Shown piece by piece: positions 1 to 64,000 of a stretch of DNA of 64,000 nt. The stretch is taken from NCBI RefSeq assembly GCF_000425585.1, contig NZ_KE384401.1, forward strand, positions 1 to 64,000. Reading direction: 5' to 3'. The DNA is from Terrimonas ferruginea DSM 30193. Lineage in GTDB: Bacteria > Bacteroidota > Bacteroidia > Chitinophagales > Chitinophagaceae. Position 1 is the first letter of the stretch. The number at the start of each line of letters is the position of its first letter. Below the pieces are notes generated by a model. It did not search any database. It saw only the letters and a program-made list of their open reading frames with translations, and was not told where the DNA came from. Made by a program: the position numbers and the translations under genes.

Positions 1-1382
1 AGCGGAGTAACAGGGAACGGAAAGCTTGTAGATGCTGAAAGGAAATGACTGTTCCAGGTCGTTAAAAACGTAGCCGATAAACCGGAAGGCAGACCAGCAT
101 AGTCATCATAATGCGTTCGCGTTAGTCTGTCCCAACCGCTGCCCGGCGTGGAAGTGGCGGCAAACGGATAGTCCGTCGAAGCCGCATTGGCCTGTGTCTG
201 CTGCCAGCTTCTGGTCTGGCTGCTGGTCCACAGGCCTGTTTGTACAGGGCGGTTCAAATAATCATACAGCGTCACCAGCCATTGGTTACTGCTTCTCAGG
301 TTGCCGTCCTGCGTCATCACCAATCGATCCTTATTATCGTACACCATGTACACCGGTTTGGCGCCGGGTACCTGTTTGGCGATCATTCTGCCACGCTCAT
401 CATAGGCGTAGCGGAAAGTCTGTTCTTCCAAAATAATACTGGTAAACGTGAGGCTGTTGGCCACCAGGTCGATAAAACCCTGTGGCTGGATCACACCGGC
501 CAGTCTGTTATGCTTGTCATAGATATAATAAGTACAGAGCCAACCGCTGTGCCCGCTGCCGGTTCCATTGTCAGCCGTGGCCGTCAGTTGCACTTTCTTC
601 AACACTACTAACCCGTCTTTGTCCTTGTACTCGATCACTTGTTTACCGTGTTCGTCGGTCGTGATCGTTTTGTAAAGTTCTCCTTCGGGATAGATACCCG
701 GAGTGGTATACGTTGCAAAGTCGCCGCTCACTGTTCCCACATTCCAGATACGTACCGCGTCGGTGGCTGTATTGTGCATGTACGAAGTTTGCACGCCTCT
801 TGCCGCGCCCACCCAGCTATTACCCGGGGACATGCCTTTTAATGGGCGGCTGAGTGGTGACGCTTCAAATTCCGTTTTACCATAGTAATACGTCTCACCC
901 TGGCCCGCGACCGGGTTCAGCGCAGCGTTGCTGCTGCTATAAAAAGCATTTTGTTGCTCAAACGGGTTGCGTTTAAACAAACCATCGGTTACACTGGCAT
1001 TGCCACCCGTTGTACTAGCCGGAGCTGGCAAAAACTTGTATTGTTCCCTACCCAGTTCATCATAAACAATCGTGTTAACGATATCCGTCGCCGTTCCGCC
1101 TGTAATTAAGGATCCTTGTTTGATCACCGTTTGCACCGGTCTGCCTACGCCATCCATGTATTGCGTGGCCATGCGCACATCCGTTAATGGCCGTGCAATG
1201 AGGTTGTCGGGGTTGGTCTCCGGCCCTGTCGCATCCCAGGTGCGTACCCAGTTGGTCTTCGAACCCGCCGGATAGACGGCCGGGGCCTGGGCACGCGCGG
1301 TTGATCCAACTAAAATAGACAGGAAAAAGATATTTACTGCACGACACGGCAGTAAATGCAGCAACAGGCGACGCTTCGGCAT
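1..1382 (-). CDS. DUF6443 / RHS-repeat-type secreted protein, N-terminal part
   Basis: This is the N-terminal 460 or so codons of a large secreted RHS-type protein; the 3' end lies beyond the window. The frame stays open from the ATG at 1382 to base 1. A signal peptide is visible (basic start, hydrophobic stretch, end near residue 30 at ARAQ). It is followed by the DUF6443 signature (MDGVGRPVQTV), then YD-type repeats such as EYKDKDGLVVLKKVQ and YAYDERGRMIAKQVPG. In Bacteroidota these proteins reach 1000-2000 residues with RHS repeats and a variable C-terminal tip that can be a toxin. That tip is not visible here. The gene lies downstream of another minus-strand secreted-protein gene, separated by a repeat-filled gap. 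Confidence 0.85.
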   Translation of the reverse strand, partial: MPKRRLLLHLLPCRAVNIFFLSILVGSTARAQAPAVYPAGSKTNWVRTWDATGPETNPDNLIARPLTDVRMATQYMDGVGRPVQTVIKQGSLITGGTATDIVNTIVYDELGREQYKFLPAPASTTGGNASVTDGLFKRNPFEQQNAFYSSSNAALNPVAGQGETYYYGKTEFEASPLSRPLKGMSPGNSWVGAARGVQTSYMHNTATDAVRIWNVGTVSGDFATYTTPGIYPEGELYKTITTDEHGKQVIEYKDKDGLVVLKKVQLTATADNGTGSGHSGWLCTYYIYDKHNRLAGVIQPQGFIDLVANSLTFTSIILEEQTFRYAYDERGRMIAKQVPGAKPVYMVYDNKDRLVMTQDGNLRSSNQWLVTLYDYLNRPVQTGLWTSSQTRSWQQTQANAASTDYPFAATSTPGSGWDRLTRTHYDDYAGLPSGLSATFLTTWNSHFLSASTSFPFPVTP

Positions 1383-1464
1383 ACGATGGTGGTTGGTTTG
1401 GACGAGATGATCAGCGATGGCTTAAATCGATGATCATATTGTTGGCTCAGCTACAAACCTCGGG

Positions 1465-1635
1465 GAAAAAGTCAAAATTAAAAAGTCAAAATTCAAAAAA
1501 GGGGGAGATGGTCAATCGGTAAATTCGTCATTCCTCTGCGCGAAAAATTCACGCAAAGACGCATAAGGAGCAAAGATGCAAAGAGATTTATAGCCTTATA
1601 CCTTATGCCCTAGCCCGAAGTGTCGGGCCTTACGC
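1465..1635. repeat. Intergenic array island (TCAAAAT, CGCAAAGACG and CCTTATA types)
   Basis: The gap between the RHS-type gene and the PKD-type gene holds three array types back to back. They are a TCAAAAT-like 7-mer array (1465-1500), a stretch of the CACGCAAAGACGCATAAGGAG type (about 1550-1580), and a CCTTATA/CCTTACG array (about 1590-1635). No gene is apparent. The same types recur across the window. Confidence 0.7.
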
Positions 1636-1638
1636 CTT

Positions 1639-3621
1639 CTACAACCTCCATGCGCCATACACCTGCACATACTGCCCCTGCTTGCCGTCAAATTGATAAC
1701 GCGCGCCGATGCAGGGTCCCAATAATATTTTACCAATATTAATATCCGCAAACGGACGGAAGCGTATAGGACCCGTGCCTCCTTTATTTGTTTCGACCGT
1801 TTGTGAAAGTTTTCGCTCCTGTCCATTCACGAAGGGATAGATGGTCCTGTTTTCTTCCGCTGATAATGGCAGATCAAGTTTGCATTGCACACCCGCCCCC
1901 ACAGAGACGAAATGACCAATGTTATACCTCAATTGCACCGGTACTACGTCAAGCCGCAGGATCCGCGCGGAGACTTTCCTTTCATAGAAGTCATAGTTAT
2001 AATCCACACCATCGATGGTGACACTACCGGGCCGGAATACACGCCCATAGTCTGTCTGTTGTTGCACCGTGCCGCCATACAATTCCACTTGCCAGTATAA
2101 TTTTTTATAAGGCGCCAATGGCGACAATCCCACGCCCAGCGACCAGGCCTGCCGGCTGCGCATACTCTTGACTTCTTTATCTACGTCTCCATCCTGTATG
2201 CTTAACTGATGCGCCGCAAACACAATTGGTGAAAGACTTTTGCGGAATCTTCCCGTTGCCGTGTTCGTTATGATCGGTTCGTTTTTGTCAAAGTAAATAG
2301 CCGTGCGCCCACGGAATGCCTGGTTCGGCAGTTTCTTCCTCGGCTTTACCACAAAACGGATAAATCCCTTCGTACTGTCTTCATTGGAGATGTCTTTGGC
2401 TTTGGTTCCGGGCAGACTGATCCAGCGGAAATTAAATACGATTGTTTTGTCTTCCTTCACTGTTTGCTCCCAGCATCCGCGCGTAATACTGTCCGAACAG
2501 GGAGGACAGTTGGGCGAAAGCTGCAACAGTCTGAATGTGGACGGATCCATGTTGGCTGGCAGATCTATTTCTAACCTGATATTGCGTGCATCGCCTTCAC
2601 CATCATTCTGGAATTGCACTTTGTACAACATTTCTTTGCGTTTTGCCATCATACGATAGCTCATCCGCGATTGCTTCAGCGACATGCGGTTCGGATCATG
2701 CGAGGCTACTACGGGCACTTCCAGCTGATGCACATAGGCATCGCCACCATCTTCCGGAAAATAAATGCCCGTGATCGTAACCATGGCATTGGTATCCTTC
2801 AACATTTCCGGTGTAATGTCGTATTGAATAAAGGAGAACGCTGATTTATCTGTTTCGCTTTTCACTGTATACACCTGCTTTGTATTATACTGCGCAAACA
2901 ATCCACGGAAATATTGATTGGCTTCATCCGCAGTCACTTTGCGGTCCTGGCGGTTATTGTAATGCGGACTACCGCTTTGCGTAACCGTTATCTGCGATAC
3001 CGATGCCCATAGTTTAGCGGCGTCTACACTGTCGGGGTTCAATTGTTTTTCTCCATAATAGGATGATGCATCGCGTTGTTTGAATCCACCGGGTCCATAG
3101 ATCTTTTCATTGGTTAATATCAATAAGTGTCCCTTTCCCTGGGGCGCCCGCAATCCGGCAATCAGCAACATGTCTTCACCCGGAAGCGCATTGGTGTTTT
3201 TTGCCAGTTGAAATACACCATTGGCGGAAAAGAAGTTTTTCTCCGCATTCGACGGTGAGGTAACAGAAGCCATAGCTTCAGAAACTTCATTCTGGCGTTT
3301 TACCGGGCGTGGCGGACGTTTGCCGTCATCATAATTGTTGACGGCGTATAATTGAACGGTATAGTTTCCGGGCAATGCATAACGGTGACGCGGCATGGAG
3401 TCTGTACTGAAATGTCCGTCACCAAAATCCCAGAGATAGGTATAGAATGGGCTTCTGCCACCCGGAATAACCTGCAGGGGCCGCAGTTTAGGTCTGAATT
3501 CAAAATCGTCTTTGCCGGCCACAATCTCAAAACCGGCAGTACTATCAGTTCCGGCAGGCAATTGCGCATAAGCGGGTGCAGCCATTGCGGAAAATAACAG
3601 GAAAAGAAGCAGGTTCCTCAT
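1639..3621 (-). CDS. Secreted PKD-domain protein with possible C-terminal outer-membrane barrel
   Basis: I chose the ATG at 3621 because it gives a clean signal peptide (MRNLLLFLLFSAMAAPAYAQ); an in-frame start 14 codons upstream does not. Residues about 30-105 look like a PKD/Ig-like domain (YLWDFGDGHFSTD, then NYTVQLYAVN). The middle contains a DUF11-like stretch (VQFQNDGEGDARNIRLEIDLP) with a CPPC motif. The last 170 residues alternate polar and hydrophobic residues like beta-strands and end in YGAWRL, which suggests an outer-membrane anchor or barrel. I recognise the domains but not a named function. A cell-surface or envelope role is inferred from the signal peptide and domain types. Confidence 0.7.
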   Translation of the reverse strand: MRNLLLFLLFSAMAAPAYAQLPAGTDSTAGFEIVAGKDDFEFRPKLRPLQVIPGGRSPFYTYLWDFGDGHFSTDSMPRHRYALPGNYTVQLYAVNNYDDGKRPPRPVKRQNEVSEAMASVTSPSNAEKNFFSANGVFQLAKNTNALPGEDMLLIAGLRAPQGKGHLLILTNEKIYGPGGFKQRDASSYYGEKQLNPDSVDAAKLWASVSQITVTQSGSPHYNNRQDRKVTADEANQYFRGLFAQYNTKQVYTVKSETDKSAFSFIQYDITPEMLKDTNAMVTITGIYFPEDGGDAYVHQLEVPVVASHDPNRMSLKQSRMSYRMMAKRKEMLYKVQFQNDGEGDARNIRLEIDLPANMDPSTFRLLQLSPNCPPCSDSITRGCWEQTVKEDKTIVFNFRWISLPGTKAKDISNEDSTKGFIRFVVKPRKKLPNQAFRGRTAIYFDKNEPIITNTATGRFRKSLSPIVFAAHQLSIQDGDVDKEVKSMRSRQAWSLGVGLSPLAPYKKLYWQVELYGGTVQQQTDYGRVFRPGSVTIDGVDYNYDFYERKVSARILRLDVVPVQLRYNIGHFVSVGAGVQCKLDLPLSAEENRTIYPFVNGQERKLSQTVETNKGGTGPIRFRPFADINIGKILLGPCIGARYQFDGKQGQYVQVYGAWRL

Positions 3622-3703
3622 ATCTGACAGGTTTTTGACGGTCTGGTTGGAAGAGCTGAGCATATATACTTCAAGCTGTTACGAAAAATAAGTAATATTT
3701 TTA

Positions 3704-3906
3704 AAGTAATAAGTAATAAGTCAAAAGTCAAAAGTGAGGAGCGTGAATAAGTCAATCAGTGAGTAAGTCAATATATTCACCAATCGGGATCAATATTCAG
3801 TTATTTACTAATCGACTTATTGCCGGCTATTACAGATCATTTTCTATTCACAATTGACAATTGAACATTCATTCTTTTGACTTTTGAATTTTTAATTTTG
3901 ACTTAA
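3704..3906. repeat. Intergenic heptamer arrays upstream of the sigma factor
   Basis: AAGTAAT-type units (about 3704-3720) run into TCAAAAG units (3720-3736), then GTGAATAAGTCAATCAGT-like units. A second TTTTGACTTTTGAATTTT block (about 3875-3906) ends 10 bases before the TTG start of the sigma factor and contains its upstream in-frame stop. No gene is seen between 3622 and 3915. Confidence 0.7.
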
Positions 3907-3915
3907 CTCTTAATC

Positions 3916-4473
3916 TTGCACCAGGACCAACGCTATATCACTTTTTTACAGCAAAATGATGCCCGTGGTATCGCGGAGATCTATCGTTTATATGCAGATA
4001 AAATAAAACGGCTGATTGTTACCAACAGCGGTAGCGAAGAAGACGCGGCCGACATTTTCCAGGAATCCCTTGTCGATATATACCGGATGAGCACGGAAAG
4101 TGATTTTGTACTTACCTGCCCGTTTGAGGCCTTCCTCGTATTGGTCTGCAAAAGAAAATGGCTGAATGTGCTCAAAAAGAACGGCAGAAGCCCGGTAACA
4201 AAGTCGTTTGACGACGTATCTTCTTTTAAACAGGAGGAATGGGACAGCGCCGGAGAGTATGCCCGGCGCGAAGAGCGCGAAACAACGATCATGGAACTGC
4301 TGGAACAACTCGGCGATAAATGCCGGGAGATCATCAAAGCCTGCATGTCCGGCGATCACCAGGAAAAAGTAGCCGAATCGCTCGGTCTCACCTACGCCTA
4401 TCTGCGAAAAAAGAAAAGTGAATGCATGGCCGGCCTCGCAGCCCTTGCGCGCCAGCACCCATTGTTTAAATAG
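3916..4473 (+). CDS. RNA polymerase sigma factor, ECF-like (sigma-70 family)
   Basis: A 185-residue sigma-70 family protein. Residues about 15-85 fit region 2 (AEIYRLYADKIKRL, then DAADIFQESLVDIYR). Residues about 125-180 fit region 4, with a helix-turn-helix near KVAESLGLTYAYLRKKKSEC. The start is a TTG at 3916. An in-frame TAA lies at 3904-3906, and no ATG or GTG occurs before region 2, so TTG is the only reasonable start. The gene is followed after 9 bases by a membrane protein with the layout of an anti-sigma factor, so the two probably form a sigma/anti-sigma operon. Its target promoters cannot be told from the sequence. Confidence 0.85.
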   Translation: MHQDQRYITFLQQNDARGIAEIYRLYADKIKRLIVTNSGSEEDAADIFQESLVDIYRMSTESDFVLTCPFEAFLVLVCKRKWLNVLKKNGRSPVTKSFDDVSSFKQEEWDSAGEYARREERETTIMELLEQLGDKCREIIKACMSGDHQEKVAESLGLTYAYLRKKKSECMAGLAALARQHPLFK

Positions 4474-4482
4474 AAGAATGTC

Positions 4483-5196
4483 ATGGAAAATTATTTCGAT
4501 CAAATACAGGACTACCTCGACGGACAACTTTCCGCAGACGGGCAGGCGGCTTTTGAACAGGAGCTTCGCGGAAATGCGGAACTGCAAAAGCAAACGGCCA
4601 TCCGCCGCGAAATGCAGGACGTCATTGCAAAACGATTGAAAGCAGAACAAGCTGTGCCCGCTCTCCGCAGCACCTTGAAAGCAGTAGCGGCGGCACAAAA
4701 TAAACCCACCACCCGAGTAATACCCTTCCGCAGGATCGTGATCGGGCTGGCGGCTGCGGCTGCTTTGATCTTTGCAGTGGTGATGTCGGGTGTATTCAGT
4801 AACAACGGAATGGAACTTCCGGCGATGGAAGCAACCATAAGCCGCGGCGTCAACAGCGATTCATTATTCAACGCGGCTTCTAAAGCTTACAATGATAAAG
4901 ACTATGCAGCTTCGGCTTTATTACTGGAACAGGTAGTGACGGCGGATACGCAATCGGCTGCCGCGCGTTATTATCTCGGACTGAGTTATGTGGGAAATAA
5001 AGCATGGGGACCGGCGGTCACGCATTTGGCGCGCATTTCTTCCGGTACGTCTGTTTATGCAGGTGATGCGGCTTATTTTGCAGCACTTTCGTATGAAAAC
5101 CTCAATGAAAAAACTGCGGCCCGAGAACAGGCGTTAAAAGTTCCGCAGGTATCTCCTTATTATAAAAAAGCACAAAAGCTACTCGGTAGCTTGTGA
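4483..5196 (+). CDS. Membrane-anchored anti-sigma-like protein with TPR repeats
   Basis: A 237-residue single-pass membrane protein. The first 75 residues (FDQIQDYLDGQLSADGQAAF) resemble the cytoplasmic N-terminus of anti-sigma factors (the DYLDGxL pattern), but I see no His-Cys zinc motif. A transmembrane segment covers about residues 82-102, and residues 125-237 form TPR-like helices (AARYYLGLSYVGNKAWGPAVTHL) on the far side of the membrane. Its position 9 bases after the sigma factor supports an anti-sigma role. The TPR part may sense a periplasmic partner, which is inference. The gene overlaps the convergent Crp/Fnr gene by 18 bases. Confidence 0.7.
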   Translation: MENYFDQIQDYLDGQLSADGQAAFEQELRGNAELQKQTAIRREMQDVIAKRLKAEQAVPALRSTLKAVAAAQNKPTTRVIPFRRIVIGLAAAAALIFAVVMSGVFSNNGMELPAMEATISRGVNSDSLFNAASKAYNDKDYAASALLLEQVVTADTQSAAARYYLGLSYVGNKAWGPAVTHLARISSGTSVYAGDAAYFAALSYENLNEKTAAREQALKVPQVSPYYKKAQKLLGSL

Positions 5197-5787
5197 TCCG
5201 GGTTTGAAGTTTCTTTTCGCCAGTTCCCGGCGTACACGGCTCAGCGATTCAGGCGTAATGCCCAGGTAAGAAGCGATCATCCATTGCGGTACGCGGAGGG
5301 TAAGACTTGGATAACGTTCAATGAAGTCCATATAACGCGTCTCCGCAGAAGCGCCGATCAATAAACTGATCCGGTGCTGTTGCATGCGCACCAGGTTGTG
5401 CAATGCTTTTGTATTAAACGTATTGAAGCCCGCAAAAGCCGAAACCTGTTGGAAAAATTCCGGCGTCAACACCACCAGTTTCGACTCTTCTATTGTATCA
5501 ATGAAAATAAGTGACGGTTCGCCGAAAAGGAAACTGTTGCGGTCGCTGATCCAGCTATCTTCCGGCGCAAACTGAATGATGTGTTCGCGGCCATTGTCAT
5601 CCACTGTGTAGGAACGCAATAAACCGTTTGCTACAAAGTATACTTCACTGCATATTTCATCCTGCCGCAAAAGCACCGTGCCTTTGGCAACAGTCCGCTC
5701 CTGTATGGCATGGCTGACCGTGTCGAATTGTTCGTCAGTGAGGGCGCCCTTTGCGAGCAGGTAGTTGCGGAAGAATTCAAAATTCAA
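5179..5787 (-). CDS. Crp/Fnr family transcriptional regulator
   Basis: A 202-residue cyclic-nucleotide-binding-domain regulator. The beta-roll sensor covers about residues 25-120 (GTVLLRQDEICSEVYFVANGLLRSY). The C-terminal part has a short winged-helix segment (IASYLGITPESLSRVRREL), as in many Bacteroidota Crp-like proteins. The first codon is a TTG at 5787. The codon two upstream is an in-frame TGA, and both lie inside a TTTTGACTTTTGAATTTTG array, so the array supplies both the stop and the start. The effector is not predictable. The gene is convergent with the anti-sigma-like gene. Confidence 0.85.
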   Translation of the reverse strand: MNFEFFRNYLLAKGALTDEQFDTVSHAIQERTVAKGTVLLRQDEICSEVYFVANGLLRSYTVDDNGREHIIQFAPEDSWISDRNSFLFGEPSLIFIDTIEESKLVVLTPEFFQQVSAFAGFNTFNTKALHNLVRMQQHRISLLIGASAETRYMDFIERYPSLTLRVPQWMIASYLGITPESLSRVRRELAKRNFKPGSQATE

Positions 5788-5975
5788 AAGTCAAAATTCA
5801 AAAGGGTGAATGGTGAATGGTGAATGGTCAATCGTCAATGGTCAATGGGATGCTTACCTAAACCTATGGCCGAAGTTTCGGCCCGAAGTTTCGGCCCGAA
5901 GTCCTCTTCATGCACCTTTTCGAGCACCTTAGACCTTAAGCCTTACGCCTTAAACCTTACACCTTCTTCCTTACT
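5767..5975. repeat. Intergenic island of three heptamer array types
   Basis: From left to right: TCAAAAT/TCAAAAG units (to about 5802), GGTGAAT/GGTCAAT units (about 5803-5850), a CCCGAAGTTTCGG duplication (about 5868-5900), and ACCTTAA/GCCTTAC units (about 5930-5972). All but the CCCGAAG part have a 7-base period. The array reaches into the 5' end of the Crp/Fnr gene. Confidence 0.7.
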
Positions 5976-6342
5976 TTTTAAAAATAAAATACACGGCTCC
6001 TACTAAAAAAGCAAATCCTATCAAATGATTCATGCGCAGGGTTTCCTGTTTGAAAACAACCAATACAAACACGGTAAATACAATCAGGGTGATCACCTCC
6101 TGCAATACTTTCAACTGCCACAGGTTAAAAGGGCCGCCGTTTTCAGAAAAACCAATGCGGTTGGCCGGCACCTGCAGGGAATATTCAAATAAGGCAATGC
6201 CCCAACTGATCAGGATGATGCTGACGAGCCCGAGATTTTGGCCCCATTTGTATTCCTTGAACTTGAGGTGTCCGTACCACGCCAATGTCATGAATGTATT
6301 GGACAGTGCCAGCAGTACAATAGTCAGGATAGCTTTTTTCAT
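5971..6342 (-). CDS. DMT-type small membrane protein (DUF486 family)
   Basis: A 123-residue integral membrane protein with four predicted helices. The N-terminal pattern (SNTFMTLAWYGHLK) and the central FEYSLQVPANRIG stretch match the DUF486 group of drug/metabolite-transporter-like proteins. The transported compound, if any, is unknown. It sits 16 bases downstream of the fumarylacetoacetate-hydrolase-family gene on the same strand, so the two are probably co-transcribed. Confidence 0.8.
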   Translation of the reverse strand: MKKAILTIVLLALSNTFMTLAWYGHLKFKEYKWGQNLGLVSIILISWGIALFEYSLQVPANRIGFSENGGPFNLWQLKVLQEVITLIVFTVFVLVVFKQETLRMNHLIGFAFLVGAVYFIFKK

Positions 6343-6358
6343 ACAAAGTATTTTTTAC

Positions 6359-7378
6359 TTACTCTGTTGCAGGTGTTTTCTTTTGTGCGAGGATGCTCCA
6401 ACTGGAATCTTCGGCTACGATGGTATTGGATAAATGTCCCAGTTGATCGATGGCCATTTCCACTTTATCATTTGCCTGCAACCATTGTTCCTGGTAATTC
6501 GGATCGTTCAGTTTGCCCGTGCCGTTGAGCTCGAGGAAACATCCGGTGCCTACGGTGCCGCTCCCGATCACATCGCCGGGATACAGATCCACGCCATAGG
6601 AGGCGCGCTCGATGATCTCTGCAAAGGTCCAGTCCATATCACCGAGATTGCCTTCGCTCACCTGAACACCATTTACCCAGCATTTCATCTTCAGGTTCCA
6701 GCTTTTGCCGGTGTGATTTTCTTTCGCAGGAATTTCAAAGGCCTGCAATTCATCCAGCGTTACCAGCCAGGGGCCGATAACAGTAGAAAAGTCTTTGCCT
6801 TTGGCAGGTCCGAGGTTCAGCAACATTTCTTCCATTTGAAGACGTCTTGCGCTCATGTCGTTCATGATCATGATGCCGCCAATGTATTCGTCGGCACGTT
6901 CGGCAGGAATGTTACGGCCATGGCGGCAGATAACGATCGCCGCTTCCAGTTCGAAGTCGAGCTTTTCGAAATGATCCGGCATGGCGCGAAGTTCACCGGG
7001 ACCCTGTATGCCGTGGTGATTGGTAAAATAGAAAATGGGGTATTGGTCGAATTCGGGAATCATGTCCACTTTGCGGTTGCGGCGCGCAGCGGCCACGTGC
7101 TGACGAAAGGCATAACCATCGCGGCAGCTTGCAGGAAACGGCACGGGTGCCAGCAACTGCAACTGATCCACAGGAATGCCGCGGTTGCTCGTGCGCGTTC
7201 CTTCACGCAACATCAACTCTCCCGCCTGGGCAATATGAAAACTTTCGTCCCAGTAAGTAAGGAACATGTTCATACTATTGGGAAGATCGGGGTGCAGTAC
7301 TTCCATATCATATACAAGGTTGTTCACCAGCACGCCCAATTGTTCGCGTTCATCTTTCAGGTAGGAGACCAGTTTCAT
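6359..7378 (-). CDS. Fumarylacetoacetate hydrolase family protein
   Basis: A 339-residue enzyme of the FAH family, which cleaves C-C bonds in diketo acids or acts as hydratase, decarboxylase or isomerase in aromatic-compound degradation. The metal-site acidic residues are visible in DFELEAAIVI and in MIMNDMSARRLQ. The stretches NHHGIQGPG and PGDVIGSGTVGTG are typical of the fold. I use the ATG at 7378 (MKLVSYL) rather than the TTG two codons before it. No other tyrosine-degradation gene is adjacent, so the substrate is open. Confidence 0.85.
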   Translation of the reverse strand: MKLVSYLKDEREQLGVLVNNLVYDMEVLHPDLPNSMNMFLTYWDESFHIAQAGELMLREGTRTSNRGIPVDQLQLLAPVPFPASCRDGYAFRQHVAAARRNRKVDMIPEFDQYPIFYFTNHHGIQGPGELRAMPDHFEKLDFELEAAIVICRHGRNIPAERADEYIGGIMIMNDMSARRLQMEEMLLNLGPAKGKDFSTVIGPWLVTLDELQAFEIPAKENHTGKSWNLKMKCWVNGVQVSEGNLGDMDWTFAEIIERASYGVDLYPGDVIGSGTVGTGCFLELNGTGKLNDPNYQEQWLQANDKVEMAIDQLGHLSNTIVAEDSSWSILAQKKTPATE

Positions 7379-7466
7379 CGGCAAATATTTGCCGCAAGTT
7401 AATGGGAAATGAGCAGCCCGCTGCGCCCGGCACCCTTTTTTACCTGAAGAGTTGTATCTTTTGCCA

Positions 7467-8714
7467 ATGATACGCCTGGCCGCTTTACTGTCGTTCCTCT
7501 TTTCTTTTTATACCATGCATGCCCAAACTCCCGACTCGTCCTGGCTGCGCCGACTGCTGGAAGAAAACGCATCGCCTGCCTTGAAGTCCGTACTGGCACA
7601 GCCCGACACGTTCCGCTATCAACTCATTTATACCCGCATCGACCGCGATAAAAACAATAAGCCTTCTTTTACGCATTACTACCTCAACGTAGACAAAGAC
7701 CGCTATTTCAATCCGGCCTCCACGGTCAAGATGCCACTGGCTTTTCTTTCCCTGGAAAAATTAAACCGTCTCAAAAAAGCCGGCGTCGGGAAGTATACAA
7801 CGATGCTCACAGACAGCGCCGCACCTCCGCAAACGACCGTACTCACCGACACTTCTGCCAAAAACGGACTGCCATCCATCGCCCAATACATCCGCAAAAT
7901 ATTCCTGGTAAGTGATAACGATGCCTATAACCGGTTGTATGAATTTCTGGGTCAGCAATACATCAATGAAACCTTACAAAAAAAAGGCTACAGGAACACG
8001 CGCATTACGCGCCGGTTCGTGCGGATGAACGAAGAAGAGAACCGCTTGACCAATCCCGTACGTTTTTTAGATGAAAAAGGAAAACTCCTGTATGCACAAC
8101 CTGCCGCCAAAAGTGCGTTCAACTTCGACTTCAGTCAACGCAACCTGATCGGCCGCGCCTATTACGACCGCGACGAAAAGCTGATCGGTGAACCGATGGA
8201 TTTTACCACGCATAACAATGCCCCGCTGGCAGATCTGCAACGATTATTACAATCGGTTTTATTCCCCTCTTCCGTTCCCGCGAAGCAACGCTTCGATCTC
8301 ACGGAAGACGATTATCAGTTTCTGTATCGCTATATGTCTGAATTGCCTTCGGAGAGCCATTTCCCCAACTATGACACCACCGAATTTTTCGACAGCTACA
8401 CCAAATTCTTTTTCTTCCGGGCCGGCAAGGAAAAAATTCCGTCCTATATCCGCTCGTTCAACAAAACCGGCTGGAGCTACGGCTTCCTGACAGATGTATG
8501 TTATATCGTAGACTTTAAAAATAACGTGGAGTTCATGCTCTCGGGGAATATCTATGTAAACAAAGACGGCGTGCTCAACGATAATAAATATGAATACGAC
8601 GAAACAGGCTACCCGTTTTTCAAAGAAGTTGGCAACATCATTTATAACCATGAATTGAAACGTCCGCGTAAACACCAGCCCGATCTGCAGAGCTGGAAGT
8701 TTACCTATGACTGA
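7467..8714 (+). CDS. Exported beta-lactamase-fold serine hydrolase (class A-like)
   Basis: A 415-residue protein with a signal peptide (MIRLAALLSFLFSFYTMHAQ). It carries all three hallmarks of the class A beta-lactamase/transpeptidase fold: SxxK at S85-K88 (STVK), SDN at 149-151 and KTG at 333-335. The spacing is longer than in true class A beta-lactamases and the sequence around the motifs differs, so a peptidoglycan or other ester/amide hydrolase is as likely as drug resistance. The ATG at 7467 is preferred over a TTG 15 bases upstream because the signal peptide begins there. The next gene begins 16 bases after its stop, so the two are probably one transcript. Confidence 0.8.
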   Translation: MIRLAALLSFLFSFYTMHAQTPDSSWLRRLLEENASPALKSVLAQPDTFRYQLIYTRIDRDKNNKPSFTHYYLNVDKDRYFNPASTVKMPLAFLSLEKLNRLKKAGVGKYTTMLTDSAAPPQTTVLTDTSAKNGLPSIAQYIRKIFLVSDNDAYNRLYEFLGQQYINETLQKKGYRNTRITRRFVRMNEEENRLTNPVRFLDEKGKLLYAQPAAKSAFNFDFSQRNLIGRAYYDRDEKLIGEPMDFTTHNNAPLADLQRLLQSVLFPSSVPAKQRFDLTEDDYQFLYRYMSELPSESHFPNYDTTEFFDSYTKFFFFRAGKEKIPSYIRSFNKTGWSYGFLTDVCYIVDFKNNVEFMLSGNIYVNKDGVLNDNKYEYDETGYPFFKEVGNIIYNHELKRPRKHQPDLQSWKFTYD

Positions 8715-8730
8715 CCAAAGCTGCTTGTGT

Positions 8731-11256
8731 ATGAAAATCTTTTCTCTTTTGTTTTGCCTGCTGTTTGCCGCCGTTGCGGAAGCACAGCAAAGCTGGATAC
8801 GGATCAATCAACTGGGCTACCTGCCCGATCTGCCGAAGGGCGCTGTCTGGTGTGCCAAAAACGGCAATGTTCCTTCGGAATGGACCTTACATGACGCGAA
8901 AACCGGCGCTGAAGTGACCAAAGGAAAAACACAGTCCTTTGGTGCATACGGCCCGTTCCGCCACACGGCCAGACTCGATTTTTCTTTCTATAAAAAATCC
9001 GGCAGCTATTATTTGCAGACAGGCGATACGCGCTCTGCGGTTTTTTCCATCGATGCAAACGTGTACAAGGGCGCGGCAGACTTCTGCCTGCGGTATATGC
9101 GGCAGCAGCGATGCGGCTTCAATCCTTATCTGAACGACAGTTGCCATACGCAGGACGGCTACGTGCGCTATGGACAAAACATTCCCGACAGCAGTTACGT
9201 GGACGCGCGCGGCGGCTGGCATGATGCGAGTGACTATCTCCAATATGTAACCACTTCTGCCAATGCCACCCATCACCTGTTGCTCGCCGGCCGCGACTTT
9301 CCGGCGGTATTCACGGATAAACACCTGGCCAATGGACGCCCCGGCGGTAATGGCCAGCCCGATGTGATCGACGAGGCAAGATGGGGAATGGAATGGCTGA
9401 ACCGTATGTATCCCGGAGGCGATACGATGTACAACCAGGTAGCCGACGACCGCGATCACATCAGCATGCGCATACCGAAAGAAGACAGTCAATATGGAAA
9501 AGGCTATCAACGGCCGGTCTATCGCATCACCGGCGAATCGCAGCAGCAGGGAAAAGGATGGAATAAAACAACCGGTACCAGCTCTACGGCTGCCAAGATC
9601 GCGGCGGCATTTGCATTGGCCTATCAGTCCGGCATCCATGTGGAAACGGCTGATAAAAGTTACGCAAAAGCCATCGGCGCTTTCCGTTTTGCCTTAAAGA
9701 AGCCGGGTGTAACGCAGACGGTTTCCGTCAAAGCGCCTTATATCTATGCAGAAGAAAACTGGACAGATGATATGGAAATGGCCGGAGCGGCATTGGCAGG
9801 AATGCTATGGAAGGAGAACCAAAAAGCCGTGGATGATATGCTTGACAGAGCCGTTGCCTATGCGATCAATGAACCCATCACGCCGTGGCTTGGTGCAGAT
9901 ACGGCCGCGCATTATCAATGGTATCCGTTTATCAATACCGGTCATTATGAATTGACGCGCCTGCTTCGTGAACGTGCGGCCAAAGCCAAAGGAGCAGAAG
10001 CGGTCTATTGGCAAAAAAGAGCAGATATGCTGATGGATTTTTATCGTACAGGTATTGAAAAGGTTTGGGACAAGGCGGAACAAAATGCTTTCTACCGCGG
10101 TGTTCCCTTTATCTGGTGCAGTAACAATCTTACCGCCGCCTTTGCCATTCAATGTTTCTGGTACAGGAGCCTGAGTGGTGATAATCGCTATGCTGCATTC
10201 GAACAGGCCAACATCGATTGGTTGTTTGGTTGCAACCCGTGGGGCACAAGCATGGTATACGGACTGCCTGTACAGGGCGACACACCGGTGGACCCGCACT
10301 CTGCGTTTACGCATTTAAAAAAATACCCGATCGATGGCGGCCTGGTCGACGGACCGGTGTATACATCAATTTACAAAAGCCTGATTGGTATAAAACTGCA
10401 GGACGAAGATGAGTACGCGTCGTTCCAGAGCGACCTGGCTGTTTATCATGATGATTATGGCGACTACAGTACCAATGAACCAACGATGGATGGAACAGCA
10501 TCGCTTGTGTATTTGCTGGCATCGCGTGAGGCGGTCAAAATGCCCGCACATCTGGCGGCTAATAAAACGATGACCTATGGCGCTATTACCCGCGGCGATA
10601 CGCGTACAAAGAAAATTGCATTGGTCTTTACCGCCGATGAATTTGCCGATGGCACGGCTGCCATCACAAAAGCACTGGCGGATAAAAAAATAAAAGCCTC
10701 GTTTTTCCTGACCGGGAATTTTTACCGGATACATAAAACGGCGGTGCAGCAACTGAAACGCGGTGGCCATTATCTTGGTCCGCACTCAGACAAACACCTG
10801 CTTTATTGCAGCTGGGATGATCGCGACAGCCTGCTGGTGACAGAAGAACAATTTTTCGCAGACCTGAAAAAAAATTACGAAACGATGGCCACTTACGGGA
10901 TCCGCAGCGAAGATGCGGGCTTCTTTTTGCCGCCTTATGAGTGGCACAACGACAGCATTGCGGCCTGGACAAAAAAATCGGGGGTACAATTGATTAATTT
11001 CACGCCTGGTACAAGGAGTAATGCGGATTACACCTGGCCGGCGTTATCCAATTACCTTAGCAGCCAGGCGATTTATGACCAGGTAGTACGCTATGAAAAA
11101 GAATCCGCTTCCGGCCTGAATGGATTTATATTACTGCTTCATTTAGGTACGGATCCGGCGCGTAAGGATAAATTTTACCGTTTACTGCCCGCGCTGCTGG
11201 AATATCTGAAAAAAAGAGGATATGATTTTCAGCGGGTTGACGAGCTGCTGAAATGA
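8731..11256 (+). CDS. Glycoside hydrolase family 9 with C-terminal polysaccharide deacetylase-like domain
   Basis: An 841-residue exported enzyme with two catalytic modules. After the signal peptide (residues 1-19) comes a CelD_N-type Ig-like domain (WIRINQLGYLPDLPKGAVW, about 20-105). The GH9 domain spans about 110-600, with the paired aspartates D165 and D168 (GGWHDASDY) and the C-terminal acid in TNEPTMDGTA. From about 615 a polysaccharide-deacetylase (CE4-like) module begins. Its metal site has D636 or nearby E637 and D640 (TADEFADG, in place of the usual TFDDG) and H685/H689 (HSDKH). The combination suggests attack on beta-linked, partly acetylated polysaccharide at the surface or in the periplasm. 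It follows the serine hydrolase gene. Confidence 0.9.
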   Translation: MKIFSLLFCLLFAAVAEAQQSWIRINQLGYLPDLPKGAVWCAKNGNVPSEWTLHDAKTGAEVTKGKTQSFGAYGPFRHTARLDFSFYKKSGSYYLQTGDTRSAVFSIDANVYKGAADFCLRYMRQQRCGFNPYLNDSCHTQDGYVRYGQNIPDSSYVDARGGWHDASDYLQYVTTSANATHHLLLAGRDFPAVFTDKHLANGRPGGNGQPDVIDEARWGMEWLNRMYPGGDTMYNQVADDRDHISMRIPKEDSQYGKGYQRPVYRITGESQQQGKGWNKTTGTSSTAAKIAAAFALAYQSGIHVETADKSYAKAIGAFRFALKKPGVTQTVSVKAPYIYAEENWTDDMEMAGAALAGMLWKENQKAVDDMLDRAVAYAINEPITPWLGADTAAHYQWYPFINTGHYELTRLLRERAAKAKGAEAVYWQKRADMLMDFYRTGIEKVWDKAEQNAFYRGVPFIWCSNNLTAAFAIQCFWYRSLSGDNRYAAFEQANIDWLFGCNPWGTSMVYGLPVQGDTPVDPHSAFTHLKKYPIDGGLVDGPVYTSIYKSLIGIKLQDEDEYASFQSDLAVYHDDYGDYSTNEPTMDGTASLVYLLASREAVKMPAHLAANKTMTYGAITRGDTRTKKIALVFTADEFADGTAAITKALADKKIKASFFLTGNFYRIHKTAVQQLKRGGHYLGPHSDKHLLYCSWDDRDSLLVTEEQFFADLKKNYETMATYGIRSEDAGFFLPPYEWHNDSIAAWTKKSGVQLINFTPGTRSNADYTWPALSNYLSSQAIYDQVVRYEKESASGLNGFILLLHLGTDPARKDKFYRLLPALLEYLKKRGYDFQRVDELLK

Positions 11257-11347
11257 CACCAGGTTATTCGTTAAAGTTTCCATTGAAAAAAAAAATCAGG
11301 GTTTTTGCTGCGCTCCGCTGATGCAAAAATCAAAGTATCTTTGCCGC

Positions 11348-12013
11348 ATGCAATTCGAAAAGATTCACAATAAGGGGCAGGCCAGGTTGTTCAAGAACGA
11401 TTACCTCGAGATGCTGACAAAAACACATCCGCTGGTGATCTGGGGAATGTATACTCCGGTGATCATTTATATGTTGTATTACAGCAATGCAACCTTGCAT
11501 TACAGTGCAGGGCGCGTATTCCTCACGTTCTTTGGAGGCATTCTCTTCTGGTCATTCTTTGAATACCTTGCGCACCGGTTCCTGTTTCACTGGGTAAGCG
11601 ATAACACGCGTATGCAGAAATTCATCTATACCCTGCATGGCAATCACCATCATTATCCCCGTGATAAGCAGCGCCTGTTCATGCCACCCGTGCCCAGCCT
11701 GATCATCTCCAGCACTATCCTGGGACTGATGTATCTCGCTATTGGCAACAATTCGCTGATGTTCTTCCCCGGTTTTATGCTGGGATACCTGATGTATGGC
11801 ACGATGCACTACGCTATCCATGCCTGGAATCCGCCGTTTAAATGGATGAAAGGTCTGTGGCGCAATCACCATCTGCATCATTACAAAAACGAACACAATG
11901 GATTTGGCGTGAGTTCGACTTTATGGGATCATGTATTCGGTACGATGTTCGACCTCAAAAAAGAAAAAGAAGACAAGGAGAAAGTGAAAGAATTGATGTT
12001 TGGGAAAAAATAA
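11348..12013 (+). CDS. Sterol desaturase / fatty acid hydroxylase family protein
   Basis: A 221-residue membrane di-iron oxygenase. Histidine clusters typical of the family are visible (EYLAHRFLFH, HGNHHHYPRD, HYAIHAW, NHHLHHYKNEHNGFG), together with four to five hydrophobic segments. In Bacteroidota, close relatives 2-hydroxylate fatty acids of sphingolipids or ornithine lipids, but I cannot tell the substrate here. The ATG at 11348 (MQFEKIH) fits the family N-terminus. Eight bases before it lies TATCTTTG, a good -7 box, without an obvious -33 partner at the right distance. Confidence 0.88.
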   Translation: MQFEKIHNKGQARLFKNDYLEMLTKTHPLVIWGMYTPVIIYMLYYSNATLHYSAGRVFLTFFGGILFWSFFEYLAHRFLFHWVSDNTRMQKFIYTLHGNHHHYPRDKQRLFMPPVPSLIISSTILGLMYLAIGNNSLMFFPGFMLGYLMYGTMHYAIHAWNPPFKWMKGLWRNHHLHHYKNEHNGFGVSSTLWDHVFGTMFDLKKEKEDKEKVKELMFGKK

Positions 12014-12015
12014 AC

Positions 12016-12324
12016 TTACCATTTTTCCTCATCGGGAATAGAAGGATCCCGCCGGCTGAACGTCTGGCGGGATTTTATTTTTTGTGCCATTCTCTCCACC
12101 AGCAGCCCGGTGATCAGTACGGCGGAGTCCGCTTCGGGCTGCCCGGCCAGCAGCGCTCTTAATTTGTGCTCGCTCACGTCCTGGCGGTACAGCAGGCTGA
12201 CCAGCGCATTAAAGTCTTCGTTGATCAATTGCCTGATCTGCTCCGTAAGGCGGTTTAAATCGTCGCTGGCAGGCTGTTGGGCTACCTGCTCGGCCAGATG
12301 AATAAGAGAGGCTGTTTCGGACAT
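12016..12324 (-). CDS. Small hypothetical protein
   Basis: A 102-residue acidic, helix-rich protein with no signal peptide or membrane segment (EQVAQQPASDDLNRLTEQIRQLINEDFNALVSLLYRQDVSEHKLRALL). I do not recognise the family. I prefer the ATG at 12324 (MSETASL) over one seven codons upstream. The gene is convergent with the hydroxylase gene, two bases from its end, and divergent from the large outer-membrane barrel gene. The codon pattern looks like that of its neighbours, so it is probably real. Confidence 0.6.
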   Translation of the reverse strand: MSETASLIHLAEQVAQQPASDDLNRLTEQIRQLINEDFNALVSLLYRQDVSEHKLRALLAGQPEADSAVLITGLLVERMAQKIKSRQTFSRRDPSIPDEEKW

Positions 12325-12430
12325 AGCATTAAAAATACGATTCACGCCGGCGTAAAGAAAATGTTAAAGGAAGTACGAACTATTTCTTATTACGAATATT
12401 CTCGTAATTTGCACGAGCAAAACCAACCCC

Positions 12431-15238
12431 ATGTTTAAGAAACTGCTTCTATTTCTGTTAGTTACATCATTTTCCCTGTCCGCGTTTTCCCAGGGCTCCG
12501 TTAAGGGCAAACTCCTCGATTCCGCCAATAAACAGCCACTTGCACTGGCCACCGTTACCGTTTTCAAAGCAGCGGATACGGCTATTGTTACCTATCGCCT
12601 CAGTTCCCCGGACGGCGATTTTCGCGTGCCCGGCCTGCCACTCGGCATCCCGCTGCGCATGGTGGTCTCGTTTTCCGGTTACGGCGTTTACCGCCACGAA
12701 TTCACCGCCACCTCCGATACGCCCGTAATCGATCTTGGGAATGTTTACCTCGAACCCAATGCCACTTCGCTGGACGAAGTGCTGGTGGTGTCGGAACGCC
12801 CGCCCGTGACGATCAAAAAAGATACGATCGAGTTCAATGCATCGGCATTTAAAACATTGCCCAATGCATTGGTGGAAGACCTCCTGAAAAAATTGCCCGG
12901 CGTTCAGGTAGATGCCGACGGTAATATCACCGTCAACGGCAAACCCGTTAACCGTTTGCTCGTCGATGGTAAGTCCTTCTTCGGCGACGATCCGAAGATG
13001 GCCACCCGCAATCTGCCCGCTAACGTGATCGATAAGGTACAGGTGGTAGATGATAAGGAAGAAATGCTGCGCAATGGCGATGATAATATCAATAATGTAG
13101 GAAAGGTGATCAATATCACGCTCAAAAAAGGCGTGAAGAAAGGCTGGTTCGGAAAAGCCTACGCCGGCACCGGTACCGAATCACGTTATGAAGCAGGTGC
13201 CATCGCCAATATTTACCGCGATACTTTGCAGGTAAGCATACTCGGCTATGCCAACAACCTCAACCGCCCCGGTTTCAGTTATACCGAACTTATGCAGACG
13301 GGTGGTCTCGACCGCTCACGCGGTGTTCAGGGAAGCAACAGCACCAGCATCTGGCGCAACAATTCCGGCAGCTCTATCAATGTCAACGGGGTTAACTTTG
13401 GCGGTTTGTCCAGCTACGGCGGTATCAGTACCAGCAAGGGCGCCGGTTTTAACCTGAATCACTCACCCAGTTCTAAGCAATCCATTTTTGCGCAGTACTT
13501 TTTTGGCAATGTAGTGGTAGACCGTATCAATACCATCAATATGCAGCAGTTCAGCGGCGACACTGTCATTACTAACAACAACCGTATTACCGGCGATGTG
13601 GTGACCAACGCACACAACATCGGCGTGGGGGCAAGATTGAAACCCGATTCTGTTACCAGCATCCTGATCAATGTGAATTATATGATCGGCAAAACAGATG
13701 AAGACCGTATCAGCACCATCACAAGCGACAATAACAAAGTGGGCCCGCTGAGCACAGGCGATATTTACCAGAATAATCTCAACAATACTTATTACTACAA
13801 GCACATGGCCAACATCGTGCGGTTGTCGAAAACGAAAGCAAACCGCCGCATTGTGTTCACCAATTATTTAGACATCAATAATAAGTTTACCGACTTCCTT
13901 ACCGAATCCGAAACGCGTTACCTGTATCCGATTCTTTACGACAGCTTGTTATCGCAGCTCCGCCTGCAGCGCATGCCGAGCACCACTACCCAAACCATTC
14001 TCGGTTACAGCGAGCCCATTACCAAATGGCTGATCTCGCGAAACTCCGTACGCTACGAATACGAAAAAGTAGGCAACGGCGTACGTACACTGAATAAAGA
14101 TGGCGATGGAAAATTCCAGGTGCCCAACGAAACGCTTACCAATGATTTCAGCCGTGAGAACAATCGTATGATTGCCTCAACAGGTCTTGAGTTTAAATAC
14201 AAGAAACTGACCGTCACTCCTTCGGTGCGCCTGCAATGGCAAAACATCAACAACCGGCTCGAAGGTGTGTCTCCCGTAGTACAAAAAAGAACGGATTTGC
14301 TGCCAAGCCTGGCCGTCGTTTTCAACCAGTTCAATTTAAATTATAGCCGCGACGTTGTATTGCCCGGTTATATGTACCTGCTGCCGGTTACAGACAACAC
14401 GAATCCTTTTTATATCACCCGTGGCAATACTTCCCTGCAACCGTCCGACCGGCATTCGGTTCAGCTTAGTGGTTATTTCAATGATGCAAAACGCAACCTC
14501 TATTACAGCTTCTACACATCGGCAACAATGACTAACAACGATTTTGTACAGCATATACAGGTAGATGAACAAGGTGTACAAACTACCACGCCGATGAATG
14601 CGAATGGTACGCAAAGTGCCAACATCAATTTCAACGTTTCCAAACAATACAAGTACAGCCAGAAATTCACGTTCTCCTGGTACACCGGAGGCTGGGGACA
14701 GATCGGCAAGAACAGATTTATGTTCAATGAAGACGACAGTTGGCAACGCAACCTGAACATTTCGAGCTGGTCTGGATTTACGCTTAACTTCAATGACAAG
14801 GTTGAATTCAAAACCAACTACTCCATCAACTATCAGCGCGTGCGGAATACCAATCCTGCATTCAAACAATTGAATGTTATTTCTAACTGGACCGAGAATG
14901 AGCTGATCATACGCTGGCCGAAACATATATTCATTGAAAATATGCTGACTTATACGTACAACAGTTCTATCGGCGGCGGTTTACCCAAAGAAGTGCTGCG
15001 CTGGAATGCCGCGATCAACTTTACTTTCCTCCCCGGTGATGCAGGCGTGCTGAAGGTTGGTGTGCAGGATATCCTGAACCGCAATACCAATATCTGGGTA
15101 CAAACGAATCGTAACACCATTACTACCAACAGCAATAATGTATTGGGACGTTACCTGCTGGCAACGTTCACTTACAACATAAGACCTTCGATGATGAAGA
15201 AGAAACCATCGGGTAACCGTTTCTTCCTGTGGGATTAA
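12431..15238 (+). CDS. TonB-dependent-receptor-like outer-membrane beta-barrel protein
   Basis: A 935-residue outer-membrane protein. The signal peptide (to about residue 20) is followed by a carboxypeptidase-like regulatory domain (about 22-105, VKGKLLDSANKQPLALATVTVF). Next comes a plug-like region (about 115-225, VEDLLKKLPGVQVDADGNITVNGKPVNRLLVDGK is its core) and a long beta-barrel. Proteins of this kind in Bacteroidota resemble SusC relatives but lack a SusD partner; none is adjacent here. The ligand is unknown. Its stop overlaps the convergent TIGR02757 gene by four bases. Confidence 0.85.
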   Translation: MFKKLLLFLLVTSFSLSAFSQGSVKGKLLDSANKQPLALATVTVFKAADTAIVTYRLSSPDGDFRVPGLPLGIPLRMVVSFSGYGVYRHEFTATSDTPVIDLGNVYLEPNATSLDEVLVVSERPPVTIKKDTIEFNASAFKTLPNALVEDLLKKLPGVQVDADGNITVNGKPVNRLLVDGKSFFGDDPKMATRNLPANVIDKVQVVDDKEEMLRNGDDNINNVGKVINITLKKGVKKGWFGKAYAGTGTESRYEAGAIANIYRDTLQVSILGYANNLNRPGFSYTELMQTGGLDRSRGVQGSNSTSIWRNNSGSSINVNGVNFGGLSSYGGISTSKGAGFNLNHSPSSKQSIFAQYFFGNVVVDRINTINMQQFSGDTVITNNNRITGDVVTNAHNIGVGARLKPDSVTSILINVNYMIGKTDEDRISTITSDNNKVGPLSTGDIYQNNLNNTYYYKHMANIVRLSKTKANRRIVFTNYLDINNKFTDFLTESETRYLYPILYDSLLSQLRLQRMPSTTTQTILGYSEPITKWLISRNSVRYEYEKVGNGVRTLNKDGDGKFQVPNETLTNDFSRENNRMIASTGLEFKYKKLTVTPSVRLQWQNINNRLEGVSPVVQKRTDLLPSLAVVFNQFNLNYSRDVVLPGYMYLLPVTDNTNPFYITRGNTSLQPSDRHSVQLSGYFNDAKRNLYYSFYTSATMTNNDFVQHIQVDEQGVQTTTPMNANGTQSANINFNVSKQYKYSQKFTFSWYTGGWGQIGKNRFMFNEDDSWQRNLNISSWSGFTLNFNDKVEFKTNYSINYQRVRNTNPAFKQLNVISNWTENELIIRWPKHIFIENMLTYTYNSSIGGGLPKEVLRWNAAINFTFLPGDAGVLKVGVQDILNRNTNIWVQTNRNTITTNSNNVLGRYLLATFTYNIRPSMMKKKPSGNRFFLWD

Positions 15239-15996
15239 AAATGTTCGAGAATACCAAGCGCAAACAGCGCAAAATCGTAGCGAGCCGGATCTTGCGGATC
15301 GAATCTCCGGAGACGGTCCGTGAGTTCCAGCGCGGCGAGCCAGTCGGTTTGTTTGCGCTCCAGCAACCGGAACTTTCTCGCTACCCGTCCCACATGCAGA
15401 TCGATGGGGCAGATAAGTTCCGAAGGACTGATCGAACGCCAGATGCCGAGATCGACGCCGCGGTCATCATGCCGGACCATCCAGCGGAGAAACATATTGA
15501 GTCGTTTGCAGGTGGAACCACGTTCAGGTGAGGCAACATGTTTACGGGTGCGCGGCGGCGCATCTTCCAATGAAAAAAAATAGTGATAAAAACCGGTCAG
15601 CATCTCTTCCACCGTTTTACCATGCATGGTGAATGCGGCTTCCAGCGAATCATACCGGTGATAATGATAACGGAAGAAGTCGATGAAATAAAGCAGATCG
15701 GTGGGATTGAAGGTGCGGTGTTTAAAAGAAAGTAGTTTTTTGAGTTCACCGGGACCTGCATGCAGACAGAAACTGTGCGGCTGCATCTCCATGAGTGAAA
15801 GTAATTCCCTGCTTTTGTTGATAATCGTGGTGCGGTTGCCCCAGGCAAAAGTAGCCGCAAAGAAACCAGCTATTTCCTGATCTTGTTTTTTGGTAAATAA
15901 ATGGGGAATGAGAACAGGGTCCGCCGCGATAAAAGAAGGACGGTTATACTCATCAACTTTCTTATCCAGGAATTCTTTCAGCTTTTGCTCGGTCAT
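15235..15996 (-). CDS. TIGR02757 family protein
   Basis: A 253-residue protein of a conserved but uncharacterised family (TIGR02757). Recognisable stretches are DPVLIPHLFTKKQDQEIAGFFAA, FKHRTFNPTDLLYFIDFF and CPIDLHVGRVARKF. The last is reminiscent of the helix-hairpin-helix type of DNA-glycosylase-like folds, but no function is established to my knowledge. The ATG at 15996 (MTEQKLKEFLD) is the natural start; an upstream in-frame TTG would add 11 unrelated residues. Confidence 0.85.
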   Translation of the reverse strand: MTEQKLKEFLDKKVDEYNRPSFIAADPVLIPHLFTKKQDQEIAGFFAATFAWGNRTTIINKSRELLSLMEMQPHSFCLHAGPGELKKLLSFKHRTFNPTDLLYFIDFFRYHYHRYDSLEAAFTMHGKTVEEMLTGFYHYFFSLEDAPPRTRKHVASPERGSTCKRLNMFLRWMVRHDDRGVDLGIWRSISPSELICPIDLHVGRVARKFRLLERKQTDWLAALELTDRLRRFDPQDPARYDFALFALGILEHF

Positions 15997-16082
15997 TGTA
16001 CAAAAATAAACCGCCGCAGGTAACTGCAACGGTTTATAAAAAAGTTCAGGGCTTTTAGTGGTGGTGCAAAAAATCTACACGG

Positions 16083-16229
16083 TTACACAGGGCTGCTGCC
16101 GCGGATAAGACGCAACAGGATAGCAATGATCGCGATCACCAGCAGTATGTGGATCAGGCTACCGGCAGAGAAAACAAAAAATCCTAAAAGCCAGCCGATT
16201 ATCAATATTATCGCAATAAGGTATAACAT
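16083..16229 (-). CDS. Lmo0937-type 48-residue membrane protein
   Basis: A 48-codon gene reading from ATG at 16229 to TAA at 16085-16083. The product has two hydrophobic helices (MLYLIAIILIIGWLLGFF, then LIHILLVIAIIAILLRLI) joined by a short loop and ends in RGSSPV. This matches the pattern of the lmo0937 family of tiny membrane proteins, often found in Bacteroidota and Firmicutes and of unknown function. It fills what would otherwise be a 300-base gap between two minus-strand genes. Confidence 0.8.
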   Translation of the reverse strand: MLYLIAIILIIGWLLGFFVFSAGSLIHILLVIAIIAILLRLIRGSSPV

Positions 16230-16299
16230 GGCATCCGATTTAATTGTGAGGAAATTTCATGTCTTATACCTTTTTTAAGGCAGATACAATGCCAGAATA

Positions 16300-17442
16300 T
16301 TAACCGATGGCCTGCTTCAGGTCTTCGATCAGATCTTCCGCATCTTCCACCCCAACGCTCAGGCGAATCAGTGAATCACTTAATCCGTTCTTGATACGTT
16401 CTTCCCGGGGAATAGATGCGTGTGTCATGGTTGCCGGATGATTGATCAGTGATTCCACACCGCCCAGGCTTTCCGCCAGCGAAAAAAGTTTGGTAGAGCT
16501 GAGCACGCGGTTCACTTCTTCCACACCTTCTTTCTTCAATTCGAAACTGATCATGCCGCCAAATCCACGCATTTGTTTTTTAGCTATGGCATAACCCGGC
16601 TGGTCTTCAAAGCCCGGCCAGTATACTTTGCTTACACCGGGATGCGCACGAAGCCAGTGCGCAATTTTTTCACCATTGATACAATGTTGTTGCATACGGA
16701 GGTGCAACGTTTTGATCCCACGCAGCACGAGGAAGCAATCCATTGGTCCGGGAACGGCTCCGCAACTTTTTTGAATGAAATAAAGCTGGTCGCGCAATGC
16801 CTGGTCGTTGATCACGAGTGCGCCCTGTATCACATCGCTATGCCCGCCGAGGTATTTGGTGGCGGAATGCATAACGATATCGGCACCGAGATCGAGCGGA
16901 TTCTGCAGGTAAGGAGATGCAAAGGTGTTGTCGACGCAGAGAATGGTGCCTGCTTCTTTTGATATGGCCGCAATGGCAGCAATATCGGTGATGTTCATCA
17001 GCGGATTGGTAGGTGTTTCCAGCCAGATGAGTTTTGTTTTGGGTGTAACGGCTGCTTTTACGGCAGCTACATCGGTGGTGTCGACATAACGAAACACAAT
17101 GCCGAATTTTTCAAACACTTTGGTAAACAGGCGATAGGTGCCGCCGTACATATCGGCAGCGGCAATCACTTCATCACCGGGTACGAGCAGCTTGATCACT
17201 GCATCGGTAGCGGCAACGCCGCTGCTGAAAGCGAGGCCAAATTTTCCGTTTTCGATCACTGCCAATGCTTCTTCCAGCGCCTGGCGTGTAGGATTCTGCG
17301 AACGCGCATATTCAAAACCTTTATTCACGCCGGGCGATTCCTGTACATACGTTGATGTCTGGAAAATAGGAGTCATGATAGCACCGGTTGACGGGTCGGG
17401 ATTAGCACCTGCGTGGATGTATTTAGTACCTAATTTTTTCAT
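16300..17442 (-). CDS. Cystathionine gamma-synthase / beta-lyase-type PLP enzyme
   Basis: A 380-residue enzyme of the Cys/Met metabolism PLP family. The Schiff-base lysine is K196 (MHSATKYLGGHSD). The cofactor phosphate loop (SSGVAATDAV), the YARSQNPTR substrate loop and the C-terminal SLGGVESLINHPATMTH are all present. It could act as cystathionine gamma-synthase, gamma-lyase or beta-lyase; the family is hard to split by eye and no met gene is adjacent. The start at 17442 (MKKLGTKYIHAG) is the standard N-terminus. Confidence 0.9.
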   Translation of the reverse strand: MKKLGTKYIHAGANPDPSTGAIMTPIFQTSTYVQESPGVNKGFEYARSQNPTRQALEEALAVIENGKFGLAFSSGVAATDAVIKLLVPGDEVIAAADMYGGTYRLFTKVFEKFGIVFRYVDTTDVAAVKAAVTPKTKLIWLETPTNPLMNITDIAAIAAISKEAGTILCVDNTFASPYLQNPLDLGADIVMHSATKYLGGHSDVIQGALVINDQALRDQLYFIQKSCGAVPGPMDCFLVLRGIKTLHLRMQQHCINGEKIAHWLRAHPGVSKVYWPGFEDQPGYAIAKKQMRGFGGMISFELKKEGVEEVNRVLSSTKLFSLAESLGGVESLINHPATMTHASIPREERIKNGLSDSLIRLSVGVEDAEDLIEDLKQAIG

Positions 17443-17779
17443 GATAATTCATTTACGGTAAAACAGAATAGCAAAGATCAGGGAAATAAATCAGTATTCA
17501 TGGAACTGGCTCCTGTAGCGCGTTTACCACTCATCCTCGTACAAATTCCTTTAACAAATCCTTAATCGCCCTGGTCACAGAAATATAACCATGCTTCGTA
17601 CTTCGGGTTTACTTTTTCAATCATTGATAAAATGGTTTCAGATCGATTTAAGATAATTTAACGAATACGCCTGTAACATTTTCCGCTTACCAATGATCTA
17701 TAAACGCATTGACTTCGCCTTGCAACGAAGCTATTTTAGCTGTGTCAAAACCTCCCTGTCATACAAAAAAATATTAGTT
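17443..17779. other. 337-base gap without a recognised gene
   Basis: This divergent gap separates the PLP enzyme gene from the PepSY-like gene. I see no open frame with coding character, no array of the kinds found elsewhere and no strong hairpin. It should hold the promoters of both flanking genes. An open extension of the downstream frame to 17693 exists but lacks protein-like character before the signal peptide. Confidence 0.6.
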
Positions 17780-18238
17780 ATGAAAACGCTTAGCTTAGTT
17801 GCCGCCCTGTTGATGACCTGTTTTACTTTCGCCGCTCCATTGCCTGCCGGCAAACCTTCAGAAGTAAATGAAAAAATATTGAAAGCTTTCAAAGAAAGTT
17901 TCACCAATGCGCAGGAAGTTACCTGGCACGAATACAAAGATGTTTACCAGGCGAGCTTCCGCCAGGATGATGTGCAGATGCGCGCTCAATATGATGCGCA
18001 AGGTACGCTCCTGAAAACAATCCGCTATTACGACGGCAGCCGTTTGCTTCCCGCCATCAAAACAAAATTGAACAAAAAATATCCCGGTCGTGAGATTGCT
18101 TCCGTAACGGAAACAACCGAAGATTCAGAGATCGGCTTTGTGATCAACCTGAAAGACGAGAACAAGTGGTATATCGTGAAGTCTGATGTGTACGGAAGAC
18201 TGGAACTGATCAATAAGTTTAATCGCGGAGATAAGTAA
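17780..18238 (+). CDS. Secreted PepSY-like protein
   Basis: A 152-residue exported protein. The ATG at 17780 starts a signal peptide (MKTLSLVAALLMTCFTFAAP). The rest contains two PepSY-like/beta-lactamase-inhibitor-like halves: KILKAFKESFTNAQEVTWHEYKD, then YDAQGTLLKTIRYY, and again LNKKYPGREIASVTE. Such small proteins are common in Bacteroidota and are thought to be periplasmic or envelope-associated with no proven role. The gene ends beside an array of TCAAAAG-type units. Confidence 0.75.
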   Translation: MKTLSLVAALLMTCFTFAAPLPAGKPSEVNEKILKAFKESFTNAQEVTWHEYKDVYQASFRQDDVQMRAQYDAQGTLLKTIRYYDGSRLLPAIKTKLNKKYPGREIASVTETTEDSEIGFVINLKDENKWYIVKSDVYGRLELINKFNRGDK

Positions 18239-18335
18239 ATTCAAAATTCAAAAGTAAAAAGTCAAAAATTTTCAGGAGATAGCTAACTATCAGTAAGCCA
18301 ACTTTTGACTTTTGAATTTTTACTTTTGACTTATA
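18239..18335. repeat. TCAAAAT/TCAAAAG arrays in inverted orientation
   Basis: Two arrays face each other. AATTCAAAATTCAAAAGT lies at about 18238-18268 on the plus strand, and its reverse-complement type, TTTTGACTTTTGAATTTT, at about 18304-18332. They are separated by about 35 bases and could form a long stem in RNA. They fill the space between the convergent PepSY-like and asnB genes, where a bidirectional terminator would be useful. That role is inferred. Confidence 0.65.
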
Positions 18336-20176
18336 AAAGACGCGGCGGCAAGGTATCTCCAGTCATAATTGCCGGGATCGTGGGCAGCCGTTGCTATAAC
18401 CGGCTTGTGGAGAACAGATGACCGCAGGATTTTTTCTTTAACGAGTGTATTTTTTGCTTCGTGGATGAGTGCTGTCATGGAAGGCGCGCTCATCCATTTT
18501 TTTTGCGGAGGTTCAAAGCCCGTTTTGTCTTTGCGCCAGGTAATAGACTCCGGCAAAATATCTTTCATCGACTCGCGAAGCAACCATTTGCTCCACCCTT
18601 TCCTGATCTTGAAATCCGAAGGCAGCATGAACAAAAACTCTGCAAGTTCATGACTTAAAAAAGGCAATCTCACCTCAATGCCATGCGCCATGCTGTTACG
18701 GTCTGCATAGCGCAACAACTCTTCGAGGCCATTGGTAAAAGCATTAAAATGCAAAGCCCCGTTCAGCGTGAAGATCTCCGGCGTGGTGTAATAAGCTTCC
18801 TGGCTTTGCAGTTTTACAAATTCGCGCGTGAGGTCTTTTTGTTTCAATGCGTGTAATAAGTATTGTTGTTCTAACAGCACAGCAGCTATATCGGGGAATA
18901 AAGCAGCAACAATATTGCGGAAGCCGAAAGGCTCGGTGATGCCTTTTTCCCTTGCAGCATTCAATTCTCCACTCCGCCACAATTTTCTTTTGCGGAAAAG
19001 TTCCTGCCAGTACCATTTATAATAACGGGGATAACCGGCGAGCAATTCGTCGGCGCCTTGTCCATCGATCAATACTTTGGTCTCATGCTGAGCGGCCAAT
19101 CCATATACGCTGAATTGCGCAAAAATGCTTGACGAGCCGAATGGTTCTTCCTGATGATAACAAAGCCGTTCCCATTCACGCTCCAGCGATTCGGCATCGG
19201 GTGTAATGGTTTGATGAGCGAGTCCGAATTGATGACAGACCTGTTGCGCATGCGCCGATTCGTCACGCTCGAACCCCGGAAATGTAGCGGTGAAAGCCGT
19301 GAGCCCGGGATAATTTTCTGCATGAATAAGCGCGGCGATAGTGGAACTATCGAGTCCGCCACTCAGCGAAGTGCCGATTCGCACATCACTTCGAAGCCGT
19401 CTGTTTACGGATTGGCGAAGCAATTGATCAAATTTCTCCAATGCATGGTGGTCGCTGATCTTTTGCTGCTCATTGCTGTCGATCTCCCAATATTTTTCAA
19501 TAACCGGTTCGGCAGAACCTGGTTTATAGTACAGGCAACTGGCGGCGGGTAATTTGCGGATATTGGTATAAAATGTTTCCCCGGGATCGGCGGGATTGCC
19601 CGTATACCCGATGGTGAGGAAGTTGAAAAGCATTTTGCGGTTGTGGTCGCGCGGAACACCGGCCGCCCAGAGAGCTTTCATTTCGGAGGCGAATAAAAAA
19701 TTTCCGTTATGAAAATGATAGAAGAAAGGTTTTTCTCCGAAGCGGTCGCGCGCGGCAAAAAGCTCCTGTAGTTCGCCGTCCCAGATAGCGAAGGCAAACA
19801 TGCCATCGAAATGATCGACGCAGGCGGCGCCGTATTCCTGGTAAGCGGCGAGGATCACTTCGGTGTCGGATTGCGTGGTAAAGTGATGGCCTTTTTGTAA
19901 AAGTGTTTGGCGGATTTCTTTATAATTATAGATTTCGCCGTTGTAAACAATCACGAGGTCCTTTGCTTCATCCTCGCGGCGTTGCATGGGTTGCGCGGCG
20001 GCGGCGCTGAGGTCGATGATGGCCAGTCTGCGGTGGCCGAGCAGCACGCTTCGGTCGGCGTTCTGCCAATGACTTTCTCCGTCGGGACCGCGATGCGCAA
20101 TGGCTTTCGTCATGCGTTGCAGTTGCTCCAGCGAATAATGGCCAGGGGAAGAAAGTATGCCGGCAATTCCACACAT
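18320..20176 (-). CDS. asnB: Asparagine synthase (glutamine-hydrolysing)
   Basis: A 618-residue AsnB-type enzyme that makes asparagine from aspartate, glutamine and ATP. The N-terminal glutaminase begins MCGIAGI with the nucleophile Cys2, followed by RGPDGESHW and VIVYNGEIYNYKEIR. The C-terminal synthetase has the PP-loop SLSGGLDSSTIAAL and the conserved EVRLPFLSHELAEF. The Met at 20176 is fixed because Cys2 must become the N-terminal residue. Members of this family also act in cell-surface polysaccharide clusters, but no such cluster is visible. Confidence 0.93.
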   Translation of the reverse strand: MCGIAGILSSPGHYSLEQLQRMTKAIAHRGPDGESHWQNADRSVLLGHRRLAIIDLSAAAAQPMQRREDEAKDLVIVYNGEIYNYKEIRQTLLQKGHHFTTQSDTEVILAAYQEYGAACVDHFDGMFAFAIWDGELQELFAARDRFGEKPFFYHFHNGNFLFASEMKALWAAGVPRDHNRKMLFNFLTIGYTGNPADPGETFYTNIRKLPAASCLYYKPGSAEPVIEKYWEIDSNEQQKISDHHALEKFDQLLRQSVNRRLRSDVRIGTSLSGGLDSSTIAALIHAENYPGLTAFTATFPGFERDESAHAQQVCHQFGLAHQTITPDAESLEREWERLCYHQEEPFGSSSIFAQFSVYGLAAQHETKVLIDGQGADELLAGYPRYYKWYWQELFRKRKLWRSGELNAAREKGITEPFGFRNIVAALFPDIAAVLLEQQYLLHALKQKDLTREFVKLQSQEAYYTTPEIFTLNGALHFNAFTNGLEELLRYADRNSMAHGIEVRLPFLSHELAEFLFMLPSDFKIRKGWSKWLLRESMKDILPESITWRKDKTGFEPPQKKWMSAPSMTALIHEAKNTLVKEKILRSSVLHKPVIATAAHDPGNYDWRYLAAASFISQK

Positions 20177-20194
20177 ACATAAAAGTAAAAATTA

Positions 20195-20280
20195 AAACGT
20201 GAATAGTGAATAGTGAATTGTGAATGGATGAATCAGCGAACGGGGTATTCGCGGTTCGTATGTGCACGAGCCATGGTACG
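20195..20280. repeat. GTGAATA-type array and degenerate GGTTCGT palindrome
   Basis: GTGAATAGTGAATAGTGAAT (about 20200-20228) is a 7-base array. It is followed at about 20253-20272 by a degenerate copy of the 20-base palindrome core found at 36140 and 49802 (four differences). It lies upstream of asnB. Confidence 0.5.
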
Positions 20281-20283
20281 AAG

Positions 20284-20317
20284 ACAAAAAAAAGCCGCAT
20301 CGTTCAGATGCGGCTTT
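20284..20317 (-). terminator. Rho-independent terminator of typA
   Basis: An 11-base stem (AAAGCCGCATC at 20291-20301 with GATGCGGCTTT at 20307-20317) with a 5-base loop. On the minus strand it is followed by a run of T. It lies about 50 bases after the typA stop codon, on the side and strand expected for that gene. Confidence 0.85.
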
Positions 20318-20367
20318 CATATTCAGAAGTAATACTTACTACTTAAAACTTACCACTTATAACTTCC

Positions 20368-22179
20368 TTACAGCGCTTCGGCACCCATTCTCTTTGCTTG
20401 TTTGGAACGCTCATTTTCATCGAGGATTACTTTACGCATCCGGATGAAATTGGGCGTTACTTCGATGCACTCGTCCTGCTGGATATACTCCATGCATTCT
20501 TCGAGGGTCATGAGCGTTTTGGGGGCGATGTTGGTAGCATCATCACTACCGCTTGCACGGTGGTTGGTGAGCTTTTTCGCTTCCGTAGCATTTACGATCA
20601 GGTCACCGGGTTTGATGTTCTCGGCAATGATCTGGCCTACATAAACCTCTTCACCCGGATCTACGAAGAACGTACCACGGTCTTGCAGTTTATCGATCGA
20701 GTAACCGGTTGTTTTATCTGTATTCTTGGAAACCAATACACCGTTGTTGCGTCCGGGGATAGGGCCTTTCCAGGGCTTGTATTCGCTGAAGCGGTGGGCC
20801 ATTACGGCTTCGCCGGTTGTGGCGGTGAGCATTTGTGTACGCAGACCGATGAGACCGCGTGAAGGGATGTCGAACTCCAGGTGTTGCATTTCACCTTTTG
20901 TTTCCATCACCAGCATTTCGCCTTTTTTGCGGCTTACGAGGTCGATTACTTTGGAAGCAAATTCCTGTGGAACGTCTACTACCAGGTTCTCGTATGGTTC
21001 ACATTTTTTACCGTCGATCTCTTTGATGATCACCTGTGGCTGACCTACAGTGAGTTCATAACCTTCGCGGCGCATGGTTTCGATCAATACGCCGAGGTGA
21101 AGGATACCGCGGCCGTATACCACCAGGCTATCGCCTTCTTCACTGTCTACCACACGCAGGGCGAGGTTTTTCTCGGTTTCCTTCATCAGGCGGTCACGCA
21201 GGTGGCGGGAAGTAACGAACTTACCGTCTCTGCCGAAGAATGGAGAGTTGTTTACGGAGAACAACATGTTCATCGTTGGCTCGTCCACACTGATTACGGG
21301 TAATGCTTCAGGATTTTCCGCATCGGCGATGGTATCACCGATGTTGAAGTCTTCAATACCTACAACGGCACAAAGATCTCCTGACAATACTTCTGATACT
21401 TTTTTCTTACCCATGCCTTCGAATACATACAGTTCTCTTACACGCGTTTTGCGGATAGAGCCGTCTGTCTGCATCAGGGAGATAGGCTGACCTTCTTTGA
21501 TGGAACCGCGGCTTACTTTACCTACGGCGATACGGCCGAGGAAAGAAGAATAGTCGAGGGAAGTGATCTGCAATTGCAGGTTACCTTCCTGTACTTTGGG
21601 AGCGGGTACATATTTCAGGATGCCGTCGAGAAGCGGGTTGATATTGTCGATCTGGGTCAGCGAATCGTTGAACCAGCCGTTTTTACCGGAACCATAATAA
21701 GTAGGGAAATCCAGCTGTTCTTCCGTAGCGTCGAGGTTGAAGAACAGTTCGAAAACTGCGTCATGTACTTCGTCGGGACGGCAGTTGGGCTTGTCCACTT
21801 TATTGATAATTACAATAGGTTTCAGGTTGAGCTGCAAAGCTTTTTGCAGTACGAAGCGTGTTTGAGGCATGGGGCCTTCAAACGCATCGACGAGCAGGCA
21901 AACACCATCGGCCATTTTCAATACACGTTCTACCTCACCACCAAAGTCGGCGTGACCAGGGGTGTCGATAACGTTAATTTTTACGCCGTTGTAGGTAACC
22001 GCTGCGTTTTTACTGAAAATGGTGATGCCACGTTCCCTTTCCAGGTCGTTGTTATCCATGATCAGCTCTCCGGTGTCCTGGTTGTCGCGGAATACCTTCG
22101 TCGCGTGCAGGATTTTGTCAACCAGGGTGGTTTTGCCGTGGTCAACGTGGGCAATAATTGCTATGTTTCTGATTTCCAT
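20368..22179 (-). CDS. typA: Translational GTPase TypA/BipA
   Basis: A 603-residue ribosome-binding GTPase involved in ribosome assembly and stress or cold adaptation. The G1 motif AHVDHGKTT is at residues 10-18. DTPGHADF (G3) and NKVDKPNC (G4) follow, then the EF-G-like domains and the TypA-specific C-terminus (EYKPWKGPIPGRNNGVLVS, NHRASGSDDA). The length is normal. A consensus promoter lies upstream at 22245-22275 and a terminator downstream, so it is probably monocistronic. Confidence 0.96.
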   Translation of the reverse strand: MEIRNIAIIAHVDHGKTTLVDKILHATKVFRDNQDTGELIMDNNDLERERGITIFSKNAAVTYNGVKINVIDTPGHADFGGEVERVLKMADGVCLLVDAFEGPMPQTRFVLQKALQLNLKPIVIINKVDKPNCRPDEVHDAVFELFFNLDATEEQLDFPTYYGSGKNGWFNDSLTQIDNINPLLDGILKYVPAPKVQEGNLQLQITSLDYSSFLGRIAVGKVSRGSIKEGQPISLMQTDGSIRKTRVRELYVFEGMGKKKVSEVLSGDLCAVVGIEDFNIGDTIADAENPEALPVISVDEPTMNMLFSVNNSPFFGRDGKFVTSRHLRDRLMKETEKNLALRVVDSEEGDSLVVYGRGILHLGVLIETMRREGYELTVGQPQVIIKEIDGKKCEPYENLVVDVPQEFASKVIDLVSRKKGEMLVMETKGEMQHLEFDIPSRGLIGLRTQMLTATTGEAVMAHRFSEYKPWKGPIPGRNNGVLVSKNTDKTTGYSIDKLQDRGTFFVDPGEEVYVGQIIAENIKPGDLIVNATEAKKLTNHRASGSDDATNIAPKTLMTLEECMEYIQQDECIEVTPNFIRMRKVILDENERSKQAKRMGAEAL

Positions 22180-22588
22180 AATGTTGTGCTTATCTGGCCG
22201 GGGTTTACCGGGTTAGCGGCGGGGCCTGTCTGCTTTTCGAGCGGCAAAGGTACATCAATTAAGTGGGGGCGACAAGTGAAAAGATCGTTATTACTGTATG
22301 GTGGCGGCTTTCAGCGCATTGCGCCTAAGGCGCAATGGGTTATAAGTTGTAAGTATTAAGTTATAAGTCTGAAACAGCCTGTTTGATAACAACGGATCGC
22401 CATACATTATTTATCGACCAGCCTTTACGTAGACGACTGCTTAACTAGTACTTAAAACTTATAACTTATTACTTATTACCGGCTGTTTAATAACTTTATA
22501 ACACAACTTTTCTTCCACAAACCTGCCAAAGGGTATAATTCTTGGACACAGTATATTCTCACATTCTCACGCAAAAAACTAATCCACT
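22180..22588. other. Divergent typA / oxidoreductase intergenic region
   Basis: This gap of about 400 bases holds the typA promoter (22245-22275), a perfect 9-base hairpin (CATTGCGCC at 22317-22325 with GGCGCAATG at 22329-22337) and two AAGTTAT-type arrays. The arrays are at about 22338-22369 and, in the opposite orientation, 22441-22481. Between the arrays is a short unique stretch. I see no gene. Confidence 0.65.
22245..22275 (-). promoter_or_regulatory. Bacteroidota-type promoter of typA
   Basis: On the minus strand, TTG (22275-22273), 20 bases, then TACCTTTG (22252-22245). This fits the -33 TTG/TTTG and -7 TAnnTTTG consensus of the Bacteroidota primary sigma factor. The -7 box is 65 bases before the ATG. 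Confidence 0.7.
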
Positions 22589-23989
22589 ATGTCTTCGTAC
22601 CGATGGTCGCGCCGAAACATACTGAAAGCATTGGGTATTACAGTCGGAGGAACTTTTTTTCCGTTTTCGCTGTGGGGGAAAAATGAAACCGGTGAACCGC
22701 TGATCCTTCCCAACGACAAACGCCACAAAACGCTGGCCCGGCCGGTTACCGCTATCACACTTGGCGCCGGCGCCCGCGGAAACGTCTATGGTGATTACGG
22801 ACTCGAATTTCCCGATCAACTCGATATCGTCGGCGTTGCCGAGCCCATCCCACTCCGCAACGAACGCTATGCACGCAAACATAAAATTTCCAACGATAAG
22901 CGTTTCAAAACCTGGGAAGATGTATTCAAACAACCCAAGTTTGCCGACGCTGTCATTATTTCCACACCCGATCAGTTGCACTACGGCCCCTGCATGGCCG
23001 CGTTGAAAATGGGTTATGATATTTTATTGGAGAAACCCATTTCTCCGTCAGAACAGGAATGCCGCGATATTCTCGAACTCGCCCACAAGACCAATCGTAT
23101 TGTAGCTGTTTGTCATGTGTTGCGCTATGCGCCTTATTTCGTTAAACTCCGCGATCTGATGCAAAGCGGTGCCATCGGCGATATTGTAAGCCTGCAGCAT
23201 TTCGAGCCGATCGAACATACACATATGGCGCACTCCTACGTGCGTGGCAACTGGCATAACAGCAAACAAACAACGCCCATCATCCTGGCAAAATCCTGTC
23301 ACGACCTCGATATCATCAAATGGATGCTGGGTACGGATTCCAAACGCATCCAGGCTTTTGGCTCGCTGAAGTGGTTTAAAAAATCGAATGCTCCCGAAGG
23401 CAGCACCGAACGCTGCACCGATGGCTGTGCCGTGGAAGGCAGTTGCCCTTATTCAGCGCTTAAAATTTATCACCGCAAACGTCACCGCACCTACGTATTC
23501 GATTTACCCGAAGACAAGTCCAAACAAGGCGACGCCATTCTCGATTATCTGCGCACAACGGACTATGGCCGTTGCGTGTACCGCATGGACAACGATCAAT
23601 GCGATCATTATACCACCAATATTCTTTTTGATAAAGAAGTAACGGCCACCTTCAATATGGAAGCCTTTACGCCGTGGGGCGGACGACGCACACGCGTAAT
23701 GGGTAGCCAGGGCTATATCGAAGGCGATATGGATCAGTTCACCGTTTGGGATTTCCGTACAGACAAATCCAAAAAATACGAGAGCAAAGTACTCGATGTA
23801 GAGAACTATAAAAATGAAGGCCACGGCGGTGGCGACTGGCGGCTGGTTGCTGATTGGATCCAGGCTGTATCGCAACAAAATGCCAGCCTGCTCACTTCTA
23901 CCATCGATGCATCCATCGAAAGCCATATTATGTGTTTCATGGCAGAAGAAAGCCGGTTCAACAACCGCGTCATGGAAATCAAGATGTAA
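22589..23989 (+). CDS. Gfo/Idh/MocA family oxidoreductase with Tat-like leader
   Basis: A 466-residue NAD(P)-dependent oxidoreductase of the Gfo/Idh/MocA family. The N-terminus (SRRNILKALG, then a hydrophobic run) looks like a twin-arginine signal, so the enzyme may be exported already folded. The nucleotide-binding stretch is AITLGAGARGNVYGDYG, and EKPISPSEQECRDIL is the usual catalytic-lysine segment. Exported members of this family act on sugars or sugar chains in Bacteroidota. The cysteine-rich insert near residues 272-290 (RCTDGCAVEGSCPY) is unusual for the family core. It is convergent with a TonB-dependent receptor gene, 8 bases apart. Confidence 0.85.
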   Translation: MSSYRWSRRNILKALGITVGGTFFPFSLWGKNETGEPLILPNDKRHKTLARPVTAITLGAGARGNVYGDYGLEFPDQLDIVGVAEPIPLRNERYARKHKISNDKRFKTWEDVFKQPKFADAVIISTPDQLHYGPCMAALKMGYDILLEKPISPSEQECRDILELAHKTNRIVAVCHVLRYAPYFVKLRDLMQSGAIGDIVSLQHFEPIEHTHMAHSYVRGNWHNSKQTTPIILAKSCHDLDIIKWMLGTDSKRIQAFGSLKWFKKSNAPEGSTERCTDGCAVEGSCPYSALKIYHRKRHRTYVFDLPEDKSKQGDAILDYLRTTDYGRCVYRMDNDQCDHYTTNILFDKEVTATFNMEAFTPWGGRRTRVMGSQGYIEGDMDQFTVWDFRTDKSKKYESKVLDVENYKNEGHGGGDWRLVADWIQAVSQQNASLLTSTIDASIESHIMCFMAEESRFNNRVMEIKM

Positions 23990-23997
23990 GCAGCCGT

Positions 23998-25917
23998 TTA
24001 TTTTGCAAAAGCAAAACGGAGTCCTCCCAATACCCAGCGGCCCGGCATCGGCGCGCCCAGCAGATCGCTGTAAGAGCGGTCAAATAAATTATCCGCCTGC
24101 GCAAATGCCATCAGTTTATTTTGCCAAATCGCCCATGATACCTGCACATTCATTACAAAGTAATCGCGGGTGAGTTGTGCCTGGATGGCCGGTGCCTGCT
24201 GTACGGCCCGTTTTTTATACAGTCCGTTTACGCTCATACTAAAATGTCCCCATTGATACAGGGCCGAAAAGTTGGAAAGAAAACGTGCATGTGATGATAC
24301 ATACAAAGAAGAAGTGCCGTCGCTGCTCCGGCTATCGAGCCAGGTGATGCCTGCAGTCAATGAAAGCTGACGGCCCGGTCCGAATTTCTCCACGTATTGC
24401 AAATCCGCCTCAAAACCTGAAGTTTCTACCCGGGCAATATTGCGCGCCAAAGCATAGGTGCCGGTTGGTGACAGGTTTTCTTTGCGCGGCATATCGGCAT
24501 AAGCCGTGGTTACATAATCGATCAGCTGACGGTGATAGCGTTGGAAAAAAGTGGCGGAGAGTTTTAGTTTTTTATGGAAAAACCAATCAGCACCCGCTTC
24601 ATAACTCCAGGAGTGTTCAGCTTTCAGATCAGGGTTACCGATGCGGCCGCTGGCGACAAAAGGTTTTGCGTAGTTGTTGAAGCGTTCGGTGAAGTCTGCA
24701 TCGCGGATCGTCTTGCCACCACTTGCGCGCCATTGCCACGCACCCTGCCGCCAGGATGCGGTCAGTTGAGGAATCCATTCTGCATCGAGTCCTTCGATAA
24801 ATTCCGTACGCAGCGAGGGTTGTAGCGTAAAATGTTCGCCGATTTTCTGATTCAATGAAACAAATGGCGCGGCGAGGTACAGTGAATGTTTACCGCGGTC
24901 ATTGGAGTTGATCATTTTCTGCTGGTAATTAAAACCCGCCGTCAAGGCCCCCGAAGTATTGAGCTGATATTGGTACACCAATAAAGATTGGAAAAGTTTT
25001 GATTTACTCTGATTGGGGAGTGATGATGGATTGAAGCGGTATTCGTCTTCCAGTGTTTTATAACCTGCATCGAGCGATACGCGGGTTTTGTTACGCCGAT
25101 AACTCAGGCGTGCCTGGTGCCACCACGAACTGACTTTTTCATTGGCGGTGTCGGATAAAAAGGACGTATAAAAATTTTGCGCAGCAAAATCACGGCTGTC
25201 GAAGGCTCCGCGATAAGCAAGGCTCCAGTATGGATTGAAAAAATAAGCCGCGGATGCCGACACGGAGCGGTTGTGTACAAAGCCGGGTATTCCGCGTTGC
25301 GGAACGCCATCGGTATTATTGACGAGCAAGCCGCCGCCCAGTTGTAGTTTCCCACTGCGGTAAGTGCCGCCTGCGCTCACCTGGCTGAAACCATATTCAC
25401 CTCCGGCCACGCGCCCCGAAAAAGAAGCACTTGAAGGTTGTTGCTGACGTGCCGCAAAACTTTTGGTGATGATATGAATAACGCCGCCCACCGCATCGGC
25501 GCCATAGATAGCAGAAGAAGCACCTTTCAATACTTCCACCCGGTCGATCTCTGCGGGTGTAATAGGGATATAGCTGTTGAAATGTCCTGTATTCGGATCG
25601 TTGAGGCGCAATCCGTCGAGAATCACCAGTACCTGTTGAAAAGTACCGCCGCGTAAAACAAAATCGCTTTGTGCGCCGAGTGGTCCGCGTGCCTGCGTTT
25701 CAACGCCGGGCAGGTACCGCAGCAGGTCGTCGATGCTGTGAACGGGGAGACCGGCCATCTGATCGCCGCGGACGATACTGATATTGCGTCCTGTTTCAGA
25801 AGCGCGTTTTTCCGTCAGGGAAGAAGTGATGGTAACGCCATCGAGTTGTTCCTGTTCCTGGGCGCAAGCAACTGTGCTGAATAATATAAATGCGAATAGG
25901 GAAAATTTATGTTTCAT
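23998..25917 (-). CDS. TonB-dependent receptor, BtuB-like
   Basis: A 639-residue outer-membrane receptor. After the signal peptide, a plug domain is evident at about 25-150 (SIDDLLRYLPGVETQARGP, LRGGTFQQVLVILDGLRLND, VEVLKGASSAIYGADAVGGV), followed by a 22-strand-type barrel ending in the aromatic RFAFAK. Length and plug sequence fit the BtuB/cobalamin-receptor group, but no cobalamin riboswitch or btu gene is seen next to it, so the ligand is unproven. Confidence 0.88.
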   Translation of the reverse strand: MKHKFSLFAFILFSTVACAQEQEQLDGVTITSSLTEKRASETGRNISIVRGDQMAGLPVHSIDDLLRYLPGVETQARGPLGAQSDFVLRGGTFQQVLVILDGLRLNDPNTGHFNSYIPITPAEIDRVEVLKGASSAIYGADAVGGVIHIITKSFAARQQQPSSASFSGRVAGGEYGFSQVSAGGTYRSGKLQLGGGLLVNNTDGVPQRGIPGFVHNRSVSASAAYFFNPYWSLAYRGAFDSRDFAAQNFYTSFLSDTANEKVSSWWHQARLSYRRNKTRVSLDAGYKTLEDEYRFNPSSLPNQSKSKLFQSLLVYQYQLNTSGALTAGFNYQQKMINSNDRGKHSLYLAAPFVSLNQKIGEHFTLQPSLRTEFIEGLDAEWIPQLTASWRQGAWQWRASGGKTIRDADFTERFNNYAKPFVASGRIGNPDLKAEHSWSYEAGADWFFHKKLKLSATFFQRYHRQLIDYVTTAYADMPRKENLSPTGTYALARNIARVETSGFEADLQYVEKFGPGRQLSLTAGITWLDSRSSDGTSSLYVSSHARFLSNFSALYQWGHFSMSVNGLYKKRAVQQAPAIQAQLTRDYFVMNVQVSWAIWQNKLMAFAQADNLFDRSYSDLLGAPMPGRWVLGGLRFAFAK

Positions 25918-25954
25918 AGTGTGTTGTAAAAAATCGCGGCGAAGTTAAGAAAGG

Positions 25955-26035
25955 TTGGAAGTAATAAGTTTTAAGTTATATGTATCCTAACGACTTACTA
26001 CGTGAAACCGGGTCGTGTTTTCACGCAAAGGAAAT
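25955..26035. repeat. AAGTAAT array and CACGCAAAGG element
   Basis: GGAAGTAATAAGTTTTAAGT (about 25957-25977) is a 7-base array upstream of the BtuB-like gene. TTTCACGCAAAGG (about 26018-26030) is a short copy of the element seen at 1550, 34700 and 44910. Confidence 0.55.
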
Positions 26036-26039
26036 TGAC

Positions 26040-26510
26040 TTATTTACTGATTGACCTATTGCCCACGGCTTCGGGAGCCTCAGCCACCAGTGCCTCTTTT
26101 GACTTTTTACTTTTGAATTTTGACTTAAAAAGCTCCGCCGCCGGGTCCCAGAAATGTTTTTCGAAATCAACGATGCGGTCGTCTTTCACGATAACTCCTT
26201 CTTTTTTCAATAATTTTTCCATGGCATCGGGCGGGGAAAAATGATGCTTGCCGCTGAGAATACCCAGGCGGTTCACCACGCGGTGTGCGGGCACTTTGGG
26301 TCTTACCTTGCCGGCGCCATTCATGGCCCAGCCGACCATGCGGGCCGACAAACCGCTGCCGAGTGCTTTTGCAATGGCGCCATAGGAGGTTACGCGGCCT
26401 TTGGGAATCTGGCGCGCCACTTCATATACAAGCGTAAAGAAATTATCATCCGCCTTGCCGGATGGACGCACCGCTTTGGGTTGTGCTTTTTTCTTTTTGG
26501 AGGTTGCCAT
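26040..26510 (-). CDS. Alkyltransferase-like protein (MGMT family, no active-site cysteine)
   Basis: A 156-residue protein of the O6-alkylguanine-DNA alkyltransferase fold. The usual PCHRV active site reads PAHRV here (A75 in the cysteine position), so it cannot transfer an alkyl group. Such ATL proteins bind alkylated guanine and flag it for nucleotide-excision repair. The DNA-binding helix (GAIAKALGSGLSARMVGWAMN) is intact. The family usually ends near the FWDP motif (residues 120-123). Here about 30 further residues follow, of which 128-139 are lysine-rich and encoded by a copy of the TTTTGACTTTTTAC array. The gene lies 12 bases after the DUF5522 gene. Confidence 0.88.
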   Translation of the reverse strand: MATSKKKKAQPKAVRPSGKADDNFFTLVYEVARQIPKGRVTSYGAIAKALGSGLSARMVGWAMNGAGKVRPKVPAHRVVNRLGILSGKHHFSPPDAMEKLLKKEGVIVKDDRIVDFEKHFWDPAAELFKSKFKSKKSKEALVAEAPEAVGNRSISK

Positions 26511-26522
26511 AAGCGGATGTGT

Positions 26523-26732
26523 TTATTCTTCGGTGGCGTTTTTATCCGGATTTCCTTTTGCCCGTTGTTCGAGCAGATAGCTGCGTCGCGGTTCGGGTAC
26601 GCTTTCGTATCCGTAGGGGCAATGAAGGCAACCTTTCCCGCAGCAATAGCCGCGTTCGAGATGATATCGTTCGGTGAGGACGAATAATCCTTCCTCATTG
26701 ATATAATAATGGACACCTTCAATCCAATCCAT
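26523..26732 (-). CDS. DUF5522 small cysteine-rich protein
   Basis: A 69-residue protein with the DUF5522 pattern: a cluster ERGYCCGKGCLHCPYGYE carrying four cysteines that probably bind a metal. Function is unknown. It overlaps the end of trmB by 14 bases and precedes the alkyltransferase-like gene by 12, so trmB, this gene and the repair-type gene probably form one operon. Confidence 0.85.
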   Translation of the reverse strand: MDWIEGVHYYINEEGLFVLTERYHLERGYCCGKGCLHCPYGYESVPEPRRSYLLEQRAKGNPDKNATEE

Positions 26733-27426
26733 CTGCCATTACGGTTTGTTTAAGCACCGCATCCTGTTCGAGACCGGCCAGTGTTTCGGGTAAAGAAAAA
26801 CACAGGTAATGTATGCGGCTGCTTCCTGCTATATCCAGTCCTTCATAGTGGGTGCGGATGGAAAGTTCAGGATGATCGGGTGCCTGCTCGCGTACATGAT
26901 CGAAATCGGTGTGAACGGTGCAATTGTATTGTGCGATCACGAGTTTGGTGAACTTATACAGATCGGGGCTGTCGGTTTTCAAATTGATGCGTCCGCCGGG
27001 TTTCAGGAATTGCTGATAAAGGCGCAGAAACTTCGGATGGGTGAGTCTTTTGCGCATCTTTCCGTTCCGCAACTGCGGATCGGGGAAAGTGATCCAGATT
27101 TCTTCTACTTCGCCGGGTGCAAAATATTGCGCGATCTGATCAATTTGCGTACGCAGGAAAGCAACGTTGGGCAATGGTTCCTGCAATGCTTTGCGGGCAC
27201 CCACCCAGATGCGATTGCCTTTCTGGTCCACACCAATAAAATTGCGACCGGGGTAAAGTCTCCCCAAACCAACCGCATATTCGCCCTTGCCGCATGCCAG
27301 CTCGAGCACAATGGGGTGCGGATTTTTAAAGAAAGCCTGCCATTGACCGGGCATATTCTCCGGGTACTGCAACACATTGGAAAACGTCTCCAGATCTGCA
27401 AACCGGGCCAGTTTATTTTGCGCCAT
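26719..27426 (-). CDS. trmB: tRNA (guanine-N7-)-methyltransferase
   Basis: A 235-residue SAM-dependent methyltransferase that modifies G46 of tRNA. The SAM site (VLELACGKGEYAVGLG) is followed by NFIGVDQKGNRIWVGARKAL and the conserved ITFPDPQLRNGKMRKRLTHPKFL. The ATG at 27426 (MAQNKLARF) is the family start; an upstream in-frame extension of 30 residues is not conserved in character. TAACTTTG stands just upstream as a possible -7 box. Confidence 0.93.
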   Translation of the reverse strand: MAQNKLARFADLETFSNVLQYPENMPGQWQAFFKNPHPIVLELACGKGEYAVGLGRLYPGRNFIGVDQKGNRIWVGARKALQEPLPNVAFLRTQIDQIAQYFAPGEVEEIWITFPDPQLRNGKMRKRLTHPKFLRLYQQFLKPGGRINLKTDSPDLYKFTKLVIAQYNCTVHTDFDHVREQAPDHPELSIRTHYEGLDIAGSSRIHYLCFSLPETLAGLEQDAVLKQTVMADGLD

Positions 27427-27521
27427 AAGCCGCAAAGTTAGCAGAAGCCCGGCAAAGAGGAGGACATGGAAGATAGTATGGCACTTTCTTTGAATAAGTA
27501 AGGTAAATAAAACCAAACAAC

Positions 27522-28124
27522 ATGAAAATCAATACGTTAAAATGGGCTTCCCTGCTGATGGCCGGAAGTTTCCTCTTTGTTGCCTGTAACAACGAAGACA
27601 ACAAAGACAGCGCAAACAATACGCCTCCTGCAAACGAATACAATGTTGGTGACAGCACCGGCAGCATGAGTAACAATCCTGCTGATCCGTCAAAAACCAA
27701 CAGCACGCCTGGTAGCAAAGTGGATCAGCCACGTAAGAGTGGTAAAGCGTCTGCACGGATGGCCGACGAAGACACCAAAGTAAAAATTGAACGTGACAAA
27801 GACGGTATTTATATGCGTGCCGACATGGCTCCCGGATATCCTGGTGGTCAGGACGGTTTGGATGCGTATATTACACGTAATATTGAATATCCCGCCGACG
27901 CGATCGATAACAATATTGAAGGCACCGTATATGTACAGTTTGCTGTTGATGAAAACGGTAAAGTAAGCCAGGTTCGTACGGCAGGTACCAAACTGGGTTA
28001 TGGACTGGAAGAAGAAGCGGTGAAAGTGGTTTCTAAAATGCCGGCCTGGACCCCTGGTCAGGTGGCTGGTAAGAAAGTGAAAGTATGGCGTACATTGCCC
28101 ATCGTTTACAGGCTTGAATCCTAA
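27522..28124 (+). CDS. Lipoprotein with TonB C-terminal domain
   Basis: A 200-residue protein with a lipoprotein signal (SLLMAGSFLFVAC, Cys22 as lipid site), a low-complexity Asn/Ser/Pro linker, and a TonB_C-type domain at about 110-198 (GLDAYITRNIEYPADAIDNNIEGTVYVQFAVDENGKVSQV). The domain normally contacts TonB-dependent receptors from an inner-membrane anchor. Here the N-terminal helix of TonB is replaced by a lipid anchor, so it is not a classical energy transducer. A strong terminator follows. Confidence 0.85.
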   Translation: MKINTLKWASLLMAGSFLFVACNNEDNKDSANNTPPANEYNVGDSTGSMSNNPADPSKTNSTPGSKVDQPRKSGKASARMADEDTKVKIERDKDGIYMRADMAPGYPGGQDGLDAYITRNIEYPADAIDNNIEGTVYVQFAVDENGKVSQVRTAGTKLGYGLEEEAVKVVSKMPAWTPGQVAGKKVKVWRTLPIVYRLES

Positions 28125-28146
28125 AGTGAGATAAAATGGTAAAAGC

Positions 28147-28174
28147 AATCCCCGCTGTGAGGCGGGGATTTTTT
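28147..28174 (+). terminator. Rho-independent terminator after the TonB-C lipoprotein
   Basis: A 9-base GC-rich stem (AATCCCCGC at 28147-28155 with GCGGGGATT at 28162-28170), a 6-base loop and a T run. Confidence 0.9.
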
Positions 28175-28192
28175 ACTGGATAAACAGCCGTA

Positions 28193-28315
28193 TTAAGTAA
28201 TAAGTATTAAGTTTTAAGTAAAACAGCCGTTATAGGTATTAGGTAAAACAGCCGTTGACGACTGACTCATTCACTTATTCACCTATTGACGATTGACCAT
28301 TCACCATTCACCATC
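28193..28315. repeat. AAGTAAT and ATTGACC/ATTCACC arrays
   Basis: AAGTAATAAGTATTAAGT-type units (about 28194-28225) and a shorter copy with AACAGCCGTT spacers are followed by CATTCACC/GATTGACC-type units (about 28262-28315). They run up to the stop of the convergent DUF3078 gene. Confidence 0.65.
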
Positions 28316-29243
28316 AGAACTTCAGCAACAACCCCAACCCTATCAGCGATTTTAATTGCAACCCCGGAGAAGTGCCGTTTTTGCCAAATAAACGTACGTC
28401 ATCATCATAAATAAGATCGAGGCTGTAGGTGGCAGATAAAATTCTGGTCAGTTTAATATTGACCACGTTGGTAAAATAGAAGTCAATATTGCCGGGTTTG
28501 TTTTTATAATTTGAAAAAAGGTCGAGCCGGCCTTTGTAGCTCACGATCTTGTTGAATTCTTTCATGTAATTAATAGAAGCAAATGCACCGAGTTCGTATG
28601 TGCTGTGCCGTCCGGAATCCACTCCGTAAAGGCCTTTGGCCGATAAGGTGTCATCCATTACAAATACCCAGCGGGAAGTGGCGGGTGAAACAAAAATGGA
28701 CAATCCTTCAATTGGTTTATAATCAAGACCGGCACTCAGCAATACATAGGCAGGTGAAAGGAGGTCGGATGTCAATGATCTTGTGGTGTCTTCATAGGCA
28801 TAGCCTTTGAAAAACTGCGAACGGAAGTTGAACAATCCGGCGAGGTTCAGTTTGGGATTGAGTGCATAACCATATTTGGAGAGGAGGTCGATGCGGTCAT
28901 CGTTTTTCCTGCTGCCGAGACTGGTAGTATTTACATAGCCCAGGTTAAAATCCAGTGTATTGTCCCAACTGTGTTTATCTTTTTTATAAAAAGCAAAAAG
29001 GTTGAGTACGGAGTTGACAGACAGCGAAAATTCATCGCCACCGGCCGCCCAGTTGTTCAGCGAACCCTGGGATACGTTGATGGCATACTGGCCGCCATAC
29101 TTCCATTTCTTTTGAGTCGTATCGTTGGGATCTTTTTTGACCGTACGTTCTGCTTCCGATTTAAGTGCTTTCACACGCTGATCCTGCGCAAAGGCGCTGG
29201 TAAAAAGTATACTTGCGAGAAAAAGCAGCAGCGTTTTTTTCAT
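28314..29243 (-). CDS. DUF3078 outer-membrane-type protein
   Basis: A 309-residue exported protein of the Bacteroidota family DUF3078. After the signal peptide (MKKTLLLFLASILFTSAFAQ) comes the marker region KKWKYGGQYAINVSQGSLNNWAAGGDEFSLSVN, then alternating strands to the terminal LGLLLKF, as in an outer-membrane barrel. No function is established. An in-frame ATG three codons upstream is equally possible. Confidence 0.88.
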   Translation of the reverse strand: MKKTLLLFLASILFTSAFAQDQRVKALKSEAERTVKKDPNDTTQKKWKYGGQYAINVSQGSLNNWAAGGDEFSLSVNSVLNLFAFYKKDKHSWDNTLDFNLGYVNTTSLGSRKNDDRIDLLSKYGYALNPKLNLAGLFNFRSQFFKGYAYEDTTRSLTSDLLSPAYVLLSAGLDYKPIEGLSIFVSPATSRWVFVMDDTLSAKGLYGVDSGRHSTYELGAFASINYMKEFNKIVSYKGRLDLFSNYKNKPGNIDFYFTNVVNIKLTRILSATYSLDLIYDDDVRLFGKNGTSPGLQLKSLIGLGLLLKF

Positions 29244-29328
29244 AGTTTCCATTTAAGCCGCAAAACTAAGGATTAAAAAAAAACGACCTGTCTGCCTGGG
29301 CAAAGAGATCGTTTAAAACCTGAAGGGC

Positions 29329-29360
29329 AAAAAAAAGCCTGTAAGTACGAACTCACAGGC
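29329..29360 (-). terminator. Terminator of a minus-strand RNA
   Basis: A 9-base stem (GCCTGTAAG at 29337-29345 with CTCACAGGC at 29352-29360) with a 6-base loop. On the minus strand it is followed by eight T. It stands about 85 bases upstream of the DUF3078 start, where no protein gene ends, so it implies a non-coding or short transcript read on the minus strand. Confidence 0.8.
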
Positions 29361-29386
29361 AAGCTAATCGCCACACGAGAAAAGAG

Positions 29387-29552
29387 CTGTAGGGGGAGGA
29401 GTCGAACCTCCACGGGGCAGTTAGTTGTAGCACAAAGTTCAGTGGTCGACCCTGGTCGCTCCGTTGCCGAAGCGGCTCTATGCTATATTTATTCTGTTAT
29501 CCCCACCCCCGAGACAAGAGGGCATGTCTGCCGAAAATTTCATCACCCCACA
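29387..29552 (-). ncRNA. Candidate structured RNA with tRNA-like ends
   Basis: On the minus strand a perfect T-arm (GGAGG, loop TTCGACT, CCTCC; 29411-29395) is followed directly by CCCTACA (29394-29388). That heptamer can pair, with one G-U, with TGTGGGG at 29552-29546, giving a 7-base acceptor-like stem, a T-arm and about 130 bases between. CGGGG and CCCCG segments inside can pair as a second stem. After the acceptor, TTTTCGGCAG loosely resembles the tmRNA D-loop. A consensus promoter lies upstream and a terminator downstream on the same strand. The length is far below a normal tmRNA, no YALAA-type tag is seen and no anticodon arm can be drawn, so the class is unknown. Confidence 0.35.
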
Positions 29553-29624
29553 GTATGAACCACATTATACATTACCTTCAGAAAGGCGCTGTTTGCGTGG
29601 TGTCTTTTAAAGAACTTGATAGAA

Positions 29625-29657
29625 CAAAAATACAGTGTCTGGACCTTTTGTTCCAAA
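29625..29657 (-). promoter_or_regulatory. Consensus promoter for the candidate RNA
   Basis: On the minus strand, TTTG (29657-29654), 21 bases, TATTTTTG (29632-29625). This is a full match to the Bacteroidota consensus. It points away from the AsnC gene toward the structured RNA and its terminator, so transcription from it should give an RNA of about 290 bases. Confidence 0.6.
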
Positions 29658-29740
29658 TTTTCGAACAAAAATTTTGAAATAATAGAAATTATTCAAATAT
29701 TCGTGGTGTCAATTGAATTTATTTAAAATCACTTATAGAA

Positions 29741-30208
29741 ATGGCCGCTAAATTGAATTTGGATAAATTGGATCTGCAGATCATTCAGCATATGATGGAG
29801 AATGCTGAGATTTCCTACGCCGATCTTGGAAAAAAATTATATGTGTCTGGTGGTACCATCCACGTCCGTATCAAAAAACTACAGGAAGCCGGTGTAGTAA
29901 AAGGCACCCGCCTCAATACCGATCTTAAAATGCTGGGCTACGATGTAATTGCTTTCATCGGTATTTATCTCAAAGAAAGTTCATTGTACGATACTGTTGC
30001 ACGTGAACTGCAGAAAATGCCCGAGATCGTCCGTCTCAATTACACCACCGGCAATTACAGCATGTTCGCCGAAATCGTGTGCAAAGATATTTCCCAACTC
30101 CGTTCAGTATTGCACGACCAGTTGCAAAAGATTAAAGGCATAGAACGTACCGAAACCTTTATTTCCCTGGAAGAAAGCTTTAGCAGGAATGTGCGGGTTA
30201 TTGCATAA
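29741..30208 (+). CDS. Lrp/AsnC family transcriptional regulator
   Basis: A 155-residue regulator with an N-terminal helix-turn-helix (residues about 8-60, LDLQIIQHMMENAEISYADLGKKLYVSGGTIHVRIKKL) and a C-terminal RAM/AsnC ligand-binding domain (VIAFIGIYLKESSLYDTVARELQKMPEIV, then the AEIVCKDI strand). It controls genes in response to amino acids or similar small molecules, and often its own gene. The A+T-rich stretch before the ATG has an imperfect dyad around AATAATAGAAATTATT (about 29678-29693), a possible self-binding site. Confidence 0.92.
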   Translation: MAAKLNLDKLDLQIIQHMMENAEISYADLGKKLYVSGGTIHVRIKKLQEAGVVKGTRLNTDLKMLGYDVIAFIGIYLKESSLYDTVARELQKMPEIVRLNYTTGNYSMFAEIVCKDISQLRSVLHDQLQKIKGIERTETFISLEESFSRNVRVIA

Positions 30209-30209
30209 C

Positions 30210-30316
30210 CCAATGTGAAAATGTGGAGATGTGCCCCGGCTGCGCCGTGGGCCGTGTGAAAATGATCAATTCATTTCCACATTTACATATTCCCGAAGGT
30301 GACACATTTACACATT
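30210..30316. repeat. GTGAAAAT/CACATTTA arrays in inverted orientation
   Basis: AATGTGAAAATGTGGAGATG (about 30212-30231) and the inverse type TTTCCACATTTACATATT (about 30266-30283), then CACATTTACACATTTT (about 30303-30318). The period is 8 bases. They lie between the convergent AsnC and caspase genes and could form a stem in either transcript. Confidence 0.65.
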
Positions 30317-30320
30317 TTTT

Positions 30321-33300
30321 CTAAAACTCCCAGTTCCACCAGCCATTTTCCCTCCGGCTGGCCGGCGTTTGCAAACCATTGGTTTGTTTGTTCACCAGGT
30401 CATAAATAGCCGCGCGCAGTTGGCGAAGCGGTGTGCGCCGGTCGCCCCAGGACAGGTTGTTCAAGAAGCTATACGTGAATACACCATTGTTCCAGGATTG
30501 GCCTTCATAGGCATATTCATTACCCGCCGCCGCCGAAATAACAAACGACCCGTTGCCGCGGCTGAGATCGCCAAATAATTCCTGTATCAGCAATTGCTGA
30601 TTGCGCCCGCGCCCTGAAGCCGAGCTGTCCGTATCTTCTACGATCACCCCTCTTTTTATCACACTTACGCCTTGTGGTAACTGGCCGCTGTGCGTGGCAA
30701 TGTCTTCTCCACTGTGGCAGGCATCCAGCAGCAACAGCCGTTTGCGCGCAGGAATACCATCCAGCAACGACTCGATCATCCTTATCGACAAACCCTTTGC
30801 TTCCGGACGGCTGAAGTCCATGTCGTGGGGAGCAAACACAAAACCGCTGTCCCTGCTGATCATACCGTGACCCGACAAAGAGATCACAACGATGTCGTCC
30901 GTATTCGTCTGCCGGAGTTTTTGTTTTACCTGCTGTATAGCAGCGAGCGTCGCTTTTTCATTGAGCAGGGTGTCGAGGATCGTGGCATTTTTAGTTTGTT
31001 TCAGACGTTCTGCTATATCACGTACATCCTTCGCTGCATACCGGAGATTTTTCTGACGGTCGGCATATTCAGCAACACCGATGCCGATGTAAAACACTTT
31101 GGGCGTATCTGGTTTGTCGGGCTGGTAGTAGACGGTATATGTTTGTTCCAGGCTTTCCTCACCGGCTTCATTCACCCCGGTTATGCTGATCAGGTTTCTG
31201 CCAGCGTTGAGTGACAGCGGATAATCCAGTGCATATTTTTTTACACGTCCGTTTACCGGCATACCGGTGGCGGCAAATTCCGGTACGCCATTCACACGGA
31301 TGAGCAAAGATTTCAATGCCTGCTGCTGGTCTTCCAATGTCAATTGCAATTGCAGTATCCGGTCTGTTGCCGTCAGTGGAAGATGATCGCGGTCCCATTT
31401 AAGTACCGGGCGATTGCCCGCGTTGTTTAGTTTATCCGGATCGAAGCCCAGCCTTTGTATGCGGCTTCTCCAGGCAAGTTCAAGCGTACGCAGAAAAGCG
31501 GTGTCGGCATACCCCAGCGCTTTAAATACTTTGTCGGGACGGTTGCCCTGCAATTCAAAACTCGATAAGGGGTAGACGGTTTCATTTTTTATAAAATGAA
31601 AATCGTTGAGCAGATCCGGATCGATACGGTAATGTCCCGAAGGCGTGAGCATCGCATAGCGCCATTCTTTTTCTTTTTCCAAAAATTTGATCGTGACCTG
31701 TATCGTTTCCAGCTGCATGTCGACAATCGTTACATCGCCATTGGCGGAAAGACTGTAAAGGCGGTTGCCGCGGACAACCAGTTTTTCAATGGCACCACCT
31801 TGCGTGTTGAGTATGTGACGTGGAGAACTGCCCGTTGTATCCCAGATCAACAATTGTCCGTTCTGGCTACCGGCCACAATGCGCGCGGCAGGTTTATAAT
31901 AAGCAACGCTGGTGAGATAGTCGCGCGAATAAAAACTGCGGTGAACTTTTTTTTCTTTACCTGTTGCTGTTTGCCATTCAATGTTACGGAAGTTGATCGA
32001 CAGGCCGGATTCGGGATAGTGTACATAGTCTTGCCAGAAAGTGGAGTCGGTCAGTTTTGCAGCAGGCATGTCTGCTATATAATTCAGGGTGTTCAGACCG
32101 GCCCCGCGGGTGTTGCCGGCATACAATGCCACCTGCTGTGTTCCCGGGATAAACCTTACGTCGTATACTTTTTTAATGTTCAACGTGCGCGCCTTCATTT
32201 GCCGGAGATCCCATACCAGCGCCGGACTCATTTTTTTTTCATCGTAAAAAGAAAGTCCTTCGGTATAACTAATCGCCCATTTCCCATCAGGCGATACGGC
32301 TACCTTGTTATGGAAAAATTCAAAAGCCGGGACCCCGGCTGAAGCATCGTCTGCAGCCGGAATAAATGTTTTGCTATAGATCGTATCCTGTGTACGATCA
32401 TTGATACGCATCAACCCATATCCTTTTTTAGAGGAAGAGCCATAGGACTGATAAACGCGTGTATCTAACTCGATGCGTCCGCTGCCATCGGGAAGAATGG
32501 AATAACTCGTGTGGGACGGTAATGTTTTGTTGTCGAGGGTGGTGAGGTTGAGCAACAAGTTACTGAAGGCAACCAGCCTGCCATCGGCGCTTACATCAAA
32601 CCCTGCTAAAAAGGCTTTCGGCGTGCGCGGTCCCCAGGGAACCTGGTAGGCGCTTTTATGAAATACGGTAATCAGTCCTTCATCGCCATCCTGGTAAAGC
32701 CATTCATTTTCCCTTAATGCATATAAGTCTGCATACAGCCTGTCAATGCTATCCGTTTTGCTGACCTGGTTATTTTGTATCGTGGAAAAAATGGTGCGCG
32801 ACGATGCCGGTTGACAGACGGCATGCAGTGTATTGGTTTTAGCTAACCATTCAACACGTTTGATTTTTCCGGGGAGCTGAACAGGTGATTGTGCCTGACC
32901 GTTTTTGTATTGGGTCAGCTGGTTGCCCTCCGGGCTCCAGCGCCAGAGGCCCTCCCTGCTCATCATAAACTGTTCAGTATCGGAGCAGGTGGTGATTTGT
33001 TTTGGCTGATCTGTCAATTGCCAGATTGCCGTTATGCCATTTACGGTTGCGAGTGCCGACCATGGTTGATTGGACATTGCTTCGAGTTGCAATAGTTCTG
33101 CACCTTTCCATTCACGGATTATTTTATCAGAAAAAGTGCTTGCGGCAGTTTGCCATATTTTATCTGAACCGTCAATGGAAAGCCATTGATCGTTATGATC
33201 AGGATCGGCAATAACGCGGAACCGGGAACTCATTGCGCGCGGTCCCGTACCTTTTTCCCCCAATACTTCTGAACTTTTGATCGTGCTGTTTTTCAGGGAT

Positions 33301-34619
33301 ACGATATGACGAACATAACCGTCGTATGATGACTGTCCGCGGGCCTCGATCACCAGGATAGATTGGCCGCTGCGGTCGGGGGTAGACGTTATTTTTGCAC
33401 GGAATGCATGTTGCATAAGCTTCCTTCGTTGCTTTACATCCCATACCTGTAGCACATTTCCGCGGACGAGGGTAAAAATTTCCCGCGCCGGACTGAACGT
33501 GACCACAGCGGTTTCATTGGACGTATATACATTGTTCAGCATCATGGTGTAGCCGGTGCTGTCGGCATAACTTTCGACTGTTCCCTTTTCAATAATGGAG
33601 AAAACGGTGAGATCCTGCAGGTTTATTTTTTCCAATTGATAGCTGCCGGCAAGCCCGTTGTCGTCGCGCATCCGGCCTCCGGCAATTAATTGAGTGCCGT
33701 TAAGGAATACGTCATAAAAATCGAACAATCCCGTTAAGCCGGGATGTATTTTCTGTGTGTACTGTTGCTTATCAAGCTCCCAGCAATGCCATTCGCGCTC
33801 GTCGGTAACAAAAACAAGTTTATTGTCAGGGGTAAAGGAAAGATTGGTCAATGAGCGCACAGTTTTGTCTGGCAGGGACACATCGCTAACAACCGATCCG
33901 GTTTGGGTATCGATGATACGGATACCAGTGGACAGCGCCACCGCTACCAGTTGGCCGCTGCCGGCGAAGCCGTAATCGGATGGAGGGCTGGTTAATTGTT
34001 TTTGCTCATAAATGATTTTTCCTGTTGCGAGATCGAGTAATGTATAAGAATAGTTGCCCTGCCCGTAGCCGGTTAATAAGGCTTTTTTGAAATCAGGGCT
34101 TGCCTTGATACCGCGACAGGCTTGTGCGAGCGTGATTTTGTTTGCGTTTGTTCCGTTGGTGATCTCCAGCGAGTTGTTTTCGACCACAGCGAGCTGGTTG
34201 TTAGTTGAACCTGTTGCAACATACACGGAGCCGCTGAATTTTCGGGAGGCTGCAGGATTCTCCAGGGAAAAAATGACGAGGCTGTCTTGCGGAAACTCAC
34301 GGAAGGATTCGCGGGTGAGGAAGGGGCGGATGTTATTATTGAAAAGGTCCTGCACAGGTTTGCGTTGTTCGTTCAGCAGCAGCAGGCTGTTGTTGCCGGG
34401 ATAAAACTGTCTGAGTACCGGGTTGACCAATTGATGCCGCGTGCGTTTTTCAATTTGCAGGCTTTTATTGTTGACCAGGAAAATGGAGTCTGGGGTAGAA
34501 AGCGCCAGGTATTGACCATCTGCCGTCTGCACGGCGGAGAGTACTTCGCCGTTGAAGCGCAGGGTTTGCGCAGAGAGGGCGGTAGAAAGGAAAAGCGATA
34601 TAATCAGTAGATAATTCAA
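30321..34619 (-). CDS. Exported beta-propeller-like protein with C-terminal caspase domain (caspase 1)
   Basis: A 1432-residue protein with a signal peptide (MNYLLIISLFLSTALSAQ). About 1000 residues of WD40/quinoprotein-like blades follow (for example GSVVSDVSLPDKTVRSLTNL, VLQVWDVKQRRKLMQ, GSQNGQLLIWDTTG), then a bridging Ig-like part and a C14 caspase domain from about 1169. The dyad is complete: His1251 (SLSGHG) and Cys1301 (LLDACHSGE). The protein ends NGLQTPASRREN then WWNWEF, close to the end of caspase 3. The TTG at 34619 is the only start before the signal peptide; an in-frame TGA two codons upstream lies in a TTTTGACTTTTG array. It is divergent from the thioredoxin-fold gene and lacks the TACCC/GGGTA operator of its neighbours. 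It is probably a periplasmic or surface protease; the substrate is unknown. Confidence 0.9.
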   Translation of the reverse strand: MNYLLIISLFLSTALSAQTLRFNGEVLSAVQTADGQYLALSTPDSIFLVNNKSLQIEKRTRHQLVNPVLRQFYPGNNSLLLLNEQRKPVQDLFNNNIRPFLTRESFREFPQDSLVIFSLENPAASRKFSGSVYVATGSTNNQLAVVENNSLEITNGTNANKITLAQACRGIKASPDFKKALLTGYGQGNYSYTLLDLATGKIIYEQKQLTSPPSDYGFAGSGQLVAVALSTGIRIIDTQTGSVVSDVSLPDKTVRSLTNLSFTPDNKLVFVTDEREWHCWELDKQQYTQKIHPGLTGLFDFYDVFLNGTQLIAGGRMRDDNGLAGSYQLEKINLQDLTVFSIIEKGTVESYADSTGYTMMLNNVYTSNETAVVTFSPAREIFTLVRGNVLQVWDVKQRRKLMQHAFRAKITSTPDRSGQSILVIEARGQSSYDGYVRHIVSLKNSTIKSSEVLGEKGTGPRAMSSRFRVIADPDHNDQWLSIDGSDKIWQTAASTFSDKIIREWKGAELLQLEAMSNQPWSALATVNGITAIWQLTDQPKQITTCSDTEQFMMSREGLWRWSPEGNQLTQYKNGQAQSPVQLPGKIKRVEWLAKTNTLHAVCQPASSRTIFSTIQNNQVSKTDSIDRLYADLYALRENEWLYQDGDEGLITVFHKSAYQVPWGPRTPKAFLAGFDVSADGRLVAFSNLLLNLTTLDNKTLPSHTSYSILPDGSGRIELDTRVYQSYGSSSKKGYGLMRINDRTQDTIYSKTFIPAADDASAGVPAFEFFHNKVAVSPDGKWAISYTEGLSFYDEKKMSPALVWDLRQMKARTLNIKKVYDVRFIPGTQQVALYAGNTRGAGLNTLNYIADMPAAKLTDSTFWQDYVHYPESGLSINFRNIEWQTATGKEKKVHRSFYSRDYLTSVAYYKPAARIVAGSQNGQLLIWDTTGSSPRHILNTQGGAIEKLVVRGNRLYSLSANGDVTIVDMQLETIQVTIKFLEKEKEWRYAMLTPSGHYRIDPDLLNDFHFIKNETVYPLSSFELQGNRPDKVFKALGYADTAFLRTLELAWRSRIQRLGFDPDKLNNAGNRPVLKWDRDHLPLTATDRILQLQLTLEDQQQALKSLLIRVNGVPEFAATGMPVNGRVKKYALDYPLSLNAGRNLISITGVNEAGEESLEQTYTVYYQPDKPDTPKVFYIGIGVAEYADRQKNLRYAAKDVRDIAERLKQTKNATILDTLLNEKATLAAIQQVKQKLRQTNTDDIVVISLSGHGMISRDSGFVFAPHDMDFSRPEAKGLSIRMIESLLDGIPARKRLLLLDACHSGEDIATHSGQLPQGVSVIKRGVIVEDTDSSASGRGRNQQLLIQELFGDLSRGNGSFVISAAAGNEYAYEGQSWNNGVFTYSFLNNLSWGDRRTPLRQLRAAIYDLVNKQTNGLQTPASRRENGWWNWEF

Positions 34620-34822
34620 AAGTCAAAATTCAAAAGTCAAAAATGGTGAATCGTCTTTCGGGTCAATTACTTTGCATCTTTACATAGAGAGACCGCCGGT
34701 TTCACGCAAAGACGCGTAAGGAGCTAAGTCGCAAAGATTTCTTAAGTCAACCTGGCTTTCGGACAGTATCCTGCGCGTTTACCTATAACTTACTACTTAA
34801 AACTTATTACTTACTACCTATT
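34614..34822. repeat. Mixed array island before caspase 1
   Basis: TCAAAAG/TCAAAAT units (34614-34642) overlap the first codons of caspase 1. A CACGCAAAGACGCGTAAGGAG element (about 34700-34735) and AAGTTTT/AAGTAAT-type units in reverse (about 34783-34820) follow. The rest of the gap to the thioredoxin-fold gene is unique sequence with no gene. Confidence 0.65.
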
Positions 34823-34911
34823 TTTGATATGTTTAACAAGCCTCATCGTGCAGGCCGGTCTAAGTTTGCATCCTGAGTTGGAATTCCATTACTCACCAAC
34901 ACCTTTTTAAC

Positions 34912-36081
34912 ATGAAGAAACTCTCTGTCCTTTTCATTGGCCTGCTTGCGGTACTCACTGCTTCCGCCGGTGATATCAAATTTGTTACCGGTCTTACCTG
35001 GAAACAAATCAAAGAAAAAGCAGCCCGCGAAAAGAAAATGATCTTTTTTGATGCCTATGCCACCTGGTGCGGGCCCTGTAAATATCTCGAATCCTCTGTT
35101 TATACCGACGATGCCGTCGCCAAATTTTACAACGATAATTTTATCAATGTAAAATTTGACATGGAAGAAGGTGAAGGCGTTACTCTTTCAGAGACATTTG
35201 CCATTACTTCTTATCCCACGCTGATGTTCTTTGCTGCCGATGGCAAAATGGTGCACAAATACATTGGCGCCATGGAAGCTCCCGAATTCATCAGCCTTGG
35301 CAGACTTGCACGTGATCCCGCCACGCAATATTATACCCTGAAAGAAAAAGTTAAGTCCGGCAAAGCCACGGACGAAGACTTTTCCCATTGGATCAGCAAT
35401 GCACAGGATCTGGATGACGAGGACCGGGTCGAGATTTCCCAGCAATTCCTTCAAACACGCCCCGATCTTTTCGCCAGCAAAGACCTGCTGCTGGCGGTGA
35501 TGAGCTATGCCCGTCTGAACAGCCCCACTCAGCTTGAGCAATTGCTGAATGCCCGCGCCAAAATCAAGACGATGCTGGAATGGGATGACCAACACCTCGA
35601 TGCAGCTCTTTACCGTAAAACATTTTTGTATGCCCTGTATCAATCCGGCGACGACCTGAATCACGAAAAGTTCATGGGCATTATCAAAAAATATTATCCT
35701 TCACGCGTAATATATGCGGAACATGAACTCAGCCTGGTGGCTGCAATAGTTGGCGAGGATGCCGATAAAATGAAAACCGTTTATCACAGCATGCTGGCCG
35801 GCAGCAAAAAATTACCCATCGAACAATCCTCTCAGCTTTACCTGGAATACCTCGAGAGCCTGGAGGACACTGTTCATGAAAGCCTGATTCCCCTGCTGGC
35901 GAGTTATAAATTTACTTCGGCAGAAAAAGGCAAGGAAGGTTGGCTTTACCTGATGCAGACCATTTCCTATTCACAGTTGAATGAGGTGGCCAAAGCCAAA
36001 GAAGCCGCCCTGAAAGCCTACAATCATCCCTGCGTTCCCCAGGAATATAAAGATATTCTTAAGAGCTCTTATGAGCTGTAA
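34912..36081 (+). CDS. Exported thioredoxin-fold protein
   Basis: A 389-residue exported protein. After the signal peptide (to about residue 19) comes a thioredoxin-like domain with an intact CGPC redox site (TWCGPC, C53 and C56) and the cis-proline segment TSYPTLMFF. The C-terminal 240 residues are helical without a recognisable repeat (LEQLLNARAKIKTMLEWDDQHLDAA). It probably acts in the periplasm as a disulphide reductase or isomerase. It stands between two caspase genes; a role in activating the cysteine proteases is possible but unproven. Confidence 0.87.
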   Translation: MKKLSVLFIGLLAVLTASAGDIKFVTGLTWKQIKEKAAREKKMIFFDAYATWCGPCKYLESSVYTDDAVAKFYNDNFINVKFDMEEGEGVTLSETFAITSYPTLMFFAADGKMVHKYIGAMEAPEFISLGRLARDPATQYYTLKEKVKSGKATDEDFSHWISNAQDLDDEDRVEISQQFLQTRPDLFASKDLLLAVMSYARLNSPTQLEQLLNARAKIKTMLEWDDQHLDAALYRKTFLYALYQSGDDLNHEKFMGIIKKYYPSRVIYAEHELSLVAAIVGEDADKMKTVYHSMLAGSKKLPIEQSSQLYLEYLESLEDTVHESLIPLLASYKFTSAEKGKEGWLYLMQTISYSQLNEVAKAKEAALKAYNHPCVPQEYKDILKSSYEL

Positions 36082-36133
36082 CTCTTTCGGGGGACGAGAG
36101 AAGTTGTAAGTTTTAAGTAATAAGTTATAAGTG

Positions 36134-36165
36134 CAGTGATGGTTCGTATATACGAACCATCACTG
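36134..36165. repeat. Perfect 32-base palindrome (GGTTCGT family), terminator-like
   Basis: The two 16-base halves (CAGTGATGGTTCGTAT and its exact complement) meet without a spacer. A TTTTA run follows on the plus strand, so in RNA this would form a hairpin that could end the thioredoxin-fold transcript. It shares its GGTTCGT...ACGAACC core with the element at 49798 and degenerate copies elsewhere. AAGTTTT/AAGTAAT arrays flank it at about 36107-36132 and 36176-36192. Confidence 0.75.
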
Positions 36166-36190
36166 TTTTACGGCAAATACTTAAAACTTA

Positions 36191-38752
36191 CTACCTTTTC
36201 CTTTTCTTCGTCAGTATCTTCTCAAACTCCGGCTCTTCCCGGATATTCCTGAGCATAATATCCGCACGTACGCCGCCGATATTATAACCGATCAGCGACA
36301 TGGCTTTTTCCAGCATTTCCAGCGCTTCTTTCTTACGACCGGCTTCGGCACTCAACTGCGCCAGCCTGTAATACGCATCTCCAAACTTTTTATCCAGCTT
36401 TATTGTCGAACGGAAATATTTTTCCGCAGTCTCATATTCCTTCAATTGAAAGGATGCTTCGCCATAGTTATGATAATAAGTTGCCACCTCCGGAGCAAGA
36501 CGGATGGCTTCCGCATAGCGATTGCGCGCAGCTTCGTACTCTTCCATTTTGAACAGCACATTTCCCATCTGGTTATAAGCATATGTATCCAGGCTGTCAA
36601 TTTCCAGCGACTTATAAAGCGCGCCAAATGCCAGCGTATCTTTCCCCAAACGGGAAGCCGCTTCCGCATAACCTTTCCAGGAACTGGTGCTCATACTGTC
36701 CAGGTATAAAGCGGTGGCGAACATACTCAGGGCCGTGCTATCCATTTCATACTCCAGCGATAAGTTGCCAATGCTCTGATAGGTGACCGGGTTTTCGGGA
36801 TCGAGGCTGGTCATTTTGTTGACATAATATGACGTGCTATCGGTATTGCCCATTCGTACATGCACCTGCATCGCGCCTTCCAGCGGATAGATGACCGTAC
36901 TGTCCACCTTCATGGCCTGGTAATAATATTGCAATGCTTCGGGGTATAATTTCCGGTAAAGATGAAAATGTCCGAGCAGCGTCCACAGGTAGGGATCGTT
37001 CGGATCTTTTTTCAATCCCTGTTTGATAAAATAAACGGCCGAATCCGGTTTATTGTAAGTATGATAATACAACATGCCTATTCCGGCGTAAGTGGTCTGG
37101 TAATTACTATCGATGATAATAGCCCTGCGGAAATATTTCATTGCCGAGTCCCCGCGGCTGCGATCAGCAAAGGATACGCCGAGATTGAAAATGGGATACA
37201 ACCAGTTCGGTGCAAGCTTTACACCGGTGCGGTAAGCTTTCTCCGCTTCCTCGGGCTGGCCGATAAAACTATGCATCAGGCCTTTCAGGTTATACAAATA
37301 AGCCGCCTGCGGTTTTAAAGCAATGGCGCTATCGACTTTGCGCAAGCTGAGATACTGATCTGTGCGTTTGTCGGAACGCCAGTTGGCATGCCCCTCGAGA
37401 AATAATAAGTTAACCTGTACATCCAGCGGGTTGTAATAGGCCGTATCGGCCACTTCGCGGAATACGCGCAGTTTGTTGGCGGCCGTCATGAAATAGGGAT
37501 AAGTATACAGGTTGTTGTTCTGCGCTGCATTCAGGTAGGTCCGGATCACTTTGGACACATCGCCCATCAGCAGGCTGCTGAGTTCGAACTTCAATTCATT
37601 AATTACCTGCGGAGAGAGTTTCGGATGCTTCAATACCTTGTTCAATAATTCATAGGCGCTGCCGGAGCCGATAAGTTCGTCGTTGTTCAGTGCGCGCATA
37701 TATTGCTGGTACCATTCCGTTAAACCAGCCGCCTTCATTTCTTCTTCGAGTCCGCCTCCGCGACCAACTGCGAGTAATGCATCTTCTTTCGTCATGCCTC
37801 CCCAGTTGCCGGCCTGCAGACGCTGCGCCAGTGCCTGTTTTTGTTCTGCCGTTACCGTGCTCAGCACCATCCCGTCGCGTTCGGTGCAGCAGTAGCGCGG
37901 GGTTTGTTTGTACTCTTTGGTGGTTTTGTCGTAGGAAGCGCGGTTCACATTTTTCTTTACATAGTCATACAACTCTGCCAACGTTACTTCACCGTCTTCC
38001 GGATCGGTATCGGCCATTCCCCTTAATCCATTGATGAAGTGCCAGGAAAATAATCCTCTGCCGCCACCCCAGCGCGCGTCTTCAAACGAGACCTGGTTGG
38101 AGGAGCAGGAAATGAATTGTATTTCTCCGGCTTTCCGTTCAAATATTTGCTGGTAAGCGATCGTAAGGCCTTCTTCTTTTCCCGGCAGTTCATTGGTGCG
38201 GCAGGCATCGGTGATCAGCACTACCTGCACGCCTTTGCGGGTTAACTCTTCGATCCGGACTTTAAGTTTATGAATATCGATGAGGCCAATGCCGGTTGAG
38301 TAATTGTTGCGGTCATTACCGGGAGGTGCGTCATACGCCAGCAGGTAAGCCTCATCGGCGCGGTAGGCATCGCCGTGGCCGGAAAAATAGATATAGAATA
38401 CATCGCCCTTCTGCAGTTTGTCTTTGAACCGGTTGAATTTTTTCCAGAACTCCATGAAACTGGCCTTTTCATTCATCAGCGTATCTACATTGGCCGATGG
38501 TAGCCGGCCACCGTCCTGTGCAACCAGGTAGCGATAAAATTCGCGGGCATCTTCATCGGCATAACGCAAAGAGCGATACGTATTGATATCCTCGTAACGC
38601 GAAATACCGGTGATAAGTGCGTACGCATTACCACTGAGCTTCATGGTATCGGTGCTTTCCGTAATGGTGCCTTTGGTAACGGGCTGGGCAAACGTTAAGC
38701 AGCAGATACAACAAGCCACAAGTAGCAGCGACAGTTGGAATAACGGTTTCAT
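36191..38752 (-). CDS. Exported caspase with C-terminal TPR array (caspase 2)
   Basis: An 853-residue protein with a signal peptide (MKPLFQLSLLLVACCICCLTFAQ). The C14 domain comes first (about residues 40-290), with His126 (YFSGHGD) and Cys184 in TDACRTNELPG. The DACRT form differs from the DACHSG of the other three caspases. From about 430 to 850 there are many TPR units (YQTTYAGIGMLYYHTYNKPDSAVYFIKQGL, YHNYGEASFQLKEYETAEKYF), suggesting protein partners or substrates. The ATG at 38752 begins the signal peptide. Its promoter carries the TACCC-N6-GGGTA operator (38812-38827). It is probably a separate transcript downstream of caspase 3 on the same strand. Confidence 0.9.
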   Translation of the reverse strand: MKPLFQLSLLLVACCICCLTFAQPVTKGTITESTDTMKLSGNAYALITGISRYEDINTYRSLRYADEDAREFYRYLVAQDGGRLPSANVDTLMNEKASFMEFWKKFNRFKDKLQKGDVFYIYFSGHGDAYRADEAYLLAYDAPPGNDRNNYSTGIGLIDIHKLKVRIEELTRKGVQVVLITDACRTNELPGKEEGLTIAYQQIFERKAGEIQFISCSSNQVSFEDARWGGGRGLFSWHFINGLRGMADTDPEDGEVTLAELYDYVKKNVNRASYDKTTKEYKQTPRYCCTERDGMVLSTVTAEQKQALAQRLQAGNWGGMTKEDALLAVGRGGGLEEEMKAAGLTEWYQQYMRALNNDELIGSGSAYELLNKVLKHPKLSPQVINELKFELSSLLMGDVSKVIRTYLNAAQNNNLYTYPYFMTAANKLRVFREVADTAYYNPLDVQVNLLFLEGHANWRSDKRTDQYLSLRKVDSAIALKPQAAYLYNLKGLMHSFIGQPEEAEKAYRTGVKLAPNWLYPIFNLGVSFADRSRGDSAMKYFRRAIIIDSNYQTTYAGIGMLYYHTYNKPDSAVYFIKQGLKKDPNDPYLWTLLGHFHLYRKLYPEALQYYYQAMKVDSTVIYPLEGAMQVHVRMGNTDSTSYYVNKMTSLDPENPVTYQSIGNLSLEYEMDSTALSMFATALYLDSMSTSSWKGYAEAASRLGKDTLAFGALYKSLEIDSLDTYAYNQMGNVLFKMEEYEAARNRYAEAIRLAPEVATYYHNYGEASFQLKEYETAEKYFRSTIKLDKKFGDAYYRLAQLSAEAGRKKEALEMLEKAMSLIGYNIGGVRADIMLRNIREEPEFEKILTKKRKR

Positions 38753-38786
38753 AATAGCGAAATGCAAAGGGCATTTGGTGGAAAAC

Positions 38787-38827
38787 TAGGCATTGCGGCT
38801 TTTATCTCCTATACCCGTCTCAGGGTA
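38787..38827 (-). promoter_or_regulatory. Operator and -7-like box of caspase 2 (TACCC-N6-GGGTA-N23-TA)
   Basis: On the minus strand, TACCC (38827-38823), six bases, GGGTA (38816-38812), 23 bases, then TAGTTTTC (from 38788) as a -7-like box, 36 bases before the ATG. The same layout with identical spacings stands before the HtrA-like gene and caspase 4. The -33 position carries no TTTG, so the promoter probably needs an activator bound at the dyad. Confidence 0.7.
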
Positions 38828-38831
38828 TTCT

Positions 38832-41800
38832 TTACAATTCCCAGTCGTATTCGCTCGTTTCCTGCCTGGATGTAGGTTGCTGAAGGCCGTTGGTTAACTG
38901 CTCCACGCGGCGGCTTACATGTTGTCTTAATGCACTGATGCGGATACTTTCCGGTTGTTGATTGAGCGCTTCGAGAATGGCATAAGTAAACACGCCGTTG
39001 CCAAGTGTACCTCTTTCCTGTGCAAACTGCGTTCCCGCCGCCGCGGAAATAATGGTTGCCCCGGTGCCTCTGCCCACATTGATGAAAAGGGATTGCATCA
39101 GCTCAAAACTATTCTGAAGTCCGATGCGTCCGCCGTCGTCGGTGGATTCTGTAATGCCTCCTTTGGTCGTAATACCTTTTGTGGCCAGTCCGCCGGATGC
39201 TTGTTTTATTTTTTCAAATTCCTCTTTATCTACTTCTCCGCTATGGCAGGCATCGATGAGCAGCAGCTTTCTGCGCTGCGGGATGCCGTCCAGCAGGTTT
39301 TCAAGTTGCTCGTAAGGCAAGCCGTTTGATGACGGATTGCTGAATGCAATATTGTAAGTGGAGAGATAATAGTCGAACTGCTGATCCAGCAGGCCGTGAC
39401 CCGAATAAGCGATCACCACTTTGTCGTTGTGATTGCCGGTTTTCAGCTTTTCTTTTAAGGCAATGATATTGTCAACGGTTACGCGTTCATCAAATAAGGT
39501 ATCTGCTATGATCAGGCGGTCTCCGTATTTTTTGCGGAAGGTCGCGGTGAGGTCGCGGATATCTTTTACGCTCCAGCGGAGATTGTGTGCGCTGTCGGCA
39601 AACCGGTTGATGCCAATGCCTGCAAAGTAAAGCCGGCCTTCGGTTTCGGCTGATGACGGATAATTTACAAAAAGCGGCGTCCGGGAACTCTCCAACCCGC
39701 CCGCATCAGACAAAGCCGCCTCAATCCGGTTTTCTCCCGGAGATAAGAGGATGCTGAGGGAGGTGTCGATATTTGTGGTATTGACACGGATGCCGGTTTT
39801 GGTAAACACGGGCACCTCATTGATCCAGATATGCAAATAACCGGTTGGTGTTGTAAGCAGTCCCTTTAAATGCAAGGGAAGTTGCGGTTGTTCCTGCACG
39901 TAGCTGAGCTCGCTCCGGTTGGCAATGCCGAGCTGCGGCAATAAATTTTTTTGCGAAGCAAGACTATCGATACCCGCTTTTTTCAGCCGTTTGGTAAAAG
40001 CTTTTTGATAGGCCCGGATCAATAAAGTATCAGTCGTATTTAGAGAGGAAAGAACGAGGTCTGGCCGGTTGTAACGAAGATCAAAACTGGAAAAGGAAAC
40101 AACTTTTTCATCCACCAGCATGTTTAGCCGGTTGGAGCGGCCTTTTGTTTTATAAAAGCCTTCCGGTGTGTAAACCACATATTGATCCGCGCCGAAAGAA
40201 ATCCAGTTTGTTGCGGTTGCCTGTGGCTGCGTGTAGGGAATTACACGGATCTTGTTTTCGTTATTTGAAATCAGCGCGAGATATTCTTCGTTCAATGCAT
40301 AATAAAACGCTTTTTCTCCTGCCGTGTTTGGCAGGGAATACATGCGGTTTTTGTCCTGCTGCCAGATGCGGATACTATCGCTGTTGAAAAACGCCATGAT
40401 AAACGGATGCGCAGAGACGATCACATGTTGTGGTGCTTCTGTTACCGCGAAACTCCGATACAGCGATCCGTCCTTTTTGCTGGTAAGTGAAACAGCGGGT
40501 TTTACGGGTTCAATGCCTTTTACCATGCGGAAGAAGCGCCCGAGCCGGAGCGTATCGAACTGGTATTTTTCCATGCGGGCAAAAAAATCATTCGCCGTTT
40601 CGGCGCCGCAGGCTCTCATGTAAAAAAGATCACGGTCCATCACATCCCAGGCGGAGGTTTCCTTCGTTAAACCAGCTGCGGCGATAAAAATGTCGGGCAC
40701 CTGGTAGGCCGGTAGTTTGCGCGGATCGCAGGTTTTAGGTAATCCTTCGGGATTGAAAAACGACCACTCGACATCCGAAGATCCTCTCATGGTATAACGA
40801 TGAACGCCTGCACCGGCGAGTCCTTCTTTTAGTGCATCGCTCTGCGCCTTTAATAAAGAGCGTTGATCTTTATCGAACCGGAAAACAATGGCACTGCTAA
40901 AAAAACCGATATCCGGTTTTTGTACGGTGTCGACGAGATAAAGATTGTCTTTGAAGGTGTACCGGTAAACGGCACCGCTGGTGTGGTGCGAGTAAATCGT
41001 GTCTCCGGCTTCGGAAAAAGTTACATCATAAGCAATATGATCCGGTAGTGCAATTGATTGTTGCAAACCTGCGGATGACAAATCCCAGAACCTCAAAACA
41101 CAACCCCGCGAACCGAAATGTGTGGTGATCATTTCGCGGTTGCCACGCAAATACACACCGGTCAACTGTGGCGTCGGATCTTCCTCGAGTTCTCCGGTTT
41201 TCTTTCCCGATTCAATATTGATCACCTCTACATTACCAAAGAAATTGCCGCAAAACAAGGAACGGTCCTGTACGCAGATGCTGGTATAAGAAGCCGGAAC
41301 GGCAGACTGATAAAAACGGGATTCCGCCACTTTTCCCTCAAACGGCATTTGTAAAACGCGTTGGTTATTTGTGCCGATAAAGATTTTTTTCCTGGTACTG
41401 TCTGCATATACTCCCTGTACCAGTTCTCCTTTTTCACCGCCCTTTACGGGTATGATGGTTGATCGGATTCCCGCAGCACTGAAATCCAGGCGCAACAGAT
41501 TTCCCTCGCGGGCAACAAAGGCGGTATTGTTTCCTGCAAAATCGTAACCATACATACCGGTACAGTAATTGGCGGCCGCCGCAATTTTTTTCCCGGCAGT
41601 ATCAATGATTAATTGTTCATGTATACCCAGGAGATAAAGCCGGTTGGCCGTTTCTCTGATGGAAAAAACGGCGTCGGAGGAAAAAGGAATCGAGCGGTAA
41701 GGCTTGCCATTCAGCAATTGCGTTTCATTGGCAAACGAATAAATCTTTTTCTCCGACACGACTCTTACTATCGCGCCATTGCTGATTGCGCTTACACGGT

Positions 41801-42158
41801 CGTTAAGGATATGAGCGGATTTGCTGATTTGCCGGGCAGACAATACATGTTGCAAATCGAAAATATCCATGCCCTTGTCTCCTGCCACCAGTAGATACTG
41901 CTTGTACAATCGTGCATCATTCACTTCGTTTTGGGAAGAATTGGTGCGCAGTACTATTTTCTTCTCGGCACGATTCCACACGAGTACTCCTCCATCAGCC
42001 GCTATCACGATGTATTGTTCGCGTGAGATGGGCAATATTTTTTTTATAGCAGCCGTGAATCCTGTTTGATAGGAAATGTCAATTTTCTGGCCATGGACAA
42101 CAGTATTCCAGGCGCAGGCAAACAAGAGGCATAGGAGGAACAGGAAAATTTTTTTCAT
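38832..42158 (-). CDS. Exported beta-propeller-like protein with C-terminal caspase domain (caspase 3)
   Basis: An 1108-residue protein with a signal peptide (MKKIFLFLLCLLFACAWNTVVHGQ). Propeller-like blades cover about 30-650 (DGGVLVWNRAEKKIVLRT, VLRFWDLSSAGLQQSIALP), then a linker and a C14 domain from about 840. His921 (AYSGHG) and Cys971 (LIDACHSGE) are present. The end NGLQQPTSRQE then YDWEL matches that of caspase 1, so the two are paralogues. It begins 15 bases after a lipoprotein gene, so the two form an operon. That operon is read from the divergent control region at 43149-43316. Confidence 0.9.
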   Translation of the reverse strand: MKKIFLFLLCLLFACAWNTVVHGQKIDISYQTGFTAAIKKILPISREQYIVIAADGGVLVWNRAEKKIVLRTNSSQNEVNDARLYKQYLLVAGDKGMDIFDLQHVLSARQISKSAHILNDRVSAISNGAIVRVVSEKKIYSFANETQLLNGKPYRSIPFSSDAVFSIRETANRLYLLGIHEQLIIDTAGKKIAAAANYCTGMYGYDFAGNNTAFVAREGNLLRLDFSAAGIRSTIIPVKGGEKGELVQGVYADSTRKKIFIGTNNQRVLQMPFEGKVAESRFYQSAVPASYTSICVQDRSLFCGNFFGNVEVINIESGKKTGELEEDPTPQLTGVYLRGNREMITTHFGSRGCVLRFWDLSSAGLQQSIALPDHIAYDVTFSEAGDTIYSHHTSGAVYRYTFKDNLYLVDTVQKPDIGFFSSAIVFRFDKDQRSLLKAQSDALKEGLAGAGVHRYTMRGSSDVEWSFFNPEGLPKTCDPRKLPAYQVPDIFIAAAGLTKETSAWDVMDRDLFYMRACGAETANDFFARMEKYQFDTLRLGRFFRMVKGIEPVKPAVSLTSKKDGSLYRSFAVTEAPQHVIVSAHPFIMAFFNSDSIRIWQQDKNRMYSLPNTAGEKAFYYALNEEYLALISNNENKIRVIPYTQPQATATNWISFGADQYVVYTPEGFYKTKGRSNRLNMLVDEKVVSFSSFDLRYNRPDLVLSSLNTTDTLLIRAYQKAFTKRLKKAGIDSLASQKNLLPQLGIANRSELSYVQEQPQLPLHLKGLLTTPTGYLHIWINEVPVFTKTGIRVNTTNIDTSLSILLSPGENRIEAALSDAGGLESSRTPLFVNYPSSAETEGRLYFAGIGINRFADSAHNLRWSVKDIRDLTATFRKKYGDRLIIADTLFDERVTVDNIIALKEKLKTGNHNDKVVIAYSGHGLLDQQFDYYLSTYNIAFSNPSSNGLPYEQLENLLDGIPQRRKLLLIDACHSGEVDKEEFEKIKQASGGLATKGITTKGGITESTDDGGRIGLQNSFELMQSLFINVGRGTGATIISAAAGTQFAQERGTLGNGVFTYAILEALNQQPESIRISALRQHVSRRVEQLTNGLQQPTSRQETSEYDWEL

Positions 42159-42173
42159 GCAGGGTGTATTGGA

Positions 42174-43148
42174 CTATTGCAGCTCGTCGGGCAATAGTTT
42201 TTGATTGATCACTTTCTGGAAATTCTTTTCATTCGATTCGAGGAGGCGACCGGCATTATCGAGCAGTACCCGGCTGACAAATACGTCTTTACTGCTTTCT
42301 TTTACGTTGACACGGATATTGTAAACGCCCTGGCTCCAGCTTTTCTTCAAATCTTTTCCATCCATATAATAACCAAAGGACCGCGGCACGATAAAGGACC
42401 GGCCGATGATACGCGTGCGGGAAGGCAGGCTGTCGTAGTAAGCTTTGAAGCCGGGATCATTGTGATCGAGCGGCGCATCCCGCAGGGTGAAATAAAATTT
42501 TCCCAATGTCACATTGTCGAAAAGCTGACCGTGTTCATTAACGTAAGAGGTAGTGAAAACGATCTCGAAGTCCATGTTGAGCTTTTTCTTTTTGCGCCGC
42601 GGAACTTTTGCTTTTGCATAATACAACTGGAACTTTTCGAGCCGAAGTCTGAACATGGAGTTGTTGATGATTTCGCTGAGGCTGGTGGTATCGAGGCGGA
42701 AAGTGGCGGTAAAAGCGGTGTCCAGTCCACCTGCTTTGTTGCGGAAGGTGCGGCACAAAGAGAAGCCGCTGAACTGCATACCTACCGGATCGAAAGCGCT
42801 TTGGGAGGATAATTGGTCATAGAAATACAGGTCGCTCAGGGAAAAAGGGTAAGCTGCAGCGTATTTACTTTTTTCATTGGCGATCATCTTTTTTACCGTA
42901 TTTACGCCGAGCGAAACAAGGCTGCCGGTGGCGGAGGCCAGGGAAATACCACGGTTGCCCAGACCACGGGTGGCCAGGGTCGGGATTTCCTGCTCGCGGA
43001 GTTTGGCAAACTGTACAATATCCGGTTTCTGTTTGATCTCCATGTTTTCCCGCGAAGCGCTGACAGCCGATCCTTCCCTGGCCGAACGGCATGAAACCAG
43101 TGCCAATGCTGCCATAGCGACGAAAACGCCAACCCTTCTATCCCTCAT
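42174..43148 (-). CDS. Lipoprotein in operon with caspase 3
   Basis: A 324-residue lipoprotein (signal ending LALVSC, lipid site at Cys20). I do not recognise the family. The protein has a Gly/Ser stretch (GLGNRGISLASATGSLVSLGVN) and a basic KRRK-like segment (VPRRKKKKLNMDFE). The C-terminal half looks beta-rich. It is the first gene of a two-gene operon with caspase 3, 15 bases apart, and is divergent from the HtrA-like protease gene. It could be a substrate, anchor or inhibitor of the peptidase; none of these is shown. Confidence 0.75.
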   Translation of the reverse strand: MRDRRVGVFVAMAALALVSCRSAREGSAVSASRENMEIKQKPDIVQFAKLREQEIPTLATRGLGNRGISLASATGSLVSLGVNTVKKMIANEKSKYAAAYPFSLSDLYFYDQLSSQSAFDPVGMQFSGFSLCRTFRNKAGGLDTAFTATFRLDTTSLSEIINNSMFRLRLEKFQLYYAKAKVPRRKKKKLNMDFEIVFTTSYVNEHGQLFDNVTLGKFYFTLRDAPLDHNDPGFKAYYDSLPSRTRIIGRSFIVPRSFGYYMDGKDLKKSWSQGVYNIRVNVKESSKDVFVSRVLLDNAGRLLESNEKNFQKVINQKLLPDELQ

Positions 43149-43171
43149 TGTATGTTATTTTGGGAACAAAA

Positions 43172-43253
43172 TACAGAGAAACGGTAACCCGGGGAATACC
43201 CTCTTGTACCCTTTTTGGGGTACATAAAAAATTGCGGCTTCAGGGTATTTTCG
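43172..43253. promoter_or_regulatory. Divergent control region with three to four TACCC/GGGTA half-sites
   Basis: On the plus strand: TACCC (43197-43201), TACCC (43207-43211), six bases, GGGTA (43218-43222), 23 bases, TATTTTCG (43246-43253) as -7-like box of the HtrA-like gene. On the minus strand the half-site at 43201-43197 reads GGGTA and is also followed after 23 bases by TATTTTG (43173-43167), a possible -7 box for the lipoprotein/caspase 3 operon. One cluster of half-sites may thus drive both directions. Confidence 0.65.
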
Positions 43254-43316
43254 CCAGTTGACAATTGCCATACATTCGAACCGTCAATACTCATTAACCA
43301 CCTTCATTTTACTAAA

Positions 43317-44831
43317 ATGAAAAAGATTGTTTTTCTTCTTGCGGCAAGTGTCATGATGATCCCGGCCGCTTTTGCCCAAAAAACCAGCGCTTCCAAAATG
43401 CTGGACAAAGCGCTCAGCAGCGTAGTAACCGTTGCCGTGTATGAGAGTGGCGTTGGCAACAAAACCCTTGGTTTCCGTGGCAATTCTTCCGAAATGGCTT
43501 ATGCACGTGCACTCGATCTTACCGGCGCACAAGGCAGCGGTTCTGGTTTTGTGATCCAGGAAAACGGCAAATACTATGTGATCACCAATGCACACGTGAT
43601 CGAAAGTGCCGCCGACAAAAAAGGCAGCATCTATGTATACAGTATCAACTACACCAAATACGAAGCAAAAATTGTAGGCGGCGATTCGTTTTACGACCTG
43701 GCCGTACTGGAGTTTACCGGCAAACCGGGAGCAGAGATTACTTCTATTGCATTCCGCAAAAATGATATTGACGTGGGAGAACCCGTGTATGCCATCGGCA
43801 ACCCGCTCGGGGATTATCCCTACTCCGTTTCCGAAGGAATTATCAGTGCCAAGAACCGTGTACGCGGCGGCCTGACCGGCAAATTTGGTTTTCTGCAAAC
43901 AACCGCTACCGTTATCTGGGGCAACAGCGGCGGTCCGCTGGTAGATGCCAATGGCGAAGTGGCGGGCATCAACTCACAAATCGCATTTGCAGATCGTGGC
44001 GACCAGAGTATCTGGCAGCCGCAGATCAACTTTGCACTCGAAGCCGGTATCTCCCGCAGGCTGATCACCGATATTCTTACTAATAAAGGGCTGGTGAAAC
44101 GAGCTTATATCGGCGTGGAAATCGCTGCGGCAAAACCCAACACATCCAACCGCAATTCACTGCGCGCTTCTGCTAATGTGGAAACCCGACCCGTGATCAG
44201 TGGCGTTGTTCCCGGAAGCCCGGCTGCTGCTGCATTAGCATCGTACAAAGGATATGTGGTGGAAGCGGTGAACGGACAGAATGTACGCAGTATTGAAGAG
44301 GTGCTGGGACAATTTGAGAAAACAATGCCCGGTCAGGATATCCAATTCCGTTTGAGCCTCAACGGCAGTACGCAAACGGTAAAAGTAACCACGCGCGCAT
44401 CCAATGCCACTACAATGACCTCGATCAGTGATTATGTGTCATCGGCCTGGGGCGGTCGTTTGCTCAGCGGCACTGAAAACCTGACGATCAACTTCAATAA
44501 TCCGCAGAAATATGCAGCTTATCGCAACCAGGCATCAGAAGGTATCTGGTACGTAGGCAATACCAATAACAGCTTGCCCAGCAATACACTTTTCAGTAAC
44601 GACTGGATCGTGATTGCTGCGGGCATTATTTCAAAAACCGGCGGTCAGGTATGGCGTGTATCGGATGCGGCCGATCTTGCGGCGGCGTTGCGTTTGGGCG
44701 GTTCTACCGGTATTATCGACCTGGTATTGTTCCGCAAAGGCGGCAATCCGGAAGATGACAGCAATTATATCCAAAAACGTTTCGTATTATCGGGCAGTGA
44801 TGCGGTGTTTAAGCAGACGCTTTGGTATTAG
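43317..44831 (+). CDS. Exported HtrA-like serine protease (trypsin fold plus PDZ)
   Basis: A 504-residue S1C-type protease. The signal peptide is MKKIVFLLAASVMMIPAAFA. The catalytic triad is complete: His93 (TNAHV), Asp127 (FYDLAVLEF) and Ser204 (GNSGGPL). A PDZ-like domain lies at about 280-360 (GVVPGSPAAAALASYKGYVVEAVNGQNV). The C-terminal 140 residues have no family I recognise. The ATG at 43317 starts the signal peptide; a longer frame back to 43215 would cross the promoter. In HtrA-type proteins the PDZ domain senses unfolded or cleaved substrate. It probably works in the periplasm with the exported caspases. Confidence 0.9.
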   Translation: MKKIVFLLAASVMMIPAAFAQKTSASKMLDKALSSVVTVAVYESGVGNKTLGFRGNSSEMAYARALDLTGAQGSGSGFVIQENGKYYVITNAHVIESAADKKGSIYVYSINYTKYEAKIVGGDSFYDLAVLEFTGKPGAEITSIAFRKNDIDVGEPVYAIGNPLGDYPYSVSEGIISAKNRVRGGLTGKFGFLQTTATVIWGNSGGPLVDANGEVAGINSQIAFADRGDQSIWQPQINFALEAGISRRLITDILTNKGLVKRAYIGVEIAAAKPNTSNRNSLRASANVETRPVISGVVPGSPAAAALASYKGYVVEAVNGQNVRSIEEVLGQFEKTMPGQDIQFRLSLNGSTQTVKVTTRASNATTMTSISDYVSSAWGGRLLSGTENLTINFNNPQKYAAYRNQASEGIWYVGNTNNSLPSNTLFSNDWIVIAAGIISKTGGQVWRVSDAADLAAALRLGGSTGIIDLVLFRKGGNPEDDSNYIQKRFVLSGSDAVFKQTLWY

Positions 44832-44832
44832 G

Positions 44833-44996
44833 GACAATCGTGAATGGTGAATCGTCAATAAGTGAATCAGTGAAGCCCCTTGCGCTTTAATAGCTCTGCC
44901 GCCTTGCGTGAAAAAAAGCGCGGGGTTTCCCGTAAAGAAGTTAAGGAGCAAGAATCCCTATTACTTATAACTTAATACCTAAAACTTACTACTTAG
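44833..44996. repeat. Mixed array island before the CHASE2 gene
   Basis: CGTGAATGGTGAATCGTCAAT-like units (about 44840-44862) are followed by a degenerate CGTGAAAAAAAGCGCGGGG / AAGTTAAGGAGC element (about 44905-44952), then TTACTTATAACTTAATACC-type units (about 44960-44996). The last unit ends in TAG, the in-frame stop directly before the TTG start of the CHASE2 gene. Confidence 0.65.
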
Positions 44997-46178
44997 TTGA
45001 AAAAATACCTCTTTAAACGCGACACGCTTCTGGCTACGGCCTGCGTATTCCTGATCATGGGCCTTTTCTCGCTGTTGCCTTTGAATACGCATTTGTTTGA
45101 TCCGATTAAAATGGCATTATCGGACCTGAGTTTTAATGACCTGGCGTTTTCGGTGATCAAATCGCACAAAGACAATGGTATTGATAAAAGGATCGTGGTA
45201 GTGGATATTGGGCAGTCGTCACGAGCAGATATTGCGGCTACGATTGATTCGATCAATAAAGGAAATCCTTCGACGGTAGCGCTCGATATTACGTTCGCGG
45301 GTCCGAAAGAACCGGCGGCAGATTCCGCATTGCGCAGCGCATTGAGCAATACAAAACAATTGGTGCTGGCAGAAAAGATCGCGTTTCACGGTGATAGCCT
45401 GCAAAGCGCACCGAATTATTTCCGCACACCAAATGCAACGGTTGGTTATATAAATTTCATCGGGGAAGAAGATGCCGTTATCCGGCATTACTCTCCTTCG
45501 GAAACTACAGCCGACAGCACATACCAGAGCTTTACTTCGCAGATCGTGCGCCTGAGCAACCTGCAAAGTTTCGAGCAACTGAGCCATCGCCCGCAAGGCT
45601 CAACCCTGATCACTTATCGCCGCGATGCCAGTCAATACCTGACCATCGACCATGCAGCAATGCTGCGCGGAGAAGTTGATTTGTCAGTACTAAACGGAAA
45701 GATCGTATTGGTCGGATTGGCCAATACGAATGCAAACGATATCGAAGACAAATTCTTTACACCACTTAATAAAAAGTTCGCAGGCAAATCCACTCCTGAC
45801 CTGAATGGCATTTACATACATGCGAATATCCTTTCGATGGTCATGGACCAGGATTATACAAAGAAAATTCCGGGCTGGCTGATGATGCTCGTTTCGGTAA
45901 TCGTTGTATGGTTGCACATGGCATTTTTCCTTAAGTATTATATTGAGAAGCATATTTGGTTTCACCTGGTGGTGAAGAGTGTACAACTGGTGTCAGCCGT
46001 GCTCTTCATCTATTTTGGCATATTGCTGATCAGTAAGGCCGGTATACAGGCCAACTTCACCATGATGCTCGGCGGTGTGGTGCTGGCGGTAGACGTATTG
46101 TATTTCTATGAGGGATTGGCACAATGGCTGCGCAAAAAATTTCATATCTCAACGGTATTTCCAGGAGACCATCATTAA
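44997..46178 (+). CDS. CHASE2-domain membrane protein
   Basis: A 393-residue membrane protein with one N-terminal helix (about 12-30), a CHASE2 extracellular sensor (about 35-285; VVVDIGQSSRADIAATIDSINKGNPSTVALDITF, then GKIVLVGLANTNANDIEDKFFTP) and three C-terminal helices (about 292-372). No kinase, cyclase or other output domain follows, so it must signal through partners or serve in structure. CHASE2 proteins beside FecR-like and caspase/CHAT genes are known in cyanobacteria and other phyla. The start is TTG at 44997, directly preceded by in-frame TAG in an AAGTTTT-type array. It is followed after 8 bases by the FecR-like gene. Confidence 0.87.
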   Translation: MKKYLFKRDTLLATACVFLIMGLFSLLPLNTHLFDPIKMALSDLSFNDLAFSVIKSHKDNGIDKRIVVVDIGQSSRADIAATIDSINKGNPSTVALDITFAGPKEPAADSALRSALSNTKQLVLAEKIAFHGDSLQSAPNYFRTPNATVGYINFIGEEDAVIRHYSPSETTADSTYQSFTSQIVRLSNLQSFEQLSHRPQGSTLITYRRDASQYLTIDHAAMLRGEVDLSVLNGKIVLVGLANTNANDIEDKFFTPLNKKFAGKSTPDLNGIYIHANILSMVMDQDYTKKIPGWLMMLVSVIVVWLHMAFFLKYYIEKHIWFHLVVKSVQLVSAVLFIYFGILLISKAGIQANFTMMLGGVVLAVDVLYFYEGLAQWLRKKFHISTVFPGDHH

Positions 46179-46186
46179 TATTTTTT

Positions 46187-46996
46187 ATGAAAACGTTTTT
46201 GCTACTGCTGTGTTTGGTATTTGCGGTTGGTGCCGCCGCCCAGGACAGCCTGCTTGTTTTTGAATTGAAAGGGAAGGCGTATTTAAAAACCCTGGACAAT
46301 AAAATTCAACCACTGAAAGTCGGAAATAAATTTTATGCCTATCATTCAAGACTCGAAATAGATAAAGGCAGTTCAATTACGCTGGTGAGCGATACTTACA
46401 AAGCGCTCACGTTTACAAAAAGTATGGCAATGGTTGATATCCGCAAGACGTTTCACCCCGGAAAAAATACGGACGTAACCGGAAAATACTTTGCGTATGT
46501 ATGGGAGCAATTCACTCACAAACATGGGTCACCCGAAGCAGACCGGCGTAAGTATATGAGCAATGCGGGAGGAGTGGCGCGCGGTTGCCCCGGTGTGGAT
46601 GCAGACCATTTGCCCGATACCATTTACTATACCGGGAAGTCTTTGGTATTTAACATTACGCATAAACTTCCCGCAGGCCGGCTGCAACTGGCTTTTCAAA
46701 ATGCCGATTCAGCCTGGCGTATAAATGTTGATCCTTCGGCCGTATTTTTTCCTGCAACGGAACAGCTGAAGCCCGGCACCTCCTGGAAATGGTTTTTGCT
46801 GATCGACAGGCAACAACCGTGCAAGGAAGGTGTAATCATTTATATGACACGTGCCCAATACCTGCTCAAAGAAAAGGAACTCAACAAGCAGGTGATCGTA
46901 TCTGATCCGCTGGAGGCCTCGAATATGCTGGCTTTCCTCCTGGAGGCGTCGGGCTACCTGGATGCCGCGCAGGACATTTACCGCAACAATCATTAA
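46187..46996 (+). CDS. Secreted FecR-like protein
   Basis: A 269-residue exported protein (signal peptide MKTFLLLLCLVFAVGAAAQ). The next 80 residues fit a FecR-type beta-sandwich (LKGKAYLKTLDNKIQPLKVGNKFYAYHSRLEIDKGSSITLVSD). The C-terminal half is unassigned (KLPAGRLQLAFQNADSAWRINV, and a last helix LEASNMLAFLLEASGYLDAAQDIY). I take the ATG at 46187, eight bases after the CHASE2 stop. FecR domains usually contact anti-sigma systems or outer-membrane partners. The gene lies between CHASE2 and caspase 4. Confidence 0.7.
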   Translation: MKTFLLLLCLVFAVGAAAQDSLLVFELKGKAYLKTLDNKIQPLKVGNKFYAYHSRLEIDKGSSITLVSDTYKALTFTKSMAMVDIRKTFHPGKNTDVTGKYFAYVWEQFTHKHGSPEADRRKYMSNAGGVARGCPGVDADHLPDTIYYTGKSLVFNITHKLPAGRLQLAFQNADSAWRINVDPSAVFFPATEQLKPGTSWKWFLLIDRQQPCKEGVIIYMTRAQYLLKEKELNKQVIVSDPLEASNMLAFLLEASGYLDAAQDIYRNNH

Positions 46997-47007
46997 CAAA
47001 TTGCAAA

Positions 47008-47054
47008 TACCCAAAAGGGGGTATTGGGCTGCCTTATCAAAGCGGGTACTTTTA
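47008..47054 (+). promoter_or_regulatory. Operator and -7-like box of caspase 4 (TACCC-N6-GGGTA-N23-TA)
   Basis: TACCC (47008-47012), six bases, GGGTA (47019-47023), 23 bases, then TACTTTTA (47047-47054) as -7-like box, 62 bases before the ATG. The dyad and the distance to the box are the same as at 38787-38827 and 43207-43253. The third GGG before the box (47044-47046) is also shared with the HtrA-like promoter. Confidence 0.75.
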
Positions 47055-47108
47055 ACCCTGAAAATAACAGTGACTGTTTTTTCGCTCAAACCAGTAAATC
47101 AGCCAACC

Positions 47109-49142
47109 ATGCGTTCACTTTTCTTCACCTTTCTGATCCTGCTCGGCCTTGGGGCCATGGCGCAGAAGAAGCATGCGCTGATCATCGCCATCGGTGATTA
47201 TCCCGATCCGGAAGTCAATATGTGGAAGCCCATCAGTTCCGCCAATGACGTTCCCCTCGTCCGCGGAGCCCTGGAAGCGCAGCAGTTCAATGATATTGCC
47301 GTGCTGCAGGACAAACAGGCCACCAAGCAGGGTATCGTGGATGCGCTTGACAAACTTATTGCCAACGCAGGTTTGGGAGATGTGGTAGTGATTCATATTT
47401 CCAGCCACGGCTCACAAATTGAAGACGACAATGGGGACGAAGCCGACGGCCTCGACGAAGCGATCGTTCCTTATGGCGCCACCTATACCTATGATCCGGA
47501 AGAATTTTCTAAATATGCACCCGGTTATCTGCGCGATGATGAATTTGGAGAAAAGATTACCCGGCTCCGCAACAAACTGGGCAAGGACGGTGATCTGCTG
47601 GTGGTGATCGATGCCTGTCATTCCGGCTCGGCCACGCGCGATGTGGATCCGGCCAATGCACCACTGGTCCGCGGCGGTTTTCAACCGATCGTCAGCAGCT
47701 CATTCAAAACGAACAACGCCAGCAGAGGCAATAATACAGACTTCCGCGAGTCCGGCGCTACCGCTCTTTCCGATGTAGCATCGCCTTATGTCGTGATCTC
47801 CGGAGCGCAGGCATCAGAAAAAAATTACGAATGCTGGAGCGACGACCGCAAGCCCGTCGGCTCACTATCTTATGCATTCAGCAAAGCACTCGCCTCTAAA
47901 GACGAAAAAGTAAGCTACCGTACACTGTTCTCTTCCATCGAAAATATCATGCTGAGTAAGGCACCGAAACAACGCCCGGTGCTCGAGACCGACAATTCCG
48001 ACCGCGGTATTTTTTCCAACCGCTTTATCTCACAGAAATTGTATTACACGCTCGACCTGCGTGAAAGTTCCGCCAGCGAATTTTTGGTAAATGCGGGTGC
48101 CGTAGCCGGTCTTACCAAAGGTTCTGTCGTGAAACTCTACCCTGTTGGCACCACCGATCCATCGGGAAAAAAAGAACTGGCGACAGGTAAGATCACACAG
48201 GTTGACAATTTCAAAGCAACACTGAAGCTCGACAAACCCAATGAAGCGCTACTGGAAAAAGGAGCCTGGGCGTTTGTTACCGAACTCGCCTACGGAAATG
48301 ATAAAGTGCGTCTGTCCGTAAAAGACGTCAACGGCAGCAAACGCAAAGTAGCGGAAGGGCTCAAAGACTTCAAACTGGTTGACTTTACCGGTCCGTACGA
48401 CCTGGAGCTATCGCCATCGTCCGATGGTAAATGGCACCTGAAGTACACTACATCCGGAGATGCATTCGGCGAGGCAGTTGATTTTACAACAGCCGACGGT
48501 ATAGCCAAATTGAAAGAGGCGATCAAAACATTTGACAAGGTCCGCTATCTCCGCAACATGGATATAACTGAAGCCGGTCTCAAGGCCCAGGTAGATATGT
48601 TGCTGGTAAAAGACGGCGAAGTAGATGAAGCGCTGACAAAATCGCGCTATGTAAACGGCCGGCTTGAATTGCGTGTGGGCGACCAGGTGCGTTTGCGCGT
48701 GATCAATACGGGTGACAAAGCATTTTATGTAAATGTGGTAGACATCCAGCCCGACGGCATCGTGAATCCCATTTTGCCCAATAAAAAATTAAAAGACCGC
48801 AACAAACGGCCGGCACCTGTTACCGCAGCAGATTGCCGCGTGGAAAAAGGCGACACATTGAATATCCTCAACACGATGGCCATCACGATAGGTCCGCCTT
48901 TAGGCAACGAAGTGTTCAAAGTATTCCTGTCTTCCGACATGCTCGACCTGGAAGAAATACTGGTAACGGCACGTGCAGAAGAATTGAAGGGAACACAGGG
49001 ACGCGGCACATTTACAAAACTGGAGTCGCTGTTCAAAGGAGCGGAAGTGAATGATAAAGGTACCCGCGGCGGAGACGTAAATGTGGAGACGGAACAGACC
49101 GGTACAACGTTCAGCAAACCGTTCACGATTGTCGCTAAATAA
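47109..49142 (+). CDS. Exported metacaspase-like protein (caspase 4)
   Basis: A 677-residue protein. Signal peptide MRSLFFTFLILLGLGAMAQ, then directly a C14 domain (about 20-300) of the metacaspase type: His100 (HISSHGSQ) followed by DNGDEADGLDEAIVPYG, and Cys170 (VIDACHSGSATRD). The long C-terminal part has a DUF-like beta-rich segment (GLTKGSVVKLYPVG) and a stretch resembling a DUF4384 domain (GDQVRLRVINTGDKAFYVNVVDIQPDG). It may bind cell-envelope ligands. The ATG at 47109 follows the operator and promoter, so an upstream frame extension is excluded. It is followed by a small secreted protein with no terminator between. Confidence 0.92.
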   Translation: MRSLFFTFLILLGLGAMAQKKHALIIAIGDYPDPEVNMWKPISSANDVPLVRGALEAQQFNDIAVLQDKQATKQGIVDALDKLIANAGLGDVVVIHISSHGSQIEDDNGDEADGLDEAIVPYGATYTYDPEEFSKYAPGYLRDDEFGEKITRLRNKLGKDGDLLVVIDACHSGSATRDVDPANAPLVRGGFQPIVSSSFKTNNASRGNNTDFRESGATALSDVASPYVVISGAQASEKNYECWSDDRKPVGSLSYAFSKALASKDEKVSYRTLFSSIENIMLSKAPKQRPVLETDNSDRGIFSNRFISQKLYYTLDLRESSASEFLVNAGAVAGLTKGSVVKLYPVGTTDPSGKKELATGKITQVDNFKATLKLDKPNEALLEKGAWAFVTELAYGNDKVRLSVKDVNGSKRKVAEGLKDFKLVDFTGPYDLELSPSSDGKWHLKYTTSGDAFGEAVDFTTADGIAKLKEAIKTFDKVRYLRNMDITEAGLKAQVDMLLVKDGEVDEALTKSRYVNGRLELRVGDQVRLRVINTGDKAFYVNVVDIQPDGIVNPILPNKKLKDRNKRPAPVTAADCRVEKGDTLNILNTMAITIGPPLGNEVFKVFLSSDMLDLEEILVTARAEELKGTQGRGTFTKLESLFKGAEVNDKGTRGGDVNVETEQTGTTFSKPFTIVAK

Positions 49143-49236
49143 ATGTTAAGTACGGAAACGGAATATGTAAAACAACAACGCTTACGAATCATACCAATAA
49201 ACAAACCAATTTATCAAAAATCAAAACATCAATCAA

Positions 49237-49641
49237 ATGAAAAGAGTCACATTAGCAGCACTCATGGCAATCTTCTCTATGGCTTTCTTCGCCACCACAG
49301 CCACTGCACAGGAAAGACCTGTTGAAGAAGTAAAAGGCAAAGCTGCTCCCGCATCACGCGGCACCAATCCTAACATCAAATCAAAACGTCCGACTGTTGA
49401 CAAGGAAGAAACAAAAGACCGTTCTGCGTCTTGTGATGTTTATTTCTCTAACTACACCGGTTATTATGTAGATGTTTATATCGCAGGTTACTATCGTGGT
49501 ACCATGGCACCTTATGGCTACCTGACGGCTACTACCTCATTGGCCAGTCCTGCTGTTTATTGTGTAACAAGCGGTGGTAAATATGAGTGGAACTTTGTTC
49601 ACAACTGTGCGACCAATCCGATGCAGAAACTGTATCTGTAA
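49237..49641 (+). CDS. Small secreted Tyr-rich protein next to caspase 4
   Basis: A 134-residue exported protein (signal peptide to about residue 24, ATATAQ). The mature part has a basic, disordered N-terminal half (KGKAAPASRGTNPNIKSKRP) and a compact C-terminal half with three cysteines and many tyrosines (YFSNYTGYYVDVYIAGYYRG). I do not recognise a family. It lies 95 bases after caspase 4 with no terminator between and a strong terminator after, so it is probably the last gene of that transcript. It could be a substrate or partner of the peptidase. The Lys/Arg-rich N-terminal half offers the basic P1 residues that metacaspases prefer. Confidence 0.75.
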   Translation: MKRVTLAALMAIFSMAFFATTATAQERPVEEVKGKAAPASRGTNPNIKSKRPTVDKEETKDRSASCDVYFSNYTGYYVDVYIAGYYRGTMAPYGYLTATTSLASPAVYCVTSGGKYEWNFVHNCATNPMQKLYL

Positions 49642-49677
49642 GGCTGGTCATAAGTAATAAGTATTAAGTTGTAAGTA

Positions 49678-49708
49678 AACAGCCATGGTTCACCATGGCT
49701 GTTTTTTT
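49678..49708 (+). terminator. Rho-independent terminator of the caspase 4 transcript
   Basis: A 12-base stem (AACAGCCATGGT at 49678-49689 with ACCATGGCTGTT at 49692-49703), a very short loop and seven T. AAGTAATAAGTATTAAGT-type units precede it (about 49653-49677). Confidence 0.88.
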
Positions 49709-49797
49709 GTTGGCGGAGAGCGGTTTAGGGTTATATAGGTGCTTTACTGATCTTGTCGAGACATAAACTACCACACTGTTACCCGGAGCATCAACTG

Positions 49798-49825
49798 CCC
49801 TGGTTCGTGTATACACGAACCAGGG
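49798..49825. repeat. Perfect 28-base palindrome (GGTTCGT family)
   Basis: The two halves CCCTGGTTCGTGTA and its exact complement abut. The 20-base core GGTTCGTGTATACACGAACC is shared with the element at 36134 (differing at the centre) and occurs in degraded form at 20253, 61615 and 61872. It is not followed by a T run here. An ATTCACG/ATTGACG array follows at about 49856-49880. Confidence 0.75.
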
Positions 49826-49903
49826 AGGTGTCATGATGATTGTTGTATTCTCTTATTCACGATTCACGATTGACGATTCACGTAAAAAGTATATCTTTCT
49901 CGC

Positions 49904-50995
49904 ATGAGCGCAGGAGCACATTCGTTCTGGCAGGCCGCCTGGAAAAGACTAAAGAAAAATAAAGGAGCAATTTCCGGACTGATCGTTATTGGTATCTCGA
50001 TCCTGGTGGCCGTGTTCTGTTATTTTATCGCGCCCGATTCTTCCCCTTATGCCAACCGTATCATCCTCGAGATCGATGGTGAAAAACCCGGTTTCCGCCA
50101 GACGCTGCTCAAAGTCCGCAAAGACCGGGAAGTGCCGTCAACAGGCTTTTTCAGGCGGTTGATGAACGGAAAGGAAGACCCTTACTATTACGTTCCCATT
50201 ACATCATACGAGGAAAAAGGTGACAGTCTCATTGCGCAGAAATTCATTGATGAAGGCGTTTCGGAGCGGCAGGCCTACGCACGTGCTCAGCTACCGGCCG
50301 AACCCGTAGTGAATAAAACCTATGTACTGGGCACCGATAGTTATGGCCGCGATATTCTCAGCCGGCTGATCGTCGGCACGCGCATCAGCCTGAGTGTAGG
50401 TTTGATCACCGTGATCATATCCATCAGCATCGGTTTATTGCTGGGATCGCTGGCGGGCTATTACCGCGGACGGACAGACGAAATCATTATGTGGTTCATC
50501 AATGTGATCTGGAGCATTCCTACCTTATTGCTGGTTTTTGCTATCACCCTGGCGCTGGGCAAAGGATTCTGGCAGGTGTTCATCGCGGTGGGACTCACCA
50601 TGTGGGTGAATGTGGCCCGCCTCGTAAGAGGACAGGTAATGGCCGTGCGCGAACTTGAATACATTGAAGCAACAAGGGCATTAGGGTTTTCGGATGCGCG
50701 CGCTATAGCACGGCATATCTGGCCCAACATCATCGGACCGGTGATGGTAATCGCGGCATCCAATTTCGCTTCAGCTATTGTTATTGAAGCAGGACTCAGT
50801 TTTCTGGGCGTAGGCGTACAACCACCGCAACCCAGCTGGGGCCTCATGATCAAGGAAAATTATAATTTCATCATCACCAATAATCCCATGATCGCCTTAG
50901 CGCCCGGCTTCGCGATCATGCTGCTCGTGCTCGCCTTTAATTTATTGGGAAATGGATTGCGCGATGCGCTGAATGTACGCGGGAGAGTGAGCTGA
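49904..50995 (+). CDS. ABC transporter permease, OppC-like
   Basis: A 363-residue inner-membrane permease of the dipeptide/oligopeptide importer class. The first helix (about 22-42) is followed by an extended periplasmic stretch (residues 45-130) longer than usual for OppC. The core has five helices and the EAA loop with EYIEATRALGFSDARAIARHIWPNI. It is not flanked by an OppB, ATPase or binding-protein gene in this window, so it works with partners encoded elsewhere. Confidence 0.88.
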   Translation: MSAGAHSFWQAAWKRLKKNKGAISGLIVIGISILVAVFCYFIAPDSSPYANRIILEIDGEKPGFRQTLLKVRKDREVPSTGFFRRLMNGKEDPYYYVPITSYEEKGDSLIAQKFIDEGVSERQAYARAQLPAEPVVNKTYVLGTDSYGRDILSRLIVGTRISLSVGLITVIISISIGLLLGSLAGYYRGRTDEIIMWFINVIWSIPTLLLVFAITLALGKGFWQVFIAVGLTMWVNVARLVRGQVMAVRELEYIEATRALGFSDARAIARHIWPNIIGPVMVIAASNFASAIVIEAGLSFLGVGVQPPQPSWGLMIKENYNFIITNNPMIALAPGFAIMLLVLAFNLLGNGLRDALNVRGRVS

Positions 50996-51149
50996 GGACA
51001 AATGTGAAAATGTGTAAATGTGGAAATGGATACGCACCTGGCTCAATCAATGTTCAATTCCTGAGGCTTCCAAAGGGGCACGAAAGGTCGCCCATTCGCG
51101 AGACTTCGGCATTGGCATTTTCACATTTACACATTTCCACATTGCGGTA
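50996..51149. repeat. GTGAAAAT-type 8-base arrays, inverted
   Basis: AATGTGAAAATGTGTAAATG (about 51000-51020) and the inverse TTTTCACATTTACACATTTC (about 51117-51136) flank about 95 bases of unique sequence between two convergent genes. Confidence 0.65.
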
Positions 51150-52262
51150 TTACCGCACCTTCCTTCCTTTCCACTCATAACCACCTGCCACACCCAGAAA
51201 TCCTGCGATCACTGTATAACCAATATGTAAAGGCTGTAAAAATAAAAACTTCAGCAGGCTGACTGGTGTTTTGAAAAAACGCGCAACACTGTACACAAAC
51301 GGATACTCTACCAATGCTTTGGCAATAATCAATACAAGTGCCGCTACCCAATACATCGAACAAAAGAATCCGGCGATCAATAGCACCGGTAAACTCAGGT
51401 TTAATAAATAGACCAATACAAGCACGGCAATAATTCTTTTGTCATCATAAAAGGAAGCCTTGCTGGCCCAGCGGATGCGTTGATTCAAAAACGCGCGCCA
51501 GCTATGAACGGGTGCTGTTTTGATGATTACATCAGGACTGCTCAGATACCCGATCCTGTCCGTATAGCGTTGCCAGATCTTGTGCATGAGCAGCATGTCG
51601 TCACCGGAAGCAATGTGATCGATGCCGCTGTAACCATTTACTTCATAAAAAATATCACGGAGATAAGCCATGTTGGCGCCGTTGCACATCGAATGAACGC
51701 CCTGCTGTACGGACGCACCTGTAATGCCTTGCAGGATCATGAAATCAAGTGCCTGAAACTGTTCTACCAGCGGCTTTCCGGCTTCGATCGATACGGGCGC
51801 CACGATGAAGGCCGCATTTGTTTGTTGTTGAAAAGCGGCGATGGTGCTCAGCCAGTATTTGCCTGCCACACAATCCGCATCGGTGGTTACGATCAGTTGA
51901 CCTTTTGCCGCGGCCACGCCCTGCTCCAGCGCTTTTTTCTTATAAGAATTGATATCGTCCTCCTGTAGCCTGATCACATGCACTCCGGCATATTGTGCGG
52001 CAAGGGCAGCCGTATCGTCGGTGGAATGATCATCGATCACGATGATCTCGTATTGTTCTGCAGGATAATCCTGTTGCTGCAGTGAATCGAGGAGCCGGCC
52101 GATGTTGGCAGCTTCATTCCGGGCGGGAATGAGCACCGAAATAGAAATCGAAGCCTGCTGCCGGGGACGAAACAACGGAATGCGCTGCCACGCACTGCGG
52201 TAGTAAAATAGCAGGCAGGCATACAAGACCAGCAAAAATACAATGAGTGAATACAAGACCAT
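51150..52262 (-). CDS. Membrane glycosyltransferase family 2
   Basis: A 370-residue GT2 enzyme anchored by an N-terminal helix (about 3-22) and three C-terminal hydrophobic segments. The catalytic part has ISVLIPARNEAANIGRLLDSL, VIDDHSTDDTA and the DxD-type VTTDADC, with the HSMCNGANMAYLRDIF acceptor loop and QRIRWASK (the QxxRW motif of processive or lipid-linked transferases). The product could be a glycolipid or polysaccharide. I use the ATG at 52262. The gene follows the alpha/beta hydrolase gene by 20 bases on the same strand. Confidence 0.88.
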   Translation of the reverse strand: MVLYSLIVFLLVLYACLLFYYRSAWQRIPLFRPRQQASISISVLIPARNEAANIGRLLDSLQQQDYPAEQYEIIVIDDHSTDDTAALAAQYAGVHVIRLQEDDINSYKKKALEQGVAAAKGQLIVTTDADCVAGKYWLSTIAAFQQQTNAAFIVAPVSIEAGKPLVEQFQALDFMILQGITGASVQQGVHSMCNGANMAYLRDIFYEVNGYSGIDHIASGDDMLLMHKIWQRYTDRIGYLSSPDVIIKTAPVHSWRAFLNQRIRWASKASFYDDKRIIAVLVLVYLLNLSLPVLLIAGFFCSMYWVAALVLIIAKALVEYPFVYSVARFFKTPVSLLKFLFLQPLHIGYTVIAGFLGVAGGYEWKGRKVR

Positions 52263-52282
52263 GAGTTGCAAAAATGCCGTAA

Positions 52283-53131
52283 TTATCGATTCTCTCCTTG
52301 TTTTGGCAAAGGATCTTTCCCGTCGAGTGCATCAATGATGGCCGTTGCATGTTTAGGATGCAGCACCTGGTGACCGGCCTCCAGCAAGGTAATGTTAACC
52401 AGTTCCTCCACACCACGACGGAACTTTTCACCACGCACCGGCAAAATAATGCGATCGTAGCGGCCATAGATCAGCTCTGTGGGAATGCGGTGCCGGCGTA
52501 TTACCGCTTTTACTTCAGACAAAGAAGGACGGATATGGCGCAGTGTCATCCAGCGCTGATATAACTGTTGACGCACGGTAGCATCGCCAATATAATAATC
52601 TACAAACTTATAAATGCTGGTGTTGACCAGCCGCAGCTTCTTCAATACTTTCAGCAATGCGTAAAACCAACCGGGTTTGCGCATGGTATAGGCAAAAAGT
52701 TGTTTGCCTGCCCAGCTTTGTGTAGCCAGCCAATACCAGGGATTTACTTTTAATCCATCCGGTGCCAGCAACACGATCCGCTGCAAGGGAAGGAAATCCT
52801 GTTGCGTAAGATAAAGTGCGAGGCGTCCGCCGAGACTAAATCCGAGCAGGTATACCGGCACCTGTTGGCCGGGAAAATGTGCTTCGATCAAACCGGTAAT
52901 CAATGCCTGGAGATCACCGGGTGAAAGGCTTTCTGCATTCCAGTGGGTGTGACCATGGAAGGGCAGATCGGGTGCGATAAAAGTGTAGCGGTCACCGGCT
53001 GTTTCTTCCAGGAAAGTAAAGCGTTCGGCGGATTCACCGTAGCCGTGGAGGCAGATCACAACCGTGCTGCCACTCCCGAAAACGAGGTAGCTGACAGTGG
53101 AATTACCGCAGGAAATCGACGCGCTGAACAT
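52283..53131 (-). CDS. Alpha/beta hydrolase
   Basis: A 282-residue hydrolase. LHGYGES holds the oxyanion region, GFSLGG the nucleophile serine, and a late AGHQVLHP the catalytic histidine. The ATG at 53131 (MFSASISCGNSTVSYLVFG) is the sensible start because the longer frame crosses the operator region. The gene is divergent from MarR, and the shared palindromes at 53170-53217 put its promoter in reach of that regulator. It probably forms an operon with the GT2 gene. Confidence 0.85.
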   Translation of the reverse strand: MFSASISCGNSTVSYLVFGSGSTVVICLHGYGESAERFTFLEETAGDRYTFIAPDLPFHGHTHWNAESLSPGDLQALITGLIEAHFPGQQVPVYLLGFSLGGRLALYLTQQDFLPLQRIVLLAPDGLKVNPWYWLATQSWAGKQLFAYTMRKPGWFYALLKVLKKLRLVNTSIYKFVDYYIGDATVRQQLYQRWMTLRHIRPSLSEVKAVIRRHRIPTELIYGRYDRIILPVRGEKFRRGVEELVNITLLEAGHQVLHPKHATAIIDALDGKDPLPKQGENR

Positions 53132-53169
53132 GAAGAAACGGGTAAAATTATTTTTTGGAAAAATAAAGG

Positions 53170-53217
53170 AACTATCCGAAAATAAAGTTATTTTTGGATA
53201 GTTGCACAAACAACTAT
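53170..53217. promoter_or_regulatory. Overlapping palindromic operators between MarR and hydrolase genes
   Basis: A 34-base near-perfect dyad (53170-53203; arms AACTATCC...GGATAGTT, two pairs mismatched). The right arm overlaps a second exact dyad ATAGTTG-6-CAACTAT (53198-53217) that ends at the MarR start codon. The three ATAGTTG-like half-sites are typical of MarR autoregulation and would also cover the divergent hydrolase promoter. Confidence 0.8.
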
Positions 53218-53658
53218 ATGCCAAACAACCATTTTAAAAGAGGCGAGCTTTACAGCTTCATTACGGGAAAGGCGTCCATCGCCATTGCCCGCAGGTTGCA
53301 GAAGAAGTTCAACGGAGCCGGGCTCAATCTCACCATTGAGCAATGGAGTGTTTTGTATCACCTCTGGAAAGCGGATGGCATCAGCCAGCAGGAACTTTGC
53401 AAGGCCACCTTCCGCGATAAGCCCAGCATCACCCGCCTGGTAGACAACCTTGAAAAAGCCGGACTCGTTAAACGCGTTGCTTCTGAAAACGACCGCCGCA
53501 TCAATTGCATTTATCTTACCAAACAGGCGCAGAAGCTGCAACAGCAAAGCATGGACATCGCCGAAGAAACGCTCAACGAAGCGCTGGATACGGTAGACCC
53601 GGAAAAAATCGAAATATGTAAACAGGTATTGCAGGTGGTTTATGATAACCTTAAATAA
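53218..53658 (+). CDS. MarR family transcriptional regulator
   Basis: A 146-residue winged-helix regulator: GLNLTIEQWSVLYHLWKADGISQQELCKATFRDKPSITRLVDNLEKAGLVKR is the helix-turn-helix and wing. The ATG at 53218 sits right after a palindromic operator, so the gene probably represses itself and the divergent alpha/beta hydrolase. It is followed after 54 bases by an acyl-CoA dehydrogenase gene, which suggests a lipid- or acyl-related signal; this is inferred. Confidence 0.9.
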   Translation: MPNNHFKRGELYSFITGKASIAIARRLQKKFNGAGLNLTIEQWSVLYHLWKADGISQQELCKATFRDKPSITRLVDNLEKAGLVKRVASENDRRINCIYLTKQAQKLQQQSMDIAEETLNEALDTVDPEKIEICKQVLQVVYDNLK

Positions 53659-53712
53659 CCGCTGCAGTGATTTATAAACGATTGAATTTTTTAACCGCTT
53701 AATATTTTTGCC

Positions 53713-55506
53713 ATGAGTACCGCAACGCCCGCAAAAACAACCCTGAAGGGAGGTGAATGGCTGATCAAAGCATCGGCTCCCGGTGATACGTTTATCCCGG
53801 AAGAGTTTTCTGAAGAACAACGGATGATCCGCGACATGTGCGACCAGTTCCTGGACGCAGAAGTGTATCCGATCCTCGACAAGATCGACTCGCTCGAACC
53901 CGGTCTGATGAAATCACTGGTGACCAAAGCGGGCGAACAAGGTTTGCTGGCTACCTCTTTCCCCGAGGAATACGGCGGATTGGGTAAGGATTTTATTACG
54001 TCCACCATCATCAACGAATACCTCGGTGGGGGACATTCTTTTTCCGTCGCCATCGCCGCACACACCGGTATCGGTACACTGCCTATTCTTTATTTCGGTA
54101 CTCCTGAGCAGAAAGAAAAATATATTCCCAAGCTGATCACAGGCGAGTGGGCAGGTGCTTACGGTCTTACAGAACCCAACAGCGGCAGTGATGCCCTCGG
54201 GGCCAAGACCACCGCACGCCTCAGTGACGACGGTAAATATTACCTGCTCAACGGCCAGAAATGCTGGATCACCAACGGCGGTTTCGCTCAGGTATATACG
54301 GTATTTGCAAAGGTAGACGGCGATAAGTTTACCGGTTTCATTGTTGACCGCGGCACCGAAGGGTTCACACAAGGCCCCGAGGAACAGAAAATGGGCATCA
54401 AAGGTTCTTCTACCGTCCAGCTCTATTTCCAGGACGCAAAAGTGCCCGTGGAAAATGTATTGGGTGAAATTGGTAAGGGACATAAGATCGCGTTCAACAT
54501 TCTGAACATCGGTCGCCTGAAACTTTGCGCAGCAGCATTGGGTGGCGCCAAACGCGCGATCGGTACCAGCATTGAATACGCCCGCACTCGCGAGCAATTC
54601 AAACAACCGATTGCCAATTTTGGTGCTATTAAATACAAACTCGCCGAGATGGCGATCCGTGCTTTCGTGGCGGAATCGGCATTGTACCGTACCGCCGCAT
54701 GGGTGGATGAGAAAGAAAAAGAATTACTGGATGCAGGTCAGCCCTTTAATGAAGCATTGCTCGGCGCCGCTGAAGAATATGCGATAGAATGTGCCATTCT
54801 CAAAGTATATGGTAGTGAAGTACTGGATTATGTGGTGGACGAAGGCGTGCAGATCCACGGCGGCAACGGTTTCAGCGCCGAGTACAATATTTCCCGCGCT
54901 TACCGCGACAGCCGCATCAACCGCATTTACGAAGGTACCAACGAGATCAACCGCCTGCTCACACTCGATATGACCTTGAAACGCGCTATGCAGGGTCGCC
55001 TCAACCTGATGGGTCCCGCCATGGACGTGCAGAAAGAACTGATGAGCATTCCCGATTTCGGTGCGCAGGACGATGCCCCTTTTGCAGCGGAACAAAAACT
55101 CGTTGCCAACCTGAAAAAAGCAATCCTCGTAGCTGCCGGCGCCGCCGTACAGAAACTGATGGCGAAAGTGGAAACCGAACAGGAGATCCTGATGAATCTT
55201 GCAGACATGGCCATCGCCACTTTCAATGCGGAAAGCGTATTGCTGCGTGTGATGAAAATGCAGGAAGAAAAAGGAGAAGCGGCTACCGCGATTTACACCG
55301 ATATCATGCGCACCTATCTCTATGATGCTGCGGATGCGGTCAACAAAGCAGGAAGAGATGCCGTGAATTCTTTTGCCGAGGGAGATGAACAGCGAATGAT
55401 CCTGATGGGTATTAAACGTTTTACTAAAGCAGAGCCTTTCAATATTAAAGAAGCACGCCGCCGTATTGCCGACAAGATGATCGCCGACGGACGGTATAAT
55501 TTTTAA
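53713..55506 (+). CDS. Acyl-CoA dehydrogenase family protein
   Basis: A 597-residue FAD enzyme, longer than the usual 380 residues because of a C-terminal extension (about 430-597), as in the very-long-chain type. FAD/substrate segments are YGLTEPNSGSDALG and CWITNGGFAQVYTVFAKVD, and IYEGTNEINRLL near residue 415. It probably oxidises acyl-CoA in beta-oxidation or a related route. It follows the MarR gene on the same strand and overlaps the convergent next gene by four bases. Confidence 0.92.
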   Translation: MSTATPAKTTLKGGEWLIKASAPGDTFIPEEFSEEQRMIRDMCDQFLDAEVYPILDKIDSLEPGLMKSLVTKAGEQGLLATSFPEEYGGLGKDFITSTIINEYLGGGHSFSVAIAAHTGIGTLPILYFGTPEQKEKYIPKLITGEWAGAYGLTEPNSGSDALGAKTTARLSDDGKYYLLNGQKCWITNGGFAQVYTVFAKVDGDKFTGFIVDRGTEGFTQGPEEQKMGIKGSSTVQLYFQDAKVPVENVLGEIGKGHKIAFNILNIGRLKLCAAALGGAKRAIGTSIEYARTREQFKQPIANFGAIKYKLAEMAIRAFVAESALYRTAAWVDEKEKELLDAGQPFNEALLGAAEEYAIECAILKVYGSEVLDYVVDEGVQIHGGNGFSAEYNISRAYRDSRINRIYEGTNEINRLLTLDMTLKRAMQGRLNLMGPAMDVQKELMSIPDFGAQDDAPFAAEQKLVANLKKAILVAAGAAVQKLMAKVETEQEILMNLADMAIATFNAESVLLRVMKMQEEKGEAATAIYTDIMRTYLYDAADAVNKAGRDAVNSFAEGDEQRMILMGIKRFTKAEPFNIKEARRRIADKMIADGRYNF

Positions 55507-56264
55507 AGGAACTGGTTAAATTGTTCACGCGGAAACAGAGCTGCCTCCAATGAGGTGGCTCTTTTCATTGGCTGTTGCCCGTAGATCATGTTTAATTCCC
55601 TGCGGGTGATCTGCAGTTCGCGCAGCCGCCGTACCCTTCCGGCTTCAAAGAATAAACCGACGGCAAAGAATCCCGAGCTGAGCAGTGATGCCATGAAGTA
55701 GATAATCAATACATCGGCCGGTGAACTTCCTTTGATGAGGAAGAAGATAATATACAACATCGTATAACAGCCGAACCCGAACAACAATGATGCGGACATG
55801 AAAGCTTTGCCAGTCGAGCGCTGGCGATGAACGGCAACGCGGATATGCTGCCAGGTAAGAATGGCCGTAAATACCAGGCATAAGAAATGCGCCGGTGCAA
55901 TTGTGTAAAGCGTGGTGTGACGGTTGTAACCATGTATGCTGATCATTACAGCCGTGTAGGCAAGGCATATTGCAAATGATATAGCTATAACGCGTTTGAA
56001 TCTTTTCGACGAAGGCATATAAACCAGAAACAGCAGCATCAGCAGGTTATCAAACAGGTTGTTGGTGACATAGCACCACTCACGGAATGCTGTATTTAAT
56101 GGAATAAAATCTATTGAACACAGGTTGAAAAGCAACGTAAGCAGGAAGTAAATGCCGAGTGCAGGAAATGTCTGGTAGGAAACGAGACGGTATACCAGGA
56201 TAAACAACAGCGGCACCACTGTTACAATAGAAGAAAAGATGCCCATTATGTCGTTACCATTCAT
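55503..56264 (-). CDS. Seven-helix membrane protein, unrecognised
   Basis: A 253-residue membrane protein with about seven hydrophobic segments (first IVTVVPLLFILVYRLV, last FMASLLSSGFFAVGLFF) and a short basic cytoplasmic tail (RVRRLRELQITRRELNMIYG). The layout recalls 7TM sensor modules of Bacteroidota signalling proteins, but no kinase or output domain follows. I cannot name the family. An ATG six codons later is also possible. Confidence 0.65.
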   Translation of the reverse strand: MNGNDIMGIFSSIVTVVPLLFILVYRLVSYQTFPALGIYFLLTLLFNLCSIDFIPLNTAFREWCYVTNNLFDNLLMLLFLVYMPSSKRFKRVIAISFAICLAYTAVMISIHGYNRHTTLYTIAPAHFLCLVFTAILTWQHIRVAVHRQRSTGKAFMSASLLFGFGCYTMLYIIFFLIKGSSPADVLIIYFMASLLSSGFFAVGLFFEAGRVRRLRELQITRRELNMIYGQQPMKRATSLEAALFPREQFNQFL

Positions 56265-56454
56265 GTTATTCGTTTTTCTGATAGGATAAGGTTAGATCGC
56301 CCGCAAAAACTTGCAATCCTATGCAATGATAACGCAATACTGGCGTCCATAGTACTAAAAACGAATGTCTTATATAAAATCGGGTAAAACCTTGTGACCC
56401 CTCCGTATTTATACGCAAACAGTTTTTCAGGTGTTTTTATGTTACTTTGACGTG

Positions 56455-57609
56455 ATGATACGATGTATGCTTCTTTGTTGTTTGCTGTCGCTCTCCAAAT
56501 TGTTCGCGCAGCCCGTTTTTATTTCAGGACAAACCACCGGTGATTATCCCTATCTCGATTATGGTCTTGGTGAAGACCGTTTAGGCGGAGCCAAGATGAC
56601 TTACCTCGATACCGCTGTGCGTGTCCGCGTTGTCGACAGCGTCAGATCGACTTATAAAGTTCAGTTGTCAACCAATCATTTTGCTTACCTGCCAAAGCAG
56701 CATTTCCGCAGGGATACAGCGGTTTGGAAGCCTTACCATCTCACCGGCAGTTGGCATGTATCGGGTGATGATCGTTATGATTATGTAAAGATCGGTTTGG
56801 ATGAACGACTGCCTTATACAAGCAGACAGGAAATCTCGCCTTCAAGAATTGTGGTGGATATTTTTGGTGCTACCAGCAACACGAATTGGGTCACACAATT
56901 GAAGACCGTTAAAGAAATAAAGAACGTTTATCACGAGCAAATTGACGATGATGTTTTTCGCGTGATCATCGAATTGCAGCACCCGACACATTGGGGCCAT
57001 TCTGTGTATTATGAAGGCCGCCGGCTGGTCGTCCGCATAAAACAGCAACCGAAAAGTCTCAAACTCAAAAACCTCAAAATAGCCATCGATGCCGGTCACG
57101 GCGGTAGTAATACCGGCGCGCGCGGCCTGCAGACAGGCATCCTCGAAAAAGATTATACTTTGCTGATGGCGAAGGCGTTGCAGGAAGAATTGACAAAGAA
57201 AGGCGCCGAAGTTTTCATGACCCGTTCCACCGATACTACTTTGTCGATGAATGAAAGGCTGGCCCTCGTGCAGGGTTCCCAACCCGATCTGCTGATCAGC
57301 ATTCACCTGAATTCGTCGGGTCGCGCCACAGTAAAAGGCACCAGTACCTATTACCGCTATATCGGCTTCCGGCCCTTGTCAACGGCAGTATTGAATGAAA
57401 TGTATAAACTGGATCTTGCCGACTTTGGCAATATCGGGAGTTTCAATTTTACGCTGAATGGCGCTACAGATTTTCCCAATACCCTGGTAGAAGTGGCTTT
57501 TCTTAGCAATGCGGAGGATGAAGCGAGAATCCGGGACGAAAAATTTCAGAAGAATGTGGGCCGCCAGATCCGCAAAGGGATCGAGCAATGGCTCAAAGGT
57601 ATTCGTTGA
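56455..57609 (+). CDS. N-acetylmuramoyl-L-alanine amidase
   Basis: A 384-residue exported amidase that cuts the sugar-peptide link of peptidoglycan. The signal peptide (MIRCMLLCCLLSLSKLFAQ) is followed by an AMIN-like region (about 115-205, RIVVDIFGATSNTNWVT). The Amidase_3 domain spans about 210-384, with the zinc ligands in IAIDAGHGGSNTGARG, EKDYTLLMAKAL and LLISIHLNSS, and the catalytic Glu in TLVEVAFLSNAEDEA. It begins with ATG at 56455. The cytochrome gene converges with it, three bases apart. Confidence 0.92.
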   Translation: MIRCMLLCCLLSLSKLFAQPVFISGQTTGDYPYLDYGLGEDRLGGAKMTYLDTAVRVRVVDSVRSTYKVQLSTNHFAYLPKQHFRRDTAVWKPYHLTGSWHVSGDDRYDYVKIGLDERLPYTSRQEISPSRIVVDIFGATSNTNWVTQLKTVKEIKNVYHEQIDDDVFRVIIELQHPTHWGHSVYYEGRRLVVRIKQQPKSLKLKNLKIAIDAGHGGSNTGARGLQTGILEKDYTLLMAKALQEELTKKGAEVFMTRSTDTTLSMNERLALVQGSQPDLLISIHLNSSGRATVKGTSTYYRYIGFRPLSTAVLNEMYKLDLADFGNIGSFNFTLNGATDFPNTLVEVAFLSNAEDEARIRDEKFQKNVGRQIRKGIEQWLKGIR

Positions 57610-57612
57610 TCG

Positions 57613-58005
57613 TTACATGCCTGCGGGATAAGGATCGCCGCGATGGCAGGTATTGCAGGTCACTACATTCAGATAGGCCGGATGTTTGGTGCGGTCGTAG
57701 TAGAAATAATCCCTGTTGATAGAGATCGTCAGGCGGATCATTTTGCGTCCTTCTTCTTTCATCTGATTATCGTCTGCAGCGTAGTCGAGACTGTCTTTGA
57801 TGGTTTTATGCGGTGAATGGCAGAAGGAACAGGAGACTCCGAGCGCCTTGTTGTAGGTCTGCATCAGGCTGTCCAGCGCTTTATCACTGATGTCTTTTGG
57901 CAATACCTTCAGGTTGCGGGCGGGTCGGTCGAGCCGGCCGGCGGCTACGCCGGCAATCACCAGCAGGCTGAGAATCCCTATCACTTTCCATTGAGTCAGT
58001 TTCAT
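57613..58005 (-). CDS. Small dihaem c-type cytochrome
   Basis: A 130-residue exported cytochrome with two CxxCH haem sites: C59-H63 (CSFCH) and C117-H121 (CNTCH). The N-terminal hydrophobic segment (IGILSLLVIAGVAAG) is a signal or anchor. The pattern with a long spacer between the sites matches the photosynthetic-reaction-centre cytochrome-like family that is common in non-phototrophic Bacteroidota. It carries electrons in the periplasm; the partner is unknown. Confidence 0.85.
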   Translation of the reverse strand: MKLTQWKVIGILSLLVIAGVAAGRLDRPARNLKVLPKDISDKALDSLMQTYNKALGVSCSFCHSPHKTIKDSLDYAADDNQMKEEGRKMIRLTISINRDYFYYDRTKHPAYLNVVTCNTCHRGDPYPAGM

Positions 58006-58117
58006 AATCAAATCAATTCTGGTTAATTACCGGACGACCGGTGTATCGTAAAGGTGGCGTTAAAATAACAATTGTTTGGACGTCAGCGCGGAAATTCCGC
58101 ATCCCGGAAGCGCATTT

Positions 58118-58150
58118 TTTGCAAAACCTACCGGCCTTTCAGTACCTTTG
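58118..58150 (+). promoter_or_regulatory. Consensus promoter of korB
   Basis: TTTG (58118-58121), 21 bases, TACCTTTG (58143-58150), 17 bases before the ATG at 58167. A full match to the Bacteroidota consensus. Confidence 0.75.
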
Positions 58151-58166
58151 CAGGCAATATTTTATT

Positions 58167-59192
58167 ATGTCTGATGTAATTGCTGCGCCGTTGACGGCCA
58201 AAGATTTTGCGACGGACCAGGAAGTGCGCTGGTGCCCGGGTTGTGGTGACTATTCTATCCTGGCCCAGGTACAGAAGGTAATGCCCACGCTTGGCATTCC
58301 CCGTGAGAATGTGGTGATCATTTCGGGTATCGGCTGCAGCAGCCGTTTCCCTTATTACATGAATACCTACGGCATGCACTCGATCCATGGCCGTGCTACG
58401 GCTATTGCATCAGGATTGAAAGCCAGCCGTCCGGAACTGAGCGTATGGATCGTGACCGGCGACGGTGACAGTCTCAGCATCGGTGGTAACCACACCATCC
58501 ATTTGCTGCGCCGCAATTTCGACGTGAACGTGCTGATGTTCAACAACCAGATTTATGGCTTGACCAAGGGGCAATACTCACCTACTTCTGAAGAAAACAA
58601 GGTGACGAAGTCTACGCCGATGGGAAGTATCGACCATCCCTTCAATCCGCTGGCACTGGCGATGGGCGCGGATGCGAGTTTTGTGGCCCGCACTATGGAC
58701 CGCGACCCGAAGCACCTGCAGGCAATGTTGCTGCGTGCCAATCAACACAAGGGCGCATCTTTTCTCGAGATCTACCAGAACTGTAACATCTTCAACGATG
58801 GTGCATTTGAAATATTCACGGAGAAAGGCTCCAAGCCGGTAGAAACTTTATTTGTGGAAAACGGCAAACCGCTCACTTTTGGTGCAGCGGGAGAAAAAGG
58901 ACTTCGCCTCGATGGCTTTACGCCGAAAGTAGTTGACCTCAGCGAAGGCTTCAGCACCGACGACCTCTGGGTGCATGATGAAACAGATATTTACAAAGCA
59001 CAGATATTAACCCGCATTTTCGACGACCCGCGTTCGGAAGGGCACCTGCCTCGTCCGTTTGGTGTGTTCTATGCAAAAGAGCGCGCCTGTTATGAGGACA
59101 TGATGGCCATGCAACTGGAAGAAGCCAAATCACGCAAAACAGCGGATCTGGATGCGCTGCTGCGTGGTAAAGAGGTATGGACGATAGGATAA
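58167..59192 (+). CDS. korB: 2-oxoacid:ferredoxin oxidoreductase, beta (TPP) subunit
   Basis: A 341-residue TPP-binding subunit that with an alpha/gamma subunit oxidises a 2-oxoacid (probably 2-oxoglutarate) to its acyl-CoA and reduces ferredoxin. WCPGCGDYSI is the N-terminal Cys pair, GIGCSSRFPYYM follows, and GDGDSLSIGGNH the TPP-Mg site with the usual N downstream (MFNNQIYGLTKGQYSPTS). The ATG at 58167 sits 17 bases from a consensus promoter, so it starts its own transcript. The alpha subunit is not next to it on either side, which is unusual for this enzyme. Confidence 0.93.
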   Translation: MSDVIAAPLTAKDFATDQEVRWCPGCGDYSILAQVQKVMPTLGIPRENVVIISGIGCSSRFPYYMNTYGMHSIHGRATAIASGLKASRPELSVWIVTGDGDSLSIGGNHTIHLLRRNFDVNVLMFNNQIYGLTKGQYSPTSEENKVTKSTPMGSIDHPFNPLALAMGADASFVARTMDRDPKHLQAMLLRANQHKGASFLEIYQNCNIFNDGAFEIFTEKGSKPVETLFVENGKPLTFGAAGEKGLRLDGFTPKVVDLSEGFSTDDLWVHDETDIYKAQILTRIFDDPRSEGHLPRPFGVFYAKERACYEDMMAMQLEEAKSRKTADLDALLRGKEVWTIG

Positions 59193-59352
59193 TGTGAAAA
59201 TGTGCCCTTCCTCCGGAAGGGTTGATGTGGAAATGTGAAAAATGAAATACAATTGTAGTATTTCGGCGCTTATGTATTCTTCCACGACCTTATGGATATA
59301 GTACTCTCTATTTCCATTTCCACATTTTCATATTTGCACATTTACACATTCT
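59190..59352. repeat. GTGAAAAT-type 8-base arrays, inverted, between convergent genes
   Basis: AATGTGAAAATGTGCCC and GTTGATGTGGAAATGTG (about 59191-59238) face the inverse TTTCCACATTTTCATATTTG (about 59318-59337). They can form a long stem between the korB and JmjC-like ends and overlap the 3' end of the latter gene. Confidence 0.6.
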
Positions 59353-60226
59353 TTCGAAGCTCCGCTTCTGCATACTGAAACACTTTCTTCTTCTTATTCT
59401 CATACCACCATTTGGGAACGGTTTTTTTCATGAGTGTGTCGATGCTGCGCATGCCGAAGAGGTTCCAGGCACCGCGGAGTTTACCTGCGAGTGAGGGCTG
59501 CAAAGCGCGAAGGCTCATGGCAAATCCACTGTCGATATACTCCATGTGATGCCAGTAGCCTGCCGGCATAAACAAAGTGTCGCCGTGTTCCAGTATCGTT
59601 TCAAATCCATTGGCGAGTTTAAGCGCAGGAAATTTCTCGTAGTCTGGAGTGCCGTTGCCTTTATAATAATGGGAAAAATCAGCAAGGCTTAATACCTCGA
59701 AAGGTTTGCGGTAAAGCTTGTGCTGTTCTTCATAAGGAAAAAGCAAAACACGTTTTCTGCCGGCAAACTGTGTATGGAGAATATGCGACATATCGATGTC
59801 GAAATGCATATGGGTGATGCTGGTGGCTCCTCCTGTGAACAACATCGGGTATTTTTTTACAAAACCCTTCATCAGGTGTTCCGGCCAGGTGAAATCTTTT
59901 GTGAGTTGCGGTGCGTGATCAAAAATGTTGAAGAGGAAAATCCGCCATCCCGCCGGTCCCTGCCTGATCATGTCGATGTACTCACCGAATGTTTTATAAT
60001 CATCGGCTGTATTGATAGGTGTGTAGGCATCGCTTTTCACATTATTGTATAGCGGAACGCGCTGATCACCTACCAGCTCTTTAAAATAATCCCAGTTCCA
60101 TTTTGTATAGGCAGGCCAATCGTGTGATAAATTCTTTATGATCAGAGGTTGTCCACTATTATAAAAATCCTTTTTAAAGACGGCCTGCGAAATGGAATCA
60201 ACTGTTGTAACCGGCTTCAATTGCAT
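59342..60226 (-). CDS. JmjC/cupin-like hydroxylase family protein
   Basis: A 294-residue cupin_8/JmjC-type protein. The likely Fe(II) ligands are in THMHFDIDMSH and, late, GYWHHMEYID; AGRKRVLLFPYEEQHKLY is the typical strand after the first. Proteins of this group use Fe(II) and 2-oxoglutarate to hydroxylate proteins or small molecules; the substrate is unknown. It has no signal peptide, so it acts in the cytoplasm. The 5' side abuts arrays of TCAAAAG units. Confidence 0.85.
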   Translation of the reverse strand: MQLKPVTTVDSISQAVFKKDFYNSGQPLIIKNLSHDWPAYTKWNWDYFKELVGDQRVPLYNNVKSDAYTPINTADDYKTFGEYIDMIRQGPAGWRIFLFNIFDHAPQLTKDFTWPEHLMKGFVKKYPMLFTGGATSITHMHFDIDMSHILHTQFAGRKRVLLFPYEEQHKLYRKPFEVLSLADFSHYYKGNGTPDYEKFPALKLANGFETILEHGDTLFMPAGYWHHMEYIDSGFAMSLRALQPSLAGKLRGAWNLFGMRSIDTLMKKTVPKWWYENKKKKVFQYAEAELRKNV

Positions 60227-60240
60227 GACAGTGATTTAAA

Positions 60241-60358
60241 ATAATTCAAAAGTCAAAAGGCAAAATTCAAAATTAAAAGCTTGCAGTGATGATAAATGAG
60301 CTGGTGATTCCTGGATTGTTTTTGACTTTTTACTTTTGAATTTTGACTTTTCCCGTAC
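60241..60358. repeat. TCAAAAG / TTTTGAC arrays, inverted, 5' of the JmjC-like and YrdC-type genes
   Basis: AATTCAAAAGTCAAAAGG (60242-60260) and AATTCAAAATTAAAAG (about 60264-60279) face TTTTTGACTTTTTACTTTTG (60327-60346), with about 45 unique bases between. They lie in the divergent promoter region. Confidence 0.65.
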
Positions 60359-60433
60359 GTACAAAGATAGGAAAGCCTTATTGATCTGTTTTTTTAAGAA
60401 AAATTTTTACAAAATCGGTTGTAATTTCAAGCT

Positions 60434-61042
60434 ATGTTATTATCTGTTCATCCCGATAATCCGCAACCCCGCCTCATCAGCCGAATAGTGGAAACACTGG
60501 AGCAAGGCGGCATCATTATTTATCCTACTGACACGATTTACGGCCTTGGCTGTGATATCCTGCAACATAAAGCGGTGGAAAAGATCTGCCGTATCAAACA
60601 GGTAGATCCGAAAAAGGCGCAATTATCGTTTATCTGCAACGATCTCAGTCACCTGAGTGAGTATGCAAAGCAGATGCCGACTTCTACTTTCCGTTTGTTA
60701 AAGGAATATCTTCCCGGCCCGTATACGTTTATCCTGCCTGCCAGTAAGATGGTGCCGAAAATTTTACAGAGCAAAAAAGATACGATTGGCCTGCGTATTC
60801 CCGACAACCGCATTGCACTGGCCATTACGGCGGCCCTCGGCCGGCCTATTCTAAGCGCCTCACTGCCGGGTGATATGGTCGAAGATTATACCGACCCCGA
60901 GATCATGCAGGAAAATTTTGGCAACGAAGTAGACATAGTTGTCGATGGCGGCATTGGCGGAATCACCCCGTCAACGATCATTGATTGCACCGGACCATCA
61001 TATGAGTTGGTGAGGCAGGGAGCCGGCGAGTGGAATGAGTAG
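60434..61042 (+). CDS. Sua5/YciO/YrdC family protein
   Basis: A 202-residue YrdC-fold protein. The nucleotide/RNA groove is marked by IIIYPTDTIYGLGCDI, KRI-type IKQVDPKKAQLSFI and LPASKMVPKIL, then IGLRIPDNRIALAI and PILSASLPGD. Members make threonylcarbamoyl-AMP for t6A37 of tRNA (TsaC/Sua5) or are YciO-type proteins of less certain role; the sequence fits either. No Sua5 C-terminal domain is present. A strong terminator follows at 61165-61197. Confidence 0.88.
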   Translation: MLLSVHPDNPQPRLISRIVETLEQGGIIIYPTDTIYGLGCDILQHKAVEKICRIKQVDPKKAQLSFICNDLSHLSEYAKQMPTSTFRLLKEYLPGPYTFILPASKMVPKILQSKKDTIGLRIPDNRIALAITAALGRPILSASLPGDMVEDYTDPEIMQENFGNEVDIVVDGGIGGITPSTIIDCTGPSYELVRQGAGEWNE

Positions 61043-61164
61043 TATTTTGCTGCTAATAGGTTTTAATACTGCGAAGCCTGCCCGAGGTTCGGGCGCACTG
61101 TTATAAATAAGCATCCCATTTTCACATTTCCACATCCAGCCGGAGGCGGGCACATTTCCACATC

Positions 61165-61197
61165 AGAAAGCACCGCCCCTGGGCGGTGCTTTCTTTT
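61165..61197 (+). terminator. Strong terminator between convergent genes
   Basis: A 14-base stem (AGAAAGCACCGCCC at 61165-61178 with GGGCGGTGCTTTCT at 61181-61194), minimal loop, then TTT. It ends the YrdC-type transcript and could also serve the convergent gene whose stop codon is at 61196-61198. Confidence 0.85.
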
Positions 61198-61492
61198 AAC
61201 GGTGGCGGCGATTATGTTTGAACCGGTATACTTCACGGCTGTGATGTTTTTTCATCTTGCGGATTTTATGTCTTTCATACGGTGTTATGTGTCCGTCACG
61301 GCGCGCCATTCTTTCGGTGCGGTTGATGTGTTGTTGTTGGCGGACGAGATGATGCGTTTCCCCGCGGGTCAATGCTCCGCTGCGATGCCCCTGCACCACA
61401 CGATCACGATTAACACGATCACGCGGACCTTGTGCAGAAACAGAAGCGGTGATCAATACCAGCGAAAGCGACAGGAATAAAATCTTTTTCAT
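61196..61492 (-). CDS. Secreted small His/Arg-rich basic protein
   Basis: A 98-residue exported protein: signal peptide (MKKILFLSLSLVLITASVSA) and a very basic mature part rich in Arg, His and Lys (ERMARRDGHITPYERHKIRKM, ending in KHNRRHR). Similar small basic periplasmic proteins are found next to envelope genes in Bacteroidota. I know no function; metal or anion binding is possible from composition only. It is convergent with the YrdC-type gene, and an array island lies upstream. Confidence 0.7.
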   Translation of the reverse strand: MKKILFLSLSLVLITASVSAQGPRDRVNRDRVVQGHRSGALTRGETHHLVRQQQHINRTERMARRDGHITPYERHKIRKMKKHHSREVYRFKHNRRHR

Positions 61493-61934
61493 AGCTACTT
61501 TTTTAGGTGAATCAAATCGGTTTGCAGTAGTATGACAGCGGGTTTTTATCGACGTTTAGCTGATAAGGAAACTTTAACATCGTGAATCGTCAATGGTGAA
61601 TCGTCAATAGAGTCCCCTGGTTCGTGTATACATGAACCAAAGTCGGAAGATTTTAAACCCTGTCAATCCGACATCACGCCACCGTTGGTCTCCAGACCAA
61701 CGGGCCTGCTCATGGTTGAGTTATGCAGGAAGTTGGCCTTAACCTATCAAAGCAACCTGACGCTTGCTCGTTGGTCGGGAAACCAACAAGGGCGCTACCT
61801 TCTACCTCACGCCGCCATTACGTTTAAGAATGAAAAGCGACTCTTGGGGATAAACGTTCCGAACAGTTATGGTGTATACACGAACCAGGGAGTTGGCAGC
61901 GTGTGGTGCCGGATGTTTACTTATAACTTAATAC
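61493..61934. other. Palindrome-rich gap without a gene
   Basis: This gap of about 440 bases holds GTGAATCGTCAATGG-type units (about 61581-61608), a degenerate 28-base GGTTCGT palindrome (61615-61642), and an exact 10-2-10 palindrome around TTGGTCTCCAGACCAA (61682-61703). It also holds GTTGGT-6-ACCAAC (61770-61787), a half-copy of the GGTTCGT palindrome (61872-61890), and AACTTAATACTTACAAC (61923-61939). The unique parts show no protein-like frame. It looks like a landing zone for palindromic elements. Confidence 0.65.
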
Positions 61935-62558
61935 TTACAACGGCTGTTTGACTTCCTCCTCCCTGAACAGCTCCATCTGCTTCGGAATAATATTAAAACT
62001 TTTGCGGTGATATTGGCAAATGCCATGCGTTTCAATGGCGCGGCGATGGGCGAGCGTACCATAGCCTTTATTGCTGTTCCATTGATAGTGCGGAAACTCT
62101 TCGTGCAGTTGCAACATATAGGCATCGCGGTAAGTCTTGGCAAGAATACTCGCCGCCGCAATGCTGGTATATAATCCATCGCCCTGGATGATGCAATGAT
62201 GGGGAATGTCCTGGTAAGGTGTAAAACGATTGCCATCGATCAGCAGTGACTGCGGACGTATCGACAATTGATCGAGTGCGAGATGCATAGCTTTGAACGA
62301 GGCCTTCAGAATATTGATGGTGTCGATCTCTTCGCTGTCGATACGGGCAACAGCGTAACACACGGCTTTTTTTTCAATAACCACACGAAGCATTTCGCGG
62401 TCTTCAGGAGCTACCTGTTTGGAGTCGTTCAGCAAAGGATGACGAAAATCAGGTGGCAACATGACCGCCGCCGCAAACACCGGACCCGCATAACAACCCC
62501 TTCCGGCTTCGTCGCAACCCGCTTCCAGCAAGTGTTTCGTATGAAAACGCTTCAACAT
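61935..62558 (-). CDS. rnhB: Ribonuclease HII
   Basis: A 207-residue type 2 RNase H that removes RNA from RNA-DNA hybrids and misinserted ribonucleotides. The DEDD site begins DEAGRG (residues 16-21), with LLIDGNRF and KTYRDAYM further on. The ATG at 62558 is the natural start. The 3' end is adjacent to an array of the AAGTATT type. Confidence 0.93.
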   Translation of the reverse strand: MLKRFHTKHLLEAGCDEAGRGCYAGPVFAAAVMLPPDFRHPLLNDSKQVAPEDREMLRVVIEKKAVCYAVARIDSEEIDTINILKASFKAMHLALDQLSIRPQSLLIDGNRFTPYQDIPHHCIIQGDGLYTSIAAASILAKTYRDAYMLQLHEEFPHYQWNSNKGYGTLAHRRAIETHGICQYHRKSFNIIPKQMELFREEEVKQPL

Positions 62559-62596
62559 TCAACGGCAAGTTCCGTATTTTTTTCCGTTCAAAAGAA

Positions 62597-62629
62597 TTTG
62601 TGGAAATATTACGGGCGGGTTTAACTTTG
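62597..62629 (+). promoter_or_regulatory. Consensus promoter of ctaA
   Basis: TTTG (62597-62600), 21 bases, TAACTTTG (62622-62629), 10 bases before the ATG at 62639, so the leader is very short. Confidence 0.75.
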
Positions 62630-62638
62630 CACCTGCTT

Positions 62639-63553
62639 ATGAATGGCAATCGCAGTTATACCCGCTACACCTGGTTTGTGTTGATAATGATTTTCCTGGT
62701 CATCCTGGCCGGCGGTGTGGTCCGCACCACGCAAAGCGGAATGGGTTGTCCCGACTGGCCTACCTGTTTCGGTCGCTGGATACCTCCCACCAGCGTAAAA
62801 GATCTTCCCGCGGATTATGAAAAATATCTGCGCAAACAGGACATCGATCATACGTTCAATGCGCTTCATACCTGGATCGAATCGGTGAACCGCTACCTCG
62901 GTGCGCTGCTCGGCATTTTCTGCATCATCCATCTTGTATGGAGTTTCCGCCGTTTCTTCCGCACACGCCCCGCCATTTTCTGGTGGTCGCTTTTTATGCT
63001 GCTGGCCACAGGCTTCCAGGGCTGGTTGGGTAAACGGGTAGTCGATGCCAACCTTGCCGTCGTTAAGATCACCACCCACATGTTGGTGGCGCTGGTCATT
63101 GCAGCCGTGCCCGTCATCATTCTCACCTTACTCAAAGGTCAACGCGCTATCGCTTCACCCGTTTTGAAAAAAGGTGCTGTGGCTGTATTGCTGCTGGTGA
63201 TCGTGCAGATCGTACTCGGTACGGATGTACGTGAACAGATTGACGAAGTTTCCAAACCGCTCGGCTACGAACACCGCGAGCTCTGGCTCAATAATCTTGA
63301 TATGATGTTTCTCGTGCATAGAAGCCTTTCATGGCTCGTTGTGCTGAGCATCGGCTGGTTGTGGTGGAAATCGCGCAGTTATGCTTTACTCGCAGGGCAC
63401 AGGGCATTGATGCTGGCCGTTACCGTTATCGTACTGGGTGCAGGACTCGTGATGTATTTTTTTCATATGCCTGCTGCCATGCAGCCTGTGCATCTGCTTT
63501 CCGCATCAATTCTTTCGATCACGCTTTTTTCTTTTCGTTTGCAATTGAAATAA
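62639..63553 (+). CDS. ctaA: Haem A synthase, CtaA/COX15 family
   Basis: A 304-residue membrane enzyme that oxidises haem O to haem A for cytochrome oxidase. Eight hydrophobic segments are visible. GGVVRTTQSGMGCPDWPTCFGRW is the family marker, and the haem-ligand histidines fall in ALHTWIESVNRYLG, KITTHMLVAL, MFLVHRSLSW and the late YFFHMPA. The upstream frame to 62600 crosses the promoter, so the start is the ATG at 62639. The next gene begins 29 bases after its stop. Confidence 0.92.
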   Translation: MNGNRSYTRYTWFVLIMIFLVILAGGVVRTTQSGMGCPDWPTCFGRWIPPTSVKDLPADYEKYLRKQDIDHTFNALHTWIESVNRYLGALLGIFCIIHLVWSFRRFFRTRPAIFWWSLFMLLATGFQGWLGKRVVDANLAVVKITTHMLVALVIAAVPVIILTLLKGQRAIASPVLKKGAVAVLLLVIVQIVLGTDVREQIDEVSKPLGYEHRELWLNNLDMMFLVHRSLSWLVVLSIGWLWWKSRSYALLAGHRALMLAVTVIVLGAGLVMYFFHMPAAMQPVHLLSASILSITLFSFRLQLK

Positions 63554-63582
63554 GTACTTTTATTGCTTACTGAAGCAATATT

Positions 63583-64000
63583 ATGAAGGCCTGGCTGCGG
63601 GGTTTTATCTACTCATTTCCCATACAATTATTGTTTCTGCATTTCAGAAAATACCAGGTACTGCTCCTGTTCTGGTTTATTCTGTTCAGCACGATCAACG
63701 GAGGTTTCATGAAAACCTTCGGTGCGGACTCATTATACCTGGCACCGGAGTACCTCGGAAATGTGAATTCCATCAGTTTTGCGCTCGTGGGTATTGCCGT
63801 GGGCATGTTTATCATGAGCTGGAATATCAGCACCTTTATTCTTTTCAGCCGCAACTTCCGTTTTCTCGCTGCCACCACTAATCCTTTTCTTAAATATTGC
63901 ATCAACAATTCTATTCTGCCGCTGGCATTCCTGATTTTCTACGGCATAAGGGCCTATCAATTTACCCACCACCTGGAACTGATCAGTAATGCAGAATTAT
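63583..64000 (+). CDS. Membrane protein, N-terminal part (resembles N-terminus of patatin-like proteins)
   Basis: The first 139 residues of a protein that continues beyond the window. The sequence has three to four hydrophobic helices (for example FRKYQVLLLFWFILF, SFALVGIAVGMFIMSWNIST, ILPLAFLIFYGI) and the stretch PEYLGNVN. I have a weak memory of this start in large Bacteroidota proteins with a later patatin-type lipase domain. The lipase part would lie outside, so treat the name as a guess. Confidence 0.55.
   Translation, partial: MKAWLRGFIYSFPIQLLFLHFRKYQVLLLFWFILFSTINGGFMKTFGADSLYLAPEYLGNVNSISFALVGIAVGMFIMSWNISTFILFSRNFRFLAATTNPFLKYCINNSILPLAFLIFYGIRAYQFTHHLELISNAEL

Follow-up and report, generated by a model that had tools for sequence, protein, structure and literature searches.

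Genes and dyads of the cluster

The window analysed here, a 64-kb stretch of DNA from Terrimonas ferruginea, encodes four caspases (caspases 1–4), all of which score above the Pfam cut-off for PF00656. Caspase 2 (36191–38752, minus strand) is an exported Peptidase_C14 protein with TPR repeats (Pfam PF00656, TPR), and caspase 3 (38832–42158, minus strand), with a C-terminal Peptidase_C14 domain (PF00656), is the upstream neighbour of the first of the dyads described below. A 324-aa protein without a Pfam match (42174–43148, minus strand) is encoded divergently from an HtrA/trypsin-like exported serine protease (43317–44831, plus strand; PF13365). Downstream of the HtrA gene follow a CHASE2-domain protein (44997–46178, plus strand; PF05226), a 290-aa protein without a Pfam match (46124–46996, plus strand) and caspase 4 (47109–49142, plus strand), an exported caspase (PF00656) with a weak DUF4384 match. 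Bacterial Peptidase_C14 proteins (metacaspases/orthocaspases) are often exported, carry TPR or WD40 repeats and are common in Bacteroidota (PMC3501461); caspases 2 and 4 of the cluster resemble these known homologs in being exported Peptidase_C14 proteins and, for caspase 2, in the TPR repeats.

Three exact TACCC-N6-GGGTA dyads are found upstream of these genes. Site 1, TACCCTGAGACGGGTA (38812–38827, minus strand), lies 5′ of caspase 2, the ATG of which follows about 60 bases after the dyad; site 2, TACCCTTTTTGGGGTA (43207–43222, plus strand), is located in the divergent gap between the HtrA gene and the 42174–43148 (minus) unit; and site 3, TACCCAAAAGGGGGTA (47008–47023, plus strand), lies 5′ of caspase 4. 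Each is followed 23 bases downstream by a putative −7 box, namely TAGTTTTC (38781–38788, minus strand) for site 1, TATTTTCG (43246–43253, plus strand) for site 2 and TACTTTTA (47047–47054, plus strand) for site 3. The initial annotation of this DNA had claimed three dyads with a constant gap of 6, a constant distance of 23 bases to the box and no further dyad in the window; the coordinates, gaps and distances proved exact, and the 64 kb hold no other perfect TACCC-N6-GGGTA. Shuffled sequence gave a mean of 0.06 perfect dyads (maximum 1) against the three observed, Markov simulations gave 0.017 against three for the dyad followed by N22–24 and TAnnTT, and a relaxed-arm dyad with the box at exactly N23 was seen three times in the window and never in the simulations. 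Chance is thereby excluded as the source of the three dyads. When two mismatches are allowed the window contains 24 dyads against 15.6 expected, and these are mostly noise.

The box had been described as TAnTTTT, but the box of the HtrA promoter reads TATTTTC and fits at 6 of 7 positions; all three boxes agree better with the Bacteroidota −7 box, TAnnTTTG, from which they differ at one or two positions. The claim that the promoters have no TTTG at −33 is correct for sites 1 and 2 only, as ATTG occupies the corresponding position at site 3. In many homologous promoters of the family a TTG directly follows the dyad, and the −33 TTG and the −7 TAnnTTTG are both present at many of them.

In the whole 4.69-Mb genome the perfect dyad occurs seven times, compared with once for a reversed-pattern control. 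Six of the seven are intergenic and located 5′ of signal-peptide genes: the three window sites before caspase 2, HtrA and caspase 4, a fourth (C7:92491) 5′ of an exported 605-aa TPR protein and followed by exactly N23-TATTTTT, and two more, with about N22 and weaker boxes, 5′ of a 274-aa protein that weakly matches the RHS repeat and of a DUF7738 protein of 177 aa. The seventh (C18:71339) lies inside a GH20 gene, and we reject it as a regulon member and regard it as a chance occurrence. Dyads with one mismatch number 95 in the genome against 67 for the reversed control, which is too noisy to define a regulon. Three looser dyads with plausible spacing, at C4:306357 (minus), C2:340728 (minus) and C6:73009 (plus), precede genes that by eye are carotenoid-desaturase-like, PspC-like and fabG-like, respectively.

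Occurrence in the family and in orthologous clusters

The arrangement was sought in 299 family genomes (most likely Chitinophagaceae, judging by the nearest named relatives) by two spacing scans. The first allowed TACCC, a gap of 2–12, GGGTA, a gap of 12–34 and TAnnTTTG, and among the 150 matches listed the combinations of gap 6 with N22 and with N23 accounted for 11 and 10, with most of the other of the 253 cells of gap and spacing at 0–2. The second allowed TACC, a gap of 3–14, GGTATTG, a gap of 14–26 and TAnnTTTG; here, gap 8 with N19–21 after the TTG accounted for 60 of the 150 matches listed and gap 7 with N20 for 10, which for the relaxed dyad TACC-N8-GGTA places the box 22–24 bases on. 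Dyad gaps other than the 6/8 type were without excess, except for N7 at the promoters of regulator genes and at some others. As the peaks of the scans are sharp, the simplest explanation is that selection has fixed both the dyad gap and the box spacing throughout the family. In four genomes of one genus (g9; G009, G206, G259 and G300) 33 bases separate the dyad from the downstream TATATTTG, which exceeds the usual spacing by one helical turn (11 bp), and at the one such locus examined (L099) no obvious gene was found downstream.

An ortholog of the HtrA protease was absent from 60 relatives searched, including a genome of the same genus, and conservation was therefore tested on clusters from named genomes. 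Flaviaesturariibacter aridisoli (L199) and a Chitinophagaceae metagenome-assembled genome, hereafter the MAG (L202), encode thioredoxin, caspase, HtrA, CHASE2, a caspase-TPR protein and homologs of the 290-aa and 324-aa proteins in a rearranged order. In F. aridisoli one dyad lies 5′ of a caspase-HtrA-CHASE2 operon (6512, plus strand) and another 5′ of the caspase-TPR gene (16140, minus strand), both with N23, and the MAG has the same two placements with exactly N23 to the −7 box; the HtrA gene is internal to the operon in both and has no dyad of its own. Mucilaginibacter limnophilus (L204), which belongs to another class, has a cluster with four N23 dyad-box pairs with TACT/AGTA arms, located before the genes for caspase 4, the HtrA protease and an exported protein of 142 aa, one of the dyads being read both ways. 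In all three clusters, both strands of a single dyad are followed by a −7 box, at N23 or N24. Thus the exact 23-base spacing, proposed at the outset as something to look for in relatives, is kept in the three clusters though cores and arms have changed. No dyad was found near HtrA at four other loci (L198, L200, L201 and L203).

A small exported protein of about 135–142 aa with a similar layout is also encoded in these clusters, at 6456 (minus) in F. aridisoli, 6493 (minus) in the MAG and 8691–8263 (minus) in M. limnophilus, where the copy lacks a Pfam match. It starts behind the dyad at N23–24 in each cluster, and from this position it is probably an extra member of the regulon.

We further asked for the dyad in the region from −250 to +60 of the start codon of 85 usable caspase genes drawn from 150 family genomes. 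TACC-N8-GGTA occurs 16 times, in 14 of the 85 genes, whereas eleven permutations of the arm letters together give two occurrences, TACC and GGTA at other gaps are seen 0 or 1 time each, and none of 27 TonB-plug (TonB-receptor) genes carries the dyad upstream. The enrichment before caspase genes expected by the initial annotation was in this way borne out; the 85 genes are paralogs, and the 16 occurrences are therefore not fully independent. Small gene-level controls gave only p=0.016, and one of them was contaminated by neighbours that share the dyad with a caspase gene. In nine of the 14 dyad-bearing genes a TAnnTT box follows 21–23 bases on, and the starts of the proteins, judged by eye, are signal-peptide-like. 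CHASE2 and HtrA genes come under the dyad as operon members or as divergent partners, as at a locus where it lies between a caspase gene and a divergent CHASE2 gene (L298), and HtrA has its own dyad only where it leads a unit. Divergent CHASE2/caspase neighbours recur in several genera (G117:C9, G013:C83, G074:C121, G099:C10, G028:C4 and G020:C40). Apparently cytosolic caspase genes at three loci (L291, L253 and L313) have TACCTA-N4-TAGGTA-like palindromes upstream (two copies each in L291 and L253) that lack the usual box spacing, and perhaps these belong to a different regulator.

A conserved ~65-nt transcript, consisting of GGTTTTTCATAGGATATTGGATTTTAAAA followed by a terminator hairpin with a variable stem, is predicted 3′ of the operator-promoter arrangement at T. 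ferruginea C5 ~3840–3870 (L216, minus strand) and at L030, L031, L046, L085, L088, L172, L175, L176, L178, L179 and L195, and the arrangement precedes it in 12/12 sequences found. The 5′ part of the transcript is similar to the FopS sRNA family of Bacteroides (RF04319, 20 bits, E 0.24, below the cut-off; Rfam; PMC11697453).

Site geometry and candidate regulators

The initial annotation had noted that the dyad can be read as two half-sites in the 7-2-7 geometry of NarL/LuxR-type regulators, and this reading agrees with the published site TACCCCTAAAGGGGTA, the engineered 7-2-7 site with which binding and co-crystal studies of E. coli NarL were done (PMC4549865). Here too, two inverted heptamers lie 2 bp apart in 16 bp, with TAC(C/T)(C/T)-type ends, and the homologs carry TACC-N8-GGTA or TAC(T/C)-N8. 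The Bacteroidota −7 box is placed at −12 to −5 (PMC9723704), which together with N22–23 would put the centre of the dyad at −42.5 to −43.5 by sequence, within the range of a class II position (centre near −41 to −45). The NarL-activated napF and yeaR promoters have 7-2-7 sites at −40/−49 and −38/−47 (PMC4549865).

No LuxR-type regulator was found in the 64-kb window; the genome encodes 29 GerE proteins. A HisKA_3 kinase and a Response_reg/GerE regulator are encoded as a pair beside the caspase clusters of F. aridisoli and the MAG, the only clusters where such a pair was found beside caspase loci. Each pair has a dyad before its own promoter, TACCCGCTTCTAGGTA in the MAG and TACCCGCTTTTAAGTA, with one arm mismatch, in F. 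aridisoli, in both cases N23 before GACCTTG. At another locus (L081) the site lies upstream of an operon for a HisKA_3 kinase and a NarL-type regulator, and in four species of genus g29 it is upstream of a NarL-type regulator gene. The candidates are NarL/FixJ-like in composition, with Response_reg and GerE domains, about 210 aa and a HisKA_3-type partner kinase; the regulators at L199, L081 and L120 match PF00072 and PF00196 in Pfam. The F. aridisoli regulator has VraR and NarL structures among its best PDB matches, and its kinase has HATPase_c with HisKA_3 just under the cut-off. The closest match to this regulator in T. ferruginea is 39% identical, and there is no close ortholog.

Eight orthologs of the g29 regulator (66–75% identity), including that of T. 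ferruginea, are rsmG-adjacent and have a 15-bp dyad of the TACC-N7-GGTA type 22–23 bases before a −7 box. In T. ferruginea this rsmG-adjacent regulator is the only one with a dyad of the class in its own promoter, with a gap of 7 and different arms. Caspase sites favour TACC(C/A/T)..GGGTA and rsmG-adjacent regulator sites TACCAC..GTGGTA, a difference suggestive of paralogous regulators whose sites are related, and more than one NarL-type paralog probably serves the regulon. A further TACC-N7/8-GGTA dyad is located just 3′ of the rsmG-adjacent regulator gene (T. ferruginea C19 ~20287; L120, L238; also L113–L119) in all eight genomes examined outside genus g29; the stretch that follows is short, has a terminator-like hairpin end where inspected and is possibly a second small RNA.

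Models of regulation and their meaning

We suggest, with a probability of roughly 0.8, that the dyad is an operator at which a NarL/FixJ-family response regulator (LuxR-type, GerE-domain) activates, in the class II manner, a regulon of exported caspases, HtrA and CHASE2. The two half-sites, TACC(C)nn and 2 bases apart, would lie at about −51 to −36 and abut the −33 region of what would be a Bacteroidota promoter of the housekeeping type with weak elements of its own. There, the regulator could bind the dyad as a phosphorylated dimer next to sigma and recruit RNA polymerase, so that the exported caspases, the HtrA-like protease and the CHASE2 partner would be co-induced as one regulon. For T. 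ferruginea we infer the binding protein, its control by phosphorylation and activation over repression, and the signal is perhaps envelope stress. Enrichment, retained spacing, geometry and position all argue for the real regulon of exported caspases and a serine protease claimed by the initial annotation, which drew the regulon too narrowly; other exported proteins, regulator genes and a small RNA appear to belong to it as well.

We favor activation because the spacing is nearly invariant, the promoter elements are weak and the position is of class II. A repressor that occupies the dyad over the −35 region and blocks polymerase, with the genes derepressed under stress, could also be read from a dyad that abuts the −33 region, as a perfect short palindrome suits many repressors and NarL itself represses some promoters (PMC4549865). 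We consider it improbable, though, since repressor sites usually vary in position and seldom keep one spacing across families, whereas the dyad-box spacing here stays at 22–24, in most cases 22 or 23 exactly, across families and in one other class; furthermore, the window boxes are off consensus, two of them lack a −33 element, and the regulator genes have the dyad at an activator position. More doubtful still is binding of the dyad by a regulator that is not of the NarL type, for instance the Lrp/AsnC protein encoded in the window (29741–30208) or the product of the LacI-type gene beside the F. aridisoli cluster. Both genes are near caspase genes, but Lrp or LacI neighbours are no constant feature of the sites across the family, the dyad matches a published NarL site, and the same operator class precedes NarL-type regulator and kinase-regulator genes.

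Dyads at sites 1 and 3 begin a few bases past the upstream stop codon in short intergenic gaps, and with arms that extend to 6–7 bp they could fold in the upstream transcript as RNA hairpins or terminator-like structures. This is very unlikely in view of site 2 and many homologs, which lie in divergent or larger gaps, the absence of a T-run and the conserved spacing to a downstream −7 box, present on both strands of the single dyads in the F. aridisoli, MAG and M. limnophilus clusters. An ECF-sigma promoter was rejected, as the 23-base distance from arm to box exceeds the usual ECF −35/−10 spacing.

Activation by a NarL-type regulator would place these promoters beside known systems. The E. 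coli NarL/NarP 7-2-7 sites (napF, yeaR and the engineered narG −89/−89) are likewise 16-bp dyads with the centre near −43, beside the −33/−35 region of polymerase, and the engineered site has the form TACCC-N6-GGGTA; in contrast to E. coli, the promoter here appears to be of the Bacteroidota type (TAnnTTTG), and in place of nitrate respiration the targets comprise caspases, HtrA, TPR proteins, regulators and an sRNA. GacA/UvrY, which is of the NarL/FixJ type, has the upstream activating sequence TGTAAG-N6-CTTACA before RsmY/RsmZ, and this system shares with the present one a dyad with a 6-base gap and sRNA genes among the targets. Here, however, the arms differ, the sRNA is FopS-like instead of CsrA-titrating, and protein genes also carry the site. 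No promoter-level regulon of bacterial caspases was found in the open-licence literature searched; the type of site is already known, and its use for a conserved exported caspase/HtrA/CHASE2 regulon was likewise not found in that literature.

Bacterial caspases are widespread and their triggers largely unknown, and the conserved operator would name a regulator family and a set of partner genes for them and yields defined promoters for reporter assays. The regulatory code, TACC-N8-GGTA followed after 22–24 bases by TAnnTTTG, may be used in a poorly mapped phylum and would tie two-component signalling to proteases and a FopS-like sRNA. More tentatively, and with clear doubt on our part, one NarL-type regulator family could be a master switch in Chitinophagaceae and relatives for exported caspases with HtrA/CHASE2 and the FopS-like sRNA, with the caspases as the output of a two-component stress or self-proteolysis programme, which, if true, would represent a GacA-like architecture outside Proteobacteria.
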